Assembly: GCF_017875235.1 (NCBI RefSeq)
Contig: NZ_JAGGMI010000003.1
Coordinates: forward strand, 248,001-312,000
Source of the DNA: Asticcacaulis solisilvae
GTDB lineage: Bacteria; Pseudomonadota; Alphaproteobacteria; Caulobacterales; Caulobacteraceae
Direction of reading: 5' to 3'
Length of the DNA stretch: 64,000 nt
Each line of letters begins with the position of its first letter. Position 1 is the stretch's first letter. Below are positions 1 to 64,000 of this stretch, in pieces. A program made the translations under genes and the position numbers. Below the pieces are notes generated by a model. That model did no database searches, was not told the origin of the DNA, and worked only from the letters and a program-made list of their open reading frames with translations.

Positions 1-468
1 CCGATCAGCGGGCTCGATTTCCGCGTCATGCTGCGCGAACTGAACATCCCTGAAGGCGGCGCCCTCCGCAACCCTGTTCTGGCGGGGCAGAAGGTGTTTC
101 GCGGTGGTCCTGTCCAGATGGACCGCGGATTCGTCTTGCACAGCCTCGATTTTCAGATCGAAGAGGCCACCCTGCCCCTCGCCCCGCCCGCCGGCGAAGA
201 CGGCGATCCGGTCGGTCTCACCGCTTCGCGCGATATCCTTGTCGCCCTCTCGCAAGGTCACGGTCCGCGCCACAGCCTGATCGCGCTGGGCTATGCCGGC
301 TGGGGCCCGGGCCAGCTTGAAGCCGAACTCAGCCAGAACGCCTGGATTGTCGCGCCGGCGACGCACGACCTTTTGTTCGGCGGCGATACGGAAAACTTGT
401 GGGTTCGCGCCCTGGCCAGCCTCGGCGTCGATCCGGTTCACCTGTCCGGCACCGCAGGTAACGCTTAA
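1..468 (+). CDS. yqgE: YqgE/AlgH family (UPF0301) protein, 5' end outside window
   Basis: The reading frame is open from base 1, so the gene starts upstream of the window. The 155 visible residues carry the family pattern: a GGPV stretch, a 'GFVLHS' segment, a central 'ALGYAGWGPGQLEAEL' block and the C-terminal 'W...LF' region. Family members are about 185-200 aa, so roughly 30-40 N-terminal residues are missing. The molecular role of YqgE is poorly defined; the AlgH name comes from an alginate regulator in Pseudomonas. The stop overlaps by 4 bp the stop of the convergent M16 peptidase gene. Confidence 0.9.
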   Translation, partial: PISGLDFRVMLRELNIPEGGALRNPVLAGQKVFRGGPVQMDRGFVLHSLDFQIEEATLPLAPPAGEDGDPVGLTASRDILVALSQGHGPRHSLIALGYAGWGPGQLEAELSQNAWIVAPATHDLLFGGDTENLWVRALASLGVDPVHLSGTAGNA

Positions 469-1721
469 GCCGCGATTTGCGCCATTCCCGACGGCCCCAG
501 CAAGGCGCTGGCGAACTGCGTCTGGCGCTTCAGGGCCTGACCGACTCGCGCCAGGTCATCCAATCCCACCTTCTCGATTTCAGCCGCGACCTCATCGAGG
601 CCGAACACCTTGCCAAAGGTCGATAACTGGCTGGTGAAGGTCGCCGCGCGTGACGCCGCCCCTTCGTGGTTGAGGAACAAAGACGTTTGGAACTGCGCCC
701 GGGCGCGTTCAAGCTCCGGCACAGTCGGATTGGCCGCCAGTTCCCCCATGACCTTGCGGATCAGTTCGGCCAGAGGCGCGACGTCCTTGGCCGCGCAGCC
801 GGCGTAAAGACCGAACACACCGCCGTCGCGGTACGGTGTCACCCAGGCGTCGATTGCATAGGCCAGGCCTCGCGCCTCGCGTGCCTCCTGGAACAGGCGC
901 GACGCCATGCCGCCGCCGAGGATCTCGCTGAACAGCCGTAGTGGGATAATGTCCGGGTGATAGCGGCTGACGGCTTCGAAACCGAGCGTGAGATTGGCCT
1001 GTTCAATCTTGCGCTTTTGCAGGCGATGACCAGGCGTAAAGCGCAGCTTTTCCGGGACGTCCAGCCCCGTTTCATCGGGCACGCTGTCGAACAACGGCTT
1101 AGCGGCGGCGTAGACCTCGGCGGGCTCGACGCCACCCGAAACGCAGACGACGATACGGTGCGGCGCGTAGAGCTGACGCGCGAAGGCCCGCAGATTATCC
1201 GGCGCAGCCGATTTCAACGATTGACGGCTGCCCAGGATGGGCCGGCCGATCGCCTGGCCTTCAAACATCGCCTCCTGCAACAGATCGAAGACGTGATCGT
1301 CGGGCGTGTCATAGGCTTCGTGGATCTCCTGCTCGACGACCTTCTTCTCGCGCTTCAGTTCCTCGAGCCTGAGGTCCGACCGGAACATAAGGTCCGACAC
1401 GATCTCAAGCGCCGACGGCAGGAGCGCGTTCAGGCCTCGCACTTCGAAACGCGTATGCTCATAGCCGGTCGAGGCATTGATCGTTCCGCCGCGATGTTCG
1501 ATGGCTTCGGCCAACTGACGGGCGTCGCGGCCGGCAGCCCCCTTGAACACCATGTGCTCCAAGAGGTGCGCCCACCCCGATTGCGCTTCGGTCTCGAAGC
1601 GCGTGCCGCCGTGGATCAGCGCATTGAGCGCGAAGGTCTTCAGGCCCGGCATGGGATCGACCAGCAGGGTCAGGCCGTTGTCGAAGCGATAGAGGGTTTG
1701 GGTGTCTAAAACGGGAATCAT
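465..1721 (-). CDS. M16 family zinc metallopeptidase (processing-peptidase-like)
   Basis: This 418-aa protein is a pitrilysin/insulinase-clan (M16) protease related to the mitochondrial processing peptidase beta subunit. The inverted zinc motif HxxEH is intact (H52, E55, H56), and the third ligand Glu lies 76 residues on (E132 in 'EQEIHEAYDTP'), as the family requires. The second half is the inactive M16 C-terminal domain. There is no signal peptide, so it is probably cytoplasmic. The start codon overlaps the SURF1 stop by 4 bp, which suggests translational coupling with the oxidase cluster. Its substrate is unknown. Related alphaproteobacterial clusters also place such a peptidase at this position. 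Confidence 0.92.
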   Translation of the reverse strand: MIPVLDTQTLYRFDNGLTLLVDPMPGLKTFALNALIHGGTRFETEAQSGWAHLLEHMVFKGAAGRDARQLAEAIEHRGGTINASTGYEHTRFEVRGLNALLPSALEIVSDLMFRSDLRLEELKREKKVVEQEIHEAYDTPDDHVFDLLQEAMFEGQAIGRPILGSRQSLKSAAPDNLRAFARQLYAPHRIVVCVSGGVEPAEVYAAAKPLFDSVPDETGLDVPEKLRFTPGHRLQKRKIEQANLTLGFEAVSRYHPDIIPLRLFSEILGGGMASRLFQEAREARGLAYAIDAWVTPYRDGGVFGLYAGCAAKDVAPLAELIRKVMGELAANPTVPELERARAQFQTSLFLNHEGAASRAATFTSQLSTFGKVFGLDEVAAEIEKVGLDDLARVGQALKRQTQFASALLGPSGMAQIAA

Positions 1722-2416
1722 TGTTTCCGGGCGCGCTGGGTGGCGACAGCAAAAACCATCCCCAGGAGGGTGACGGCCAGCCCATACCAGGTGAGCGCAT
1801 ATTCAAGGTGGCGGTTGGCCAGCGGCGCGGTCGTCGGCGCCTGCCGGATGGATTGGGCAGTCAGGTTAGACGCCTTGACGTCGAGGACAAGGAAATAGTC
1901 GGTCCGCAATGGTGTCTTCAGCGCCGCGCCCATTTCGGCCGGCGAGCGCGTATACCAGTCATTGGCCGCCGGGTTGTTGACCGGCGCAAAGGCCGAGGGT
2001 TTGTCGATCGGACGCAGACGGCCGACCGGCAGGAAGGCCGTATTGGCGGGGACGCCGTCCGCCTTTTCCGAGAAGCCAAGATCGACTAGCATGTCCGGCT
2101 GTCCTGGCGCGATCGGGCACGCCATCAGCAGTCGGTATCCGGCAACGGGCCCCATGGTCGAGTGCATCGGGATGATGCGCGCGGGCGCGATCCGGCACGT
2201 CGGAAGAGAGACCGAGCGCCAGTCGGCGTTGTCCTTGCCAAGCAGTGATGCCACCGGCACCGGCGGCAGCGCCTCAGTGCGCGCCATTTCCTTGATCAGG
2301 TTGTTCTTCCATTGCAGCCGCGTTACCTGCCAGGTGCCGAGCCCAACCAGGATGGCAAAGGCGATGATGCTGGCGACAGCCAAGCCGCGCGGCAGGGCGT
2401 TGATCAGGCGCATCAT
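1718..2416 (-). CDS. SURF1 family cytochrome oxidase assembly protein
   Basis: This 232-aa inner-membrane protein has the SURF1 layout: an N-terminal membrane segment (about residues 12-30) followed by 'GLGTWQVTRLQWK', a periplasmic domain, and a C-terminal membrane segment (about 208-226) preceded by 'RHLEYALTWYGLA'. SURF1/Shy1 proteins assist haem a insertion into subunit I of aa3 oxidases. It overlaps both neighbours by 4 bp (DUF983 upstream, M16 peptidase downstream), so it is part of the oxidase operon. Confidence 0.92.
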   Translation of the reverse strand: MMRLINALPRGLAVASIIAFAILVGLGTWQVTRLQWKNNLIKEMARTEALPPVPVASLLGKDNADWRSVSLPTCRIAPARIIPMHSTMGPVAGYRLLMACPIAPGQPDMLVDLGFSEKADGVPANTAFLPVGRLRPIDKPSAFAPVNNPAANDWYTRSPAEMGAALKTPLRTDYFLVLDVKASNLTAQSIRQAPTTAPLANRHLEYALTWYGLAVTLLGMVFAVATQRARKQ

Positions 2417-2784
2417 TCGTCACGCACCTTGTGCTTGAGTTGCGAGGCGACCATCAGCCCCTTCAGCATCGGCATGAGGACCAGGCTGAGGACGACCGCG
2501 AAAGCCGGCCAGACGCTAAGCAGCAACCACACCGGCCAGCCGAGACCCAGCAGGCTGATAACCAGGCCCACACAGGCGGCGAAGCCGGCGATCAGAATGA
2601 CGAAGACGACGGGACCGTCACCGGTCTCCGCCGCCTTGAAATCCGCGCCGCAAACGCCACAGGCATCCGCGATCTTCAGATAGGATTTAAACAGCCGGCC
2701 CTGTCCGCAAACGGGGCACTTGCCGAGGGCTGCCGCCCCAAGAGCTGCAAGGAACCCGCCCTTGCGGCCATTGGCCTCGATCAT
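2413..2784 (-). CDS. DUF983 family membrane protein
   Basis: This 123-aa protein has two cysteine pairs (C23/C26 in 'KCPVCGQGRLF' and C42/C45 in 'CGVCGADF'), followed by two hydrophobic segments (about 58-80 and 84-106). This is the DUF983 pattern. The cysteines look like a small metal-binding knuckle, which is an inference. DUF983 genes recur between ctaE and SURF1 in alphaproteobacterial oxidase clusters, which supports a role in oxidase biogenesis. It overlaps ctaE and SURF1 by 4 bp each. Confidence 0.88.
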   Translation of the reverse strand: MIEANGRKGGFLAALGAAALGKCPVCGQGRLFKSYLKIADACGVCGADFKAAETGDGPVVFVILIAGFAACVGLVISLLGLGWPVWLLLSVWPAFAVVLSLVLMPMLKGLMVASQLKHKVRDE

Positions 2785-3659
2785 CCCTTATAGCCGCCGA
2801 ATACGACGTAGACAAAGGCGAAGAGGAAGAGCCACACCACGTCGACGAAGTGCCAATACCAGGCGGCGGCTTCGAAACCGAAGTGCTTCTTCGGCGTGAA
2901 GTGGCCGGCCAGGACGCGCAGCAGGCAGACCAGCAGGAAGATGGTGCCGATCAGGACGTGGAAGCCGTGGAAACCGGTCGCCATGAAGAAGATCGAACCA
3001 AACAGGCCCGAATTGGCCGCCTCTTCGTTGAAGAACAGGTGATGGTGGATGATTTCCATGTATTCCGACGCCTGAACCGCCGTGAAGACAGCCCCCAGGA
3101 TGACGGTCAGGACCAGGGCCCACACGGCGCCCTTGCGGTCATTTTCCTGAAGCGCATGGTGCGCCCAGGTCGCCGTCGTACCGGAGGTCAGCAGCAGCAG
3201 GGTGTTGAGCAGCGGCAAGTGCCACGGATCGAGCGTCTCGACGCCTTTCGGCGGCCAGGTCGACCAGGCCAGACGAACTTCCTCGATGCCCGAGGCGACG
3301 CCGGAACGGTGACCGGCGAACAGCGCCATTTCAAAAAACATCCAGAAGAAGGCGGCGAAGAACATCACTTCGGAAGCGATGAACATGATCATGCCGTAAC
3401 GCAGGCCGATCTGCACGACCGGCGTATGGTCACCGCGGCGGCTTTCCTTGATGACGTCGCGCCACCAGAAGACCATGGTCAGCAGGATACCGGCCATACC
3501 TATGGCGAACAGCCACCATTCGCCCTTGGGCACGCCGAAGAGGCCGCGCCACCACATGACGAGACCCAAGCCCCACAGGACGCCCGAGGCAGAGCCCAGC
3601 AGCGGCCACGGGCTGGGGTTGATGATGTGATAGTCGTGCTTAACGCCGTGATTGGACAT
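2781..3659 (-). CDS. ctaE: Cytochrome c oxidase subunit III
   Basis: This 292-aa protein is the structural subunit III of the aa3-type oxidase, with seven predicted membrane spans. The subunit III core is present: 'WWRDVIKESRRGDHT' (65-79), the conserved membrane Glu in 'SEVMFF' (E97), and the C-terminal 'WYWHFVDVVWLFLF' block. The start is preceded by AAGGTGAG at a suitable distance. It leads a tightly overlapping group (ctaE, DUF983, SURF1, M16) and is separated from ctaG by 183 bp. Confidence 0.97.
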   Translation of the reverse strand: MSNHGVKHDYHIINPSPWPLLGSASGVLWGLGLVMWWRGLFGVPKGEWWLFAIGMAGILLTMVFWWRDVIKESRRGDHTPVVQIGLRYGMIMFIASEVMFFAAFFWMFFEMALFAGHRSGVASGIEEVRLAWSTWPPKGVETLDPWHLPLLNTLLLLTSGTTATWAHHALQENDRKGAVWALVLTVILGAVFTAVQASEYMEIIHHHLFFNEEAANSGLFGSIFFMATGFHGFHVLIGTIFLLVCLLRVLAGHFTPKKHFGFEAAAWYWHFVDVVWLFLFAFVYVVFGGYKG

Positions 3660-3734
3660 GTGTCAGTCTACTCACCTTATTGTCCGCGGCAGGCGTCGGT
3701 GCCCGCGCGGCTGTTGCCCCAAATGGCCACAATA

Positions 3735-3770
3735 GTGGCCGGAAAAGTGGCCGGAAAATCGGAATTTTCC
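3735..3770. repeat. Tandem 12-mer duplication and stem-loop between ctaG and ctaE
   Basis: GTGGCCGGAAAA occurs twice head to tail (3735-3746 and 3747-3758). It is followed by the inverted repeat GGAAAAT-CGGA-ATTTTCC (3753-3770). It lies in the 183-bp spacer downstream of ctaG and upstream of ctaE. It could be a weak attenuator or a recent slippage duplication. No long T-run is seen, so a strong terminator is unlikely. Confidence 0.5.
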
Positions 3771-3842
3771 GTTTATGCCAATTCATTCTGAAAGACAATG
3801 CAAAGACCCCGTTCATATCCAGGTTTTTGCCACTGCGTTGCC

Positions 3843-4373
3843 TTATTTTTCGTCGCCCTTGGCCTCATAAAACGTATAGGACAGGGTGATGTCGGTCAGG
3901 TTACGCGTATCGATGTTTTTCAGCAGTTCCGGATCGAGGAAGTAGACCATCGGAAAGTCGCGCGTTTCGCCGGGTTGCAGGGTCTGATTTTCGTAACAGA
4001 AGCATTGCAGTTTACGGAAATAAGGCCCCATCGGTTCGGGCAGGACGTTGAATACCGCCCTCCCCGTAATCGGCCGGTCGGATTCGTTGGTCACGGTAAA
4101 CGACATCATCGCCGTACGGCCGACGCGGGTGCGTTGCACGGGCTTGTCGACCTTGAACTTGAACGGCACGCCATTGGTATTGGTGTCGAAACGGACCTCG
4201 ATGATTCGATCGGTCTCGACTTCCTTGACCTCGGTCGCCGCCTTGCCGATCGTGCCGTTAAAGCCGGTCATCTGGCAGAAGACACGGTAAAGCGGTACGC
4301 TGGCAAAGGCCAGGCCGCCCATGGCCACCGTGCCGAGCACGAGCCAAAGCACCAGGCGGCCGTTCTTGGTCAT
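3843..4373 (-). CDS. ctaG: Cytochrome c oxidase assembly protein CtaG/Cox11
   Basis: This 176-aa copper chaperone delivers CuB to oxidase subunit I from the periplasmic side of the inner membrane. It has one N-terminal membrane anchor (about 8-26), the conserved Cys in 'YRVFCQMTGFNGT' (C33), and the copper-binding pair C124/C126 in 'QCFCYENQTLQPGE'. The usual CFCF motif reads CFCY here, a mild change. It overlaps the upstream small membrane protein by 4 bp. Confidence 0.95.
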   Translation of the reverse strand: MTKNGRLVLWLVLGTVAMGGLAFASVPLYRVFCQMTGFNGTIGKAATEVKEVETDRIIEVRFDTNTNGVPFKFKVDKPVQRTRVGRTAMMSFTVTNESDRPITGRAVFNVLPEPMGPYFRKLQCFCYENQTLQPGETRDFPMVYFLDPELLKNIDTRNLTDITLSYTFYEAKGDEK

Positions 4374-4600
4374 TGTGAAGCCTTGGACGCATCAGCGGCC
4401 GCGGCGGATTCTGCGGCGACGGCGCGCAGGTGGGCATCCCGCTTCAGGCCCGAAGCCATGCGCGACATCGAGATGAAGAAGACCAGGACGACGAACAGTA
4501 CCAGGCCGAGCGCGATAAACAGGTTGCGCTGCTTCTGCGCCTTCAGATAGGCGGCCTTGTCATCCTCGTTCTTTGGAGCAGGCTTCGGAGCGTCCGTCAC
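4370..4600 (-). CDS. Small single-span membrane protein of the oxidase cluster (CoxF-like)
   Basis: This 76-aa protein has a charged N-terminus (about 1-25), one membrane segment (about 26-44), and an Ala-rich C-terminal tail. It lies between ctaB and ctaG and overlaps each by 4 bp. Small hypothetical proteins occur at this position in other alphaproteobacterial oxidase operons, sometimes named CoxF. The sequence itself shows no catalytic motif. A role in oxidase assembly is inferred from position only. Confidence 0.8.
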
Positions 4601-5631
4601 AGCAAAAACCCTTTCAGGGCATGTTCGATCAGCAGGGTCGCGAACAGCGCGGTCAGGTAAAAGATGGAAAAGGCGAACAGGTTGCGCGCCGACAAGGCTT
4701 CCTTTTTAACATCGTAGAGGCTCTGCTCGCCACCTTCGGGGTGATCCCCGGCCCGCGACAGAAAGACGCGGAGCGCGAGATAGAGGAAGATGGCGCCGCC
4801 GAACACCGAAACGATGGCGTAGAAAATGCCGCCGAGCTTGGCGCCTTCAGGGCCGATCATTGCCGGCAGGCAGGCGACCGGCACCATGATGAGGCTGTAG
4901 AGCAGGATCTGCAGACGCGTCGACTTGGCGCCTTTAGCCACCGGCATCATGGGAATGCCAGCCTTGGCGTAATCTTCGGCGGTATAGAGCGCCAGGGCCC
5001 AGGAATGCGGCGGGGTCCACAGGAAGATGATGGCGAAGAGAATCCACGCCTCCATGGGGGCGGCGCCTGTCGCGGCTGCCCAGCCAATGACCGGCGGAAA
5101 CGCCCCGGCCGCGCCGCCGATGACGATGTTCTGCGGCGTCCGGCGCTTCAGGATCATGGTGTAGAAGACGACGTAATAGACGATGGTCAGGGCCAGAAGA
5201 CCTGCCGCCAGCCAGCTGTCGAGCGCGAAGCCCATGGTCAGGACGGAAAGAAAGGCCAGCACGCCGCCAAAGGTCATGGCGTCGTTGCGGGTAATACGTC
5301 CGGCGGCCACGGGGCGCAGCCTGGTGCGGCGCATCAGGGCGTCGGTCGTGCCTTCCAATGCCATGTTGAGTGCGCCGGCCGAGCCCGCGCCCAGGGCAAT
5401 ACACAGCACCGACACGAAGGCCAGGAACGGGTCCATGTCGCCCGGGGCAATGATCAGGCCGGTCAGGGCGGTGAACACGACCAGCGACATAACGCGCGGT
5501 TTCAGCAGCTGGAAATAGTCGCCCGGCAGCGCGCGGCGGTCCGTCGCGGCATAGTCCTGCTGAAGGGTCGCGATATAGTCCGCGTCGGACTTCAGCGGCT
5601 TTTTCTTGTCGTCGGCAGCGGCCATTGGCAC
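4597..5631 (-). CDS. ctaB: Protohaem IX farnesyltransferase (haem O synthase)
   Basis: This 344-aa UbiA-family integral membrane prenyltransferase converts haem b to haem o by adding a farnesyl group, the first step to haem a. The family signature '[20 protein letters not shown]' is intact, as is 'LLKPRVMSL' near residue 42. The first Asp-rich motif, normally N-M-W-x-D-x-D-x-D-x-x-M, reads N89-M-A-L-E-G-T-T-D97 here and is followed by '[10 protein letters not shown]'. The Trp and first Asp are therefore replaced, although the reading frame is clean. Met1 or Met3 could be the start. It lies between ctaD and the small protein. Confidence 0.95.
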
Positions 5632-5710
5632 GTCGATACCTCAATGAACGAAGGGGTGAAGACCGTTAGACCTTCACCCCCGGATTGTGATCTGTCTTAA
5701 AACGACAGGC

Positions 5711-7399
5711 TTAGTGGTGCTCGTCCTCGTCCTTGATCACCGGCAGTTCGGAGAACTGGTGATAAGGCGGCGGGGACGACAGGGTCCATTCCAGCGTCGT
5801 CGCGCCCTCGCCCCACGGATTGGCCACGCCCTTGCGGCGGGCGATCATGGCTTCGACGCACATGATCAGGAAGACGATGACGCCGACCAGGGTGATGGCG
5901 TAGCCGATCGACGACACCTGGTTCCAGAAGGTGAAACCGACGGGATAGTCGACATAGCGGCGCGGCATGCCCTGCAGGCCCAGGAAGTGCTGCGGGAAGA
6001 AGATGATGTTCACGCCGATGAACATGATCCAGAAGTGCAGGCCGCCCAGGAAGCCGTTGTACTTGATGCCGAACATCTTTTCGAACCAGTAGTAGAAACC
6101 GGCGAAGATGGCGAAGACCGCGCCCAGCGACAGGACGTAGTGGAAGTGCGCGACGACGTAATAGGTGTCATGCAGCGTATAGTCGATCGGGGCGTTCGAC
6201 AGGACGACGCCGGTGACGCCGCCGACCGTGAACAGGAAGATGAAGCCGATCGCCCACAGCATCGGGACGGTGAAGGTGATCGAGCCGCCCCACATGGTGG
6301 CGATCCACGAGAAGATCTTAACGCCCGTCGGCACGGCGATGACCATGGTGGCCAGGACGAAGTAGGCGCGCAGGTCGAAGCTCATGCCGACCGTGTACAT
6401 GTGGTGAGCCCACACGATGAAGCCGACGACGCCGATGGCGACCATGGCGTAGGCCATGGCGAGGTAGCCGAAGACGGGCTTCTTCGAGAAGGTCGACACG
6501 ATGTGCGAGATGATGCCGAAGCCCGGCAGGATCAGAATGTACACTTCCGGGTGACCGAAGAACCAGAACAGGTGCTGGTACATGATCGGGTCACCGCCGC
6601 CGGCCGGATCGAAGAACGACGTGCCGAAGTTGCGATCGGTCAGCAGCATGGTGATGGCGCCGGCGAAGACGGGCAGCGACAGCAGCAGCAGGAAGGCCGT
6701 GACCAGAACCGACCACGCGAACAGCGGCATGCGGTGCAGGGTCATGCCCGGGGCGCGCATGTTGAAGATGGTCGTGATGAAGTTGATGGCGCCCAGGATC
6801 GACGACGCACCCGACAGGTGGAAGCTAAAGACGACCAGGTCCATGGCCGGTCCGGGCGAACCCGTATGGGCCGACATCGGCGGATACATGGTCCAGCCAC
6901 CGGCGAAGCCGTGCTGACCGGCGCCCGGGCCCGACGGCGTCAGGACCGACACGACCAGGAGGATGAAGGAGGCGATCAGGAGCCAGAACGAAATGTTGTT
7001 CAGGCGCGGGAAAGCCATGTCCGGCGAGCCGATCATGATCGGCACGAACCAGTTACCGAAGCCGCCGATCATGGCCGGCATGACCATGAAGAAGATCATC
7101 AGGATGGCGTGTGCCGTGACGACCGAGTTGAAGGCGTGCTTGGCGTTGTCGGGATTGGCCAGGTCGAACAGACCGAGGCTGTCCAGCATCGACCCCTTGG
7201 CGAAGACCTGCAGGCCGGGCTCATAAAGCTCCCAGCGGATGAACCCCGAGAACGCACCGCCGACCAGGCCGGCGAAGATGGCGAAGATCAGATAGAGGGT
7301 GCCGATATCCTTGTGGTTGGTCGTGAAGAACCAACGGTCGAGGAAACCCGGTGTGTGGTCGTGGTCGTCGTGACCATGAGAGGCGGCAGCGGTGGCCAT
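5711..7399 (-). CDS. ctaD: Cytochrome c oxidase subunit I (aa3 type)
   Basis: This 562-aa haem-copper oxidase catalytic subunit reduces O2 to water and pumps protons. All key residues are visible: haem a ligands H97 and H420, haem a3 ligand H418 ('VAHFHYVLS'), CuB ligands H283, H332 and H333, and the cross-linked Tyr Y287 in 'GHPEVY'. D127 ('[12 protein letters not shown]') and E285 mark the D channel, and K361 ('GVKIFSW') the K channel. About 12 membrane spans fit a standard A-type enzyme. It lies 24 bp downstream of ctaC and 79 bp upstream of ctaB. Confidence 0.98.
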
Positions 7400-7423
7400 G
7401 TCAGGTGTCTCTCTTTACTTAAC

Positions 7424-8476
7424 TTAGTTCACGGTCGCCGCGGAGGCGGGTGTCGCCGCAGGCGCGGCAGTAGCTGCAGGCTTGGCCGGTTGGGCGGCAA
7501 CGTCCTTGACGCTCGGGCCGGCCGCGGCAGCGGTCGGATCGGCGGACGCGGCAGCCGAAGCAGACGCTGCTGCGGCGGCCGTCGCGGCGGCCGCGGCTTC
7601 AGCCTGGGCCGAGGCGGCCGCTTCGGACTTCAGCATGGCGCGGGTCTTGCCGCCGGCCTTGATGATGTAGGCGTCGAAGTCGGCTTCGGAGACGACCTGG
7701 ACTTCGATCGGCATGTAGGCGTGGTCCTTGCCGCACAGTTCCGAGCACTGGCCGTAATAGGTGCCGATGCGCTCGGCCTTGAACCAGGTGTTGTTCAGAC
7801 GGCCCGGGACGGCGTCGATCTTGATGCCAAAGGCCGGGACGGCGAAGGCGTGCATGACGTCGGCGGCGGTCGCCTGGACGTGGACGACCTTGTTGACCGG
7901 CACGACCAGCTTATTGTCGGTCGACAGCAGGTACAGGACGCCGGCGGCCTTGGCCTTGTTGATGTCGTTGGCTTCGGGCAGGAGGCGCGATTCGACGTCG
8001 GTGACCCCCAGTTCCGGATAATCGTAGGTCCAGAACCACTGGTTGCCGGTGGCCTTCACGACGACGTCCGGCTCGGGCATGTCGTTGAACTTCTTGAGCA
8101 GCGGCAGCGAGAAGCAGGCGATGACGACGAGCACGAGGACCGGTACGGCGGTCCAGATGATTTCGATCAGGGTGTTGTGCGAAAACTTGGCCGGCTTGGG
8201 GTTGGCCTTGGCGTTATAGCGGATGGCGATCCAGATCAGCAGACCCAGGACCAGCACGCAGATGGCGGTGATGATCGGGAACAGCAGCCCGTTATAGAAC
8301 CAGGTCACGTCGTGCTTCAGTTCCGTGACGCCGGGCTGAAGGCCCATTTCACCGTCCGTCGGCTGACCATAGTGCACCGGCTTGGCGGCAAGAGCAGCGG
8401 TGGCGGCCAGCCACATCGCGGCCCCGGACACGACCCCTGTCAGGCTCTTGGCCCCGAACAGCCCTCTGTTGCGCAT
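7424..8476 (-). CDS. ctaC: Cytochrome c oxidase subunit II with Ala-rich C-terminal tail
   Basis: This 350-aa subunit carries the CuA centre that accepts electrons from cytochrome c. It has a signal peptide (1-30), two membrane spans (about 63-86 and 104-126), the aromatic 'GNQWFWTYDYPE' (145-155), and CuA ligands H209, C244, E246, C248, H252 and M255. The ATG at 8476 is chosen because the open frame further upstream does not look like subunit II, and a signal peptide plus GAGG ribosome site start here. After about residue 283 comes a roughly 65-residue Ala/Pro-rich low-complexity extension absent from typical family members. Confidence 0.96.
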   Translation of the reverse strand: MRNRGLFGAKSLTGVVSGAAMWLAATAALAAKPVHYGQPTDGEMGLQPGVTELKHDVTWFYNGLLFPIITAICVLVLGLLIWIAIRYNAKANPKPAKFSHNTLIEIIWTAVPVLVLVVIACFSLPLLKKFNDMPEPDVVVKATGNQWFWTYDYPELGVTDVESRLLPEANDINKAKAAGVLYLLSTDNKLVVPVNKVVHVQATAADVMHAFAVPAFGIKIDAVPGRLNNTWFKAERIGTYYGQCSELCGKDHAYMPIEVQVVSEADFDAYIIKAGGKTRAMLKSEAAASAQAEAAAAATAAAAASASAAASADPTAAAAGPSVKDVAAQPAKPAATAAPAATPASAATVN

Positions 8477-8904
8477 TCGCAAATCCTCGTCTTGACTGAC
8501 CACGGGCGCCGGAAGACGGCGCAAGCCTGAGGCCCTACTGTGATATGCCGCGCAAGGCCATGACCTTGCGCCGGAAAGTTCGCGGATGGTCCTGCGTCGA
8601 AAACGCAGGCATGCGCGGACGCATTGGACGGAAATGTCCCACCTGATCCGAAACGTTCCCATAATGCGTTCGCGGTCAAATGCAAAGGGCAAATTCGCGC
8701 CACAATCGCTTTCTCCGGGCGGTTTGCGGTATCCATGTCGCCAATGCGGTCTTTTGTCGCAGCGCGGTGCGCACCATCGCTTCACGGTAGCCCGCTCCGT
8801 GTCCGGATCAACCTATTCGGCCCCCGTGATTGCGTTTCCCTAGCCATTTGCGTGCGCTGCGCCTAAATAGACGAAACCGATACACTTTTCGATTTGAGTC
8901 TCCC
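8477..8904. promoter_or_regulatory. Divergent intergenic region between ctaC and tldD
   Basis: These 428 bp separate two divergent genes and must hold both promoters. A perfect 7-bp stem-loop, CCTGCGT-CGAAA-ACGCAGG, sits at 8591-8609. No clear regulator box (for example an FNR-type TTGAT-N4-ATCAA) was recognised. Open frames extending from both genes into this region lack family similarity and are treated as non-coding. Confidence 0.5.
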
Positions 8905-10341
8905 ATGCCCGACACCGCCATGACCGCCCCGACAGATTGGGGCGACTTCGATCTTCACGCTGTTCAGGGCCTGCTTGAATACGCGCTGAAAGGGGCGGAC
9001 GACGGTGAGATTTTTGTCGAGAAACGCGAGACGGAATCGCTTCTGTTCGACGACGGCCGGCTCAAATCGTCCAGCTACGGCGCCGACCAGGGGTTTGGTT
9101 TCAGAGTCGTGGCTGGCGAGACGATCGGCTTCGCCAACAGCGCTGAATTGTCGGTCGAAGCGGTCAGGCGCGCCGCCGAGGCCGCTGTTTTGGCCAAGCG
9201 CGGCCGCAGCGTCGACATAACCATCGCGCGCGACAACCCGCCGCGTTCCAACCGAAGCTACTATCAGGCGCACGATCCCCTGGGCGAGATGGCTTTCGCC
9301 GACAAGATCGCCCTCCTCCAGGCCATCGACGCCTATGCGCGCGACAAACATTCGGGCGTCGTCCAGGTCTCTGCCTCGATGGCCGCGGACAAGCGCGCCA
9401 TCACCATCGTGCGGCCGGACGGCCAGCTTTATCACGATTACCGGCCGCTGGTGCGCATCAATGTCAGCGTATCGGTGGAAAAGAACGGCCGGCGCGAAAC
9501 CGCCTCCTCTGGTGGGGGCGGCCGTATTTCGTGGCTGGACGTGACGGCGCCGGAAAAGTGGCAGGCCCAGGTCGATGAGGCCATCCGCCAGGCTTTGGTC
9601 AATCTTGAGGCTATTCCCGCTCCGGCCGGCGAGATGGATATCGTGCTCGGGCCAGGCTGGCCCGGCGTCCTGCTGCACGAAGCCGTCGGTCACGGCCTGG
9701 AAGGCGACTTCAACCGCAAGGGTACCTCGGCCTTTTCCGGCAAGATGGGCACGCAGGTGGCGGCGCGCGGCGTGACGATTGTCGATGACGGCACGGTCGT
9801 CGACGCGCGCGGCTCGCTGAATATCGACGACGAAGGCACGCCGACCTCATGCACCACGCTGATCGAGGACGGTATCTTGGTCGGTTACATGCACGACCGG
9901 CTGTCGGCGCGGCAGATGGGCGTCAAGGCGACCGGCAATGGCCGCCGCCAGTCCTATGCCCACCAGCCCCTGCCCCGCATGACCAACACCTTCATGCGCG
10001 GTGGCTCGGACAAGCTTGACGACATGATCGCCAATACGAAAAACGGGCTTTATGCCGTCAATTTCGGCGGCGGCCAGGTCGACATCACCAATGGCAAGTT
10101 TGTCTTCCAATGCACCGAGGCCTATCTGATCGAGGATGGGAAGATCGGCGCTCCCGTCAAGGGCGCGACCCTGATCGGCGATGGACCAGCGGCGATGCGC
10201 GAAGTCGACATGATCGGCGATGACTTCAAGTTCGATCCCGGCGTCGGCACCTGCGGCAAGGCCGGCCAGTCCCTGCCCGTCGGCATCGGCCAGCCGAGCC
10301 TGCGCATCAAGGGGCTCACCGTAGGCGGCACGAACGCCTGA
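8905..10341 (+). CDS. tldD: TldD metalloprotease
   Basis: This 478-aa TldD/PmbA-family protein forms a heterodimeric zinc protease with TldE. The family is known for maturing microcin B17 and degrading unfolded peptides such as CcdA. The active-site motif HEAVGH is at 258-263 ('LLHEAVGHGLEGDF'). The C-terminal domain carries 'VGTCGKAGQSLPVGIGQPSLRI', shortened here to its two ends 'VGTCGKAGQS' and 'GQPSLRI'. The ATG at 8905 is preferred over an in-frame ATG at 8830 because the family homology begins just after it. No tldE/pmbA is in the window. Confidence 0.95.
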   Translation: MPDTAMTAPTDWGDFDLHAVQGLLEYALKGADDGEIFVEKRETESLLFDDGRLKSSSYGADQGFGFRVVAGETIGFANSAELSVEAVRRAAEAAVLAKRGRSVDITIARDNPPRSNRSYYQAHDPLGEMAFADKIALLQAIDAYARDKHSGVVQVSASMAADKRAITIVRPDGQLYHDYRPLVRINVSVSVEKNGRRETASSGGGGRISWLDVTAPEKWQAQVDEAIRQALVNLEAIPAPAGEMDIVLGPGWPGVLLHEAVGHGLEGDFNRKGTSAFSGKMGTQVAARGVTIVDDGTVVDARGSLNIDDEGTPTSCTTLIEDGILVGYMHDRLSARQMGVKATGNGRRQSYAHQPLPRMTNTFMRGGSDKLDDMIANTKNGLYAVNFGGGQVDITNGKFVFQCTEAYLIEDGKIGAPVKGATLIGDGPAAMREVDMIGDDFKFDPGVGTCGKAGQSLPVGIGQPSLRIKGLTVGGTNA

Positions 10342-10404
10342 GGCAATAAGGATTGTGGCACACGGCTTGCTGTTACCGTTCACAATGATCGAACGGAGGA
10401 CACA

Positions 10405-10584
10405 ATGTTTCCTGCCATGATGATACTGGGCAACCTCTATCGCCGCCTGTGGCGCCAGACGGCCGCGCCGGTCGAGGATACGCCGCGCTTCGACTTTTCG
10501 GACGCACGCGATGCCTATGAGCAGCACGCGACGGCCACGGACGATATCCGCACGACGCGCGCGCAGTTCCGCACGCGGCGATGA
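10405..10584 (+). CDS. Small hypothetical protein downstream of tldD
   Basis: This 59-residue frame begins at an ATG preceded by a strong ribosome site (CGGAGGACACA). It has a short hydrophobic start ('MMILGNLYRRLW'), a Pro-Arg-aromatic stretch, an acidic-helical middle, and an Arg-rich end ('TRAQFRTRR'). Codon use is G+C-rich, like the neighbours. It lies 63 bp after tldD and may be cotranscribed. No family was recognised. Confidence 0.55.
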   Translation: MFPAMMILGNLYRRLWRQTAAPVEDTPRFDFSDARDAYEQHATATDDIRTTRAQFRTRR

Positions 10585-10612
10585 CCCTTTGCGGCCGTCA
10601 TATTAAATCTTT

Positions 10613-10628
10613 GTCACAATAGACAAAT
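10613..10628. promoter_or_regulatory. Motif GTCACAATAGACAAAT upstream of a TonB-receptor gene
   Basis: The motif lies in the 248-bp A+T-rich leader of the 10833 gene. A nearly identical sequence (GTCACAATAGATCAAAT, one inserted T) lies at 27255-27271 upstream of the other TonB-dependent receptor. The conservation in two otherwise unrelated leaders suggests a shared transcription-factor site, which is an inference. Confidence 0.45.
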
Positions 10629-10832
10629 CCTTCCTACGAAAAACTCCGTAGACATTTTGCCTAAGCTGCGGAAAACAGGCGCTTTTTAAATTTTTGGCCG
10701 CTCGGTTGCCGCCAGCGGTTCTCGATTAACATTACAGCCATTTAACTTGTGTAATTGCTACTGAAACATAATTCCTGAACGCGTGGGGGCGCCGGGCTTC
10801 CCATTGCCATTTATCGCGGAAGTCCACGCCGT

Positions 10833-12872
10833 ATGGGTTCGTCCTTGAGAAAAGCCATTCTGTTTGCCTGCGTGGCGATTCCCGCCCTCGCCGCCGGCAA
10901 CCTCGCGGCAAACGCGCAGACCGCCAGCACTGCCGAGGCCGGCGAGACTCAGGTCGTCCGCTACGAACCCGACTTCTTCAAGCCGTTCCAGGTCACGACC
11001 GCGCTCGACATGGTCTTTTATGTTCCCGGCTTCAGCTTCTCGGGCGGCCAGGACGTGCGTGGCTTTGCCGGCGCGGCCGGCAATGTGCTGGTCGACGGCC
11101 AGCGCCCGGTGAGCAAGAACGGCCTGGACATGACGCTGAACAATATCAGCGCCTCCCAGGTCGAATATGTCGAGCTGATCAGCGGCGGCGCGCCCGGCAT
11201 CGACATGCAGGGCTACGGCAAGGTCGTGAACATCGTTCGCAAGAAAGACGGCAAGGCGACCATCAATTTCGGCGGCAATATCAAGTTCTATCCGCACGAC
11301 GACCTGCCGGCCGGCTTCTTTTCCTACAGCCGTAACCGCGACGGCAAGACGACCGATATTTATGTGGAAGCCTTCCGGTTCAACGACAACGGCGTGTTCA
11401 ACGGCCACCGCTATACCTATACGCCCGACATGTCGGATACGACGCCGGAGTACATGTATATCGACCAGATCGGCGGCGGCTGGGGCAATCTGATCAAGAT
11501 CGAGCACTCGCGCCCCTTCGCCGGCGGCAAGCTGGCCTTCAACGGCAGCTATAACCCGATCTATTTCGACATGGATTCGGCCTATGATTCGACCGAAGAC
11601 GGCATCGAACACCTCGACTATAAGGAAATCGACAGCGAGATCGGCGTGCAATGGGAACGCAAGCTAACCAAGTCGCTGACCCTGGAGCTGAACGCGCTCA
11701 GCACGCACGAGCGCGAGAGCCAGACCGACGTCTATTCCGAACCGGGTTTCGAGGCGACCTATACGGCGCTGGGCCTGACGGACGAGCGCATCTTTTCGGC
11801 CAAGCTGAGCTGGCAGCTGAACGAGCGCTTGAGTTTCAAGTTCGGCGCCGAGAACGTCTATAACAGCCTCGACAACGCCTCGCTCTATACCGAGGACGGT
11901 GACGCGCAGAATGTCCCCTCGGATGTCGTGACCGTCGAAGAGGACCGCAACGAATACTTCGTCGTGTCCAACTGGCAGGCCATGCCGAAGCTGAACATCG
12001 AGGCGGCCTTGAAGGTCGAAACCTCGACGATTTCGGTGAAAGAGGAGAACCGGTCGGAATCGTTCGTCTACCCCAAGCCGAAGATCCAGGCGGTGTGGTC
12101 GCCCAACGAGGCGTGGAAGGTGACCTGGCGGTCGGAGCGGATCTTGGGCCAGCTCGACTTCGGTGATTTCGCCTCGTCCGTGTCGCTTCTGGACCAGGTC
12201 ATCAAGGCGGGCAATCCGGGCGTCGTGCCGCAGAAGCAGTGGCAGCATGCCCTGACCTTCGATTACAAGTTCTGGGACAAGGGCGCGATCTCGGTGACGT
12301 TCGAGCGCAACGACCTTGAGGATACGCTCGATCGGCTGGCCATCGTCACGGCTGACGGGGTTTATGATGCCCGCGGCAATATCGGCGACGGCCGCATCGA
12401 CGCCGTTTCCACGACGCTGAACCTGCCGCTCGACAAGCTGAAGATCAAGGGCGGGCTGCTCAAGCTCGACTATACGCGGCGCTGGACGCAGGTCACGGAT
12501 CCGATCACCGGGGCGGGCCGGCTGATTTCGAACATCAATCCGGACAACTACACGATCAATTTCAGCCAGAATCTGGTGAAGTGGCGGACCAGCTGGGGCG
12601 TCGAAATCATCAGCATGAACAACGCGTCGGAGTACCATGCGCGCGAACTGTACCGCTACAGGTCGACGCCTTGGTACGCGTGGTGGGCGGAGTACAAGAC
12701 GACCAACGGCCTGACATACGCCATCGTCCTGCAGAACCCGCAACGGCGGCACAATGAGCAGTATCGGACGACCTGGGCGGACCTGCGGGAAAAGAGCGCG
12801 GTCGAACAGCAGCAGTATACGCACTATGAACAGAAGCCGTGGGTGATCGTGCGCGTACGCAAAGACCTGTAA
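10833..12872 (+). CDS. TonB-dependent receptor-like outer-membrane protein (short)
   Basis: This 679-aa protein has a signal peptide ('LFACVAIPALAAGNLAANAQ', about 8-29). It has a plug-like domain with 'DVRGFAGAAGNVLVDGQRP' and 'VEYVELISGGAPGIDMQGYG', followed by a long beta-barrel with many alternating aromatic strands. The plug pattern fits TonB-dependent receptors. At 679 aa it is compact, and the last residues ('VRVRKDL') do not end in the usual terminal aromatic residue. Substrate unknown. Weak ribosome site. The stop is directly followed by the repeat at 12871-12967. Confidence 0.82.
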   Translation: MGSSLRKAILFACVAIPALAAGNLAANAQTASTAEAGETQVVRYEPDFFKPFQVTTALDMVFYVPGFSFSGGQDVRGFAGAAGNVLVDGQRPVSKNGLDMTLNNISASQVEYVELISGGAPGIDMQGYGKVVNIVRKKDGKATINFGGNIKFYPHDDLPAGFFSYSRNRDGKTTDIYVEAFRFNDNGVFNGHRYTYTPDMSDTTPEYMYIDQIGGGWGNLIKIEHSRPFAGGKLAFNGSYNPIYFDMDSAYDSTEDGIEHLDYKEIDSEIGVQWERKLTKSLTLELNALSTHERESQTDVYSEPGFEATYTALGLTDERIFSAKLSWQLNERLSFKFGAENVYNSLDNASLYTEDGDAQNVPSDVVTVEEDRNEYFVVSNWQAMPKLNIEAALKVETSTISVKEENRSESFVYPKPKIQAVWSPNEAWKVTWRSERILGQLDFGDFASSVSLLDQVIKAGNPGVVPQKQWQHALTFDYKFWDKGAISVTFERNDLEDTLDRLAIVTADGVYDARGNIGDGRIDAVSTTLNLPLDKLKIKGGLLKLDYTRRWTQVTDPITGAGRLISNINPDNYTINFSQNLVKWRTSWGVEIISMNNASEYHARELYRYRSTPWYAWWAEYKTTNGLTYAIVLQNPQRRHNEQYRTTWADLREKSAVEQQQYTHYEQKPWVIVRVRKDL

Positions 12873-12967
12873 ACTTATGGGGTGTGGGGGCTGTGCCCCC
12901 GCAAACCTTTTCTTTTCCAACAGAAAGCCTCGCCCCCCTAAAGGGCGAGGCTCAGGCTACTGACAAA
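12871..12967 (+). repeat. Left copy of a mirror-image 3'-end repeat, with terminator-like hairpin
   Basis: The 97-bp element starts at the stop codon of the outer-membrane protein gene. It holds a GC hairpin (GTGGGGGCTGTGCCCCC) followed by a T-rich tract (12907-12916), and a second hairpin built on CCTCGCC...GGCGAGG. Its reverse complement recurs at 13088-13183, starting at the stop of the convergent transporter gene. It probably terminates transcription and belongs to a dispersed intergenic family. Confidence 0.8.
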
Positions 12968-13004
12968 CCCCCTATCTTTTTTGAGAAGGGCCAATTGCCA
13001 CAAT

Positions 13005-13043
13005 TTGATTCCGATATGTTCACCGCTTGATTCCGAGACGTTC
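13005..13043 (+). repeat. Two direct repeats, 22-bp period
   Basis: TTGATTCCGATATGTTC (13005-13021) is followed by TTGATTCCGAGACGTTC (13027-13043), 15 of 17 bases identical. They lie midway between the two mirror-image elements. No function is evident. They could be remnants of a mobile sequence. Confidence 0.5.
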
Positions 13044-13087
13044 CGTGAATCAGGTGGCAATATACCGCATGAAAATTGTCCACAGAC

Positions 13088-13183
13088 TTTGTCAGCAGCC
13101 TGAGCCTCGCCCCCCTAAAGGGCGAGGCTTTCTGTTGGATCAGGGAAGACGTGGGGGCACAGCCCCCACACCCCATAAGTTTT
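13088..13183 (-). repeat. Right copy of the mirror-image 3'-end repeat
   Basis: This is the reverse complement of the element at 12871-12967, with few mismatches except in the centre, where the second hairpin is palindromic. In the transporter's direction it begins just after the stop codon with the same 'ACTTATGGGGTGTGGGGGC' sequence. The identical placement relative to both stop codons argues for a role at transcript 3' ends. Confidence 0.8.
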
Positions 13184-15100
13184 TCAGTGCGTCTGCGTCG
13201 TCACCTGGTCGATCGGCCGGCTGTCATTCGCACCATACGACCACTTCTTCAGCACGAAGCTCAGCAGGAAGAAGACGACGCCGATCCCCACACCCCACCA
13301 GCCAATGGTGTTGAACGTCTTCAGCGACGATTCAAGCGCCGCCTGGTTGCTGGTCACCACGCCACCAACCGTTTCGGTCCCGGCGGTTTCGGCGATCTTG
13401 GCGGCGATGAACTGGCCGATCGATGTCCCCATGAACCATATGGCCATCATGGTCGCGACAAGCGTCGGCGGCGACAGCTTCGTCTGCTGCGACAGCCCAA
13501 CCGGCGACAGGGTCAGTTCCCCGATGGTGTGGAACAGATAGGTTGCCATCAAGAAGTAGACCGGCAGGCGGAACTGACCGTCGGCCAAAGGCGCCGCCCA
13601 CACCAGCACCAGAAAGCCCAGGCCGACATTGGCGATACCGAAGGCGAACTTCTTGACCGGATCCGGGTCCTTGTTGACATTCCCCAGAACCGTAAACAGC
13701 CAGGCGAAGAACGGCGCCAGGATCAGGATAAAACCGGCGTTGAAGGTCTGGGTCTGCGAGGGCGTCATGCCCATGTCGATCCAGGTGTAATTCGCAGGCA
13801 GGGTCATCGCCGCCAGTTGCTCACGGGTCGCGAGAACAAACGCACCGTCCCCCGGCACGCCCCCCGAACCACCGCCACCCCAAATAATCGGATTGGAGAT
13901 CGTCGTCAGGTCGGTATTGCGTTCGGCGAACAGGCTGAGCGAAGAGCCCGCCTGCTCGAACAAGGCAAAGAACACCGCGGCACCGCCCGACAGGAACAGC
14001 GCCAGGCCAAGACGGAAGCGCTCCTCAACCGTATGCTTGGTGAACATCTGCCAGAAAACATACAGCAGGATGATGCCGAAGCCCGCGCCCAGCGCGTAAC
14101 CAACAATGGCGTTCCGCTGGATCAGGAAGTAGACGATCGGAATACAGGCGATGCCGGCCAGATAGATCAGCACCTCCTTGTTGATCGGGCCGACCTTTTC
14201 TTTCAGCACTTCCGGCTTAGGAGGTTCGCCCTTGCCTTCCAGCCACGGCTTGCCCAACACAAAGAAGAGCAGGCCCGCCGCCATGCCGACGCCGGCCAGG
14301 CCGAACCCGGCCCACCAGCCGACATTTTCCCCCAGATAACCGCATAGCGCCGCGGCCCAGAACGAGCCGAGATTGATGCCGTAATAGTAGAACTGGAAGC
14401 CGGCATCGCGGCGCGGATCGTTGTCGCGGTAAAGCTGGCCGACGATCGAGGAGATGTTCGGCTTCATGAAGCCAACACCCATGATGATCAGCGACACGCT
14501 GAGGTAATAGAACTGCTCGGCCCAAGGCGTCACACTCTTGATGCCGGAGGTGAAGCTGCCCTTGGGAAGTTCGGCCGGCAGCGGCGCATCGGCCGGCAGG
14601 TTCTTGATGTCGTAACCGCCATCGGCGCGGCCGGCCCAGTCATAGAGCTTGCCGTTGACCTCAAGCTTGACGGCGCGGGACTGGCCCTCGCCTTGCGCGA
14701 CGAACTCGTAGGTCTGGCCCTTGTAAGTCAGGGTCTCGACATTGGCGGTGCCTTCGATGGCCATGCCGCAGTGCCCCAGCACCAGCAGGATCGCGCCATA
14801 GGTGATGGCCTTGCGTGTCCCCAGCCAGCGGTCGGCGAGGAAGCCGCCCAGCAGCGGCAGCAGATAGATCAGGGTCGTATAGGAACCGTACTGCTGGGTC
14901 GCCTTTTCGTCGGTGAACAGGAAGTGGCGCACCAGATAATAGATGAGCAGGGCGCGCATGCCGTAATAGGAAAAGCGTTCCCACATCTCGGCGAAGAAGC
15001 AGACGAACAGACCTTTCGGGTGGTTGCGCATCTGTACGAGCACGGGAATAAGCGTCGCGATCGTGACGATGATCCCGGCCAGGATAACGATATTGAGCAT
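13184..15100 (-). CDS. POT/PTR family proton-dependent oligopeptide transporter
   Basis: This 638-aa MFS transporter imports di- and tripeptides with protons. The PTR2 signature is near the N-terminus ('ERFSYYGMRALLIYYL'), and the second signature is 'FYYYGINLGSFWAAALCGYL'. Between helices there is an extra soluble insert of about 75 residues. ATG 15100 is chosen because the conserved first helix starts at 'MLNIVILAGII'; the open frame upstream has no homology. It stands alone, convergent with the outer-membrane protein gene. Confidence 0.93.
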   Translation of the reverse strand: MLNIVILAGIIVTIATLIPVLVQMRNHPKGLFVCFFAEMWERFSYYGMRALLIYYLVRHFLFTDEKATQQYGSYTTLIYLLPLLGGFLADRWLGTRKAITYGAILLVLGHCGMAIEGTANVETLTYKGQTYEFVAQGEGQSRAVKLEVNGKLYDWAGRADGGYDIKNLPADAPLPAELPKGSFTSGIKSVTPWAEQFYYLSVSLIIMGVGFMKPNISSIVGQLYRDNDPRRDAGFQFYYYGINLGSFWAAALCGYLGENVGWWAGFGLAGVGMAAGLLFFVLGKPWLEGKGEPPKPEVLKEKVGPINKEVLIYLAGIACIPIVYFLIQRNAIVGYALGAGFGIILLYVFWQMFTKHTVEERFRLGLALFLSGGAAVFFALFEQAGSSLSLFAERNTDLTTISNPIIWGGGGSGGVPGDGAFVLATREQLAAMTLPANYTWIDMGMTPSQTQTFNAGFILILAPFFAWLFTVLGNVNKDPDPVKKFAFGIANVGLGFLVLVWAAPLADGQFRLPVYFLMATYLFHTIGELTLSPVGLSQQTKLSPPTLVATMMAIWFMGTSIGQFIAAKIAETAGTETVGGVVTSNQAALESSLKTFNTIGWWGVGIGVVFFLLSFVLKKWSYGANDSRPIDQVTTQTH

Positions 15101-15234
15101 TCTGATCTCGCAAAGGGCATTGGATCGCGCTGTCGGGCACGCGACTTTTTTTATGACAAGATCAGCAATTGGATCGTTTGGCAAGCAACGATCTCTGTTG
15201 CGGTTGCGAATGCAACCACGTTTCCCGGCAAGGG

Positions 15235-16605
15235 TTAATAGGCCTCTTCGGCGTACAGCTTTGTCAAATCGCCCTGCCACTCGCCATGGTATTTTTCAAG
15301 CAGGCGATCGGCCGGCGTAAGCCCTGAGTCGGCAATATCGAACAGTTCGCCGAGATAGCCCGTCTCATCGACAAAGCCGCCGGACAGTTTTTCACGGCGC
15401 TTCAGGCCTTCGCGGGCGATGTTCAGCACGTCCATGGTCCAGTCCTTGACCGGGCGGCCGGCTATGTCGCCCTTCAGGCCGGTCTTGGCGGCCATGCCGC
15501 GCAGGATGTTGTGATCCTCGACGGTCCAGTGCTTCACCAGTTCCCAGGCGGCTTCGAGCGCGGCCTGGTCGTACAGCAGGCCCGCCCACAGCGCCGGCAG
15601 CGCGCACAGGCGACTCCACGGGCCGGCGTCGGCACCGCGCATTTCGAGGTATTTCTTGAGGCGTACTTCCGGGAACAGTGTCGTCAGGTGATCGGCCCAG
15701 TCGTCCATGGTCGGGCGCTGGCCCTGAAGCGCCGGCAGGTCGCCCTTCAGGAAGGCCTTGAAGTCCTGGCCCGAGGCGTCGATATAGCCGCCATTGGCCG
15801 GCACGTTGCGCTTGACGAAATACATTGGCACATCAAGGGCATAGCGGGCGTAGCGCTCGAAGCCGAAGCCGTCCTGGAAGACGAAGTCGAGCATGCCGGT
15901 GCGATCGGCGTCGGTATCGGTCCAGACGTTGGCGCGCGCCGACAGGAAGCCATTGGGCTTGCCTTCGGTGAAGGGCGAATTGGCGAACAGGGCCGTTGCG
16001 ATCGGCTGAAGCGCCAGCGACACACGGAACTTCAGCACCATGTCGGCCTCTGACGCGTAGTCGAGATTGGCCTGGACGGTGCAGGTACGCAGCATCATGT
16101 CGAGGCCGAGCTTGCCGACCTTGGGCATATAGGCGCGCATGATGTTGTAGCGGCCCTTGGGCATGACGGGCGTCTCTTCGCGCGTCCACAGCGGCGAGAA
16201 GCCGACGCCGACAAAGCCGAGGCCCAGTTCGGAGGCGACGGTCTTGACCTCCTCGAGGTGCTGTCCCGTCTCGTCGCAGATGTCGTGGATGGTCTCGAGC
16301 GGCGCGCCCGACAATTCGAACTGACCGCCGGGCTCCAGCGATACGGACGCGCCCTTGCGGCTTAGCGCGATGACCTTGTCCTTCTCATAGACGGGCGCCC
16401 AGCCGAAGCGCGTCAGCCCGTTGAGCATGGCTTCTATGCCGTTCGGTCCTTCGTAAGTGGGACGGCGCAGGGTATCGAGATGGAAGGCGAACTTCTCGTG
16501 CTCGGCGCCGATGCGCCACTGGTCGCGGGGCTTACTGCCCTTCTCGAAATAGCTGACCAGCTCGCTAAAGGACTGAATTGGCTCCGCTTCGGAATTATAA
16601 GCCAT
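15235..16605 (-). CDS. gshA: Glutamate-cysteine ligase (plant/alphaproteobacterial type)
   Basis: This 456-aa enzyme catalyses ATP-dependent gamma-glutamylcysteine formation, the first step of glutathione synthesis. It matches the GCS2-type family found in alphaproteobacteria and plants: 'RIGAEHEKFAF', 'SLEPGGQFELSG', 'PKGRYNIM', and 'TVQANLDY' followed by 'EADMVLKFRV'. Length is normal and there is no signal peptide. It lies downstream of rsmE in the same direction with 180 bp between, containing a perfect hairpin. Glutathione would also serve the glutaredoxin-type ArsC encoded near 54 kb. Confidence 0.95.
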   Translation of the reverse strand: MAYNSEAEPIQSFSELVSYFEKGSKPRDQWRIGAEHEKFAFHLDTLRRPTYEGPNGIEAMLNGLTRFGWAPVYEKDKVIALSRKGASVSLEPGGQFELSGAPLETIHDICDETGQHLEEVKTVASELGLGFVGVGFSPLWTREETPVMPKGRYNIMRAYMPKVGKLGLDMMLRTCTVQANLDYASEADMVLKFRVSLALQPIATALFANSPFTEGKPNGFLSARANVWTDTDADRTGMLDFVFQDGFGFERYARYALDVPMYFVKRNVPANGGYIDASGQDFKAFLKGDLPALQGQRPTMDDWADHLTTLFPEVRLKKYLEMRGADAGPWSRLCALPALWAGLLYDQAALEAAWELVKHWTVEDHNILRGMAAKTGLKGDIAGRPVKDWTMDVLNIAREGLKRREKLSGGFVDETGYLGELFDIADSGLTPADRLLEKYHGEWQGDLTKLYAEEAY

Positions 16606-16696
16606 ATGTCTCAGTCCCTGTTACAGTCTATACAATCCGCCGCCTATATGGGACGGCCCGTGCGCACAAACAAGTCAGCAATTCTAATTTCTAATC

Positions 16697-16722
16697 CCCT
16701 CTCCCCGCTTGCGGGGAGAGGG
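16697..16722. repeat. Perfect 12-bp hairpin between rsmE and gshA
   Basis: CCCTCTCCCCGC and GCGGGGAGAGGG are directly opposed around TT. It resembles the dispersed GC-rich hairpins at 17606-17780. It may be a REP-like element or terminator; no T-run follows. Confidence 0.6.
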
Positions 16723-16785
16723 TAGGCGCCGGGCGGCGAGCCTGAGGGGCAAGCGGTGTTTTACGCACGTACCGAAGCTATTCAC

Positions 16786-17535
16786 TTATCTCCAGTCACC
16801 CACCGCCGCCTGATAAAGCGTCAGCGCACTGATCGCCGCGGTATCGGCGCGCAGGATGCGCGGCCCCAGATTGACCGGATGCACATTAGCAAGGCCGCGC
16901 AGTGTGTCGCGTTCGACCTCATCGAACCCGCCCTCCGGTCCGACCAGAATGGCGGACAGAGAGGGATTTGAACCCTCGGTGGCTTTCAACGCATCCAGCA
17001 TGGGCCGCGTGGCCTTGTCCGTCTCGTGGGTCGAATCCTCGTCACCGAAGAATACCGCATCGTACGGCATGTCGGCCAGCAGCTTTTCGAGCTTCACCGG
17101 CGCCAGTATCTCCGGAACGTCCAGCCGCTCGGTCTGCTCAGCGGCCTCCTGGGCGATCAGGCGCAGGCGTTCCACATTGGTGTGGTCGGCATTCGACCGA
17201 CGAGTGATCAGCAACTGGATCTTGGCCGCGCCCAGTTCCGTTACCTTCTCGATGATGGTCTCCAGCCGCGAACGCTTGATCAGCGCGATCAGCAGCACCG
17301 GTCCCTGCCCTGCCGGTTGCGGCCGTGTCTGCTCGATCAGGGCTATGCGCACCGTCTTCTTGCCGACCTCTATGAGTGTCGCCTTCCATTCGCCGTCACG
17401 GCCATTGAAGACGGCGATCTCGTCCCCCACGCCCTTGCGCATGACGGCAGCCAGATAACGCCCCTGCTCGGGTGGCAGGGTTAGCCCAAGGCCTGGCGCG
17501 AAGTCGGGACTGTCAGAAAGGTAAAGGCGGATCAT
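16786..17535 (-). CDS. rsmE: 16S rRNA (uracil1498-N3)-methyltransferase
   Basis: This 249-aa SPOUT-class enzyme makes m3U1498 in 16S rRNA. It has the N-terminal PUA-like part ('RYLAAVMRKGVGDEIAVFNG', 26-45) and the SPOUT knot motifs 'ILVGPEGGFDEVE' and 'LGPRILRADTAAISAL' near the C-terminus. The order rsmE then gshA is seen in related genomes. No good ribosome site precedes ATG 17535, but the family N-terminus starts there. Confidence 0.95.
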   Translation of the reverse strand: MIRLYLSDSPDFAPGLGLTLPPEQGRYLAAVMRKGVGDEIAVFNGRDGEWKATLIEVGKKTVRIALIEQTRPQPAGQGPVLLIALIKRSRLETIIEKVTELGAAKIQLLITRRSNADHTNVERLRLIAQEAAEQTERLDVPEILAPVKLEKLLADMPYDAVFFGDEDSTHETDKATRPMLDALKATEGSNPSLSAILVGPEGGFDEVERDTLRGLANVHPVNLGPRILRADTAAISALTLYQAAVGDWR

Positions 17536-17605
17536 GAGGTTGCGTTTAGGCGTGCAATGTTTTCACGGCAAGTCCGGTTTACGCAAGTTACGAAAGAAAG
17601 AAGGC

Positions 17606-17780
17606 CCCGCCCACCGCCTTCGGCGGTCCCCCCTCCCCATAAATGGGGAGGGCGAAGACCTTACGAGCACATATCTCGATGTCTCAATCCAGAAACGAAG
17701 GATGCCAGGAACTCCCTGCATCTCGCCCTCTCCATTTATGGGGAGGGGGAACCGCGCCGTGGAGCGGCGTGGTGGGCGGG
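17606..17780. repeat. Inverted pair of REP-like palindromes
   Basis: Two copies of a GC-rich element are present: 17606-17652 contains CCCTCCCCATAAATGGGGAGGG, quoted as CTCCCCATAAATGGGGAG, and 17721-17780 contains its near reverse complement. Both carry a flanking CCCGCCCACC tract, in opposite orientation. They fill the space between rsmE and the M61 gene. Such pairs are typical of REP/BIME elements mobilised by RAYT-type transposases, but no such transposase is in the window. Confidence 0.7.
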
Positions 17781-17820
17781 CTTCTTACTTCCACAACGTG
17801 ACAAGCCCACCGCCCGTACC

Positions 17821-19743
17821 TTACTTCTTCTCGGCCAGGATAGCGTCCAGCAGGGCCGGCTTGCCTTCGATGCGCTCCAGTTGCGGGTAACGATGTCCGC
17901 CCTTGTAATCGATCGTGTAGGTTTTGTAGGTCTTGCCGCGCTTGATCAGCAGTTCGACCGGCTTACCGTCGGCTTTCGCCGCGTCAGTGATAGCGGCTTT
18001 CAAGCCATCGGCATCGAAGGCCTGGCCGTTGACAGCGATCACGGTCATGCCCTGGCCCAGTCCCGCTTTGAAGGCCGGGCTGTCCCAGAAGACGCTGGCG
18101 ATATCGCCCGTCGCCGTCGTGACTGAAAGGCCGGCCGAATAGCTGAGGTCGACGATCTTCAGCTTCTTTTCACGCGCCTTGTACCAGTTGGTCGGCTTGT
18201 CCTTGTAGACCAGCCTGTAGCCGCCGCGTTCCAGCCCATCGAGGAAGCTGCCTTCGGACGTTTCGGCGATCCGCTTTTTCAGGAAACCCGACCAGTCATA
18301 AGGATAGACACCATTGAGCGCGGCCACCACGTCTTCGAAAGTGTAGGTTTCCGGCGTGAATTGACCGTCCTTGACGCCGAAGAAGACCGCCGCGAAATCG
18401 TCAAGCGACTTCTTGTTGCCGGTCTTCTCGCGGATCAGGGTGTCGGCGTCGAGCCAGACCAGGAGGCCGACGCTGTAATAATCCTCGTTGCGCTGCTGGC
18501 TGAGCCAGTTCTTGGGCGCGCGCGCCGAAATGATGGGGTCATTGGTGGTATCGAGCACCGGCCGCCACTTCGACCCGGCGTAGTTGTCGTAAAGCGCCGC
18601 GGTCAGGGCCAGCGCTTCCTTCGTCATGTCCGGCGTGTACATGCCGGCACGCGCCGACAGCATATAACCCCAATACTGGGTCTGGCCCTCATAGACCCAC
18701 AGCAGGCTGTTCTCCATCGGCTGGAGGAAGTCGGGCTTGTGGGAATCCGCACCCCAACGGAACTTGCCGTCCCACGAATGGGTGAATTCATGCGCCAGCA
18801 GATCGCGACCGACATATTCGTTGGCCCAGTCGGTGAAGTAGGCAGGCTCGTGGCCGTTTTCCGACGAACGGTGGTGCTCAAGGCCGATGTCGCCGAGCTC
18901 GTCCGACAGATGAAGGAGGAAATCGTAGTGGTCGTAATGCTGTGACTTGAAGAGCTTCAGGCTTTGCGACACCAGCTTGCGGTGCATGGCGACCTGCTCG
19001 TCGGTCGCCGCCAGGTCGCCCGGCTTGTCGGCGAAGACATTAAGACGCACAGGCGCCTTGCCATCCGGTGTCAGATCGATAAGCCTGTAATATTTGCCCG
19101 CAAACATCGGCGAATCAACGAAGGCGTCATAGGGCAAGGGCTTGAAGGTCACGGAGCCGTCCCCGCCTTCCGACGCCACTTCCAGCGCAGAGGCGAATCT
19201 CCAGCCCTGCGGCAACTTCAACGACAGCGCGACCGGAATACGGCTGGTGTAATAGCCCGCCGGATACATGGACAGGTTTTCCCACTGCAGGTTGGCCATG
19301 AGGTCGGTCACGACCACACGCCCCGCCGTCGTGGTCATGGGCGTCAGGAAGTCGAACTCGGCGGTCACCTCGGTCACGCCTTCGGGCACGGTGACGTGGA
19401 AGGCCGTCATTTCGACCGGGTCACGCAGCCAGGTCAGCGGCTTGCCCGCGCTTGAGAAGCGGATATTGGCGATCTTATCGGTTTGCGGGCGCGGCGCGTG
19501 CTTGCCCGGCAGCCACCGCGGCATGACCAGAACAAAATCACCGGCCTTGCTGACCGGCACGGTCTGGCGGACGCGCAGGACGCGCTGCTGGGTGTCGGTC
19601 GCGTCGACAAAGACCTTCAACGTGCCCGGAAAGGCGATGTCCTGCGACGCCGGAATGGGTTGCACGGCCGGAGCCTGGGCAAAAGCATGAGGAGAGAGGC
19701 AGGCGGCCAGCGCGGCGGCGCTGATGAAGCTGAGAAGACGCAT
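17821..19743 (-). CDS. M61 family (glycyl aminopeptidase-like) metallopeptidase with PDZ domain
   Basis: This 640-aa exported protease has a signal peptide (1-22), an N-terminal beta domain, a zinc motif HEFTH (H318, E319, H322, with 'HSWDGKFRW' following), and a C-terminal PDZ domain (about 545-615) with 'SPAFKAGLGQGMTVIAVNG'. The architecture matches M61 enzymes. AAGGATATTTC precedes ATG 19743. It probably acts in the periplasm on peptides with N-terminal Gly or Ala; specificity is inferred from the family. Confidence 0.93.
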   Translation of the reverse strand: MRLLSFISAAALAACLSPHAFAQAPAVQPIPASQDIAFPGTLKVFVDATDTQQRVLRVRQTVPVSKAGDFVLVMPRWLPGKHAPRPQTDKIANIRFSSAGKPLTWLRDPVEMTAFHVTVPEGVTEVTAEFDFLTPMTTTAGRVVVTDLMANLQWENLSMYPAGYYTSRIPVALSLKLPQGWRFASALEVASEGGDGSVTFKPLPYDAFVDSPMFAGKYYRLIDLTPDGKAPVRLNVFADKPGDLAATDEQVAMHRKLVSQSLKLFKSQHYDHYDFLLHLSDELGDIGLEHHRSSENGHEPAYFTDWANEYVGRDLLAHEFTHSWDGKFRWGADSHKPDFLQPMENSLLWVYEGQTQYWGYMLSARAGMYTPDMTKEALALTAALYDNYAGSKWRPVLDTTNDPIISARAPKNWLSQQRNEDYYSVGLLVWLDADTLIREKTGNKKSLDDFAAVFFGVKDGQFTPETYTFEDVVAALNGVYPYDWSGFLKKRIAETSEGSFLDGLERGGYRLVYKDKPTNWYKAREKKLKIVDLSYSAGLSVTTATGDIASVFWDSPAFKAGLGQGMTVIAVNGQAFDADGLKAAITDAAKADGKPVELLIKRGKTYKTYTIDYKGGHRYPQLERIEGKPALLDAILAEKK

Positions 19744-19831
19744 GAAATATCCTTGGGTACGCGGTCCGGCAGGCCAGCCAAGCCCAGATTGTCACAATTG
19801 TAAAGATGGAAACAACACGCGCTTCGGTAGG

Positions 19832-20401
19832 CTACTTGCGGTAACTCGCCACAAGCGACTGGAAGACCGGCAGGAATTCGTCGCGCACCGCCTCTGAACG
19901 GGCGCCAAGGATAAAGACGAGATAGTATTTCACACCGTCGCGGTCGACCTCCTCGCCATAGGCGACGACCTCCCACAGGCCGTTCGTGTCCTGCGGCGCC
20001 GGGTCGAAAATGCGGCTGGGCAAAACCTGCGCGTCGGCCGTGGTGAAATCGGCGCCGGAACGGACCCTGAGGCCCGGATGGGCACGCTCGAAGGTCGCCT
20101 GGTCGTCGGCCATGAAACCCGCCACCGTCACGGCCTGCCCTTTCAGCGGCTGGGCATTGGCGTAGATGAAGACGTCGTCGCGGCCGTCCTTTGGGACCAG
20201 GAAGGCGACGTTATAAGCCTGACTCAGGCGGGTGTCCTGCGCCCACTTCGGCGGCGGCACAAGCCTGGGCCACCAGCGCAGGCACAGGCCGTCGCACTTG
20301 GGGTTGTCGAGCATGGCGGTCTTTATGATTTCGGCGGACGCGCCGACGGGCGCGGCCAACACCGCTATCCCCATCATCGCCGAAACGATCGCCCGCTTCA
20401 T
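19832..20401 (-). CDS. Hypothetical secreted protein
   Basis: This 189-aa protein begins with a clear signal peptide ('AIVSAMMGIAVLAAPVGASA', cleavage near 24). The mature part has two cysteines close together ('CDGLCLRWWPRL') and a compact alpha/beta-like domain with no recognised catalytic motif. The frame is open much further upstream, but that part lacks protein-like character. It lies 88 bp upstream of the M61 gene in the same direction. Family not recognised. Confidence 0.75.
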   Translation of the reverse strand: MKRAIVSAMMGIAVLAAPVGASAEIIKTAMLDNPKCDGLCLRWWPRLVPPPKWAQDTRLSQAYNVAFLVPKDGRDDVFIYANAQPLKGQAVTVAGFMADDQATFERAHPGLRVRSGADFTTADAQVLPSRIFDPAPQDTNGLWEVVAYGEEVDRDGVKYYLVFILGARSEAVRDEFLPVFQSLVASYRK

Positions 20402-20475
20402 GCCCAAGCCCCCCGGGGCTACCCAATCCCTGCCCGTGTTCACTGTAACACAGTTACGAGGCTTGACCAGACCGT

Positions 20476-21360
20476 CTATTCCGGCAGGGGAATGAACTCG
20501 ACCTCGTCGCCCGGGACCTTGGCGAAGCGCTGCGCCTTCCAGTCTTCCTTGGCCTTTTCGATGCGCGCCGGGTCGGACGACACGAAGTTCCAGTAAAGAT
20601 GGCGTTCGCTCAACGGCTCGCCGCCAATGATGACGAAGTGCGCATCGTCCCCGGCCTGAATCCTGACCTCGATACCCGGGGCCAGGACGACCATGGTGTG
20701 AGCCGGGATGCGCAGGCGGTCGATCGTGACTTCGCCGTCGCAGACATAGAGGGCGCGCTCGGGCACGGTGTCGGGCGCTTCCACCACATGGCCGGCCTTG
20801 AGGCGGACTTCGACATAGAGGGTCTTCGCATAGGTTTTCACCGGCGACGTCAGGCCGTAGGCGCCCCCCATCATGACGCGGATGCTGGCGCCGCCATCCT
20901 CGACGCCGGGAATGGCTTCGGACGGATAGTGGTAAAAAGCAGGATCGATTTCCTCGTCGGCTTCCGGCAGGGCCAGCCACAGCTGCAGCCCGTCGAGATT
21001 GCGCTTCTGCCTCAGCGCCTCGTCCTCCTCGCGTTCGGAATGGACGATACCCCTGCCCGCCACCATCAGATTGATGTCACCGGGCGAGATGACCGAGCGC
21101 GTGCCCAGGCTGTCGCGATGCAGGATGTTGCCTTCGAACAGGTAGGTGACGGTCGCCAGGTTGATATGCGGATGCGGCCGGACATTGATGCCGATGCCCG
21201 GTTGGAAGACCGCCGGCCCCATGTGATCGAAGAATATCCACGGGCCGACCATGCGCCGCTTGGCGAACGGCAGCAGGCGGCGGACGTGGAATCCGCCCAG
21301 ATCCTTTTCACGCGCCGGGATGACCATCGAAATCGAGAAAGGCAGTTCCACTTCGCTCAT
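20476..21360 (-). CDS. Pirin family protein
   Basis: This 294-aa bicupin has the pirin metal-site pattern in the N-terminal cupin: 'FDHMGP' and 'RPHPHINLATVTYLFEG' supplying His ligands, and 'HSERE' with a further His and Glu. The C-terminal pirin domain includes 'ERALYVCDGEV'. Bacterial pirins have been reported as quercetinase-like or as regulators of central metabolism; the role here is not deducible. GGAGACTTTGA precedes ATG 21360. Confidence 0.92.
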   Translation of the reverse strand: MSEVELPFSISMVIPAREKDLGGFHVRRLLPFAKRRMVGPWIFFDHMGPAVFQPGIGINVRPHPHINLATVTYLFEGNILHRDSLGTRSVISPGDINLMVAGRGIVHSEREEDEALRQKRNLDGLQLWLALPEADEEIDPAFYHYPSEAIPGVEDGGASIRVMMGGAYGLTSPVKTYAKTLYVEVRLKAGHVVEAPDTVPERALYVCDGEVTIDRLRIPAHTMVVLAPGIEVRIQAGDDAHFVIIGGEPLSERHLYWNFVSSDPARIEKAKEDWKAQRFAKVPGDEVEFIPLPE

Positions 21361-21394
21361 TCAAAGTCTCCGAGAGTTGGGTGTGGGCGATAAC

Positions 21395-22081
21395 TTATCT
21401 GCGGCGCTTGCGGCGCGATTTTTTCTTGCTCTTGGCGGGGGCCGCGGCCTTGGGCGCCTCGTCGGCGGCAGCGGCCTGGGCCGGCGGTGCGGCCGGAGCC
21501 GTGACAGCGGCCGGCATGGGGAGCAGCTCGACCGTCTGCTTCAACGCGATGTCGCGCTGGGAGAAGCGGTCGCGCAGCGTCGCCTGGATCGTGTATATGC
21601 CCGGCTTGTCCTTCGGTTCGAAGGTCACGACCGGCACGCGGTCACGGTTGTCGAACACGCCCCTGCCCTGGCCGATACTGCCCAGCCACACCGGCAGGTC
21701 CTTGTAGTCGCTGTTGGCGTAGATGGTGCCGTCGGGCGCCAGGATCTTCAGGTCCATCGTCACCTTGCCGACCGAGTTGAGGTCGCCGGCCGGCCCGGTG
21801 AACAGCACCTTGATGGCCAGCTTGGCGCCCGGCTCCGCGCGGGCGACACGTGACAGGCTGCGATTAGCGGTCGAAGGCTTGTTGAACTCAGCCAGCTCGG
21901 TTTCGGGAATAACAACCAGTATGGCCGAAAACGGCCCGTTGCGATCAGGGAAGCCCGCTCCAGCGTCATAGCTGGTCGTCGCGGTGGAATTGGGGACGGC
22001 AATGGTCGGCGTCTGGGCCAAGGCCAGCCCCGCCATCATCCAGATGCCTGCTACGCCCGTGACGAAAAGGCTTCGCTTCAT
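21395..22081 (-). CDS. Hypothetical secreted protein with basic C-terminal tail
   Basis: This 228-aa protein starts at an ATG preceded by GGGGAAGAGGGC and has a signal peptide ('SLFVTGVAGIWMMAGLALAQ'). The mature domain looks beta-rich ('KVTMDLKILAPDGTIY', 'PVVTFEPKDKPGIYTIQATL'), like an immunoglobulin-type fold. It ends in an Ala/Pro linker and a strongly basic tail 'KSKKKSRRKRRR'. The tail could bind RNA, LPS or other polyanions, which is speculative. Family not recognised. Confidence 0.75.
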   Translation of the reverse strand: MKRSLFVTGVAGIWMMAGLALAQTPTIAVPNSTATTSYDAGAGFPDRNGPFSAILVVIPETELAEFNKPSTANRSLSRVARAEPGAKLAIKVLFTGPAGDLNSVGKVTMDLKILAPDGTIYANSDYKDLPVWLGSIGQGRGVFDNRDRVPVVTFEPKDKPGIYTIQATLRDRFSQRDIALKQTVELLPMPAAVTAPAAPPAQAAAADEAPKAAAPAKSKKKSRRKRRR

Positions 22082-22154
22082 GCCCTCTTCCCCTTGCCCC
22101 TCTTTCCCCTTGAATGTGTACATCTTATGTCACGCCGCACCGCAACATGACAAC

Positions 22155-22187
22155 AAAAAGAATCCGTGTCCGCGGGAACGAACACGG
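22155..22187 (-). terminator. Distal copy of a tandem terminator
   Basis: On the minus strand a hairpin with CCGTGT/ACACGG arms (22164-22187) is followed by TTTTTG. Its sequence is a near copy of the stronger hairpin immediately upstream in the transcript. It acts as back-up terminator for the antiporter gene. Confidence 0.7.
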
Positions 22188-22195
22188 GGGACAAC

Positions 22196-22230
22196 AAAAA
22201 AGTCCCGTGTCCGCGGGAACGGACACGGGA
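22196..22230 (-). terminator. Rho-independent terminator of the CPA2 antiporter gene
   Basis: A perfect 10-bp stem, TCCCGTGTCC/GGACACGGGA (22203-22230), with loop GCGGGAAC is followed on the minus strand by C and six T (22196-22202). It lies 31 bp after the stop of the antiporter gene, a classical position. Confidence 0.9.
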
Positions 22231-22260
22231 GAGGCACTAGGGACAGGGAATGCTTTGGTA

Positions 22261-23646
22261 TCAGGCGGTCGTGTTGTCGGGAACCGCGTCCAGTTCACCG
22301 GACTCGCGTGCCTTTTTGCCGTAGACCATTTCGAAGATCGGCGACGCCATGACCGTGGTGATGATGGCCATCATGACCAGCATGGCGAACAGGGGCAGGC
22401 CAATAATGCCCTTCTGCAGGCCGATATTGATAATGATCAGTTCCATCAGGCCGCGCGAGTTCATCAGCGCGCCGATGCCAAGAGCCGTGCGGTTGTCTTC
22501 GCCGGTGGCGCGGGCTGCCAGGTAGCAGGCGCCGAACTTGGCGGCGACCGAGGCGGCCAGGATCGCCAGGGCGACCAGCAGCATCGACCACGAATTGACC
22601 ATGTCCATGCGGGTGTTCAGGCCCGAATAGGTGAAGAACATTGGCAAAAGGACGATGACCGCGAACGGCTCGACCTTCTTCTTCAGTTCCTCGACAAACT
22701 TGCCGCGCGGCATGGCCGTGCCCAGGATGAATCCGCCGAAGATGGCGTGAATGCCGACGGCGTCCATGACGAAGGCCGCCAGGAAGAAGCAGATCATGAC
22801 GATGGCCAGGACGGTGTAGCTCATCTCGCCCTTTTCCTCGACCATGCGGCCGAGCGGCGCCAGCAGCTTGGCGCCAAAGAAGATGACGAATAGCGCGAAC
22901 GAAATGCCGCCGACGATGGCCAGGACGGCCACGCCCGGACCGGCGCCGAAGGTCGCCAGCACCACCGCCAGGACGCACCACGACACGGCGTCGTCGAACG
23001 CGCCGGCGGTCAGGGTCAGGGTGCCCAGCGACGAATTGCTCAGGCCGCGCTCGTGGATGATGCGCGCCAGCATCGGGAAGGCAGTCAGCGCGATACAGGC
23101 GCCCATGAACAGGGTTGCGTTGAAGCGCGAAATGCCCGGCGTGAACAGGCCAGGCACGGTCAGGAGCCACGGCGTGATCAGGATGGCCAGGGCGAACGGC
23201 GCGGCGATGCCGGCCAGCGACACGGCCATGGCGCTTGGGCCCTTGCTCTTGAAGTGGTCGGCGCGAAAGCCAGTGCCCACCATGAACATGTAGAGACCGA
23301 CGCCGAACTGCGCGCCGGTATAGAGGACGTTCTTCATTTCCTTGGGGAAGATGGCGCCCTGCACTTCGGGGAGAAACAGGCCGAACAGCGATGGCCCCAG
23401 GATAACGCCCGCGATCATTTCACCAACGACCTGCGGCTGGTGCAGCAGCTTCTGGCCCAGCCAGCCGACGACACGACAGGTGACGATGATCACGGCCAGC
23501 TGCAGGAAAAAGTGGATCGAAAAATCGCTCGGCGCATAAAGCTTGGTGACGCCGTCGGGTCCCAGCGGGCCGTGCGGCGACAGAACCGTGGCGATTTCGT
23601 GAAGGGTGGCGTCCCATATATTGGGCGCCGTCGATGCGGTAATCAT
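22261..23646 (-). CDS. CPA2 family monovalent cation:proton antiporter
   Basis: This 461-aa, 12-13-span membrane protein belongs to the Na+/H+ exchanger superfamily (CPA2, Kef/Nap type). Visible signatures are 'LHQPQVVGEMIAGVILGPS' (near residue 70), 'GAFDDAVSWCVLAVV' with the paired Asp of the ion site, and 'MNSRGLMELIIINIGL'. There are no C-terminal RCK/TrkA-N domains, so it is a plain exchanger. ATG 23646 follows GGGAGAAACT. It is monocistronic, ending at a tandem terminator. Confidence 0.92.
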   Translation of the reverse strand: MITASTAPNIWDATLHEIATVLSPHGPLGPDGVTKLYAPSDFSIHFFLQLAVIIVTCRVVGWLGQKLLHQPQVVGEMIAGVILGPSLFGLFLPEVQGAIFPKEMKNVLYTGAQFGVGLYMFMVGTGFRADHFKSKGPSAMAVSLAGIAAPFALAILITPWLLTVPGLFTPGISRFNATLFMGACIALTAFPMLARIIHERGLSNSSLGTLTLTAGAFDDAVSWCVLAVVLATFGAGPGVAVLAIVGGISFALFVIFFGAKLLAPLGRMVEEKGEMSYTVLAIVMICFFLAAFVMDAVGIHAIFGGFILGTAMPRGKFVEELKKKVEPFAVIVLLPMFFTYSGLNTRMDMVNSWSMLLVALAILAASVAAKFGACYLAARATGEDNRTALGIGALMNSRGLMELIIINIGLQKGIIGLPLFAMLVMMAIITTVMASPIFEMVYGKKARESGELDAVPDNTTA

Positions 23647-23808
23647 AGTTTCTCCCGGACTTTCAATTTCGAAAAACGGACTGTTTTCGCCGTCTTGGTC
23701 CAAGGCTAGTGTCGATATTCGCGTTATGGCAAGCGTAAATTTTCCATAAGGACGGATATCAACCTGTTTATTTTACTTAGGAAAATTTCTGTTGCACAGC
23801 GACAACAC

Positions 23809-23860
23809 TGTAGTAATGTAGTAACAAAAATTTCGGTGGTTAATTGTAGAAATGTAGAAT
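23809..23860 (+). promoter_or_regulatory. Direct-repeat operator of the Phd/VapC pair
   Basis: TGTAGTAATGTAGTAA (23809-23824) and TGTAGAAATGTAGAAT (23845-23860) are 13/16 identical. Each is itself a doubled TGTAG(A/T)A unit, and the centres are 36 bp apart. They end just before the antitoxin ATG. Phd-type antitoxins usually repress their own promoter by binding such repeats, so this is the likely operator. Confidence 0.65.
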
Positions 23861-23864
23861 CGAA

Positions 23865-24119
23865 ATGAGCACCATGACCAGTCGCGAATTCAACCAGGAT
23901 GTCGGCAAGGCCAAGCGCGATGCAAGGCTCGAGCCGGTCTTCGTCACCGATCGCGGCCGGCCGACCCACGTGCTGATGAGTTTCGACGCCTTTCGCCAGA
24001 TAACCGGAAGAACCGAAACGATTGTTGACCTGCTGGCCATGCCGGAGCCTGAGGCGGAAGCCGTCGATTTCGACGCGGCGCGCGGCGGCAGTTGGGACCG
24101 TCGCGAGGAAGGCTTCTAG
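23865..24119 (+). CDS. Phd/YefM family antitoxin
   Basis: This 84-aa protein has the Phd DNA-binding fold at the N-terminus ('TSREFNQDVGKAKRDA', 'PVFVTDRGRPTHVLMSFDAF') and an acidic C-terminal part that would wrap the toxin. It would neutralise the VapC-like toxin at 24222 and bind the repeats upstream. A second in-frame ATG (23874) could be the true start; neither has a strong ribosome site. Its stop codon lies inside the 21-bp hairpin that follows. Confidence 0.9.
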   Translation: MSTMTSREFNQDVGKAKRDARLEPVFVTDRGRPTHVLMSFDAFRQITGRTETIVDLLAMPEPEAEAVDFDAARGGSWDRREEGF

Positions 24120-24165
24120 ATATTGCTCCGTTTCTCTAAAGAAACGGAGCAATATCTAGATTTTT
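24115..24165 (+). terminator. Perfect 21-bp hairpin with T-run between antitoxin and toxin
   Basis: The arms 24115-24135 and 24140-24160 are exactly complementary around the loop CTAA and are followed by TTTTT. This is a textbook intrinsic terminator, and it includes the antitoxin stop codon. Its position between the two genes of one toxin-antitoxin operon is unusual. Confidence 0.92.
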
Positions 24166-24173
24166 CGTGGTCG

Positions 24174-24213
24174 CATGCTTGACCCAAAAACCGGTTTCCA
24201 CTTTTTGGAGCAC
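24174..24213. repeat. Dispersed intergenic repeat (CCAAAAACCG...CTTTTTGG type)
   Basis: The sequence carries the inverted core CCAAAAA...TTTTTGG and GGAGC/GCTCC, ending just before the toxin start. A related copy with core CCAAAAACCGCTGCGCAC lies at 30536-30572. Similar short repeats are widely dispersed in alphaproteobacterial genomes. Confidence 0.6.
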
Positions 24214-24221
24214 GCTCCAGC

Positions 24222-24725
24222 ATGTATCTGCTCGACACCCCCGTCATCGCCGAACTGCGCCGCGCCAAATCTGGGCGCGCCGACGAACACGTTACGCGCT
24301 GGGCCTCGAACGTGCCCGCCCAGAACCTGTTCATCTCGGTCATGAGCCTGCTCGAACTGGAAGGCGGCATCGCCGAGGTCCAGCGCAAAGACAAGGTGCT
24401 GGGCACGGCCCTGCGCTCATGGATCGACGAAACCGTGCCGGCGGCGTTCGAAGGCCGGATCTTAAGCGTCGATCTGGCCGTCACCAAACGGCGCGCGGGC
24501 CTGCCCTTCTCAGACGGCAAGGACCGGGACGCTTTGCTGGCAGCCACTGCCCTGACCCACGGCCTGACGCTCGTAACCCGCAGCCTGTCGGCTTACCGCT
24601 TCTCAAAAGTGAAGCTGTTCAATCCCTGGGGCTATACACCCGAGGATGAGGACGCCGAGGCCGACTGGCAGGACGTGTCGCGCAGCGGCCCGCTGTGGCT
24701 GAAGAATCTCTTCCTGCGTTTTTAA
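24222..24725 (+). CDS. VapC-like PIN-domain toxin
   Basis: This 167-aa PIN-domain ribonuclease is the likely toxin of the pair. Acidic metal-site residues are visible: D5 in 'YLLDTPVIAELRR' (the usual LDTN is LDTP), the Glu in 'SLLELEGGI', and the Asp residues in 'KDRDALLAATAL'. It is longer than the common 130-145-aa VapC because of a C-terminal extension of about 25 residues rich in acidic and aromatic residues. It is 102 bp from the antitoxin gene, with a terminator and a repeat between, so its expression may be uncoupled. It overlaps the convergent 24722 gene by 4 bp. Confidence 0.88.
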   Translation: MYLLDTPVIAELRRAKSGRADEHVTRWASNVPAQNLFISVMSLLELEGGIAEVQRKDKVLGTALRSWIDETVPAAFEGRILSVDLAVTKRRAGLPFSDGKDRDALLAATALTHGLTLVTRSLSAYRFSKVKLFNPWGYTPEDEDAEADWQDVSRSGPLWLKNLFLRF

Positions 24726-24985
24726 GGCGCCTTTTCGGCATCGGCCTTTTCAGCGTCGAGTATCTCGTCGTCGTCATCGTGCACGACCACGACGCCGTCG
24801 TCAGGCATGGTGTCGGAACGAATGTCGATGGCGGCGCCCGCGGCGTCACGCGGAACAGGCTCGATATCGACCGGCATGCCGCGTAGATCGCCGTTGTAGC
24901 CGTCTTTCCGGAAGGTGCGCGCCTGGCGTTCGCCCTGTTGTCCGTCGCCGGACCTGTCCGCGGGCGTTGATTTCAGATCGTCCAT
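24722..24985 (-). CDS. Small acidic hypothetical protein
   Basis: This 87-aa frame starts at an ATG preceded by GGAGGCGC, an excellent ribosome site. It is polar and acidic, with a central Arg-containing stretch ('RTFRKDGYNGDLRG') and a run 'VVVVHDDDDEILDAE' near the C-terminus. No membrane segment and no known family. The stop overlaps the vapC stop region by 4 bp. Confidence 0.65.
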   Translation of the reverse strand: MDDLKSTPADRSGDGQQGERQARTFRKDGYNGDLRGMPVDIEPVPRDAAGAAIDIRSDTMPDDGVVVVHDDDDEILDAEKADAEKAP

Positions 24986-25079
24986 ATGCGCCTCCATTGC
25001 TGCGTCGGCGCAAGCCTAATCTTTGGCGAATAAGATGAAGCTACAGGACTTCCGGCATCTCGTAAGACGGCGGTAAGGC

Positions 25080-25107
25080 AAAAAAAAGCCGCGCATTGCG
25101 GCGCGGC
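25080..25107 (-). terminator. Terminator downstream of the glycosyltransferase gene
   Basis: On the minus strand a 7-bp GC stem (GCCGCGC/GCGCGGC) is followed by eight T. It lies about 150 bp past the glycosyltransferase stop in the direction of transcription. Confidence 0.75.
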
Positions 25108-25257
25108 GAGTTTTACAGGGAGGAAACGCCCAGGAAGGGCAATCAGCGCGAAAGCGCCGAACAGGTCCAATATATGCTGCATCGCAGCAAAATTCAAAGT
25201 CTTTTGGCGTCTTTGTTTTCAACTCACGTTACAATCGTCGGACAATAATGTGAGCGC

Positions 25258-26064
25258 TCACGCCACGGGCCAGCGGCGCGACAGGAGATCGCGCATGCCG
25301 CCCATAGACGGCAGGCCGAAGCGCAGACGAACGCGCCGCTGTGGCGCGGGCCGCCGTATCAGTGACAGCAGGGCGACGTTCTGCCGGACCACCATGACCG
25401 GCGACAGGACGCGAAAGACGTCCGCCGTCATCGTCAGCTCGGCCAGCAGGCCGCGCCAGGCGCCGACCTTCTGCGCTTTGCGGATATTGAAGACACCGGG
25501 CCAGTCGACCACCGCGACGGGCAGACGCGCCTCGGTGATCAGGTTGTTGATGAAGACTTCGCCGCCCCAGCGCGGCAGGCGTGTCATACGGTCCAGGTGC
25601 GGCCTGACCAGCGCGGCCGGGATGAGCCGCTCGCCCGACACGAAGTCGAGGCCAAGAGTCCGGTAAAGCGCCAGGCTGTTGGCGCGCAGGCTGATGCTGA
25701 CCTCGGCCTTCCCCTCCCTGACCGGCGCGGCCAGGGCGAAGATGTCCGCCGCCGTCAGCCCGGCCAGATCGGCATCGAGGAGCATGAAATAATCGCCTTT
25801 GGCCGCCGCCATGCCCTGACTGAGCGCATAGGTCTTGCCGCGATTGGCGGAATAGGAGATGAGCGTCACCTCCGGAAACGTCCGCGCCAGATCGGCGGTG
25901 CCGTCGGTCGAGCCGTCATTGACGACGATGACTTCGGACAGCAGCGGATGGCCGTCGACGGCCTTGAGAATATTGGCGATCTTGTCCGCTTCGTTATAGG
26001 CGCAGATGATGCAGGAAATGTTTCCCGCCGGAATGCCGGGGTCCTGACCTTGCATGTCGCTCAT
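25258..26064 (-). CDS. Family 2 glycosyltransferase
   Basis: This 268-aa soluble GT-A fold protein has the family start 'SCIICAYNEADKIANIL' (16-32), 'VIVVNDGSTDGT' (45-56), 'NRGKTYALSQGMAAAKGDY', and the metal-binding DxD in 'LLDADLAGL'. The C-terminal part is basic and has amphipathic segments that could touch the membrane. Neither nucleotide-sugar donor nor acceptor can be read from sequence. It is a single gene, divergent from a small gene at 26267. Confidence 0.9.
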   Translation of the reverse strand: MSDMQGQDPGIPAGNISCIICAYNEADKIANILKAVDGHPLLSEVIVVNDGSTDGTADLARTFPEVTLISYSANRGKTYALSQGMAAAKGDYFMLLDADLAGLTAADIFALAAPVREGKAEVSISLRANSLALYRTLGLDFVSGERLIPAALVRPHLDRMTRLPRWGGEVFINNLITEARLPVAVVDWPGVFNIRKAQKVGAWRGLLAELTMTADVFRVLSPVMVVRQNVALLSLIRRPAPQRRVRLRFGLPSMGGMRDLLSRRWPVA

Positions 26065-26266
26065 TGGAATGCCGTTGCGCTGTTGGCCTCCGCCGACATT
26101 CGGTTAACGCGCTACAACTGCGCAATGTGGACGCATGGCGTGGCGTGTCAGTTTCCTGTAAGGACGGGGCACGCCTACCCACTTCTTATGCCCGCCCTGC
26201 CCTTCCTTATCGACATCGACATGGCCAAACGCGCAGAAACTCGGCTTCGCAGCAAAGGAGGCCGTC

Positions 26267-26425
26267 ATGGCTGAGCAGGAACCGGTCAATACCCAGGACA
26301 TCGATCGCGCCCGGGCGCTGAAGCAGAGGGTCGCGGACGGATTGGGCGACGGCGCATCACTGGTCCGCACGCCCGAGGAAGCGCGCAAGGCCGCCCTGAT
26401 CCACAAGATCGAAAACGGCGGCTGA
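26267..26425 (+). CDS. Small hypothetical protein
   Basis: This 52-residue frame has AAAGGAGGCCGTC before its ATG, a near-perfect ribosome site. It is soluble and helical ('DIDRARALKQRVADGLGDGA', 'TPEEARKAALIHKIE'). It ends 7 bp before the convergent stop of the hemolysin III gene. Family not recognised. Confidence 0.65.
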   Translation: MAEQEPVNTQDIDRARALKQRVADGLGDGASLVRTPEEARKAALIHKIENGG

Positions 26426-26432
26426 TTAAGAG

Positions 26433-27089
26433 TTAATGCGAGGTCGCCAGCACTACGCCGACCAGCACGGCGGCGTAATGCGTTGCGGCGCCGGCCAGGA
26501 CGTGACCGTGCCAGATGGCACGGCGAAACTTGAGCCGCTTCATCATATAGAAGATGGTGCCGACGCTGTAGACCACGCCACCCGCCGCCAGCAGAATCAT
26601 GGCCGGCAGGGGCACTTCGCGGACCATCGGGCGGATGGCGACGATGATCAGCCAGCCCAGCACGAGATAAAGCGGTATCCAGAAGACCTTGCCGAGGCCT
26701 GGCAGCAGCAGCTTGCCCAGCATGCCGAGGCCGGCCAGCGACCAGACGGCGATGCTCATGCCCCATGCCCAGCCGCCCGTTAAGGCTTGGGTGGTGAATG
26801 GCGTATAGGAAGCAGCAATCATCAGAAAGATGCCGGCGTGATCGAGGCGCCGCAGAAAGGGCTGCCAACTCGGCTTGGCGAAGTTATAGGCCATCGAGAA
26901 GGCCAGCATGGCGATGAAACCCACCGCATAGACCGTTACCGCCGCGACCTGACCCAGCAGGCCTTGGCTGACCGCAAGTCCAAGCGCCAGGCCACCACCG
27001 AACAGGGCCAGGGCGAGACCCACGATATGCACGACAAGGTCAGCATAGCGCGCGCCAAGGGACGGATAATGGGCGGGAGCTTCGGTCAT
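26433..27089 (-). CDS. Hemolysin III / TrhA family membrane protein
   Basis: This 218-aa, seven-span protein of the PAQR/HlyIII superfamily shows 'LAFSMAYNF' and 'RRLDHAGIFLMIAASYTPF' near the second and third helices, and 'WHGHVLAGAATHYAAV' at the end. The conserved His and Asp/Ser residues of this superfamily form a zinc-dependent amidase-like site. The bacterial members' role is uncertain (membrane lipid homeostasis has been proposed). ATG 27089 is preferred to a TTG at 27128. Confidence 0.88.
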   Translation of the reverse strand: MTEAPAHYPSLGARYADLVVHIVGLALALFGGGLALGLAVSQGLLGQVAAVTVYAVGFIAMLAFSMAYNFAKPSWQPFLRRLDHAGIFLMIAASYTPFTTQALTGGWAWGMSIAVWSLAGLGMLGKLLLPGLGKVFWIPLYLVLGWLIIVAIRPMVREVPLPAMILLAAGGVVYSVGTIFYMMKRLKFRRAIWHGHVLAGAATHYAAVLVGVVLATSH

Positions 27090-27228
27090 GCCGCCAATAT
27101 AGTCTCGCGCGACAGAAAACCAATTCAACTTACGTGAGCGTCAAGTAACAAAAATGTCCGTAAGGGAAGGCTTGTTATCCGCATCAGGACGCCGGCAAGG
27201 TGAAGCACGCTAAATGCCGTTATTGTCA

Positions 27229-27271
27229 CATTTGATCACAAATGACGCAAAAGGGTCACAATAGATCAAAT
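27229..27271. promoter_or_regulatory. Palindrome and shared motif upstream of the large TonB receptor
   Basis: CATTTG-ATCA-CAAATG (27229-27244) is followed by GTCACAATAGATCAAAT (27255-27271). The latter is shared with the leader of the 10833 receptor gene. The A+T-rich leader of about 330 bp between the hemolysin III start and the receptor start is the likely promoter. Confidence 0.5.
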
Positions 27272-27416
27272 TTGTACGATTATTATTGCGCGTAACAAGG
27301 TTGTCTGACAAAATTTACCGTACGAAATGCAGCGACTCGCCGGCCTCGCCTGCCTTTCACGCGCTACCCAAGCGCCGCGTCCGCGCCGGCGGCAATATAT
27401 AAAGTCAGGGAAGACA

Positions 27417-30400
27417 ATGACCAGGAAACACCTACTCTCGAAGAGAGCGCATCTGTGCGCGACAACGGCGGCGGCCGTTCTTCTCACTGCCATGGCGGGC
27501 GCGGCCTTCGCGCAGGACGCCGCCCCTGCGGCTGAACCGGCCGCCGGTGACGACAGCCAGGTTGTGGTTGTCCGCGGCTTCCGGGGCAGCCTGCAGAGCG
27601 CCCTGGCGATCAAGAAGCGCAGCGCCGGCACCGTCGACTCGATCCTTGGCGAAGACATCGGCAAGTTTCCTGACAGCAACCTGGCCGAATCGATGCAGCG
27701 CATCCCCGGCGTCACCCTGTCGCGCGGCGACGGCGGCGAAGGCCGCAACATCTCGGTGCGCGGCCTCAGCGCGCAATTTACCCGCGTCCGCCTGAACGGC
27801 CTGGAGGGCGCATCGCAGACCGGTTCGTCCGACATCTATGGCGCCGGCAACAGCGGCCGCAGCTTCGACTTCAGCGCCTTCCCGACGGATATCTTCTCGT
27901 CCCTGTCGGCGCGCAAGACGGCCTCGGCCGATGTCGAGGAAGGCAGCCTGGGCGCCACGGTCGACCTGCGCGCGCCGCGTCCGTTCGATTTCCGCCAGAA
28001 GACCCTGTTCTCGGTCACCGCACGCGGCGTCTATAACGAAATTTCCAAGTCGATCGATCCCCGCGTCTCGCTGGTCACCGGCTGGAAGTCGGACGACGGC
28101 ATCTTCGGCGTCGTCGGCTCGCTGTCCTATGCCGACCGCAACCTGCGCGAAGTCGGGTACTCGGCCGTCGATATTCTGTCGACAAACGCGAACGGCTATA
28201 ATGCCATCCGCCGGGACGCGGCCGGGAACCCGGTCGTTGTCGGCACCACCGTCCAACGCGAAATCCAGCCCTTCTGTACGCCTATCGGCTGGGTGTCGCC
28301 GACCGGCGGCGCATCAATCAGCCCCGATCCGGCGGACCACGCCGCGGCTGGCGCCAGCTCGACCATGTGCTCGACCAATAATCCGCGCACCGGCACCATT
28401 GCCGCCTACAACACGATCTACAATCTGCGCCGCGCCGATCCTGCCTTTGCCAATGTACCGGGATCCGGCGCATTCCTGCCCCGCATTCCGCGATACGTGA
28501 ATTCCGAACAGGACTCGCAACGTTTCGGCGGCACGCTGAGCCTGCAATGGAAGACGGATGCGACCAATATCGCGGTCGATTATATCTATTCGCAGTTCGA
28601 AGTTGAGCGCCGTGACAACTATATAGCCGGACTGTCGTTCGCGCGTTCGATCACGAACCTGGGCCAGCCGATGGTGTCGGTGAAGGATATCGAGTTCGAC
28701 TCGAACGGTTCGCTTGTCTATGGCCTGTTCGATGGCGTCGACATCCGTTCGGAAGGCCTGGTCGATCAGTTCACGACCACCTACAACCAGGTCAGCGTCA
28801 GCGCCACGCACCGCTTCAACGACCGGTTCGAACTGTCGGGCTACTTCGGCACGTCCAAGTCCGTCCGCGACGACCCCATGCGTCTGCAGACCTTCCTCGA
28901 CATCATCGACGCCGACAATTTCTCGATTGACTTCCGGGGCGGCGAGACCACGCCGGTTATCAATTTCGGCGTGGACGTTTCCAACCCGGCCAACTTCTCC
29001 TACGCACCGGGTGTGACGCAGGGCGGCCTTACGACGGTTCTCGGCGGCTTCTCGTTGCAGGGCAAGCCCGCGAACAACACGACGACCAACGACACGGTCA
29101 ACCTGGATGCGAAGTGGACATGGAGCGATGAACTCCGCCTCAAGGTCGGCGTCCAGTCGCGCGTCATCGACTTCCAGTCCTACAACCTGAGCCCGACGCC
29201 CGCGACGAACGCGTTCAAGCCGCTGCCGGCAGGTACGGCGCTGTCCAGCATTACCACCCAGATCGAAGGCCTGGATGATCTCTGGGGCCAGGGCGCGCCG
29301 GCAAGCTGGGTCGCCATCGACTCGGCCAAGTGGCGCGAACTCGTCAACTTCGACAGCTTCACCTATTGCGGTGTCGAATGCGGCGCGGCCAAGTCCCAGA
29401 TCAAGGAAACGACGCGCAGCGCCTATGTCATGGCCGAGTTCGACACCGAGCGCCTGCCCGTACCCATCCGTGGCGACGTCGGTTTCCGTTACTTCAAGAC
29501 CGACCAGGTCGCCGTCGGGCACATCGCCGTGGCAACGCCGGGCGGCCCTTACGCCCAGGGCGGCAAGCGCAACGTGGTGGAACGGTCCTATGACGATATC
29601 CTGCCGTCCGCCAACGTGGTCCTGGAGTTCACGCCGAACCTCCTGGGACGTGTCTCGGCCGCCAAGGTCATGTCGCGTCCGGAACTGGGCAACCTGATCC
29701 CGTCCTCGGGCATCACGGCCACGACCCGCACCGGCAACGTCAACAACCCGTTCCTGGATCCGATCAAGGCCAAAACCTTCGACGCCGGCCTGGAATGGTA
29801 TTTCCGCCCGGGTTCGGTCGTCTCGATCGGCTACTTCTACAAGGACATCGAATCTTACATCCAGCGCAAGACGGAGCAGGTTCCCTACCGCGATCTGGGC
29901 CTGCCGGACTCGCTGCTGGACGGCACGAATACCTCGCCGACCGAAATCTTCACCGTCGGCCGCTTCCAGAATACGCCTGGCGGCCCGCTGAAGGGCGTTG
30001 AGCTCAACCTCCAGGCCGAACTGGACTTCCTTCCCGGTTTCTGGAGCAAGTTCGGTGTCCTCGGCAACTACACCCACGTCGAGTCCGAAATCGAGTACCT
30101 GTTGAGCGCGACCACGACGACCACGGCGGACCTAATCGGCCTGTCACGGGATTCGGCCTCCGGCACTCTTTACTGGGAAGACGACACGTTCAGCATCCGC
30201 ACGACCGCGAACTACCGCAGCAAGTACATCCGCGGCATCCCGGCCTCTCCGGGTTCGGACCTGCAGGGCAATGACGAGACCCTGTATGTCGACCTGTCGG
30301 CCTCGTGGAACCTCAGCGACCGCCTGAAGCTGATCCTCGAAGCGCAGAACCTGACTGACGAACAGAACCGCCTGTTCATCGACAGCGTCCGCGAAGACAC

Positions 30401-30458
30401 CCTCTTCGAACTGCGCAACGGCCGGACCATCACCTTCGGCGTCAACTACAAGTACTAA
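27417..30458 (+). CDS. TonB-dependent receptor (large, Caulobacterales type)
   Basis: This 1013-aa outer-membrane active transporter has a signal peptide (1-33, ending 'GAAFAQ'), a TonB-box-like 'SQVVVVRGFRGS' near 44-55, a plug domain ('SILGEDIGKFPDSNLAESMQ', 'RIPGVTLSRGDGGEGR', 'NISVRGL'), and a long barrel ending with 'RTITFGVNYKY' and a terminal aromatic residue. The ATG at 27417 follows AGGGAAGA; the in-frame ATG 90 bp upstream has no signal peptide. Substrate unknown; this subfamily often takes up saccharides or siderophores. A strong terminator follows. Confidence 0.95.
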   Translation: MTRKHLLSKRAHLCATTAAAVLLTAMAGAAFAQDAAPAAEPAAGDDSQVVVVRGFRGSLQSALAIKKRSAGTVDSILGEDIGKFPDSNLAESMQRIPGVTLSRGDGGEGRNISVRGLSAQFTRVRLNGLEGASQTGSSDIYGAGNSGRSFDFSAFPTDIFSSLSARKTASADVEEGSLGATVDLRAPRPFDFRQKTLFSVTARGVYNEISKSIDPRVSLVTGWKSDDGIFGVVGSLSYADRNLREVGYSAVDILSTNANGYNAIRRDAAGNPVVVGTTVQREIQPFCTPIGWVSPTGGASISPDPADHAAAGASSTMCSTNNPRTGTIAAYNTIYNLRRADPAFANVPGSGAFLPRIPRYVNSEQDSQRFGGTLSLQWKTDATNIAVDYIYSQFEVERRDNYIAGLSFARSITNLGQPMVSVKDIEFDSNGSLVYGLFDGVDIRSEGLVDQFTTTYNQVSVSATHRFNDRFELSGYFGTSKSVRDDPMRLQTFLDIIDADNFSIDFRGGETTPVINFGVDVSNPANFSYAPGVTQGGLTTVLGGFSLQGKPANNTTTNDTVNLDAKWTWSDELRLKVGVQSRVIDFQSYNLSPTPATNAFKPLPAGTALSSITTQIEGLDDLWGQGAPASWVAIDSAKWRELVNFDSFTYCGVECGAAKSQIKETTRSAYVMAEFDTERLPVPIRGDVGFRYFKTDQVAVGHIAVATPGGPYAQGGKRNVVERSYDDILPSANVVLEFTPNLLGRVSAAKVMSRPELGNLIPSSGITATTRTGNVNNPFLDPIKAKTFDAGLEWYFRPGSVVSIGYFYKDIESYIQRKTEQVPYRDLGLPDSLLDGTNTSPTEIFTVGRFQNTPGGPLKGVELNLQAELDFLPGFWSKFGVLGNYTHVESEIEYLLSATTTTTADLIGLSRDSASGTLYWEDDTFSIRTTANYRSKYIRGIPASPGSDLQGNDETLYVDLSASWNLSDRLKLILEAQNLTDEQNRLFIDSVREDTLFELRNGRTITFGVNYKY

Positions 30459-30487
30459 GCCTACCTGACATTCCAGATCTTACTTTA

Positions 30488-30521
30488 AGGCCGCTCCGCA
30501 AGGGGCGGTCTTTTTCTTTTT
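30488..30521 (+). terminator. Rho-independent terminator of the TonB-receptor gene
   Basis: The stem CCGCTCC-GCAA-GGGGCGG (with one G-T pair) is followed by TTTTTCTTTTT. It lies about 30 bp after the receptor stop. Confidence 0.9.
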
Positions 30522-30535
30522 GTGCACGCATTCTA

Positions 30536-30572
30536 TCCAAAAACCGCTGCGCACTTTTGGAATGCGCTTTTA
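30536..30572. repeat. Dispersed intergenic repeat, second copy
   Basis: It contains CCAAAAACCGCTGCGCAC followed by TTTTGGAATGCGC and is related to the element at 24174-24213. The CCAAAA/TTTTGG arms can pair. Confidence 0.5.
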
Positions 30573-30580
30573 GCTTGACC

Positions 30581-30632
30581 AACTCATAACTCACGAGTTA
30601 TACGTCAACTCATAACCGAGGAGTTATGAGTT
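30581..30632 (+). promoter_or_regulatory. Twin palindromic operators overlapping the regulator start
   Basis: AACTCATAAC-N6-GTTATGAGTT (30607-30632) is a perfect 10-bp-arm palindrome covering the ribosome site and ATG (30626) of the ArsR-type gene. A second, imperfect copy with the same left arm and 6-nt spacer lies at 30581-30606, exactly 26 bp upstream. This is the likely autoregulatory operator. Confidence 0.8.
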
Positions 30633-30958
30633 TGATCCCGTCTGGACCGGATATCCTGTTCCGCACGCTCGGGGACCCCACCCGGCGCGCTATCTTCGAA
30701 CGGTTGTGTCGTAACGGAGAGCAGACAGTCGCCGCCCTGACGGCCCAGGCCGGCGTGTCGCAGCCGGCCGTCTCGAAACACCTCGGTGTGCTCAAGGAAG
30801 CCGGACTGGTGCGCGATCGCCAGGAAGGCCGCCAGACCCATTACAGCGCCCTGCCCGGCGCGCTCTTACCGCTCACCGACTGGGCGCAACAAATGACCGG
30901 TTTCTGGGAGCGCCGCTTCGACGACCTGGATGACCTGCTGAAAAGGATGGACCAATGA
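30626..30958 (+). CDS. ArsR-family transcriptional regulator
   Basis: This 110-aa winged-helix protein has 'LGDPTRRAIFERLCRNGEQ' at the N-terminus and a recognition helix in 'SQPAVSKHLGVLKEAGLV', followed by a wing 'REGRQTHYSA' type segment ('QEGRQTHYSALPG'). There are no metal-binding Cys clusters, so it is probably not a metal sensor. ArsR proteins of this subtype are commonly paired with SRPBCC/AHSA1 genes, as here (31979). It overlaps the next gene by 4 bp and is probably autorepressing. Confidence 0.92.
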   Translation: MSLIPSGPDILFRTLGDPTRRAIFERLCRNGEQTVAALTAQAGVSQPAVSKHLGVLKEAGLVRDRQEGRQTHYSALPGALLPLTDWAQQMTGFWERRFDDLDDLLKRMDQ

Positions 30959-31158
30959 ACAACGGAATACGTCAATTCCACCGCTGGGTGTCGATCGTCT
31001 TCACCCTGACCGTCATCGCCAATTTCGTGGTGATGGGTTTTGGCCACCAGATCATGTGGGTGACCTACGCGCCCCTGCCGCCCCTCTTCCTGCTGCTGTT
31101 CACAGGGCTCTACATGTTCGCCCTGCCCTATTTCACCAAGAGCCGGGCGGCACAATGA
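30955..31158 (+). CDS. Small two-span membrane protein
   Basis: This 67-aa protein has two hydrophobic segments (about 10-30 and 38-58) separated by 'GHQIMWVTYAPLPP'. It is translationally coupled to the ArsR gene upstream and to the DUF1801 gene downstream by ATGA overlaps. No known domain recognised. Confidence 0.8.
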   Translation: MNNGIRQFHRWVSIVFTLTVIANFVVMGFGHQIMWVTYAPLPPLFLLLFTGLYMFALPYFTKSRAAQ

Positions 31159-31559
31159 GCAAGCCCGTACTCCTGTCCGGTGGTAACCCGCAGATCGCCA
31201 AGGGCTATGGCGACGCGCCGGTTAAGGCCTACATCGCCGCCATGCCTGAGTGGAAACGCGATATCGGCCGCCGCATGGACGCGATCATCGCGGATGTGGT
31301 CCCCGACGTGAAAAAGGCGGTCAAATGGAACACGCCGTTCTACGGCCTCGAGGACGACCTGTGGTTCGCCTCGTTTCATTGCTTCACCAAATACATCAAG
31401 GTGACATTTTTCCAGGGTGCGTCGCTGGAACCGGCCCCTAAGGGCAAGTCGAAATACCCGGCGGTCCGCTATTACGATATCCACGAAGGCCAGTTCGACG
31501 AAAAGCAATTCGCCGACTGGATCAAACAGGCCAGCCAATTGCCTGGCGAAAAGATGTGA
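31155..31559 (+). CDS. DUF1801 (YdhG-like) protein
   Basis: This 134-aa protein has the fold pattern of the YdhG/DUF1801 group: a helical start ('VKAYIAAMPEWKRDIGRRMD') and 'VKKAVKWNTPFYGLEDDLWF', where the conserved Trp-aromatic core lies, then 'FTKYIKVTFFQGASLEP'. The function of the family is unresolved. It starts in the stop of the membrane-protein gene and is followed 9 bp later by a second DUF1801 protein. Confidence 0.85.
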   Translation: MSKPVLLSGGNPQIAKGYGDAPVKAYIAAMPEWKRDIGRRMDAIIADVVPDVKKAVKWNTPFYGLEDDLWFASFHCFTKYIKVTFFQGASLEPAPKGKSKYPAVRYYDIHEGQFDEKQFADWIKQASQLPGEKM

Positions 31560-31568
31560 GGCCAAGCC

Positions 31569-31982
31569 ATGAAGAAACCTGTTCCCGGCCGTGACCACCT
31601 GAGTGTTCCGGAAAAGATCGACGCGGCCATCGCCGACCTGCCCGACTGGCGCGGCGAGACCCTGGCGCGGGTGCGCGCCCTTATCCACGAGGCCGATCCC
31701 GAGGTGGTCGAGGAGTGGAAATGGGGCATTCCGGTCTGGTCGCACGACGGCATCCTCTGCACCGGCGAGACCTACAAGGCCGCCGTCAAGGCCACCTTCC
31801 CCAAGGGGGCTTCGCTCGACGATCCATCTGGTCTGTTCAATTCCAGCCTGGAAGGCAACGCCCGCCGCGCCATCGACTTCAAACAGGGTGAAACCATCGA
31901 CACCGACGCCTTCAAGGCTCTGATCCGTGCCGCGGTGGCGCTGAATGCCGCCACGCCCGCCGCCAAAAAGAAAAGCAAATGA
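31569..31982 (+). CDS. Second DUF1801 protein
   Basis: This 137-aa paralogue of the upstream protein has 'EKIDAAIADLPDWRGETLARVRAL', quoted as 'IADLPDWRGETLARVRAL', and 'VVEEWKWGIPVWSHDGILC', followed by 'KAAVKATFPKGASLDDP'. It ends with a short basic tail. It overlaps the SRPBCC gene by 4 bp. Two adjacent DUF1801 genes probably arose by duplication. Confidence 0.85.
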   Translation: MKKPVPGRDHLSVPEKIDAAIADLPDWRGETLARVRALIHEADPEVVEEWKWGIPVWSHDGILCTGETYKAAVKATFPKGASLDDPSGLFNSSLEGNARRAIDFKQGETIDTDAFKALIRAAVALNAATPAAKKKSK

Positions 31983-32398
31983 CCGAAACCCGCACCGTCA
32001 CCGTCGAACGCGAATTCCCGCATCCTCCGGAAAGGTTGTGGCGCGCCCTCACCCAACCGCACCTGATGGAGGAATGGCTGATGAAAAACGACTTCCAACC
32101 GACTGTCGGCCACCGTTTCAACCTGCGCGGCGACTGGGGCGGCGTACTGGACTGCGAGGTCCTGACACTGGAGCCGGGCAAGGCCCTGTCCTACACCTGG
32201 AACTACGTCCACGACGACCCGGCTTATAATCTCGACAGCGTGGTGACCTTTACGCTGACACCGACGGCGACCGGCACGCACCTGCGCGTCGAGCAGGCCG
32301 GCTTCCGGCCCAATCAACGTCAAGCCTTCGGCGGCGCCCTGCAGGGCTGGCACCAAAAGCTCGAAAAACTGGAGGAGATCGCGGCGCGCGACGACTAA
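31979..32398 (+). CDS. SRPBCC/AHSA1 family protein
   Basis: This 139-aa START-like protein has the typical beginning 'TVEREFPHPPERLWRALTQP', the 'LMEEWLMKNDFQP' segment, and the C-terminal helix 'GWHQKLEKLEEI'. The hydrophobic cavity of this fold binds small lipophilic ligands. It is the last gene of the ArsR-led operon, a pairing seen widely in bacteria with unknown purpose. Confidence 0.9.
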   Translation: MTETRTVTVEREFPHPPERLWRALTQPHLMEEWLMKNDFQPTVGHRFNLRGDWGGVLDCEVLTLEPGKALSYTWNYVHDDPAYNLDSVVTFTLTPTATGTHLRVEQAGFRPNQRQAFGGALQGWHQKLEKLEEIAARDD

Positions 32399-32479
32399 AC
32401 GGTACTGCGCCCACAGTTCTTATCTGGGGCCAAATCCATAAATTACAAGAATTGCTCGCGCAAATTCTTTCCCTTAAAT

Positions 32480-32508
32480 AACAATGCCTTACGACACATC
32501 GCATTGTT
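32480..32508 (+). promoter_or_regulatory. Inverted repeat upstream of the FAD monooxygenase gene
   Basis: AACAATGC (32480-32487) and GCATTGTT (32501-32508) form a perfect 8-bp inverted repeat with a 13-bp spacer, ending 18 bp before the ATG. The layout fits a TetR- or MarR-type operator. No such regulator is adjacent. Confidence 0.5.
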
Positions 32509-32526
32509 CCTTACAGGGAGACGAAA

Positions 32527-34016
<1,490 letters not shown>

Positions 34017-34020
<4 letters not shown>

Positions 34021-34397
34021 GCCGCCATGCGGTGCCAGACTTCCTGGTCGACCATGGACGTGCTCAGCATGCCGGCCATCTGCTGCTGGTACAGGGCGCC
34101 GACATCATCGGGATTGATCGACTTGAAATCGGCGTCGACATTGTTCGGATTGCCGTCGGCCTGCATCACGAAGAACTGGGCGGCGTTGATGCGCGGCATC
34201 TTGAGATGGATCAGAAGCGCCAGGCGGCGGGCACGCTCCGGATTGCGCTTATGAACCTGCGGATCTTCGGCGAACATCTCGCGGCCCAGCAACGCGATAT
34301 AGTCCGGGCTGAGGGCCGAAAAGCGCTCGGCATCCAGCGGCTGGATCATGCGGTTGGAGTCGATATCGAAGATGTGGTCGTTAAGAAGGAAGTACAA
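34017..34397 (-). CDS. Hypothetical protein
   Basis: This protein of about 126 aa has the middle segments 'RFSALSPDYIALLGREMF', 'RARRLALLIHLKMP' and 'QQQMAGMLSTSMVDQEVW'. It is soluble and helical. No ATG is available in the first third. TTG 34397, nine bases after AGGG, is the best start; TTG 34403 or 34442 are alternatives. The stop overlaps by 4 bp the convergent monooxygenase stop. Family not recognised. Confidence 0.65.
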
Positions 34398-34497
34398 AAG
34401 CAAGCACCCTGAAAGCGTGAACAGGACGCCACACTGACACAAAGGGTTGTGGATTCCGTCAAGGAAGAGGGTTAACCGGCGTTGACCGTGTTATGCC

Positions 34498-34833
34498 CTA
34501 AACCACGGGTTCGGTCAGGTGATGCCGGCCTTCGGCGTCCTCGATCTCGACCACCCACAGGTCCGGGTCGTATTTGACCTGGCGCGCGATCCAGGCGTCG
34601 ATGTCCGGCTCGTTCAGCGTCTCGACCGGCCGCATCCACTTGGTGCCGCCCTCCTCGCCTTCGCCGGTCTGGACCTCGCGCAGCACATAGGCGTCACGCG
34701 TGCGCAGGTTCAGCACCTTGACCAACACGGCGCCGAACTGCGGATGGCCCTTGCGCGCGATGAAGGCGAACGATCCGGCCTGTTCGACCCGGCGCGTCAG
34801 GGCGCTGACCCAGATGTCGGACGACAGCAGCAT
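34498..34833 (-). CDS. DUF1491 family protein
   Basis: This 111-aa soluble protein fits DUF1491: 'LSSDIWVSALTRRVEQAG' at the start, 'GHPQFGAVLVKVLNL', 'WMRPVETLNEPDIDAWI', and the final 'DPDLWVVEIEDAEGRH'. The family is restricted mainly to alphaproteobacteria and has no assigned activity. Its ATG lies 4 bp after the stop of the antiporter gene, so they form one operon. Confidence 0.88.
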   Translation of the reverse strand: MLLSSDIWVSALTRRVEQAGSFAFIARKGHPQFGAVLVKVLNLRTRDAYVLREVQTGEGEEGGTKWMRPVETLNEPDIDAWIARQVKYDPDLWVVEIEDAEGRHHLTEPVV

Positions 34834-34837
34834 CAGG

Positions 34838-36421
34838 TCACGCCATTGCCGAGATGGCGCTCAGTTCCTCGAGGTCGAGGTCGCGTTCCAGTTCATGCAG
34901 CGTCTCGTCGTCGATCTCACCCGCACGATGCAGGCGGATCAGTTCGGCCCGGCCCGCGGCCACGGCCGCCAGCACCAGGTCGAAATGGGCGTGCAGCATT
35001 GGCCGGTGCGCGTCTTCCTCGGCGGCGTACTTCTGCGACATGGTCGCCTTGCGCTGATAGCGCTCCAGCAGGCGCGGATGGATCAGCTCACCCTTGTCGT
35101 CATAGGCGCGGGCTTCGATGATCTGAAACTGGACCTGCGCCATGGACGCTTCGGCCTCGCTCATGGTCAGGCGCGGCGCTTCGCTCTCGGCTTCGCGCAA
35201 ACCTGCCCAGCGGATCACGCTGCCCAGGCTCATGCCCTGGATCAGCACGGTGGCCAGGATGACGGCGAAGGCCGCCACCAGCATGAAGTCGCGGCCGGGA
35301 AAGGTCGCGGGCACGCTCAGCGCCACAGCCAGGGTCACCACGCCGCGCATCCCGGCCCAACTGAGGACCGTCGAACATTTCGGCCCCAGCGGCGCATAGC
35401 GCTTTATCCCTGCTGCGCGGATCGCCCAGGTCACGGCATCGGCGCCGAACACCCAGGCGAAGCGCGCCAGCGTCATGGCCGCGATGATCACCACGATCGG
35501 CACGGCCATGGTGTTGATGATCACGCCAAACCCGCCGGCGCGGTCGACGACATCGCGCAACGAAGAGCCGATCAGCAGGAAGACGGCCGCCTCCATCAGG
35601 AAGATCATGACCTGCCAGAAGGAGGTGCCGCGCATCCGGACCGCCGCCGAAAAGACCGTGTGCTGGTACCAACCGCAGATCAGACCGGTCGTCACCGTGG
35701 CGATAACGCCCGAGACATGGAACATTTCGGCCAGCAGATAAGAGGCCCACGGCGCCAGGATCGAGGCCGCGATCATCAGGTAGTCGTCACCGAGACGCTT
35801 GACCAGCAAGACCCAGGCGGCGGCGATGACCACACCGGCGATGGCGCCGCCCGCGGCCAGCAAGGCAAAGCTTCCGGCCGCATCGACGGCGCTGAACGCT
35901 CCGGTCACGCCGGCGGCGATGGCGAAGCGGAACAGGACCAGGCCGGTGGCGTCATTGAACAGGCTTTCGCCTTCGAGCAGGATCGACAGGCGGCGCGGCA
36001 GCTTGACGGTCTGCAGGATGGCGCGTGCCGACACGGCGTCCGGCGGCGAGACAATGGCGCCTAGAGCCGCGCAGGCCGCCCACGGCAGGGACGGTATGAG
36101 CATGTGCGTCACCACCGCCACGACGACGGTCGTGAAGATCACCGCTCCGACCGACAGCGAGATGATGCCGATCATGTGCCGCTTGAGCTGTGAAATGGCG
36201 ATGAACCACGCTCCGTCCATCAATAGCGGCGGCAGGAAGATGACCAGCACCAGTTCCGGATTGAGCGAGATCACCGGCAGTCCTGGTACGAAGGCCAGGA
36301 CTGCCCCGCCGGTCAGCAAAGCCACCGCCGGGGGCAGTTTCAGTTTGTGCGCGGCGTAATGCAGGGCGATGATCGCCAGCAGCATCGCTATGACCAGTTC
36401 GAAGGTCTCAGTCGGTTCCAT
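34838..36421 (-). CDS. CPA1 family Na+/H+ antiporter
   Basis: This 527-aa exchanger has about 12 spans and a cytoplasmic tail. The CPA1 ion-site motif is in 'ESLFNDATGLVLFRFA' (the ND pair), preceded by 'GAIVSPPDAVSARAIL', and 'WAGMRGVVTLAVALSVP' marks the later conserved helix. The C-terminal region of about 110 residues is charged and helical ('LERDLDLEELSAI'). It probably serves pH and Na+ homeostasis. It is cotranscribed with the DUF1491 gene. Confidence 0.93.
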   Translation of the reverse strand: MEPTETFELVIAMLLAIIALHYAAHKLKLPPAVALLTGGAVLAFVPGLPVISLNPELVLVIFLPPLLMDGAWFIAISQLKRHMIGIISLSVGAVIFTTVVVAVVTHMLIPSLPWAACAALGAIVSPPDAVSARAILQTVKLPRRLSILLEGESLFNDATGLVLFRFAIAAGVTGAFSAVDAAGSFALLAAGGAIAGVVIAAAWVLLVKRLGDDYLMIAASILAPWASYLLAEMFHVSGVIATVTTGLICGWYQHTVFSAAVRMRGTSFWQVMIFLMEAAVFLLIGSSLRDVVDRAGGFGVIINTMAVPIVVIIAAMTLARFAWVFGADAVTWAIRAAGIKRYAPLGPKCSTVLSWAGMRGVVTLAVALSVPATFPGRDFMLVAAFAVILATVLIQGMSLGSVIRWAGLREAESEAPRLTMSEAEASMAQVQFQIIEARAYDDKGELIHPRLLERYQRKATMSQKYAAEEDAHRPMLHAHFDLVLAAVAAGRAELIRLHRAGEIDDETLHELERDLDLEELSAISAMA

Positions 36422-36487
36422 GCGTCGCGTCCCGGATTCGCTTGAGCCATTACCGTAGCGACCGGGGAACGCCTGTCAACAAACCGG

Positions 36488-38422
36488 CTAGTTAGCCGTG
36501 GCCGCCGGTTTGCCGGAGAACGCCGAGGCAATAAATGCATCCATGGCCTTGAGGATCATCAGCCTCTGTTCGGCATTCCTTGGGCTGTGCGGCATGAACT
36601 TCACCGGCAGGTAGGTAACGGCCTTGCCGGCCTTGGTCATGGCGTCCCTCATCCGCTCGCTCTGCCTGTAGCTGATGATGGGATCTGCCTCGCCATGGAT
36701 CAGAAGCAGCGGCGCCTTGATGGCCTCGACGTGATTGATCGGCGACGTGGCGTGGATGGTTTTCGCGTCCATCAGCGGCTGGCCGATCACCTCACGCCAG
36801 TATTCGATGCCGTAACCACCCCACCAGAAATCGTTGGCGGCTTCGAGTTGCTGGGCCAGGTCCGAAATGCCGGCGCCCGACACCCCGCAGGCATAGGTGT
36901 CCGGCATAAAGGCCAGCGACGCCTGGGCTAGATACCCGCCCCACGACCAGCCGACGACACAGACCTTTGCTGAATCGATCATGCCCTGGGCCTTCAGGTA
37001 GCGGACGCCGTCCTCCAGGTCCGTCGTCATCTTGTCGAGGTTCTTGTTGCCGGCGCGTTGGAAGGCGTCGCCAAAGCCGGCCGATCCCCGGTACTGCGGC
37101 TGAAGCACGACATAGCCGCGCGACGCCAGGTACTGCGCCTCGTAACCGAAGCCGTAGACGTCGCGCGCCGCCGGCCCGCCGTGCGGCAGGACGATAAGCG
37201 GGGCATTGGCCGGCGTGTCCTTGCGCCTGGTGACGTAGGCCGGAATGTCCAAACCATCGCGCGCCTTGTAAGTCACATAGGACATTTCAGCCAAAGGCTG
37301 GCCTTCCAGCTCAGGATAGTTGACCTCGACCTGGGACAGGTCCTTGGCTTCGGCATCGTAGTAGTAATAGCTGTCAGGCGCGTCCGGCGCCGACACCATC
37401 AGGACGACATCCTTTTCGTCCTGCGATACGTCGACCACCGTGACCGTCGCCTGGGGAAAGGCCTTCTGGACGCCGGCCGTGATCTTCAGCCGGTAGGGAT
37501 CTATCCATTCGGTGTGGACGCGGTCGGTTACCGTCGTAATCCCTATCACGCGCCCCAGCCTGTCGAAGACGATATCCAGGTCCTTGTTGGCGACCGTACG
37601 AAAAAGCGTCTTCTGGGACGATGCGAAATCATATTTGTAGATCGACCCCACGCCCTTGCTGTAGTCGAATTCGCTCCAGTAAAGCGCGTTTTCGAATTCG
37701 GAATAGTCGCAGTTGACGTAGTAGACCTTGTCCTGCTTCGGCAGTTTCAGCGTCTGCACCTTACCGCCCGGTTCGGCGCGGTAGCGGAATATCATGCTTT
37801 CCGCTCCGTAGCTGACCTTGCCGTCCGGCGCGTCAGCCGACATCCGTTCCCGCCCCTTGCTGTCGAAGAAATGCAGGCTGCCGTCAAGCAGGACCGGCCC
37901 GACCTTCCACTTGCCGGTCCGGACCTCGGTCAGGTAGGTGGTCTTGCCGCCGAAAGTAATGACATAGGGTTCCGGCCCGTCCACAAAGCGAATGATCGGC
38001 ATTAAGTCGGCGGCTTCGATCTTGTCGCCGCCGCGCGCCAGCAACGGCCGGACGTATTTCGCATCCCTGGTCACGACCATAGGCGAATAGTCCATGACCC
38101 GGACATAGGTGTTTTGTTCCTGCTCCTTGGACTTTACGTAAACCGCCAGATAATCGTTGTTGATCCAGTCGACGCCTTCCAGGTTGATAACGCCACCGGA
38201 CATGGTCTTCTCGGTTTCGTCCGCCAGGTCGAGAATGACGACCTCGTTGCCGCGCACCCAGGCCAGATGGGTTCCGTCCGGCGAAATCTGCGGCCTGCTG
38301 GCATAGTCGTCGCGCGTAAACCACTCGGGCTTGAGGCCGTCGGCTGGCGTTTCCGCCGCCTCGCCAACAGATAACATGGCGAATGCCGCGCATATGGCGA
38401 TGAAAACCGGACGGCCCAGCAT
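36488..38422 (-). CDS. Exported S9 family prolyl oligopeptidase-type peptidase
   Basis: This 644-aa serine peptidase has a signal peptide (1-22), a beta-propeller-like region (about 40-370), and an alpha/beta-hydrolase domain. The catalytic triad is visible: S493 in 'GWSWGGYL', D580 in 'HGEADPIIS', and H612 in 'KFMPHSPRN'. 'LPHGGPAARDVYGF' marks the oxyanion region. GGAGGGGACA precedes ATG 38422. It is probably a periplasmic di- or oligopeptidase; the exact S9 subfamily (S9C-like) is inferred. Confidence 0.93.
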   Translation of the reverse strand: MLGRPVFIAICAAFAMLSVGEAAETPADGLKPEWFTRDDYASRPQISPDGTHLAWVRGNEVVILDLADETEKTMSGGVINLEGVDWINNDYLAVYVKSKEQEQNTYVRVMDYSPMVVTRDAKYVRPLLARGGDKIEAADLMPIIRFVDGPEPYVITFGGKTTYLTEVRTGKWKVGPVLLDGSLHFFDSKGRERMSADAPDGKVSYGAESMIFRYRAEPGGKVQTLKLPKQDKVYYVNCDYSEFENALYWSEFDYSKGVGSIYKYDFASSQKTLFRTVANKDLDIVFDRLGRVIGITTVTDRVHTEWIDPYRLKITAGVQKAFPQATVTVVDVSQDEKDVVLMVSAPDAPDSYYYYDAEAKDLSQVEVNYPELEGQPLAEMSYVTYKARDGLDIPAYVTRRKDTPANAPLIVLPHGGPAARDVYGFGYEAQYLASRGYVVLQPQYRGSAGFGDAFQRAGNKNLDKMTTDLEDGVRYLKAQGMIDSAKVCVVGWSWGGYLAQASLAFMPDTYACGVSGAGISDLAQQLEAANDFWWGGYGIEYWREVIGQPLMDAKTIHATSPINHVEAIKAPLLLIHGEADPIISYRQSERMRDAMTKAGKAVTYLPVKFMPHSPRNAEQRLMILKAMDAFIASAFSGKPAATAN

Positions 38423-38566
38423 TGTCCCCTCCCCGAAGCCCTGCGGGCAGACTATCTCTGTATGACGTATTTTTCAATATTCACGCGGCCTTAACCGTGT
38501 CTGCTCACGGCCTCTCAACCCTGTTGGCTTATAACTCCCTTATCAATTTCCGAGCAGAAGGCGCGA

Positions 38567-39529
38567 ATGGAACGAATGCGGGGCATGAGGCTGGGCGCGC
38601 TGATCAGCGCAGCGCTTCTCTGCGCTATCACGTCTTTTAGCCCCGCTGGCGCCGGTTCCGATGACGCGACCACCACCGCCGTCAAGCGTTACTTCCTGGC
38701 CGAGGCCAATGCTCGTTGCCAGTTGCTCGACGGCGCGACCGCCATGGCCGTGACCTCGGGCTATGTTCAGGCGCGCAACGCCCTGATCCGCTCGACCGGC
38801 GGCATGCAGAGCCTGACGCCCTATCTCGGCCAGGCCCGCGCCGCCGCGCAATCCGTCGCCTGCGACGCACCACAACTGCTCAACGAAGCCGCCGCTGCCG
38901 CCAATGCCTATCGCGCCTTCGCCACCCAGACGCGCCTGAGCCTGCCCGGCGCGCACGCCGAATGGATCGGTACCCGCGCGCACGGCACCGAGCCTGGCTG
39001 GCGGCTGGCGCAATACCAGTCAAACGCCGACGCCGACCTGGCGCTGGGGTTATACGGCACGCTCAGTGACAATCGCTTTACCGTCATGGCCGATTTTCAT
39101 GACGGCGAAAAGCCTTACGCCGCCCGCCTGATCGTCCGCGACCCGCAGGTTGCACAGAACGGCCTGATCGGCCGCGCCACGGGGTCATTGAGCGATACCA
39201 TTCCGCTCGGCTTTGGGTCGGGGGTGCGGACCTTCCTAGCCAGCGACAGCCAGGAGACCGAGGCCGAGATCAAGCCGCGCGTCAGGGCCAACCTGATCGG
39301 CGTCTCCGCCAGCGGCGACTATGTCGGCGACCAGGGCCCGGTGGCGGTCAAGCGCTTCGATTTCCCGAGCCGCGCCTGGCGGGCCATCGCCCCGCTCGAT
39401 CCGCGCGAGGACATCGTCATCGCCTTCGATTTCCGTGACGGTACCCAATATGCGCGCTTCGAAGTCGGCGACTTCATCACCGGCCTCGGCTATGTCCGCA
39501 TGCCGTCGGTGTACGGAAAATCGTTGTAG
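38567..39529 (+). CDS. Hypothetical secreted protein
   Basis: This 320-aa protein has a signal peptide ('LGALISAALLCAITSFSPAGA', about 9-29). Two parts can be seen: a helical N-terminal domain with two conserved-looking cysteines ('ANARCQLLDG' and 'SVACDAPQLL'), and a beta-rich C-terminal domain ('RFTVMADFHDGEKPYAARLIV', shortened to 'VMADFHDGEKPYAARLIV'). AGAAGGCGCGA precedes the ATG. It is convergent with the kinase gene, 3 bp between stops. Family not recognised. Confidence 0.75.
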   Translation: MERMRGMRLGALISAALLCAITSFSPAGAGSDDATTTAVKRYFLAEANARCQLLDGATAMAVTSGYVQARNALIRSTGGMQSLTPYLGQARAAAQSVACDAPQLLNEAAAAANAYRAFATQTRLSLPGAHAEWIGTRAHGTEPGWRLAQYQSNADADLALGLYGTLSDNRFTVMADFHDGEKPYAARLIVRDPQVAQNGLIGRATGSLSDTIPLGFGSGVRTFLASDSQETEAEIKPRVRANLIGVSASGDYVGDQGPVAVKRFDFPSRAWRAIAPLDPREDIVIAFDFRDGTQYARFEVGDFITGLGYVRMPSVYGKSL

Positions 39530-39532
39530 GAC

Positions 39533-41347
39533 TTAGCTCTTCGGCGGCCGCACGACGAAATCGCCGAAATGCCGCAGAACTTCCGGAGTGGCATTGTAAT
39601 CGGCCAGCGGATCCGCCGCGCGGACCAACGGCGCCTGAGGGGATTCCTGCGCCTGAGCGGTAACCGGCTCGGCCTCGGGCAATTCCAGCAATAGCTGCTG
39701 CGCCACCACCGGCAGACGCACCGTCACCGTCGTGCCTTCCCCGACGTCCGAATGTATCGACACCTCACCGCCGTGCAGATGCGTCATCGCCTTGACGATC
39801 GACAGGCCAAGGCCTGTGCCCTGAGCCTTCATGTCGGCCGCTCCCGCCTGCTCATACGGCAGGCCCATGCGGTGCAGATCATCCGGCGCGATGCCGATGC
39901 CGGTATCAGCCACGATCAGCGTCACAGCCTCCTCACCCGGCTCCAACGTCAGGCGAACGTCACCGCCGCGCGGCGTGAACTTGACGGCGTTCGACAGCAG
40001 GTTCAGCGCGATCTGTTTGATGGCGCGCTTGTCGGCGGTCACCGGCACACTCTGTTGCGGCAGCTGACTGAAAATCTCGATGCCCTTGTCGTGCGCCTGG
40101 CCGCGCATCAGGCGCAGGGCCTGCGATACCGGTTCGCGGACGTCGAAGGTTTCCAGCTGCAGTTCGTACTTCTGGGCCTCGATCTTCGACATGTCGAGCA
40201 CGTCATTGATCATGTCGAGAACGTGCTGGCCCGACTCCCAGATCAGCTGGGCATATTCGGCGTATTTCGTCGGCATGGGGCCGAACATTTGCAGGCGCAT
40301 GATGTCGGAAAAGCCGATGACGGCGTTCAGCGGCGTGCGCAGTTCGTGGCTCATGCTGGCCAGGAAGCGCGTCTTGCCGTGGCTGGAAGTCTCGGCCTCG
40401 GCGCGCGCCGCCTCCAACGCGGCTTCGCGCGCGTGCTGCAAGGACCCGTCGTGCAGGACGCCGTAGAGCCGGTCGTCGGACGCCCGGCGCAGCGACAGCA
40501 GCAGGTAGTGATCGAGCGCTGCGTGCGGCATGAAACCGACATCGGCCCTCCCCCGGGTCAGGGCGGTTTCAATGGCGGCAATGACCGCGGGCCGGTCGGG
40601 AACATGGACCGCGCCGGTCAGGCCGTTCTGCATCAGCTGGTTGAGGTCCAGTCCCGGTGGCGCCTCGCCATAGGCCGACTGGACGCGCCCCGCCTCATCC
40701 AGGCTCAGGACCAGGTGCGGCTGTTCGGTCAGGACCTTGAGCAGGCGGGCCCGCGCCTCCTCGCTGTCGACGGCGCGTTCGGTGCGCACCCTGAGCGCCG
40801 GCAGCAGGCCAAGGCTCAGCGCCGCCAGGGTCAGGAGGACGGCGATCAGCGACAGCCAGAAGCCTTCCTGTTCGTCGGGCATGTGCACGGCGCCGGACAG
40901 ACTGACCAGGGCCGAGAAAAGCCCGGCCATCAGCGACAGCGCCACACCCAGCGAAATCAGCGAACGCTGGTTGAGGACGATCGCCGCCGCCATCGGCATG
41001 GCGACCCAGATGGCCAGCGGCCCGGCGATACCGCCGGTGATGGATACTGCGGTCAGCGAAGCCAGGCTCCAGCCCCAGACCAGCACCCGCCTCATCAGAG
41101 GCGTATCGCGGTTCAGCAGCGCTATGGCACCGATGCCGGGAAAGGTCATGACGACGACCGCCGCCAGCACGAACAGTGATGCCGGCAGGAACAGGAGCCC
41201 GACCAGGCCCAGCAGCAGGCAGCCCGACCAGCCGAGATGCCAGGCGATAACGGCCGCGCCCACGCCTCCGCCTTCGGGGCGGAATGCGCTCGAATCGTTC
41301 GAGAAATAGGACTTTAGCGGCAAGCGGAAAACTCTGTTCGTTGGCAA
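39533..41347 (-). CDS. DivJ-like membrane sensor histidine kinase
   Basis: This 604-aa protein has an N-terminal membrane region with about six spans, a linker with a PAS-like segment (about 205-310), the HisKA domain with phospho-acceptor H334 in 'SHELRTPLNAVIGFSDIM', and a HATPase domain with 'NLLSNAVKFTPRGG', 'DTGIGIAPDDL' and 'GTGLGLSIVKAM'. Length, layout, H position and the sequence 'KYAEYAQLIWESGQHVLDMI' agree with Caulobacter DivJ, the kinase of DivK and PleD controlling stalked-cell fate. Orthology is inferred. No ATG lies upstream; TTG 41347 or a GTG at about 41260 may be the start. Confidence 0.8.
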   Translation of the reverse strand: MPTNRVFRLPLKSYFSNDSSAFRPEGGGVGAAVIAWHLGWSGCLLLGLVGLLFLPASLFVLAAVVVMTFPGIGAIALLNRDTPLMRRVLVWGWSLASLTAVSITGGIAGPLAIWVAMPMAAAIVLNQRSLISLGVALSLMAGLFSALVSLSGAVHMPDEQEGFWLSLIAVLLTLAALSLGLLPALRVRTERAVDSEEARARLLKVLTEQPHLVLSLDEAGRVQSAYGEAPPGLDLNQLMQNGLTGAVHVPDRPAVIAAIETALTRGRADVGFMPHAALDHYLLLSLRRASDDRLYGVLHDGSLQHAREAALEAARAEAETSSHGKTRFLASMSHELRTPLNAVIGFSDIMRLQMFGPMPTKYAEYAQLIWESGQHVLDMINDVLDMSKIEAQKYELQLETFDVREPVSQALRLMRGQAHDKGIEIFSQLPQQSVPVTADKRAIKQIALNLLSNAVKFTPRGGDVRLTLEPGEEAVTLIVADTGIGIAPDDLHRMGLPYEQAGAADMKAQGTGLGLSIVKAMTHLHGGEVSIHSDVGEGTTVTVRLPVVAQQLLLELPEAEPVTAQAQESPQAPLVRAADPLADYNATPEVLRHFGDFVVRPPKS

Positions 41348-41912
41348 ACCCTTGTATTTTAGCCGGATTCCGTCCCGTTACGAAACTTATCGCGCCTTAA
41401 GGGAGAAATACCGGCGGTAATCGCTGAAACAGTACGATTCGGGATACAGCCACAGGCTGTGAATACCATGGACAGCCGCCAGCCGCCGCACACAATTTAC
41501 ACCTGATTTGGCCGTAATTCAGTTCAGGGCCGCAAACGACTGATACTTGCCCCCTTTAGTACCAAAAAGGCGTTATATCGCAGTGGCTTCGGACAGCCTT
41601 CCACATATCGCGCTTTATCCCAATACCGTCACAGCCCGGACGGAACTGTTCCATTATGGCAAAAGTTAGCCCGCATTGGGTCAAACCACATCGCTCTCTT
41701 ATAAGTTTCGGCGCATCAATCAGGGGCTCTGCAAGGCAAGCCTGCTGGCGGACGGGTTCCATTACCTCCCGGCAATCCCGAATCCGTCCGCCCTATGCGC
41801 CAGAATGGTACAGACATGCCGTGCAGAACGGGGAAAATGCCGCGAAACAAGGCGGCCGTGGTGCTGATGACAGATATCAGCATATGTATTGTTCAGGGCT
41901 GGAAACGTGAAA
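41348..41912. other. 565-bp intergenic region with a long inverted repeat
   Basis: It lies between the divergent kinase gene and a small membrane-protein gene. A perfect 9-bp inverted repeat, GGCGGACGG (41747-41755) and CCGTCCGCC (41784-41792), encloses 28 nt. Short frames here have no protein-like features. Promoters of both flanking genes must lie here. No riboswitch class was recognised. Confidence 0.45.
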
Positions 41913-42101
41913 ATGGCGTCAATTGTCGAAACCACTCAGGTCGTAGCTGTACTGGCACTCCTGCCGATTATCCTGGTGTGCCTGCTGATTATGGAACCCT
42001 TTGACCACATCCGCTTCCGGATGCCCAAATGGCCCCGGGTGCGCGTGACGCGGCAAAAGGCCACTCGGACCCGTCCGGCGCTTGAGTCCGAACTGGCGTA
42101 G
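41913..42101 (+). CDS. Small membrane protein
   Basis: This 62-aa protein has one strong hydrophobic segment ('VVAVLALLPIILVCLLIM', about 9-26) followed by a basic cytoplasmic-type tail ('RMPKWPRVRVTRQKATRTR'). The start at 41913 gives a proper membrane anchor; its ribosome site is weak. It is followed after 41 bp by another small membrane protein. Function unknown. Confidence 0.5.
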   Translation: MASIVETTQVVAVLALLPIILVCLLIMEPFDHIRFRMPKWPRVRVTRQKATRTRPALESELA

Positions 42102-42142
42102 AACTTGCTGTGCTTCCGCGCATAACCGTGGAGGAAACAGAA

Positions 42143-42259
42143 ATGACAACGGTATTGGATATCGCGCGCGGCATGGCGCTCCTGCCCCTGGCCCTGGTTC
42201 TGGCGCTGTTTCTGGGCGTGCGGGAGATGGTCAGCAAGCGCGGGCGACAGACGGTATAG
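42143..42259 (+). CDS. Very small membrane protein (38 aa)
   Basis: The ATG is preceded by GTGGAGGAAACAGAA, a good ribosome site. The protein has one hydrophobic helix ('GMALLPLALVLALFLGV', about 10-26) and a basic end ('VSKRGRQTV'). With the 41913 gene it may form a two-gene unit of small membrane proteins. Function unknown. Confidence 0.5.
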   Translation: MTTVLDIARGMALLPLALVLALFLGVREMVSKRGRQTV

Positions 42260-42419
42260 TTTCTCGATAAACCTTCGCATCCCTTTCTTAGATCCAGCCC
42301 TATTGGAGTTGGACACGACGGTGGGATTGGCTACGCTGCGCTCCGCCGAACTCGTGACATGTTCCACATGTCACTCGTTTCGAACCCAGTGGGTGAGAAG
42401 CCGCACCGGCCAGATATTT

Positions 42420-42456
42420 AAAAAGCCAGGCATCCCGGGGGATGCCTGGCTTTTTT
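42420..42456. terminator. Perfect bidirectional terminator at the island edge
   Basis: AAAAAGCCAGGCATCCC (42420-42436) and its exact complement GGGATGCCTGGCTTTTT (42439-42455) surround two G. It terminates in both directions and lies directly 3' of the tRNA-Ser-like end on the minus strand, where a tRNA terminator would be expected. Confidence 0.92.
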
Positions 42457-42459
42457 AAA

Positions 42460-42477
42460 TGGCGGAGACGGTGGGAT
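42460..42477 (-). other. tRNA-Ser 3'-end remnant, probable integration (att) site
   Basis: On the minus strand this reads ATCCCACCGTCTCCGCCA: the 3' side of a T-stem, a 7-nt acceptor strand, discriminator G and CCA, as in a tRNA-Ser. The rest of a tRNA is absent. An 18-bp 3'-end duplicate is typical of att sites left by tRNA-targeting integrases. A 12-bp part (GACGGTGGGATT) also occurs at 42317-42328. Confidence 0.6.
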
Positions 42478-42548
42478 ACTCTCCCAACATTTCAACCCCA
42501 AAGAAATCCCCGTGTAGCAACGAACAAGCGCCTAGTGGGAATAGAAAC

Positions 42549-42586
42549 TGTGTACCAGTTTTGTGTACCAGTGCAATTAATTGCAC
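42549..42586 (+). repeat. Direct repeat plus perfect palindrome in the RT leader
   Basis: TGTGTACCAGT occurs at 42549-42559 and 42562-42572 (13-bp period). It runs directly into GTGCAATTAATTGCAC (42571-42586), a perfect 16-bp palindrome. The palindrome's core recurs after the RT gene at 44012-44025. Confidence 0.75.
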
Positions 42587-42634
42587 GGAAAAATGCAGAG
42601 CCGCTACGGCTTAACGTATCAGCAAGGCAGTCGC

Positions 42635-42673
42635 GGGTAACCAACGTTCGATAATCCACAGCATTTGTTACCC
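42635..42673 (+). ncRNA. Predicted stem-loop in the reverse-transcriptase leader
   Basis: GGGTAAC (42635-42641) and GTTACCC (42667-42673) pair with a 25-nt loop. The arms can be extended to 10 nt with one mismatch. The structure ends 10 nt before the RT ATG. With the upstream palindrome it makes a structured non-coding leader of about 200 nt. Several RT-based defence systems use a non-coding RNA at this position, so an RNA gene is possible but not shown. Confidence 0.35.
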
Positions 42674-42683
42674 CCGAGTTGCC

Positions 42684-43997
42684 ATGATCACTTTGAAGAT
42701 ATCGGGGCATTTGCTGGCCCTATCCGCCAATGACCCGCCATTCAAAGAAATTGCCAAGACAATCCAGGCCGCATACCGGCGCAAAAAGAAGCTATGGAAA
42801 GCGATTGAAGGCGCGCAGACCCTTGCAGACTTGAAGCAGGCTCAACATTTTTACGCCGCCTCGCCTTCCGTAAAACTCACGTACTTTCTCGATGAAGCTA
42901 AAAACAGCGCTAACAAAAAGACCGAGAGTTTCGGCCACTATGACGCATTATCCAAGGCGACAAATCTGTTCGCTCCAATAGATGAGCCCGTGGCCGTTAT
43001 TGGCAAACGGATCAATCCAACTAAGGGGCCACGCCCCTACTGCTCATTTGGAATAAAACATAAAGTTGGGCAGAAGATCATCGCGGAGCTTGTGCAACAG
43101 CAGTTTGCCCCAAAGCCCTATCAGTACAATGTTTCAGGTAAGGGCATTCAAAAAGCGGTGGTCGAAATCAAAAAGCTTGTCGCCGCCGGCTATAATTCAG
43201 TCCTCCGACTGGACGTCAAAAAATTCTTTGACAGCTTTCACCATGATGCTCTAACCACGGCGCTACCGGTAGATAAAGGGCTATTGCAGCACTGTGCTAT
43301 CGGGAAGCACTACGACGCTGAAGTGGTTACGCAGAGTACCGCGCAATCGTTCCTCAGCGCTCTGGAGAAATACGCCGATCTCGTCAGTCACGCGGGTATA
43401 CCGCTCGGCAGCGCGGCGTCGCCAATTATCGCAAGCTACTTCATGTCAAAGCTCGACGTGACGTTGCCCGAAGGAGCGGTCTGCGTAAATTACGTGGACG
43501 ACTTCTTGGTTCTCGCCAAAAGCGACCAATTGGCGGCCGAAGCGCACAAAGCCTTGCAGTCGGCTTTGAACGACTTATCCGTTGGTGATTTTGAGCTGCT
43601 CGAAAAACCGAGCAGCTCACCCTCCAAAATCTTCCATTTCTTAGGCCATACTTTTGAATTTGGCGCAGGTGGCAAACTGCACGTAACAGTCACACAAGCC
43701 AATTTTCAGAAAGTTTCAGACTTTGCCGCGAAGGAATTCTTCGCATTAGAAGACAGCCTCAATGGGGGCGTCGCGCTACATAATCAAGCTGGTTATCACG
43801 CACTTGCCCTCACCTATTCGAAACACCTTTATAGCTGGCTCGCGACGTTCTCCGAGGTCGACAACTTTGTGGATTTAGCGTCCGAGATAGAAGACTGGAT
43901 CGCCTCCTATTGCCATTTGGCCCAGGTGCCGCTTGATACGGTTAAAAAAGTCAAACTTTCCAAGCATCGGGAGGCGTTGGAATATAGCTTGTCATAA
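42684..43997 (+). CDS. Stand-alone reverse transcriptase (putative defence-associated RT)
   Basis: This 437-aa RT has motif A with D177 ('SVLRLDVKKFFDSF'), the 'GIPLGSAASPIIASYFM' block (238-254), the catalytic YVDD (270-273, 'CVNYVDDFLVLAKS'), and 'FHFLGHTF' (317-324). There is no group II intron maturase or endonuclease domain and no intron RNA, so it is not a mobile intron protein. About 100 residues precede and 110 follow the palm, unlike a minimal retron RT. It fits the unknown-group/DRT class, whose members protect against phages; the subgroup cannot be assigned here. There is no clear ribosome site. Base composition is lower in G+C than the backbone. Confidence 0.88.
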   Translation: MITLKISGHLLALSANDPPFKEIAKTIQAAYRRKKKLWKAIEGAQTLADLKQAQHFYAASPSVKLTYFLDEAKNSANKKTESFGHYDALSKATNLFAPIDEPVAVIGKRINPTKGPRPYCSFGIKHKVGQKIIAELVQQQFAPKPYQYNVSGKGIQKAVVEIKKLVAAGYNSVLRLDVKKFFDSFHHDALTTALPVDKGLLQHCAIGKHYDAEVVTQSTAQSFLSALEKYADLVSHAGIPLGSAASPIIASYFMSKLDVTLPEGAVCVNYVDDFLVLAKSDQLAAEAHKALQSALNDLSVGDFELLEKPSSSPSKIFHFLGHTFEFGAGGKLHVTVTQANFQKVSDFAAKEFFALEDSLNGGVALHNQAGYHALALTYSKHLYSWLATFSEVDNFVDLASEIEDWIASYCHLAQVPLDTVKKVKLSKHREALEYSLS

Positions 43998-44011
43998 ACG
44001 GGAATGGCCGC

Positions 44012-44025
44012 GCAATTAATTGCAC
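44012..44025. repeat. Second copy of the GCAATTAATTGCAC palindrome, 3' of the RT gene
   Basis: The 14 bases are identical to those at 42573-42586 upstream of the RT gene, so the gene is bracketed by the same palindrome. It lies 14 bp after the RT stop. Confidence 0.75.
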
Positions 44026-44100
44026 AAGCTGCTCTCCCCTAAAGATTGTGGTTGACTTTCGTGAAAATTGAAACAGCTAATCTTGTCAAGGGAGTGGCTA

Positions 44101-44403
44101 ATGGTAAAACCAATAGATCTGGGCGTTATCAAATTTGCTCGGCGAAAAGACGCAGATCAGTATTTTAAAGACATGCTATCACGCTATTCAATAGGCGATG
44201 TGTTGAATGAAAATGACACCACAGTCCTAAGTGCGTTGCTAAAGAGACATCCAGATTACGATCGGAAGGTTGGAAGCGGGGTTGCTCGATTTGACGTAAT
44301 ACTAGCCGACTACGGGACACACTGCTTCCGGATAATACGTACTGACGGAACAAAAGAGCGCTTCTCCTACCCGACGTGTATCTCAGGAAAAAGTCGGGAT
44401 TAA
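44101..44403 (+). CDS. DUF3223 (DCL-like) family protein
   Basis: This 100-aa protein shows the DUF3223 pattern: a helical start ('FARRKDADQYFKDMLSRYS'), 'LLKRHPDYDRKVGSG' (46-60), 'FDVILADYGTHCFRIIRTDG' (64-83), and a final 'FSYPTCIS'. The family is named after the plant DCL domain, linked to RNA or ribosome metabolism; the bacterial role is unknown. ATG 44101 follows AAGGGAGTGGCTA. It is 3 bp upstream of the HamA-like gene, so the two are almost certainly cotranscribed. Confidence 0.8.
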   Translation: MVKPIDLGVIKFARRKDADQYFKDMLSRYSIGDVLNENDTTVLSALLKRHPDYDRKVGSGVARFDVILADYGTHCFRIIRTDGTKERFSYPTCISGKSRD

Positions 44404-44406
44404 CCC

Positions 44407-45288
44407 ATGGACGGGAACACAATAGACGGGTCGAGCACAGTGCAACCTGATTTGTCCGAAGCGCTCCAGCGGGCTATCAGACGCGGTCCTACCGTAATAG
44501 ATGCACACCTTCGTACACTGCAGCGTGACATATTGATCGGGGAAACCCGGACAACCGCCCATTGCTACTGCCTCCCTGTGGACGGAAACGGGCGTGTTCG
44601 TGTTAATCCTCTTGCGGATTTTCTCTACGAAAGGATCGTTGACTATTCAATTCCACGCCGAACGGTTGAGGAGGCAACCCGACAATTGCAAGAGACAGGC
44701 TCTACGGCCGGCCTAATGAAACTTCAGGCACGAGCTAGAGGTCTGTTCACTCACTTGGCCAAGTCCGGCGAGGGCGGAGAACTTTTATTGTTTGCCATGG
44801 CGGAGGCTGTCTTTGGCTTAGCACAAATCCTCTGCAAAATGACCTTGAAGACGTCTCCGCATGTTCACTACCATGGAGCAGATGGCGTCTACGCCGACGT
44901 TCGAACCGATGGCGGACTCAACGTATACTGGGCGGAGTCAAAAATATTCGGCGATCCCGTCGCGGCAATTCGCGAATGTCTCAATTCTTTGGCCCCCTTT
45001 TTGGTCGAGCCCGATGGCACACACGCCAAACGTGAACAGGACATATTGCTGATAAATGAGTTCGCAAATTTTTCTAACGCAGATCTAGTCATAGGCCTTA
45101 AGCAATTTTTTGACCGCGATACACCGGCATCACTTCAATTGCAGCACAGAGGCTTCGCTCTCGTCGGCTTCGATAGCCTGGCCTACGGCACCGACGGCGT
45201 TGAGCAAACTATGGATGCAATTGAAGCTGCTTTGAAAATAGAACTCCCAAGTTGGCAGAACAATATTGCAACTGACCCAGCCCCCTGA
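44407..45288 (+). CDS. DUF1837 / HamA-like nuclease, 3' end replaced by IS sequence
   Basis: This 293-aa protein matches DUF1837, the domain of HamA (Hachiman) and AbpA anti-phage effectors. It has '[17 protein letters not shown]' with E125, '[12 protein letters not shown]' with D159, and '[13 protein letters not shown]' with E177 and K179, a PD-(D/E)xK-type nuclease core. The last five codons and the stop (45273-45288) lie inside the left end of the IS3 element, so the original C-terminus is lost, though the core is whole. HamA normally pairs with the helicase HamB, which would restrain it; none is seen. The partner upstream is a DUF3223 protein instead. Confidence 0.82.
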
Positions 45289-45333
45289 ATTCCGGCCAGC
45301 AATTTGCAGAGTCGTCGATGAAGAGGATGGCCA

Positions 45334-45600
45334 ATGCGCAAGAGCCGCTTTACGGAACAGCAGATCATATCGATGATCAGGGAACACGACGCCGGAGTTT
45401 CGGCGGCGGATTTGTGCCGCCGGCATGGTTTGTCGGAGGCGACATTTTACAAATACAAAGCCAAATTCGGCGGCATGACGGTGTCCGATGCGCAGAAGCT
45501 TCGAACCCTGGAGCAGGAAAACGGTCGGCTGAAGCGCTTGCTCGCCGAGGCGATGCTGGACAATGCTGCGCTGAAGGACCTGGCGACAAAAAACTACTGA
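45334..45600 (+). CDS. IS3-family transposase OrfA (helix-turn-helix)
   Basis: This 88-aa DNA-binding subunit has '[17 protein letters not shown]' and the HTH '[20 protein letters not shown]', followed by a leucine-zipper-like region ('[20 protein letters not shown]'). It ends just after the slippery site and supplies the N-terminus of the OrfAB fusion transposase. Confidence 0.95.
45588..45594 (+). promoter_or_regulatory. Programmed -1 frameshift site A AAA AAC
   Basis: The heptamer is in the correct register for OrfA (A-AAA-AAC, codons Lys-Asn). The OrfA stop follows 3 codons later (TGA 45598-45600), and OrfB continues in the -1 frame from CTA at 45594. This is the canonical IS3 arrangement. 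Confidence 0.9.
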
Positions 45601-46514
45601 CGCCCGATGTGAAGCGACGGGCCGTACAGTCGATCATGACTGAGCATGGCTTGAGCGAACGTCGGGCGTGTCGCCTGGCTGAACTGGACCGGTCAACGTT
45701 TCAGTACGAGAAGCAAGTTGGCGGTGACGACACCCTGCGCACGCGCTTGCGTGAACTGGCCGGTGAACGCCGTCGGTTTGGCTATCGGCGCCTTGGCATC
45801 CTGTTGGCCCGCGAGGGCTTGGGCGCCAACCACAAGAAACTCTACCGGATCTATGCGGAGGAGAAGCTTGCCGTCCGCCGCCGTAGGGGCCGCAAGCGTG
45901 CGCTGGGAACGCGCCGTCCTATGACGTTACCGACAAGGCCGAATGAGCGCTGGAGCCTCGACTTCGTCTCTGACGCCTTGACCAACGGCCGACGGTTCCG
46001 CGTCTTGTGCGTGGTCGACGACTACAGCCGCGAGGCCTTGGCTACGCTGCCGGAGTTCTCGATCTCGGGCCTGCGGCTGGCTCGTGAACTCGATCGGCTT
46101 ATCGCCGCTCGCGGCCGGCCGAAAACCATCGTCTCCGACAACGGCACCGAGATGACCAGCCATGCCGTCTTCAAATGGGCCCAGGATCGCCGCGTCGAAT
46201 GGCACTACATCGCCCCTGGCAAACCCACCCAGAACGCCTTCATTGAAAGCTTCAACGGCCGCCTGCGGGACGAATGCCTCAACGAGCATCTGTTCGACAG
46301 GCTCTGCGAGGCCCGCCAGATTATCGAGGCCTGGCGTATCGACTACAATCTCAACCGGCCGCACACTTCGCTCGGCGGGCTGGCGCCGAGCCAGTTTGCT
46401 CAAAAATACCACCCACGACGGCCCGCTGCGCTTGAGCTCCGCAAGGGCTCCGCTCCGCGGGCCTTGACCCCGAACCAACAAACAGAAAGAAAGGCGAACG
46501 GACTCTCAGAATGA
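45594..46514 (+). CDS. IS3-family transposase OrfB (DDE integrase domain)
   Basis: The frame is entered by -1 slippage and gives about 306 aa. It has an HTH_21-type region ('[18 protein letters not shown]', '[20 protein letters not shown]') and the rve integrase core. The DDE residues are the D in '[10 protein letters not shown]', the D in 'IVSDNGTEM', and the E in '[19 protein letters not shown]'. '[18 protein letters not shown]' is the typical end. No internal stop or frameshift is seen, so the IS is probably still active. Confidence 0.95.
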
Positions 46515-46791
46515 ACGGCCCGGATCAAGGGGCTGGGTCACCATTTCAACAACAACTTTGCAGGGCAGGCGCGTAAGCGATGAGAGAACTGACCCAGTGG
46601 GAATTTGACATCTATACGCGCTCAGACTTTCCCAAGTTCTCGGTGGCGTAGACAGGCCGTTCGCCAGGAGCAATCAGCCCGACAGAAATAAGCCTCGGTC
46701 CCTTGAAACATTTTGATTGAACTTGGAGGTCTTAAAGTAATCTATAGTCTGCGAATCGTCCAAGGAGAGCGCCATTACTTCCATAACAACC

Positions 46792-48660
46792 ATGTCTGCC
46801 AGCCAGTTTGCGACAGGTTTCGCGTTAAGGCCAAATCTAGTGGCGTGGTTCCTCGGCGCCGGCGCGTCCGCAGCGTCCGGAATTCCCACCGGCTACGCAA
46901 TGATCCGCGACTTCAAAGCTCAAATTTTTTGCCGCGAGACCAACCTATCCAAACGGGAAATCGATACCGCTGATCCGATCTGGATCGAGCGGATTGACAA
47001 TTTCTTTCGGCAAACTTCGCTGTTGCCTCCAGACGGCGATCCGACGGAATATGCCGCTGCATTCGAAGCCGTCTATCCCCAGCCCCGCCATCGCCGACAG
47101 TATATCGCCGACGCGATCGCAAAAGGTACACCGTGTTTTGGACACAAGGTGCTTGCGAGCCTGATGGCAGGAGGCAAGGTCAACTGCGTTTTCACTACTA
47201 ATTTCGATCCTCTTATAGAGGACTCGACTGTTGCAGCGAACACAATACTCCCTATCGCGGCTCAAAGACGGCCCACCGTGGCAGCAATCGATTCTGCGGA
47301 CCGAGCGCTTCGCTGCCTAGATGAATCCGACTGGCCTTTGATCGCGAAGCTTCATGGGGATTATCAGTCGATTGCGATAAAAAATACTGGGTCGGAGTTA
47401 GAACTGCAGGATGCCCGCATGCGGCATGTGCTTATTGAGGCCGGTAAGCGATTTGGCATGCTGTTTGTCGGGTATAGTGGACGGGACAGTTCGATCCTAG
47501 ATGCCCTGAACGACGTTCTGACCGCCCCGTCGCCTTTCCCAAATGGGCTGTATTGGGTGGCTCCGTCAGCGAGCCGCCTACTTCCGGCTGTCACCGAATT
47601 CCTAGGTCGAGCCAAAGCTGCAGGGGTCGACGCGGCGGTGATCGAATGCACGACCTTCGACGAGTTGGGAGCGGAAATTGTCAAGACGACTGATTTACCG
47701 CAGGCTCTGTTTGATCGCGTTATGGAAGGAAGATCAACGCCGAGACTCGTGCCAGTTCAAATCCCGGATGCAAAAGCCCGGGCTTTCCCCGTGCTACGGT
47801 ATTCGGCAATTTTACTCCAATCAATGCCGATAGCGGCGAGAAAAATAAAGCTGAGCCAATCAACGACATCGGCGGAGGTGCGCGAAATCTTCAAAGCAAA
47901 GAGATGTCGAGCGGCAGCGGCCGCGTTAGGACGGGAGCTTGCCGTGTTCGGGCGGGACCAGGAAATTCTGGAGGCATTGGCTCCGCTCGGCCCGTCGCTA
48001 GCTGGAACGATCGGACTCGATCCCGCTATCGATAGCTGGGCCCTAGGATTGCTTTATGATACACTCGTGCGATCTCTGGCCAGGCAGCGCCCTCTCATCC
48101 CGCGTTACAGGCGCTCAGGCCATTCGCTCGTCGTCGCCACACCGCGCGACGGCGATGATCCCCAGCAAACAAAACGGCGGCAACAAGCCTTATCGCGACT
48201 GCGTGACGCCTACGGAACCGACCTCTTCGGTACTGTCCCCAAACTAAACGTCCCGTTTCAGGAGGGTGTCCTCCTCAAACTGGAACAGGTTGACAGCAAT
48301 TGGTGGTGTGGCTTTGAGCCCTATACTTTCGTAGAACTACCACGACAAGACGCTTTACCAATTCAGCCCCCGGAAGCTCTCTCTTCGGATGACACACTGG
48401 CTATTATGGAGATGCAACCCGGCCGCCGGAGTGATCCCGCAGGTGACTGGCGCCGCGAACGCTGGGCGCCGCGGTACAACAGGGATTGGGCTAACATTAT
48501 TGGCGCCTGGGCCCAACTTCTTACTGAAGTGGAAGGCTCGACACGAAGCGCCTTTGGCATTGAGGATGGCACGGGCGTTGATGCCTTATTCAAAGTCTCA
48601 ACTGTCACTGGGTTTAGTCGTCCGTCGCATCATCATGCCTACTTCGACAGGAGCAAATGA
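46792..48660 (+). CDS. Sir2-APAZ effector of a short-Argonaute (SPARSA) system
   Basis: This 622-aa protein has an N-terminal Sir2 domain: GAGAS (22-26), 'CVFTTNFDPLIE' with N137, 'IAKLHGDYQ' with H188, and 'MLFVGYSGRD' (GYS 227-229). A C-terminal APAZ region follows (about 320-620), the MID/N-terminal-like module found with short Argonautes. In characterised SPARSA systems, guide-directed detection of invader nucleic acid by the Argonaute activates the Sir2 NADase, depleting NAD+ and aborting infection. It overlaps the pAgo gene by 4 bp. Catalytic Asn and His are present, so it looks functional. Confidence 0.93.
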   Translation: MSASQFATGFALRPNLVAWFLGAGASAASGIPTGYAMIRDFKAQIFCRETNLSKREIDTADPIWIERIDNFFRQTSLLPPDGDPTEYAAAFEAVYPQPRHRRQYIADAIAKGTPCFGHKVLASLMAGGKVNCVFTTNFDPLIEDSTVAANTILPIAAQRRPTVAAIDSADRALRCLDESDWPLIAKLHGDYQSIAIKNTGSELELQDARMRHVLIEAGKRFGMLFVGYSGRDSSILDALNDVLTAPSPFPNGLYWVAPSASRLLPAVTEFLGRAKAAGVDAAVIECTTFDELGAEIVKTTDLPQALFDRVMEGRSTPRLVPVQIPDAKARAFPVLRYSAILLQSMPIAARKIKLSQSTTSAEVREIFKAKRCRAAAAALGRELAVFGRDQEILEALAPLGPSLAGTIGLDPAIDSWALGLLYDTLVRSLARQRPLIPRYRRSGHSLVVATPRDGDDPQQTKRRQQALSRLRDAYGTDLFGTVPKLNVPFQEGVLLKLEQVDSNWWCGFEPYTFVELPRQDALPIQPPEALSSDDTLAIMEMQPGRRSDPAGDWRRERWAPRYNRDWANIIGAWAQLLTEVEGSTRSAFGIEDGTGVDALFKVSTVTGFSRPSHHHAYFDRSK

Positions 48661-50108
48661 TGGCAAATGCGGTCCTTACAGAGCTGCCGCCATTCACGCT
48701 TTTGGATGAGCCTCACCTTTCGTTTTCGCCAATCGACGCCACTCAAGTCGATGTCCATCCGCTACGCGGGCTCGTGAACTATGGGCCATACTCGAAGGCA
48801 TCGTTCAGCGGCTATACTTCCCGCGTGCGGATAGCAACTGTGGGTCCGGAAAGCGCTTTCCATCGTCGCGGCGATCTGATGAAGCTCCTCCGCAACGTCC
48901 ATCAGGCTTCCGACCGATCTGAATACGTTCCCGAATATCCCGGATTCGAGCGCCTTTTCCGAGTTGCGCTTGAGGCCGCGCCTCCCGCCGCGCACATCAA
49001 ATGGCCTGAAGGACTGGACCAGCTGCCTGGCGACGGCGATGGGCAGCATCGCCTTTACCTAGCCATGGATGCTGCATTGCGTCGGCTCGATGCCGTGCGG
49101 AACGAATTCGACGTAGCGCTGGTTCACTTTCCAGATAGCTGGAACGTGGCGACACGTGGAAAATCGTTTGACGCGCACGACATGCTGAAGGCCTTGGGCG
49201 CCAAGTATAATATACCGACGCAGGTCCTGAACGATCGAGTCTTCACATTTAGCTACAAGGCTTCGCTCGCGTGGCGCCTTTCGACCGCTTTGTATGTAAA
49301 GGCTGCGGGCACACCGTGGAAGCTGGCACCGTTGAAAGGGGTACCTACGGATACCGCCTACATTGGTCTGGCCTACGCTCTCCGTGGCGACCAACAGGAC
49401 GCACATTATGTAACCTGCTGCTCACAAGTCTTCGACATGGACGGAGGCGGCATGCAGTTCGTCGCTTTCGAGGCTCGGGATCCAGTAGCCGACGTCACCG
49501 AAGCCCGGAGAAACCCGTTCCTTAGCCGCGACGATATGCGAGCGGTCCTAGCTCGCAGTCTGGAACTCTATCAGGGACGCAACGGCGGTGAATTGCCGAA
49601 ACGTATGGTGATTCACAAGACGACGGCCTTCAAGGAGAGCGAGATCGAAGGCGCGTTCGATGCCCTCGCTGGTGTAGCAGAAATTGAGTGTGTTGAGGTC
49701 AGCTCGGCATCTTGCTGGCGCGGCGTATGGCTCATCAAGTCAGGCGTCCAGAAGCCGCCGTCAAAGCCGTCGGGATATCCCGTTCCGCGCGGAACGATGG
49801 TGGTCCGAACAGGAAATTCTGCCCTGGTATGGGTGGCAGGTAATGCACCTGACGTCTCGACTAAGGGCGATTACTATCAGGGCAAGAAGAGCATCCCACG
49901 TCCTCTGCAGCTAATTCGGCACGCCGGGAGTGGGCCGCTTGAACTGATCGCTCATGAAGCTCTGGCACTTACGAAGATGGATTGGAACAACGACGCGCTC
50001 TACGACCCCGTGCCAGTCAGCATCCGTTATTCCCAGAAACTTGCCCGTACGATCGCGAATGTCCCGGACCTGCCACGAAATGTCTATCCGTATCGCCTGT
50101 TCATGTGA
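48657..50108 (+). CDS. Short prokaryotic Argonaute (MID-PIWI)
   Basis: This 483-aa protein has the length and order of a short pAgo: a MID domain (about 150-270, 'FDVALVHFPDSW', 'LGAKYNIPTQVLNDRVF') and a PIWI domain (about 270-480, 'AYIGLAYALRGD', 'PKRMVIHKTTAFKESEI', 'QLIRHAGSGPLELIAHEALA'). N and PAZ domains are absent, as expected. The DEDX tetrad of slicing Argonautes is not recognisable, fitting an inactive PIWI that only binds guide and target. It is translationally coupled to the Sir2-APAZ gene, with which it should form a heterodimer. Confidence 0.92.
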   Translation: MMANAVLTELPPFTLLDEPHLSFSPIDATQVDVHPLRGLVNYGPYSKASFSGYTSRVRIATVGPESAFHRRGDLMKLLRNVHQASDRSEYVPEYPGFERLFRVALEAAPPAAHIKWPEGLDQLPGDGDGQHRLYLAMDAALRRLDAVRNEFDVALVHFPDSWNVATRGKSFDAHDMLKALGAKYNIPTQVLNDRVFTFSYKASLAWRLSTALYVKAAGTPWKLAPLKGVPTDTAYIGLAYALRGDQQDAHYVTCCSQVFDMDGGGMQFVAFEARDPVADVTEARRNPFLSRDDMRAVLARSLELYQGRNGGELPKRMVIHKTTAFKESEIEGAFDALAGVAEIECVEVSSASCWRGVWLIKSGVQKPPSKPSGYPVPRGTMVVRTGNSALVWVAGNAPDVSTKGDYYQGKKSIPRPLQLIRHAGSGPLELIAHEALALTKMDWNNDALYDPVPVSIRYSQKLARTIANVPDLPRNVYPYRLFM

Positions 50109-50233
50109 CTTCGCCTGCGCACAGCTCTGAAGTATAGAGAGCAGGGCAACAGTTATTGCATTTTCCCTATGATTTGTACTGCCTCGGTTTTATACGGACC
50201 TGGAGGCCGCGTTAAAAAGGCCCGTTGCTACGA

Positions 50234-50440
50234 TTAACCCTCTTCAGCAATTTCTATTCCCATCACAAATAAATGAATTTCGGTCGGATGGTTGCCAACG
50301 ATTTGATCGGGCCTGAGGTCATAATGAGGCTCGAAGCAGACTTGGAGCCCGGGCAAAAAGCGTGACATTTCGGTCCTCGGATCAAGCTCGAGAATAGGTA
50401 TTCGATAATTGAACCGACAAAATTCTCGAATAGCCGACAA
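50234..50440 (-). CDS. Possible small hypothetical protein or gene fragment
   Basis: This is a 68-codon frame with a TTG start and protein-like composition ('RFLPGLQVCFEPHYDLRPDQ', 'NHPTEIHLFVMGIEIAEEG'). It lacks an ATG and a clear ribosome site near its start; an internal ATG would leave 44 residues. It may be the remnant of a larger gene, since a stop lies just upstream in frame. The surrounding 400 bp (50109-50511) hold nothing else recognised. Confidence 0.3.
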   Translation of the reverse strand: MSAIREFCRFNYRIPILELDPRTEMSRFLPGLQVCFEPHYDLRPDQIVGNHPTEIHLFVMGIEIAEEG

Positions 50441-50511
50441 TCGGAGAAGCTACGAATTTCCCATAATTATTAATGTAAGCAATGGGTTACAAATGGGCGG
50501 GCCGCTGCCGC

Positions 50512-50751
50512 TCACGCGGGGAGGGGACTACTATAGCCACGACGCTCTTTCTGAAGCTTAAGCTTCCCGGCAAATTCAGCCGCCGCGGCGTCGCTTGAGA
50601 GCCAGTGCTGCTTGGATTGACCATTGGTTCCAATACGACCCCAGTGGCGCGTCACAGAAACATCGCCAAACAAACCCTGCTGGACATCAAGCTCGTAAAA
50701 TCGCGCCATGTTGCGCGCTTGGTCAATCCGTCGCAAGAAAATGGTCGCCAT
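50512..50751 (-). CDS. WGR-domain protein (stand-alone)
   Basis: This 79-aa protein is essentially one WGR domain: 'FYELDVQQGLFGDVSVTRHW' then W37-G-R-I-G, followed by 'SDAAAAEFAGKLKLQKERRGY'. WGR domains bind DNA ends or other nucleic acid in PARPs and MolR-type proteins. Stand-alone versions are common in alphaproteobacteria and have no assigned task. ATG 50751 follows AAGGATT. Its location beside the Argonaute operon may be coincidental. Confidence 0.85.
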   Translation of the reverse strand: MATIFLRRIDQARNMARFYELDVQQGLFGDVSVTRHWGRIGTNGQSKQHWLSSDAAAAEFAGKLKLQKERRGYSSPLPA

Positions 50752-51128
50752 CGCTGAATCCTTAGTGAATACAATGAGGTAACCTAACATGCTTCGACGA
50801 TTTCCCATAACAAAATTGGTGCGAAATTTTCCGCGCATAATTAGTATTATGGGAAATATGTTTTATAATTCAATGTAATAGCCAATCTTCGATGCAATTT
50901 CAAGGCCTAGCCAAATCGCGTGTAATTATCCTCCACATTTTGCGTGGAAATGTGATTATAAATCGATGTTCGTTTACCCGGACCATTTGGCTGACGAAAT
51001 GGCAAAGAAGGTCGCCGCCACCAAGTTAAGGCGTGGGTACGTTCGGCTAGGGCCCTCCCCTCAAGTGGCGAATTAACATCTGCCTAACGCATTACGTCGA
51101 TCCGGTGCTCGCGGAGTGTTGACTCAAT
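50752..51128. other. A+T-rich intergenic region between WGR and ars genes
   Basis: About 380 bp contain no gene with protein-like features. The first half is clearly A+T-rich, and the second half returns to backbone-like composition. It must hold the promoters of the divergent WGR and arsR genes. No tRNA end or att duplicate of the 42460 sequence was noticed here. Confidence 0.4.
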
Positions 51129-51160
51129 ATCCATATATCATGTAAGCTTGATTTATGGAT
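51129..51160 (+). promoter_or_regulatory. arsR operator overlapping the start codon
   Basis: ATCCATATATCA (51129-51140) and TGATTTATGGAT (51149-51160) are inverted repeats with 11 of 12 positions paired, separated by 8 bp. The right arm contains the ATG at 51155. Arsenite release of ArsR from this site would switch on the whole operon. Confidence 0.78.
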
Positions 51161-51487
51161 AAGAAACACGCCCTCGAAGCCCTGGCCGCTCTCAGCCAAG
51201 ACACCCGTCTCGACGTCTTCCGCCTGCTGGTTCAGGTCGGTCCTGAAGGTATGCCCGCCGGCGAGATCGGCGAGCGCCTGGGCGTCAAGCAAAACACAAT
51301 GTCTGCCAATCTCCAGGTGTTGTCGCATGCCGGTCTGATCCGCGCCGAGCGCGAAGGCCGCAGCATCCGATACTTTTCGGACATGGATGGATTGAAGGGC
51401 CTGCTGAGCTACCTGCTGGAGGACTGCTGCGGTGGCGCGCCTGAGCTATGTCAGCCGATCATCTCCAAGCTGACGTGCGTGTGTTGA
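51155..51487 (+). CDS. arsR: Arsenic-responsive ArsR repressor
   Basis: This 110-aa winged-helix protein has 'LSQDTRLDVFRLLVQVGPEG' at the N-terminus and the recognition helix in 'KQNTMSANLQVLSHAGLI'. Cysteines cluster at the C-terminus ('DCCGGAPELC' and the final 'CVC'), consistent with the C-terminal As(III) sites of some ArsR types. The gene leads the arsenic operon and probably represses itself through the palindrome over its start. Confidence 0.94.
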   Translation: MDKKHALEALAALSQDTRLDVFRLLVQVGPEGMPAGEIGERLGVKQNTMSANLQVLSHAGLIRAEREGRSIRYFSDMDGLKGLLSYLLEDCCGGAPELCQPIISKLTCVC

Positions 51488-51494
51488 GGCGGAT

Positions 51495-52013
51495 ATGAAA
51501 AACGTCCTGTTCCTGTGCACGCATAATTCGGCCCGGTCGATCCTGTCGGAAGCGATTCTGAACGCCAAAGGCGGTGATCGTTACAAGGCCTATTCCGCCG
51601 GTAGCGCGCCGAAGACGGCGCCCAACCCAACTGGCTTGGCCCTCCTGGAAGAGCGAGGTCATCCCGTCGATCAACTGACCTCGAAGTCCTGGGACATGTT
51701 TGCCGAGCCCGACGCGCCCAAGATCGATGTCATCATCACCGTCTGCGACAACGCCAAGGGCGAGGTCTGCCCGATCTGGCCCGGCCATCCGGTGGCCGCT
51801 CATTGGGGTATTGAAGATCCATCCGCTGCATCCGATCCTGAAGCCCGCAAGGCGGGCTTTGCCGAAGCCTATCGGCAGTTGGAGGCTCGCATCGACGCGC
51901 TTCTGGCCCTACCAGTCGACTTGAGTGACATTGAACTAAAACAGGCCCTGAACAGGATCGGGGCTGAAGGTGAAGGCGCGACGGAGACAGCCAAAAAGGC
52001 TCTTTCCGCCTGA
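51495..52013 (+). CDS. arsC: Arsenate reductase, low-molecular-weight phosphatase type
   Basis: This 172-aa enzyme reduces arsenate to arsenite. The phosphatase-like P-loop CX5R is C8 to R14 ('FLCTHNSARS'), the general-acid Asp lies in 'HWGIEDPS', and 'ITVCDNAKGEVCPIWPG' holds further cysteines for the disulfide cascade. A C-terminal extension of about 35 residues is present. It lies 7 bp after arsR. Confidence 0.93.
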   Translation: MKNVLFLCTHNSARSILSEAILNAKGGDRYKAYSAGSAPKTAPNPTGLALLEERGHPVDQLTSKSWDMFAEPDAPKIDVIITVCDNAKGEVCPIWPGHPVAAHWGIEDPSAASDPEARKAGFAEAYRQLEARIDALLALPVDLSDIELKQALNRIGAEGEGATETAKKALSA

Positions 52014-52033
52014 CATAAAGATGGAGGGTGACT

Positions 52034-53086
52034 ATGCAGAAGCAGACACGACGTGGCCTGCTCACGACGGCGCTTGGCCTGATGGTCACCGCCGGTTCAG
52101 CGACGGCGCTGCCGGCGCCGCGGATCGTTCATGGCGCGGGCTCGACGTTCGCCTATCCCATCCTCGCGAAGTGGACCGATGCCTATAATTCCGCTGACTT
52201 CCCTGTCAATGGCGGCACGAAGATCGACTACCAGGGCGTAGGCTCCGGCGCTGGCATTGAACTGATCAAGGCGAGTAAGGTCGATTTCGGGGCGTCCGAC
52301 ATGCCGCTTTCCTCGGCCGAACTCAAGAAGTACGGCCTCGGCCAATTCCCGATCGTCATTGGTGGTGTGGTGCCGGTGTTTAATCTGCCGGGCGTTCCGC
52401 TCGGGGTCGTCAAACTCTCCGGTTCGGTGCTCGCCGATATTTATCTCGGCAAGATCACCAAATGGAACGACCCGGCCCTGAAGCGCTTGAATCCCGGCAT
52501 CGCGCTGCCGGACGCCGCCATCGTCGTCACTCACCGCTCCGACGGCTCGGGCACAACCTTCAACTGGGTGAACTTTCTGTCGAAATATAGCCCAGAATGG
52601 AAAGCCAAGGTCGGCGAAGGCACGAGCGTCAACTGGCCGGTGGGCACGGGCGGCAAAGGCAACGATGGCGTCGGGCAACTGGTCCAGCAGACCCCCTATG
52701 CCATCGGCTATGTCGAATACGCCTATTGTGCGCAGAAGAAGCTGACCTGGGGACTGGTTCAGAACCGCGCGGGCAATTTTATCAAGCCGAGCGTGGCGAC
52801 TTTCCAAAAGGCTGCCGACAGTGCGCAGTGGAAGCGCGAGCAAGACTTCTATCTGGTGCTGACGGACGCACCGGGCGCGGACGTCTATCCGATTACGGCC
52901 ACGACCTTTATTTTGTTGCCGAAGGCGCCGCGAAACAATTTTGCGGCCAACCGGGCGTTGCTCGATATGCTGACATGGGCCTTGGAGAACGGCCAACAAG
53001 CCGCGCTCAGCTTGGATTATGTTCCACTTCCCGACAAGCTAAAAATCCAGGTCGAAATCTACTGGACCACTGACATCAAACACTAA
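52034..53086 (+). CDS. PstS-family phosphate/arsenate-binding protein in the ars operon
   Basis: This 350-aa periplasmic binding protein has an N-terminal twin-arginine-like start ('TRRGLLTTALGLMVTAGS'). PstS signatures are 'GAGSTFAYPILAKW', 'YQGVGSGAGIELI', 'DFGASDMPLS' and 'VTHRSDGSGTTFNWVNFLS'. There are no pstC, pstA or pstB genes nearby. PstS-like genes recur in arsenic islands, where they may select phosphate over arsenate or signal arsenate; the role here is inferred. ATG 52034 lies after GGAGGG. Confidence 0.93.
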   Translation: MQKQTRRGLLTTALGLMVTAGSATALPAPRIVHGAGSTFAYPILAKWTDAYNSADFPVNGGTKIDYQGVGSGAGIELIKASKVDFGASDMPLSSAELKKYGLGQFPIVIGGVVPVFNLPGVPLGVVKLSGSVLADIYLGKITKWNDPALKRLNPGIALPDAAIVVTHRSDGSGTTFNWVNFLSKYSPEWKAKVGEGTSVNWPVGTGGKGNDGVGQLVQQTPYAIGYVEYAYCAQKKLTWGLVQNRAGNFIKPSVATFQKAADSAQWKREQDFYLVLTDAPGADVYPITATTFILLPKAPRNNFAANRALLDMLTWALENGQQAALSLDYVPLPDKLKIQVEIYWTTDIKH

Positions 53087-53094
53087 CGGGGCCA

Positions 53095-53790
53095 ATGTTT
53101 TCCACGTCACGAAAATTGTTCGCCGAACTGCTCGGCACCGCGCTATTGCTCGCCATTGTCGTCGGCTCCGGCATCATGGGCGAGACCTTGGCCGGTGGCA
53201 ATACGGCCATCGCCCTGCTCGGCAATACACTAGCCACTGGCGCGGGGCTGGTCGTGCTGATCACGATATTCGGGCCGATCAGCGGGGCGCACTTCAACCC
53301 GGTCGTCACTCTAGCCTTCGCCGCCCGGCGGGACCTCGGGCTGTTGCTGGCGTTCGGCTATATCATCGCTCAGGTCCTGGGTGCCGTGCTCGGCGTCTAC
53401 GCCGCCCACGAAATGTTCGGCCAGGCGATTGTCCAAGTCTCGACCAAGCTGCGCGACGGACCGTCCCTGGCCTTCTCCGAAGCCATCGCGACTTTTGGCT
53501 TGATAGCCACCATCTTTGGCACGATCCGTTTCAAGCACGAGTTTACGCCGGTTGCCGTCGGGCTCTACATTACCTCCGCCTACTGGTTTACGGCTTCGAC
53601 CTCATTCGCCAACCCGGCAGTGACGTTCGCCCGCAGCCTATCCAACACCTTCGCCGGCATCGCGCCGGCGTCGGTGCCACTGTTCATCGGGGCTCAGTTT
53701 GCCGGCGCCTTGCTCGGCGTCATCGTATTCGGATGGCTGCTTAAAGAACAGCCCACCGCCAAACCCATCAACCCGGCAGCTGAACTATGA
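53095..53790 (+). CDS. aqpS: Aquaglyceroporin-like channel (AqpS-type)
   Basis: This 231-aa MIP-family channel has six membrane helices and two NPA-type boxes: 'SGAHFNPVVTL' (NPV) and 'STSFANPAVTFARS' (NPA). In Sinorhizobium meliloti an AqpS channel in the ars operon lets arsenite leave the cell down its gradient after ArsC action. The same role fits here, because no ArsB or Acr3 pump is encoded. It overlaps the next arsC by 4 bp. Confidence 0.92.
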   Translation: MFSTSRKLFAELLGTALLLAIVVGSGIMGETLAGGNTAIALLGNTLATGAGLVVLITIFGPISGAHFNPVVTLAFAARRDLGLLLAFGYIIAQVLGAVLGVYAAHEMFGQAIVQVSTKLRDGPSLAFSEAIATFGLIATIFGTIRFKHEFTPVAVGLYITSAYWFTASTSFANPAVTFARSLSNTFAGIAPASVPLFIGAQFAGALLGVIVFGWLLKEQPTAKPINPAAEL

Positions 53791-54206
53791 CCGTTACCAT
53801 CTACCACAATCCCGACTGCGGCACGTCACGCAATGTCCTTGCCGTCATCCAAGCGGCCGGCTACCAGCCGAATGTCGTCGAATACCTGAAGGTTGGTTGG
53901 AAGCTCGACCAGTTGCTGCAGTTGTTCGCAGCGGCGAGCATCACGCCGCGTCAGGCGCTGCGCGAAACCAAGTCGCCAGCGAAGGAGCTCGGCCTTCTGG
54001 AGCCCGGCGTCAGCGACGAGCGCTTGCTTGCAGCCATGCTGGAGGAACCCGTCCTGGTCAATCGACCGTTTGTGGTGACTGAAAAAGGCACCAAGCTTTG
54101 CCGCCCGAGCGAAAGCGTACTCGACTTGCTTGATCGCTATCCGCCCGGTCCGTTCTATAAGGAAGACGGCGAGTTGATGATCGATGAGGCCGGCAAGCGT
54201 GTCTGA
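53787..54206 (+). CDS. arsC: Arsenate reductase, glutaredoxin-dependent type
   Basis: This 139-aa ArsC/Spx-fold enzyme has the catalytic Cys C11 in '[14 protein letters not shown]' and the Arg-containing '[19 protein letters not shown]'. It uses glutathione and glutaredoxin, unlike the LMW-type enzyme at 51495. Two unrelated arsenate reductases in one operon give redundancy in reductant use. Its 3' end overlaps arsH by 23 bp. Confidence 0.94.
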
Positions 54207-54912
54207 GAATCTACCGAATATCGACCAGGCGCTGTTTCACTCGACTAACCGCGCTGAGCTGTTCACCGTCGCCCGGGCGATGCACCCGCCCCGCATTCTG
54301 CTGCTTTACGGATCCGTCCGGAAGAGGTCCTTCAGCCGGCTGGCGACCCAGGAGGCCGCGCGTATCCTCGACGCCCTTGGCTGCGAGACGCGCATCTACA
54401 ACCCCTCGGGCCTCCCGCTACCTGACGACGAAGATCCGTCCCATCCCAAGGTCCAGGAATTGCGCGAACTGGTCCAGTGGAGCGAGGGCATGGTCTGGTG
54501 CTCGCCTGAGCGCCACGGCGCCATGACCGGCATTATGAAGGCCCAGATCGACTGGATACCGCTCTCGCTCGGATCGATCCGCCCCACCCAGGGCAAGACG
54601 CTGGCAGTCATGCAGGTGTCCGGCGGGTCGCAGTCGTTCAACGCTGTCAACCAGCTCCGAGTGCTTGGCCGCTGGATGCGGTTGATCACCATCCCCAACC
54701 AATCGTCGGTCGCCAAGGCCTACGAGGAATTCGACGAGCACGACCGCATGAAGTCGTCGAGCTATTACGACCGAATCGTCGACGTCATGGAAGAGCTGGT
54801 GAAGTTCACACTGCTGACCCGCGACTGCGCCGATTATCTGGTCGATCGCTATTCCGAGCGAAAGGAAAGCGCCGAAGCCGCGTCTAAACGCGTGAAGCTG
54901 TCTTCGATATAG
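54184..54912 (+). CDS. arsH: ArsH NADPH-dependent FMN oxidoreductase
   Basis: This 242-aa flavodoxin-like protein has '[20 protein letters not shown]' (phosphate-binding GSxRxxS) and '[20 protein letters not shown]'. '[20 protein letters not shown]' is near the C-terminus. ArsH oxidises trivalent organoarsenicals to pentavalent forms and is common at the end of alphaproteobacterial ars operons. The start overlaps the previous gene by 23 bp; an internal start is possible. Confidence 0.94.
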
Positions 54913-54920
54913 GACCTGCG

Positions 54921-55343
54921 ATGCTTGAACGTGTAGCCAACGACGACCCGGCCTTAACCCTGGCGTTGCAGGCGGAAAACCTGCCCACGGCCGATCTGGT
55001 CGCGCCGAACAAGGCATTCTGGCGCCTGATCCGTGCCGGTGTCGTCGTCGGCTACGTCGGGCTCGAACTCTACGGAGATGCCGCCCTGCTGCGCTCCCTG
55101 GTCATCGACCAGGCATTCAAAGGGCGCGGCCTTGGTCGTGAGTTGGTCGAGGGCGCCACGGCGGAAGCGAAGGCGCAAGGTGTTCGCAGTCTGTGGCTGC
55201 TGACGAAGACCGCACAGCCATTTTTTGAGCACCTCGGGTGGCTACCCGCAGAGCGCGCCGCGGCACCGCCTGGTATTCGGAATTCTGAAGAATTTAAGGG
55301 GCTTTGTCCGGCCAGCGCCGCGTGCCTATGGACTCAACTCTAG
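54921..55343 (+). CDS. ArsN2-like GNAT acetyltransferase
   Basis: This 140-aa GNAT protein has the acetyl-CoA loop in 'LVIDQAFKGRGLGRELV' and 'FFEHLGWLPAERAAAPPGIR' near the C-terminus, as in arsenic-linked ArsN2 proteins. ArsN1 detoxifies phosphinothricin-like arsinothricin by acetylation; ArsN2's substrate is less clear. It lies 8 bp after arsH and is the last gene of the operon. Confidence 0.86.
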   Translation: MLERVANDDPALTLALQAENLPTADLVAPNKAFWRLIRAGVVVGYVGLELYGDAALLRSLVIDQAFKGRGLGRELVEGATAEAKAQGVRSLWLLTKTAQPFFEHLGWLPAERAAAPPGIRNSEEFKGLCPASAACLWTQL

Positions 55344-55418
55344 ACCTGAATCCGGACGGCCTTGTTCGGCTCAATATTCCTCTCCGGAAGATCGCGAGAT
55401 CGCATTTATTGCGGAAGA

Positions 55419-55442
55419 GACTATATTTTCAAAAATATAGTC
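55419..55442 (+). promoter_or_regulatory. Perfect palindromic operator before the second antitoxin gene
   Basis: GACTATATTTT and AAAATATAGTC are exact complements around CA. A second partial copy (AGTCA...TGACT) follows at once, before the ribosome site GGAG. This is typical of autorepression by a Phd/YefM antitoxin. Confidence 0.78.
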
Positions 55443-55463
55443 ATATTTTGACTGGAGTGTTCA

Positions 55464-55709
55464 ATGGCGACCTGGCAAGTAAACGAGGCGAAGGCGCATC
55501 TAAGTGAGGTCATCGATCGTGCCTGCAGCGAGGGCCCGCAAACAATCACTCGGCACGGCGCGGATCGGGCCGTAATCATTTCCGCAGCGGAATACCAAGC
55601 ACTGCTTGCCGGCAAGCCCAATTTCAAGAGTTGGCTGCTAGGTGGTCCGAAAGTCGATGAATTTTCCGTTGACCGTGATCTGGACACCGGCGGGGATATC
55701 GCGCTTTGA
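55464..55709 (+). CDS. Phd/YefM family antitoxin (second locus)
   Basis: This 81-aa antitoxin has 'WQVNEAKAHLSEVIDRACSE' and 'QTITRHGADRAVIISAAEYQ', the Phd DNA-binding core, and an acidic C-terminal tail. The stop overlaps the TTG start of the vapC-like gene. Because the toxin gene carries a nonsense codon, the antitoxin may be an orphan. Confidence 0.92.
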   Translation: MATWQVNEAKAHLSEVIDRACSEGPQTITRHGADRAVIISAAEYQALLAGKPNFKSWLLGGPKVDEFSVDRDLDTGGDIAL

Positions 55710-56137
55710 AATCCCCCACACGCTATTTGCTCGACACCAATATTATTTCTGAGACTCGCCGTTTGCGTATGGACGAACACGTCCAAGCGTTTCTAAGCTA
55801 GGCCGACGCCAGCGCACTTTTTCTTAGCGTTTTGACTCTCGGCGAGCTTCGCAAAGGCGTGGCTATTAAGCGTAGGACAGACCCAACGACAGCCGACGCC
55901 CTGAGCATATGGATTGACGGTTTAGAACAGAATTTCGCAGACCGTATTTTGCCAATCGACAGTCAGGTAGCGAGGCTTTGGGGGGAGATTTCCTCTGATC
56001 GCTCGCAGCTGGTGATCGACACGTTGATCGCTGCAACAGCAATCAAACATAATCTGACACTGATCACCCGCAACGCGAAGGATCTGGCAGGTCTAGACTT
56101 AGAAATCGTCAACCCATTCACTCACGACGGGAAGTGA
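55706..56137 (+). pseudogene. VapC-like PIN toxin with in-frame TAG
   Basis: The frame from TTG 55706 encodes 'RYLLDTNIISETRRLRMDEH' and 'VQAFLS', then TAG (55799-55801, codon 32). It continues without other defects: 'ADASALFLSVLTLGELRKGV', 'DRSQLVIDTLIAATAIKHN' and 'TLITRNAKDLAGLDLEIVNP'. In relatives the stop position is usually Trp, so a single TGG-to-TAG change explains it. All PIN acidic residues remain in the two parts. A sequencing error cannot be excluded. Confidence 0.88.
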
Positions 56138-56161
56138 ACCGGATCAGCCCCGCGCAATCAT

Positions 56162-56602
56162 TTATGGAACTTGGTTGGCTATGCCGTCGTCGATCGGTTG
56201 CCTCGTGAACTTCCGACAAATGTCTCCAACGCGACGAATGTGATCGTCGGCCTTGGCGCCGTATCTGCGTGCTCTTTGCTGTATCAGGACCTCACAGCTT
56301 TTTGCGAGCGATACCTCGTCTTCATCAGACGCGACACGCATATCTGCACAGAGAGATGACAACTCACGGTATTCTGGGCCAGGGTCGTTATCCATCTGAC
56401 TTCGCTGTCTAGCGCCAGCGCTCAAATAGGCCGCCGAATGATGCAGTGGCCAGGCGGCCTCTCGATAGCACGCATAAGCTAGAATATTTCGAGCCTCTTT
56501 CTGAGATTTTCCGGCCAGTCGTTGATCCAGGGAGGGGACGGGGGATGAGACGCAGGCCGACAGAAACATCGTAAGAGTGAGTATTGTGACAGCGCGTTTC
56601 AT
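56162..56602 (-). CDS. Hypothetical lipoprotein
   Basis: This 146-aa protein has a lipoprotein signal ending in the lipobox LSAC ('TILTLTMFLSACVSSPVPSL'). The mature part has several cysteines ('YACYREAAW', 'SSLCADMR', 'AKSCEVLIQQ', 'GDICRKF') and is helical. ATG 56602 is chosen for a compact signal peptide. It lies between the toxin remnant and the copper genes. Family not recognised. Confidence 0.7.
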   Translation of the reverse strand: MKRAVTILTLTMFLSACVSSPVPSLDQRLAGKSQKEARNILAYACYREAAWPLHHSAAYLSAGARQRSQMDNDPGPEYRELSSLCADMRVASDEDEVSLAKSCEVLIQQRARRYGAKADDHIRRVGDICRKFTRQPIDDGIANQVP

Positions 56603-56686
56603 GGCTACCACCATGTCTGCTGCAGACAGCTCGATCCCAATACCCGTATGACTTCAGGCAATTTCATTCCCGCGTTTCGCATTGGT

Positions 56687-56914
56687 TTAATCGGGTTTAT
56701 CGGGACAAGGTTGAGACGCGGAAGCTAACGGCACCTTGACGATCGTGTAGAACTTGTCCCGGGGATTCCTTGAACTTTTTACCGTCTTCAGAGTGTATGT
56801 CTTGCAGGCAGCGTCTTGAGACTTCGACCCCAAGGTGGTGCAAGCACCCAACGCGGTCATAACAAGACTCATCGTAGTAGCCACGAATGCCCTAACTGCT
56901 ATGTGCCTTCCCAT
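56687..56914 (-). CDS. Small hypothetical lipoprotein
   Basis: This 75-aa protein has a lipoprotein signal with lipobox LGAC ('VATTMSLVMTALGACTTLG'). Its mature part of about 50 residues is basic and ends 'QPCPDKPD', with two more cysteines. GAGGTTCTCTC precedes ATG 56914. It is downstream of copB in the same direction (60 bp) and may belong to the copper operon. Confidence 0.65.
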   Translation of the reverse strand: MGRHIAVRAFVATTMSLVMTALGACTTLGSKSQDAACKTYTLKTVKSSRNPRDKFYTIVKVPLASASQPCPDKPD

Positions 56915-56974
56915 GAGAGAACCTCTGTTATGGTTCGGTCGACGGGGGACCATCGACCGCTATCTACCTCTCGG

Positions 56975-58207
56975 CTAAAAGAATGTTCGCAAGCCAACAA
57001 CAAAGCTGGTTTGATGCGTTTTTTCACCGGCTAGCTTGGCGTAGTCTGCGGTTTTGCCGAACTTCTGGTCGAACGAGACGCCGACATACGGTCCAAAATT
57101 CCTTTTGATCTCATACCGTAAGCGAAAGCCTAGCTCGGCATTGGAAATGCCCGAACCGATACCGATCTCCGGCGAATTCTGAGCTGCTAGATTGACCTCG
57201 CCTCGGGTTTGCAAAATCCAGCGCTGCGTCAAACGAAGATCATAATAGATCTCGCTTCGGCCCATCACCTCGCCCTTGTTCGAAAGGAACAACGCGTTTT
57301 CGTTTTCCAACCAGAAGGGCAACAAAGTTTCTGTGCCGACTGTCAGATATGTCCGGGTCGGTGTCGGAGCGAAATCATAACGCACGCCGACTTGAAGGTC
57401 TGTGTAGACACCGATGGCGCGGGAATAGAGGGCTTGTACCTCGCCATCGCTGACTCCCTCTTTCGACGAGCCCATGCCTTCGGTCTTTGCGACAAAGCGG
57501 TTGAGGTCACCGCCGTACCAAGCTTCTCCCGACCAACGATAGCCGCTCCCGCTCGAACCGCTTTGGTATTCGGCAAGGTTGAGCATCACCTTTGACACTG
57601 TCGCGCCGCCATGTTCCTTACGCAATTGGGTTTCGGCGCGGTCCATCTCCCCCTTTCCGAAGAATCGATCTGCGACCCTCTCCGCGGGTGCCGCCGGAGG
57701 CGGTCCCATTGGGATGCTCTCTTCGCCATTTGGTCCCGGCATTTCCATACCGGACATGCCCCCTTGGTTCTGCGACATGTTCCCCATGCCGCTATCGCCC
57801 GGAGAGTTACTCGCAGCTGCGGAGCCCATATCCATGCCGGCCATGGATTTGTCGCCCATATTCATTCCGGACATGGGGTCAGGCTTCGCCGCGCCGTCCT
57901 TTGCGTCAACCTTCCCCATATCCATCTGACCAGCCATATCCATGCCGGGCATTGTCGACATAGCGCCGGAACCGGCGGCCGGCGTCGGATCTGAGGCCTT
58001 GGCCGGCGTCTTCTTCCCCGCCGCACGCTTCACCGTCTTTTTAGCGGTTGGTTTCTTGGCAGGCGTCTTTTTCGCCGCCGGAGCAGGCTTGGCCGCAGGC
58101 ATCTGCATGCCCGGCATAGACATGCCTTGCATGCCGGAGTGGTCCTGGGCAGCGGCTGGCAGGGCAAACAAAAGTGGGGCGGCTGCAATGATCAACGCGC
58201 ACTTCAT
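56975..58207 (-). CDS. copB: Copper resistance protein B (outer-membrane CopB/PcoB)
   Basis: This 410-aa protein has a signal peptide (1-20) and a long Met/His/Lys-rich region (about 21-185) with repeated 'MxGM' copper-binding motifs and a Lys-Pro-Ala linker. Its C-terminal CopB barrel domain (about 190-410) has 'YRWSGEAWYGGDLNRFV', 'GVRYDFAPTPTRTYL' and the terminal 'HQTSFVVGLRTFF'. CopB sequesters or exports copper at the outer membrane together with CopA. The start overlaps the copA stop by 4 bp. The low-complexity N-terminal part is longer than usual. Confidence 0.94.
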   Translation of the reverse strand: MKCALIIAAAPLLFALPAAAQDHSGMQGMSMPGMQMPAAKPAPAAKKTPAKKPTAKKTVKRAAGKKTPAKASDPTPAAGSGAMSTMPGMDMAGQMDMGKVDAKDGAAKPDPMSGMNMGDKSMAGMDMGSAAASNSPGDSGMGNMSQNQGGMSGMEMPGPNGEESIPMGPPPAAPAERVADRFFGKGEMDRAETQLRKEHGGATVSKVMLNLAEYQSGSSGSGYRWSGEAWYGGDLNRFVAKTEGMGSSKEGVSDGEVQALYSRAIGVYTDLQVGVRYDFAPTPTRTYLTVGTETLLPFWLENENALFLSNKGEVMGRSEIYYDLRLTQRWILQTRGEVNLAAQNSPEIGIGSGISNAELGFRLRYEIKRNFGPYVGVSFDQKFGKTADYAKLAGEKTHQTSFVVGLRTFF

Positions 58208-60066
58208 TGAGCTGCTCCTTCGAACGGACGGACGGCAAACACTTGGAACATACCCGCGTGCATGTGGTAGAGCATGTGGCAGTGGAACGCCCAGTCACCA
58301 GGTTCTGCGGTGAAGTCCCATGATACCTTTCCGCCTGGAAGGACGATAACCGTGTGTTTTCTCGGCTTGTGTTCGTTGGGCGCGCCGATCACCAGGTCGA
58401 AGAAGTGCCCGTGAAGATGGATCGGGTGGGCCATCATGGTGTCGTTGATGAGCGTAACCCGGACCCGTTCGCCTTTTTCAAAGGTGTACGGCTTTGTGGA
58501 ATCGCTGAATTTCACGCCGTCGAAGCCCCAAATGAAGCGCTCCATATTTCCGGTGAGGTGGATATCCAGGGCACGGGTGGGTGTGCGCGGATCGGGGTTC
58601 GCTTCGAGTGACACCAGGTCCTTATAAACCAAAACGCGGTGACCGACGCTTTCCAAGCCCTGCCCGGCTTCTCCTGTCCGATCCATGGGCATGGGTGCGA
58701 TCGTCTGCACACCAGGACCCATTTTAACTCCGGGAGCGTTCATGGGATTGCGCATCGACATATCCATCTGCATGCCGCCGCCCTTCATATCGCCCATCGT
58801 ATCCGAGCCGCGAGGTTTCGGCGGCGCCATTCCGGGTGGTGGCGCTTTCATGTCAGCCATGCCAGACATATCCATGGATCCGTGGTCCATGCCTTTCATT
58901 CCGGACATGTCGCCCATTGAAGAATCTCCGCTCATGGACATGCCGCCCATCGAACCCATGTCCATGCCCATGTCACGCATATTGCCGATCGGGCGTTTGC
59001 GAAGTGGCGGCACCTCCGCCGTCATCCCCGCGCGCGGCGCCAGGGTTGCACGCCCGTAGCCGGAGCGATCGACGGCTTCGGACATGATTGTGAAGGCCTT
59101 GTCGCCGGTCGGCTGGACGATGACGTCATAGGTCTCAGCGTTTCCAATCTGGAATTCGTCAACCTCGACAGGACGCACCATTTGGCCGTCGGCGGCCACA
59201 ACCGTCATCTTCAGACCGGGGATGCGGACGTTGAAGACCATCTGTGCCCCGGCATTAATAAAGCGCAGACGCACCCGCTCACCTGGATTGAACAGTGCCG
59301 TCCAGTTGTCCCCAGGACCATGGCCGTTGACAAGGAATTTCAGGGCAGCCCCGGTTACGTCCGAAATATCCGTCGGGTCCATGAGCATCTTTGCCCAATC
59401 AATCCGCTCAGCGAGGGACTGGTCCTCTCCTTTCAACAAACCGGCGACAGTCTGCCGCTGATAGTTGAAGGCCCCAGCCTCCTGCTTCAAACGGGCGAAG
59501 ATCATGTGCGGATGCATGAAGGTGAAATCCGACAGCATCACGACATATTCGCGATCCGATTGAACGGGATCTGTGTCGGCCGGATCAATCACGATGGGAC
59601 CGTAATGGCCCATCTGCTCCTGTAGTCCGGAGTGACTATGATACCAGTAAGTGCCATTCTGGATGATCGGAAATTCGTAGACAAAGGTTTCACCCGGCTT
59701 TATGCCCGGAAAGCTCACGCCAGGTACTCCATCCATTTGGGGCGGAACAAGAATACCGTGCCAGTGGATCGAAGTCTCTTCTTTCAGGCGATTGGTCACC
59801 GACAGCTTGACGTTTTGCCCCTGTTTCAGCCGCAATATCGGCGCCGGCACGGTACCATTGACCGTAACGACGTGGCCCATTCGCCCATCGACGTCCAGAT
59901 GGCTTTCGGTCACTTCAAGGGAAATATTCGGACCACTCAAGCTGGGTAAGTCGGCCAACCCCCGCGTGGCGCTTTGCGCCCAACCGGGGAACATGGCTGT
60001 CAAAGCTGTTCCACCGCCCATGGCTGCTACCGCGCGCAGTAGGCCGCGCCGATCCAAATCTTTCAT
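58204..60066 (-). CDS. copA: Copper resistance multicopper oxidase CopA/PcoA
   Basis: This 620-aa periplasmic multicopper oxidase has a twin-arginine signal ('DRRGLLRAVAAMGGGTALTA', 5-24) and three cupredoxin domains. Copper ligands are visible: HWHG (101-104), 'WYHSHSG' (141-147), 'HPIHLHGHFF', and 'HCHMLYHMHAGMF' near the C-terminus. A Met-rich stretch (about 365-440, repeated 'DMGSM/GMSMS' units) binds Cu(I). It oxidises cuprous ion in the periplasm. It is translationally coupled to copB. Confidence 0.96.
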   Translation of the reverse strand: MKDLDRRGLLRAVAAMGGGTALTAMFPGWAQSATRGLADLPSLSGPNISLEVTESHLDVDGRMGHVVTVNGTVPAPILRLKQGQNVKLSVTNRLKEETSIHWHGILVPPQMDGVPGVSFPGIKPGETFVYEFPIIQNGTYWYHSHSGLQEQMGHYGPIVIDPADTDPVQSDREYVVMLSDFTFMHPHMIFARLKQEAGAFNYQRQTVAGLLKGEDQSLAERIDWAKMLMDPTDISDVTGAALKFLVNGHGPGDNWTALFNPGERVRLRFINAGAQMVFNVRIPGLKMTVVAADGQMVRPVEVDEFQIGNAETYDVIVQPTGDKAFTIMSEAVDRSGYGRATLAPRAGMTAEVPPLRKRPIGNMRDMGMDMGSMGGMSMSGDSSMGDMSGMKGMDHGSMDMSGMADMKAPPPGMAPPKPRGSDTMGDMKGGGMQMDMSMRNPMNAPGVKMGPGVQTIAPMPMDRTGEAGQGLESVGHRVLVYKDLVSLEANPDPRTPTRALDIHLTGNMERFIWGFDGVKFSDSTKPYTFEKGERVRVTLINDTMMAHPIHLHGHFFDLVIGAPNEHKPRKHTVIVLPGGKVSWDFTAEPGDWAFHCHMLYHMHAGMFQVFAVRPFEGAAQ

Positions 60067-60217
60067 CGTTATATCCCGTCAACTTGAAATGCTTGACGCG
60101 GCAAGCCGCTCTCTAAGATGACTACGCACCGCGGCAGTCTATCCCTCATCTCCCTACAAAAAAACGGTTGCGGATTTGATGGAAAAAGAATGTCGCTCCC
60201 GCCGCAAAGTAGCCAAG

Positions 60218-61303
60218 TCAATTGCCGGTGGGCCGGGCGTGAATACGCTGTGAGACCGCTTTGGCCAATTGATGGGATGGCCGCTCGATATATCTATACA
60301 TGAGAGCCGAAAGGCCGAGTGAGACGCCTAGTCCGACTACGATAAAGGCCGCAGCCGAGCTGACGTTGACACCCAGATATTGCCGGGCGATCCAGGACGT
60401 GCCGACAACGACCGGCCAATGAACCAGGTAAAGGGAATACGACCGGTCCCCCGCCCATCGAAAGATTGGCGAAAGCGCCACAGACCTTGTCACATCGAAC
60501 GACGCCAGAATAAAAACAATGGCCGCCGCAGGCAACCCGACCAGGGCGACGCGCAGCCATTCGGCGGCCCCTCCCTGCAAATTGTGGGACGCGAGATTAA
60601 AATAGGCCGCTCCGATCAACATTAACGCACCGGCGCCCAGCAGCGAAGGTAAATTGTTGAACCGGCTCGCGCCCTGCAGAGCAATCGCGATCCAGGCCCC
60701 CATGAGGAACTCCAAGGGCAACGGCGCTAGCGCGAGGTGAACTATCGACGGCTCATTGAACAGCGGCAGAAACAGGCCTGAGGCAAGGACGATCAAGGTC
60801 CATCCTCCAAGAGCGAAAAGTCGCCTCTTCCCTGACAGTAATAACAATGTCGAAAAGATCAGGTAGAAAATCACCTCATAGGAAAGAGTCCAGGCCGGCC
60901 CGAGCAAAGGCTTGCCGCTGAAGGGCATCAGACTCACTTGGCATAGGACCGGGCAGACCGTTTCTTCGGGCATGGCGCTAGGGAGCGCTACTGCCGTCAT
61001 CACGGTCAGACCGAGTGCCGCCCAATAGGGTGGATATATTCGCCCCGCCCTCCCCGCGAGAAACGCGACGCTGCTACGCAAACCGTCGCTTTTCTCGAAA
61101 GAAGACCAGGTCATGAGAAAGCCGGAGAGGACGAAGAAAAGGTCGACGCCCGACCATAACAATCCCGACCCGGGAAGCAGCCAGCCCGCCGAAAACCTTA
61201 ATCCTGCATATTGCCCGAGGTGATGAACCAGCACGGCAAGGGCTGCCACACCTCGCATGGCTTGGATTGCGGGCAACACCGAAGTGCCAGGTCGAATAGA
61301 CAA
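60218..61303 (-). CDS. Acyltransferase 3 family membrane protein (OafA-like)
   Basis: This 361-aa protein has about ten membrane spans. The acyltransferase-3 hallmarks are 'AIQAMRGVAALAVLVHHLG' with the catalytic-type R/H, 'SGVDLFFVLSGFLM' and 'SLYLVHWPVVVG'. Such enzymes O-acetylate surface sugars. It sits between a DUF2231 gene and copA in the same direction, an unusual partner for copper genes. Linkage by co-transfer or a surface-modification role in metal tolerance are both possible. Confidence 0.9.
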   Translation of the reverse strand: MSIRPGTSVLPAIQAMRGVAALAVLVHHLGQYAGLRFSAGWLLPGSGLLWSGVDLFFVLSGFLMTWSSFEKSDGLRSSVAFLAGRAGRIYPPYWAALGLTVMTAVALPSAMPEETVCPVLCQVSLMPFSGKPLLGPAWTLSYEVIFYLIFSTLLLLSGKRRLFALGGWTLIVLASGLFLPLFNEPSIVHLALAPLPLEFLMGAWIAIALQGASRFNNLPSLLGAGALMLIGAAYFNLASHNLQGGAAEWLRVALVGLPAAAIVFILASFDVTRSVALSPIFRWAGDRSYSLYLVHWPVVVGTSWIARQYLGVNVSSAAAFIVVGLGVSLGLSALMYRYIERPSHQLAKAVSQRIHARPTGN

Positions 61304-61324
61304 TTCGGGGTCGCCCTTGCCAAG

Positions 61325-62017
61325 TCAGAAATTCATGTGTCCAGCGCCATGCGTGATTTCCCCGCCCATGAACGCCTGAGTCAGAATGACGACGACTGCC
61401 AGAGCCAGCAGCATTTCATAACCCCTGGAGCTTGGCCTGGTTGCGGCGACTTCGGCAGGACGCTTGAAATACCAAAGCGCCAGCAACAAGAAGGGGATTG
61501 CAGTTCCCGTCCAACGATGCAGTGTCAGGACCAGCTCGTCTTGAGCTGTAGGCCATCCCGCATCCATCCATCCGGCCGGCGCGGCGACGAAGGCGCCAAG
61601 GGCTGCCAGCGCCAGCAAAATCTTGTTCGCGGCCGTATAAACCGGCTGCTTACGAACGGCGCCGGCCAGCTCAAGAAATGCGACGACAAGTGTCAGGGCA
61701 ATCGGAAAGTGAATCAGCGCCGGATGCCAAGCACCAAGCCAGGCAATCAAACGCCCGACAAACGTTGTCGGTTTGGGCTTATTCATGTCCATGCCCATCG
61801 ACATCCCGCTGTCGGTGGCAGTCGGCCAGCTCATTTCCATCCCGGGCATGTCGCTCATAGCCGCATCCGACGCACCCGATAAGGACGTGGCGGAACTCGC
61901 AGCAACGGCCGACGATTCCTGGGCATGGTTTTTGTGCGCCGACGCGGGGAGCGCGGCAATCGACACGACGAACAGCGCGCCAAACACGGCAAGCCACTTT
62001 AAAATATTTGTCTTCAC
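61325..62017 (-). CDS. DUF2231-type membrane protein with His/Met-rich N-terminus
   Basis: This 230-aa protein has a signal-like first helix and a short mature region rich in His and Met ('AHKNHAQE', 'MSDMPGMEM', 'SGMSMGMDM') that could bind copper. Four membrane spans follow, with 'WHPALIHFPIALTLV' typical of DUF2231, and a final 'GGEITHGAGHMNF'. The start is GTG 62017 after GGAGCGATC; the ATG-type frame upstream is not supported. It is 21 bp upstream of the acyltransferase gene. A role in copper handling is inferred. Confidence 0.83.
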   Translation of the reverse strand: MKTNILKWLAVFGALFVVSIAALPASAHKNHAQESSAVAASSATSLSGASDAAMSDMPGMEMSWPTATDSGMSMGMDMNKPKPTTFVGRLIAWLGAWHPALIHFPIALTLVVAFLELAGAVRKQPVYTAANKILLALAALGAFVAAPAGWMDAGWPTAQDELVLTLHRWTGTAIPFLLLALWYFKRPAEVAATRPSSRGYEMLLALAVVVILTQAFMGGEITHGAGHMNF

Positions 62018-62072
62018 TGAGATCGCTCCATCAGCTTCGCCTGCGACAGGACGCGCGCTAACACATTGAAAT

Positions 62073-62106
62073 GGAAAAAGAGCCCGGGGTGAGGTCCGGG
62101 CTCTCT
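62073..62106 (-). terminator. Terminator downstream of the CusF-like gene
   Basis: On the minus strand AGAGCCCGG and CCGGGCTCT pair and are followed by TTTTTCC. It lies 6 bp after the CusF-like stop and precedes the DUF2231 start, so it would separate or attenuate the two transcription units. Confidence 0.85.
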
Positions 62107-62111
62107 TCACG

Positions 62112-62435
62112 CTACTTGCCGTGGATCTCGGAGATCACCGGCTTTCCGTCCTGGTTTTTCAGGACGAAATGGACGCTTTGGCCAACCGTGAGGCCGCTCG
62201 CCAACTCCGGCTTTTCCGTCTTGAAGGTCATCGTCATGGCGGGCCACTTCAAGGCGGCAATCGGTCCGTGCGCGATAGTAATCGATGCGCCTTTGGGGTC
62301 GATCGCTTTGATGACCCCCTCGCCTTCGGCGGTCTGCGCGACGGCGTGATCGTGTCCTGCATGGGCGAAGGCCGCCGGTGCGACAGCAAGAACCGAGAGC
62401 CCGGAAGCCGCAAGGGCAATAAGCAATTTTTTCAT
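62112..62435 (-). CDS. CusF-like periplasmic copper-binding protein
   Basis: This 107-aa protein has a signal peptide (1-24), an 'HAGHDHA' metal-binding start, and the CusF_Ec fold with the Cu(I)-binding segment 'LKWPAMTMTFKTE' (Trp and two Met). 'SVHFVLKNQDGKPVISEIHG' ends the domain. It probably chaperones periplasmic Cu(I) to an efflux system or to CopA. ATG 62435 follows GGAGTTCATGAC. It is divergent from the sensor/sigma genes. Confidence 0.9.
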   Translation of the reverse strand: MKKLLIALAASGLSVLAVAPAAFAHAGHDHAVAQTAEGEGVIKAIDPKGASITIAHGPIAALKWPAMTMTFKTEKPELASGLTVGQSVHFVLKNQDGKPVISEIHGK

Positions 62436-62539
62436 GTCATGAACTCCTACGAATGGGCAAACGACCCACGTATTTAGGAGTACGCGCGCCAAACGGCTTC
62501 CCCTCGCCACTGTTCAAAAAAATAAGGAGGACGTAAAAA

Positions 62540-62899
62540 TTGTTTGCCGAACTTGCGGGATTTGAAAAGACGATGCGTATTGTCAATGGGCGCGGTGGAG
62601 AATTGGCAATGAGTAATAGGTTGGAAAAACTAATAGCGATCTTGAATGGCGGCGCCTCCGCTGACCAGCTTGCCGGGCTGGAAGCCGTTGTCTTGCAGGG
62701 CATCAACGAGCGTAGACAGGAATTCAGAGTAATTTCTGCAGTAGCTCCTTTCGGCTTCGTATCTATCGGCCTAGCGATGGCCATCGGCGTGTTCATCGGA
62801 AGCTTCACAGCGTTGGGGTCACTTGAAAAGTCCTCGGGAACGCCCCTGAACTCTGGAGCCAGCCTTGCGCCCTCTAGCCTGCTGGAGGGGGGGCGTTGA
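62540..62899 (+). CDS. Small single-span membrane protein, CnrY-like position
   Basis: This 119-aa protein starts at TTG 62540, nine bases after a perfect AAGGAGG; an ATG at 62609 (96 aa) is an alternative. The N-terminal part is soluble ('SNRLEKLIAILNGGASADQL'), followed by one membrane segment (about residues 68-90, 'APFGFVSIGLAMAIGVFIGS') and a short periplasmic tail. It precedes a CnrX-like sensor and an ECF sigma gene, the place held by the anti-sigma CnrY in Cupriavidus. An anti-sigma role is inferred from order and topology; sequence similarity was not established. Confidence 0.7.
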   Translation: MFAELAGFEKTMRIVNGRGGELAMSNRLEKLIAILNGGASADQLAGLEAVVLQGINERRQEFRVISAVAPFGFVSIGLAMAIGVFIGSFTALGSLEKSSGTPLNSGASLAPSSLLEGGR

Positions 62900-63336
62900 G
62901 CGTCACCCGGGCCATCTTATTCACACTTGCGCTGTCGATAGTCGGCGCGGTTTTGGGGGCGTGGGGTGGCGCGCAATATGTTCTGCGAACAATGCATCAT
63001 AACCCGCCGCTTCATGAAATTGTTCACAAGAAGCTTAACCTGACGCCGGCGCAGCAAAAGCAGATTGAAGCGCTGGAAGCGGACCACGCGCTGAAAGAGC
63101 ATGCCCTGGAAGCCGAAATGCGCGCGGCAAATCTCCAACTCGCCCAGGCGTACAAGACTGATCCGACCTATACGACCAATGTCCAGGCCGCAGTCGACCG
63201 CTGCCACATGGTGATGGGAGAAATGCAGAAGGAAACGATTCGCCACGTAATAGCCATGCGTGCCGTTTTGACGCCAGAACAGGCCAAGGCGTTTGACGAT
63301 ACCGTCATCCAGGCGCTGAGCGATCAAGCTCAGTGA
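62896..63336 (+). CDS. Periplasmic heavy-metal sensor (CnrX/ZraP-like)
   Basis: This 146-aa protein has an N-terminal membrane anchor (about 5-27) and a helical periplasmic domain beginning 'HHNPPLHEIVHKKLNLTPAQ', with the CnrX/CzcE-type His-rich start, LTPAQ repeat, and a later 'RCHMVMGEMQKETIRHVIAM' with metal-binding-type Cys, His and Met. It uses a TTG start after GGAGGGGGG, overlapping the upstream gene. In the Cnr system CnrX binds Ni or Co and signals to the anti-sigma factor. Copper is plausible here from context. Confidence 0.85.
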   Translation: MSVTRAILFTLALSIVGAVLGAWGGAQYVLRTMHHNPPLHEIVHKKLNLTPAQQKQIEALEADHALKEHALEAEMRAANLQLAQAYKTDPTYTTNVQAAVDRCHMVMGEMQKETIRHVIAMRAVLTPEQAKAFDDTVIQALSDQAQ

Positions 63337-63908
63337 CTTTCGGGCAAGAGTCGTCAGATACAGAATTGGCGAAACTCGCCGGGACAGGCGACGACCGGGC
63401 GTTTTCGGAACTTGTACGCAGGCATAAGGACCCACTGTTTCGATTATTGAGGAGGTATGCGGGAAACCCGGACGACGCCTATGAAGCGGTTCAAGAGGCC
63501 TTTATATCTGCGTGGAGCGCACTCGACCGTTACGATAGTTCGAGACCGTTCGGTGCATGGCTTCGGACGATCGCAATCAATAAAGCCCGCGACCGTAGCC
63601 GGCGGGCCGCAGTCAGACGGCTGATCTTTTCGTCTAAATCCATCGATGACGCCCAGGCTATGGCCGTTCACGACATGAGTGCCGCGCCAGAACAGAATCT
63701 GACGGATGGCGAAGAAGCGCGTCGCCTTGACCTCGCAATCAGCCGCTTGCCCGCGAACCTCAAAGAGCCACTGCTGCTCACAGTGTTCGATGGCAATTCG
63801 CAGCAGGCCGCAGCCGACATCCTGCGCGTGTCCGTAAAGACGATCGAAACGCGCGTGGCGCGCGCCCGGAAAAAACTATCGGAACAATTGGGGGGCAGAC
63901 TGATTTAG
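63333..63908 (+). CDS. ECF-type RNA polymerase sigma factor
   Basis: This 191-aa sigma factor has region 2 ('FSELVRRHKDPLFRLLRRYA', 'DAYEAVQEAFISAWSALDRY', 'FGAWLRTIAINKARDRSRR') and region 4 ('ISRLPANLKEPLLLTVFDG', 'SQQAAADILRVSVKTIETRV'). GTG start, overlapping the sensor gene by 4 bp. By analogy with CnrH it would be released by the sensor and small membrane protein when metal is present and would transcribe the copper genes. Confidence 0.93.
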   Translation: MTFGQESSDTELAKLAGTGDDRAFSELVRRHKDPLFRLLRRYAGNPDDAYEAVQEAFISAWSALDRYDSSRPFGAWLRTIAINKARDRSRRAAVRRLIFSSKSIDDAQAMAVHDMSAAPEQNLTDGEEARRLDLAISRLPANLKEPLLLTVFDGNSQQAAADILRVSVKTIETRVARARKKLSEQLGGRLI

Positions 63909-63918
63909 GGAGACGAAG

Positions 63919-64000
63919 ATGGTCAAGACCACAGACGACGCGATCGGCGCGGTCGCGGTGTCCGCTTTGAGGGCGCAACAAGCCCGCATGCGGATCATTG
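63919..64000 (+). CDS. Hypothetical protein, 3' end outside window
   Basis: The ATG is preceded by AGGGAGACGAAG, a good ribosome site, 10 bp after the sigma-factor stop. Only 27 residues are visible ('KTTDDAIGAVAVSALRAQQA'), helical and without a recognisable domain. Position suggests the same operon. Confidence 0.55.
   Translation, partial: MVKTTDDAIGAVAVSALRAQQARMRII

Follow-up and report, generated by a model that had tools for sequence, protein, structure and literature searches.

A stand-alone reverse transcriptase at the tRNA-Ser(GCT) border of a probable genomic island in Asticcacaulis solisilvae, with a leader that is most likely not a templating RNA

Does the non-coding stretch in front of a stand-alone reverse transcriptase (RT) gene of Asticcacaulis solisilvae encode a structured RNA that serves as a template, as a preliminary description of a candidate DRT-type system supposed, or can its structure be explained by the DNA in which the gene lies? 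The gene was studied within a window of 64,000 nucleotides (the whole stretch of DNA that was analysed) on contig C3. The features on which the argument turns are as follows, in window coordinates, with C20 denoting a second contig of the assembly and L043 a locus further along C3.

42460-42477, no strand assigned: att core TGGCGGAGACGGTGGGAT, which duplicates the 3' end of tRNA-Ser(GCT) and forms the left border of the island; an identical 18 bp lies at C20:11477-11494, and homology with three relatives stops at 42477.
42550-42570, plus strand: two copies of GTGTACCA with an offset of 13 bp, probably arm-type sites for the integrase; C20:11389-11409 has the same pair and spacing.
42571-42586, no strand assigned: perfect 16-bp palindrome GTGCAATTAATTGCAC, a dispersed element with 10 places in the genome at up to one mismatch, two of them beside the RT.
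42587-42683, plus strand: remaining 97-nt leader, with a hairpin at about 42626-42683 that reaches the start codon (MFE -29.1 kcal/mol, z -2.3).
42684-43997, plus strand: stand-alone RT of 437 aa with YVDD (open frame, Pfam, PADLOC and NCBIfam profiles, motif check).
44010-44025, no strand assigned: imperfect second copy of the palindrome, 75 nt upstream of the HamC start codon (genome pattern search).
44101-44403, plus strand: HamC (DUF3223) of Hachiman (PADLOC HamC, 124 bits).
44407-45288, plus strand: HamA (DUF1837) of Hachiman (PADLOC HamA, 332 bits), its final codons within the insertion sequence (IS) that starts at 45273.
45273-46541, plus strand: IS, IS3-like by eye, separating HamA from HamB; an identical copy lies at L043:1182-2450.

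The observations from which the question arose are sound. The direct repeat, the perfect palindrome and the stem-loop that had been described in the 200-nt leader are all real, and the statement that the stem-loop ends 10 nt before the ATG is correct for the inner stem (GGGTAAC/GTTACCC), while outer pairs extend the full fold to the ATG. The RT had been described as stand-alone with an intact YVDD site and without a maturase or endonuclease domain, and this too was confirmed: YVDD lies at residue 270 of the 437-aa frame, RVT_1 (59.7 bits) is the sole domain above cut-off in the Pfam scan, all others falling under theirs, and no maturase or nuclease domain is found above the Pfam cut-offs. The gene has a GC content of 50% vs 60% for the window. 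Two AlphaFold2 models of the RT, with a mean pLDDT of 37 and 36, were too poor for use.

The leader begins shortly after what appears to be the border of an integrated element. The second copy of the 18-bp att core, on C20, sits at an intact tRNA-Ser(GCT), and this tRNA is adjoined by the gene for a 605-aa tyrosine integrase (C20:9580-11397) whose two domains, Phage_integrase at 38.8 bits and DUF6538 at 51.3 bits, each exceed the cut-off. A search with window positions 41300-42700 against 61 genomes matched 17, including that of A. solisilvae itself, and six loci taken from the 16 other matching genomes, all of the same genus, were checked for an empty site. Such a site is present in three of the six (L054, L055 and L057): the stretch homologous to the window ends at 42477, that homologous to C20 begins at C20:11476, and ARAGORN reports an intact tRNA-Ser(GCT) in each. 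As the window and C20 halves meet at the att core in these three loci, the island is absent from that site. The other three loci match a dispersed repeat and lie near other tRNAs or near none. A duplicated att core with an intact tRNA, empty sites and an integrase gene by the tRNA are the marks of a tRNA-integrated island, and all are found here. Because the assembly, a draft of 34 contigs, has the two ends on separate contigs (C3 and C20), with an IS rearrangement or a mis-join also between them, we infer rather than observe that they bound one element. Just upstream of the att core, at 42317-42400, is a short tRNA-like fragment into which a palindromic piece is inserted, and about 30 bp of this fragment recurs with 88-97% identity in many genomes of the genus.

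The direct repeat in the leader may be understood from its position in the island. The two copies of GTGTACCA begin at 42550 and 42563, and when the 5.0-Mb genome was searched for GTGTACCA, 5 nt and GTGTACCA with up to two mismatches, two matches were obtained, both exact (42550-42570 and C20:11389-11409). The control pattern, read backwards, likewise gave two matches at up to two mismatches, so the count proves nothing, and the weight rests on the matches being exact and on where they lie. Both pairs are located 68-93 bp from an att core on the island side, an arrangement seen in arm-type integrase sites, and by this analogy the simplest reading is that they are probably such sites. Alternatively, the locus could be a DRT-type system with its templating RNA in the leader, for example one resembling DRT10, in which TGTGTACCAGT-TT-TGTGTACCAGT would act as an A-B-A' template for tandem-repeat cDNA. 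An upstream non-coding RNA with an A-B-A' template is known from DRT10 (UG17), according to the available part of the source (PMC12632851). However, the far pair stands beside the integrase and not beside an RT, and the genome holds no other exact match, which weakens the template reading.

The palindrome is not specific to an RT. With at most one mismatch, the genome contains GCAATTAATTGCAC at 10 places (10 matches forward, 9 reverse, none for the control), which is above chance, and the exact GCAATTAATTGCAC is present in 3 of the 61 genomes of the relatives sample, that of A. solisilvae included. Copies lie on either side of the RT, after HamB, after a Bil-type operon and by recombinase genes. 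Among 13 copies in three genomes four are situated 75-103 nt before a start codon, with gaps of 97 nt for the RT, 75 nt for HamC, 103 nt for a gene on contig C6 and 87 nt for a gene of genome G434, and nine are situated elsewhere; three of the 13 are inside called frames. The palindrome may be an operator or a module boundary. A function as a tyrosine-recombinase site was also considered, since copies lie close to genes of this kind on C1, on C20 and in G388, and was rejected, the 10-bp core being found in none of seven other loci with homologues of the C1 recombinase. Besides the two copies of GTGCAATTAATTGCAC in the window, those near defence genes or recombinases are at L042:4480, L043:5248, L044:5755, L045:6110/8236/8272, L127:5112-5139 and L128:1062/1352, and one relative has a 28-bp perfect version. 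On C1, L042:1542-4369 is a Bil-type ubiquitin-like operon (BilA 169 and BilD 555 bits by profile) in a region that adjoins tRNA-Arg and has, by eye, one serine and two tyrosine recombinases. The copy on C6 belongs to a unit bounded by inverted ends (32 and 30 nt), which also holds a 353-aa gene, P63C-like by eye, upstream of ffh (L044:5714-7462) and which has no match at the loci compared in 15 relatives of the genus. A 12-mer of the palindrome is reportedly printed in the available part of a study on secretion in Salmonella Typhi.

What is left of the leader are the 97 nt that contain the hairpin. Their fold was equalled in stability by 5 of 200 shuffles, and a z as low or lower was found in 30 of 533 plus-strand windows of 97 nt, so the fold is not exceptional. 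At gathering thresholds Rfam identified in the whole window only the suhB/mmgR small RNA (25073-25147, minus strand) and no RNA at the RT locus. A relaxed scan of 42200-44450 gave three weak matches, all around a terminator upstream of the island, and none of the 60 relatives had a reported match to 42488-42700. These results neither support nor rule against a short RNA from the last 97 nt. A hairpin also precedes the start codon of HamC (44027-44100), as at the RT, with a z of -2.4 for 43995-44100. The proposal that the leader is a templating RNA was not upheld: the repeat belongs to the island end, the palindrome is dispersed and the hairpin fold is unremarkable.

Taken together, we consider it highly probable that the locus is the end of an island at tRNA-Ser(GCT), in which the RT is an accessory gene, most likely with an anti-phage role, and that the leader most probably does not serve as a templating RNA. 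In this explanation the island would integrate at the 3' end of tRNA-Ser(GCT) and thereby leave the att core at 42460-42477, from which would follow, going inward, the probable arm-type sites, the palindrome, the RT, HamC, HamA and, beyond the IS, HamB. The integrase, encoded at the opposite end of the island on C20, would bind the putative arm repeats, and the RT would make cDNA by a mechanism that the sequence does not reveal.

None of the UG/DRT, retron, group II and DGR tests that were made assigned the RT to a family. The highest-scoring models were generic RT (75.9 bits), UG17 (72.4 bits), RT-Cas1 (54 bits), UG4 (54 bits) and Drt3a (53 bits). When the UG17 model was run on the loci of the class, two of them, which were taken as true UG17 members, scored 460 and 439 bits and the other RTs at most 178 bits; the score of the present RT thus argues against membership of UG17/DRT10. 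It scored 59.6 bits with the group II model TIGR04416 (cut-off 300), 26.5 bits with the retron model NF038233 (cut-off 235), and 23, 46 and 17 bits with the NCBIfam models for DRT2, DRT3a and DRT4 (cut-offs 390, 200 and 450). The PADLOC model Drt9, which has no printed cut-off and no member score alongside, gave 30.5 bits. Retron RTs carry the motifs NAxxH and VTG, both of which are absent here, and DGR RTs carry xGxxxSQ, in the place of which the RT has LGSAASP, a sequence that does not fit. The suggestion of a DRT-type candidate stands in so far as the RT is stand-alone, is without group II features and lies beside Hachiman, whereas the cut-offs for DRT2, DRT3a, DRT4 and retrons, and the UG17 score, speak against it.

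Relatives of the RT are few in what was searched. Two were found, at 21-26% identity (L002/L102 and L003/L147), and a search of the class with the RT protein matched 3 of 385 genomes, its own included. Single-protein pattern scans of genome contigs and viral contigs gave no RT relatives. An alignment scan gave none among the viral contigs, in which 25 stretches had matched a pattern, and one among 362 stretches of the genome contigs, at the same locus as L002. By tblastn 371 plasmid and 2 phage records match the RT, none covering 80% of the query, and among the matches listed those on plasmids are mostly group II RTs. A three-member profile matched 28 of 349 genomes in a sample of the phylum, the best other match having 69 bits in the RT core only, and 24 of 385 in the class, where the best match beyond the three seeds had 62 bits. 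As these scans used short peptide patterns or samples, nearer relatives may exist.

In a tree of 37 RTs, in which the group II label was assigned by eye, this RT and its two relatives form a cluster (94/92) on long branches, those of L002 and L003 meeting, and the cluster falls outside a set of 26 group II and RT-Cas1 rows (97/95). With this RT taken alone, the smallest well-supported set that includes it comprises eight rows (95/94): the two of UG17, and the RT together with five others that belong to no named group. Four other rows of this set were scanned and had the generic RT model as best and UG17 as second or third. In the same setting, AU tests rejected at 0.05 neither a clade with UG17 (p 0.29) nor one with group II (p 0.065) nor one with RT-Cas1 (p 0.060). 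A DRT10-like system could draw on the UG17 placements and on UG17 being the best named UG model, but it is in our judgement highly improbable, since the RT has 72 bits vs 439 and 460 for true UG17, no SLATT gene was present among the RT neighbours scanned (the att end and HamC/HamA), and Rfam has nothing above threshold at the locus.

It could also be imagined that the RT descends, as a remnant or a derived form, from a group II intron or from a CRISPR-associated RT. The scores with TIGR04416 and with the RT-Cas1 model, the two AU values and the group II RTs among the listed plasmid matches agree with such an origin, which we nevertheless regard as very unlikely: the maturase domain is absent, the TIGR04416 score is far under its cut-off and, although the branch is long, the RT is placed outside the 26-row set. 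Domains V and VI of a group II intron RNA, the occurrence of which nearby had been named as evidence for an intron RT, were not found in the window at Rfam gathering thresholds.

The surroundings of the RT and of its relatives suggest a role in defence. HamB (1036 bits) adjoins the second IS copy, which is 1269 bp long and identical to the first, about 143 kb from HamA in the assembly, and HamA together with the HamB helicase identifies the system as Hachiman. The 3-bp duplications are swapped between the IS copies, with AAC on the HamA and HamB sides and CAT on the other two, which suggests that Hachiman was probably once intact beside the RT. We infer from this arrangement that its split is due to recombination between the IS copies or to an assembly mis-join. 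On the other side of the IS, at 46792-50108, is a pair of SIR2 and short Argonaute genes (720 and 704 bits, PADLOC), which we take to be SPARSA. It was considered as a partner of the RT and rejected, as the swapped duplications suggest an origin on another molecule, or a mis-join; this pair and an AbiJ-like gene would accordingly have come from elsewhere.

Both relatives are, like this RT, stand-alone RTs amid integrase-like and defence genes, and have directly upstream an HTH-like gene (a Pfam match under cut-off in L102, by eye in L003), which this RT lacks. Near the RT of L102 are a DUF6538 integrase, an HNH gene scoring 101 bits and a gene for a DrmMI/type IIG-like methylase (247 bits). 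The defence genes of L147, for a CBASS cyclase (477 bits) and a 4TM effector (316 bits), lie about 7.6 kb from the RT; an integrase-like gene (Pfam match under cut-off) intervenes, so that the RT and CBASS genes of L147 may stem from separate insertions. As the RT is stand-alone, without group II features and beside Hachiman in a mobile island, a defence role is plausible, and its anti-phage nature is made plausible by the neighbourhood in three cases. It could be argued that the RT instead serves the mobile element itself, for example in replication or transfer, as no other gene lies between it and the att end and as a DUF6538 domain is shared by the C20 integrase and the integrase close to the L102 RT. 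This seems unlikely to us with defence genes near the RT in 3 of 3 cases, albeit not adjacent in L147, and integrative elements are not known to need an RT of this kind. It is tempting to speculate further that this RT and its two relatives constitute a new, very rare defence-associated lineage, primed by Tyr434 (in an EY pair that is aligned in two of the three RT sequences), with a short RNA from the 97-nt hairpin leader and with the palindrome in front of the RT and of HamC as a shared switch by which the defence genes of the island would be activated jointly, a combination that we hold to be decidedly unlikely.

The reading of the locus as an island end with an accessory RT has two consequences. 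First, the end of an integrated element, with its att core, arm repeats and palindrome, can mimic a structured leader RNA beside an RT, and such mimicry is a trap for the discovery of non-coding RNAs in defence islands. Second, it draws attention to a rare RT lineage that none of the UG/DRT, retron, group II or DGR tests made here assigned to a family and that was found in three regions with defence genes. It may be of the same sort as the 88 of 25,570 RTs in complete genomes that remain unclassified according to the available part of one survey (PMC8934634).

The locus resembles known genomic islands that are integrated at tRNA genes and carry a tyrosine integrase and defence cargo, namely in the duplication of the att core at the 3' end of a tRNA, the integrase at one end, the repeat pairs near both cores, the empty sites in relatives and the Hachiman cargo. 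It differs from them in that the first inner gene is an RT that no test assigned to a family and in that the island is divided, both between contigs and by an IS event. With group II intron RTs the RT shares the RVT_1 domain and motifs, but not the intron RNA, the maturase domain or the level of the profile score. With UG17/DRT10 it shares the best named UG model (72 bits), a non-coding stretch upstream and possible priming residues (Tyr434 and a Ser) near its C-terminus, whereas its score is far under those of members, it has no SLATT gene, and its apparent A-B-A' repeat is probably accounted for by the island end.
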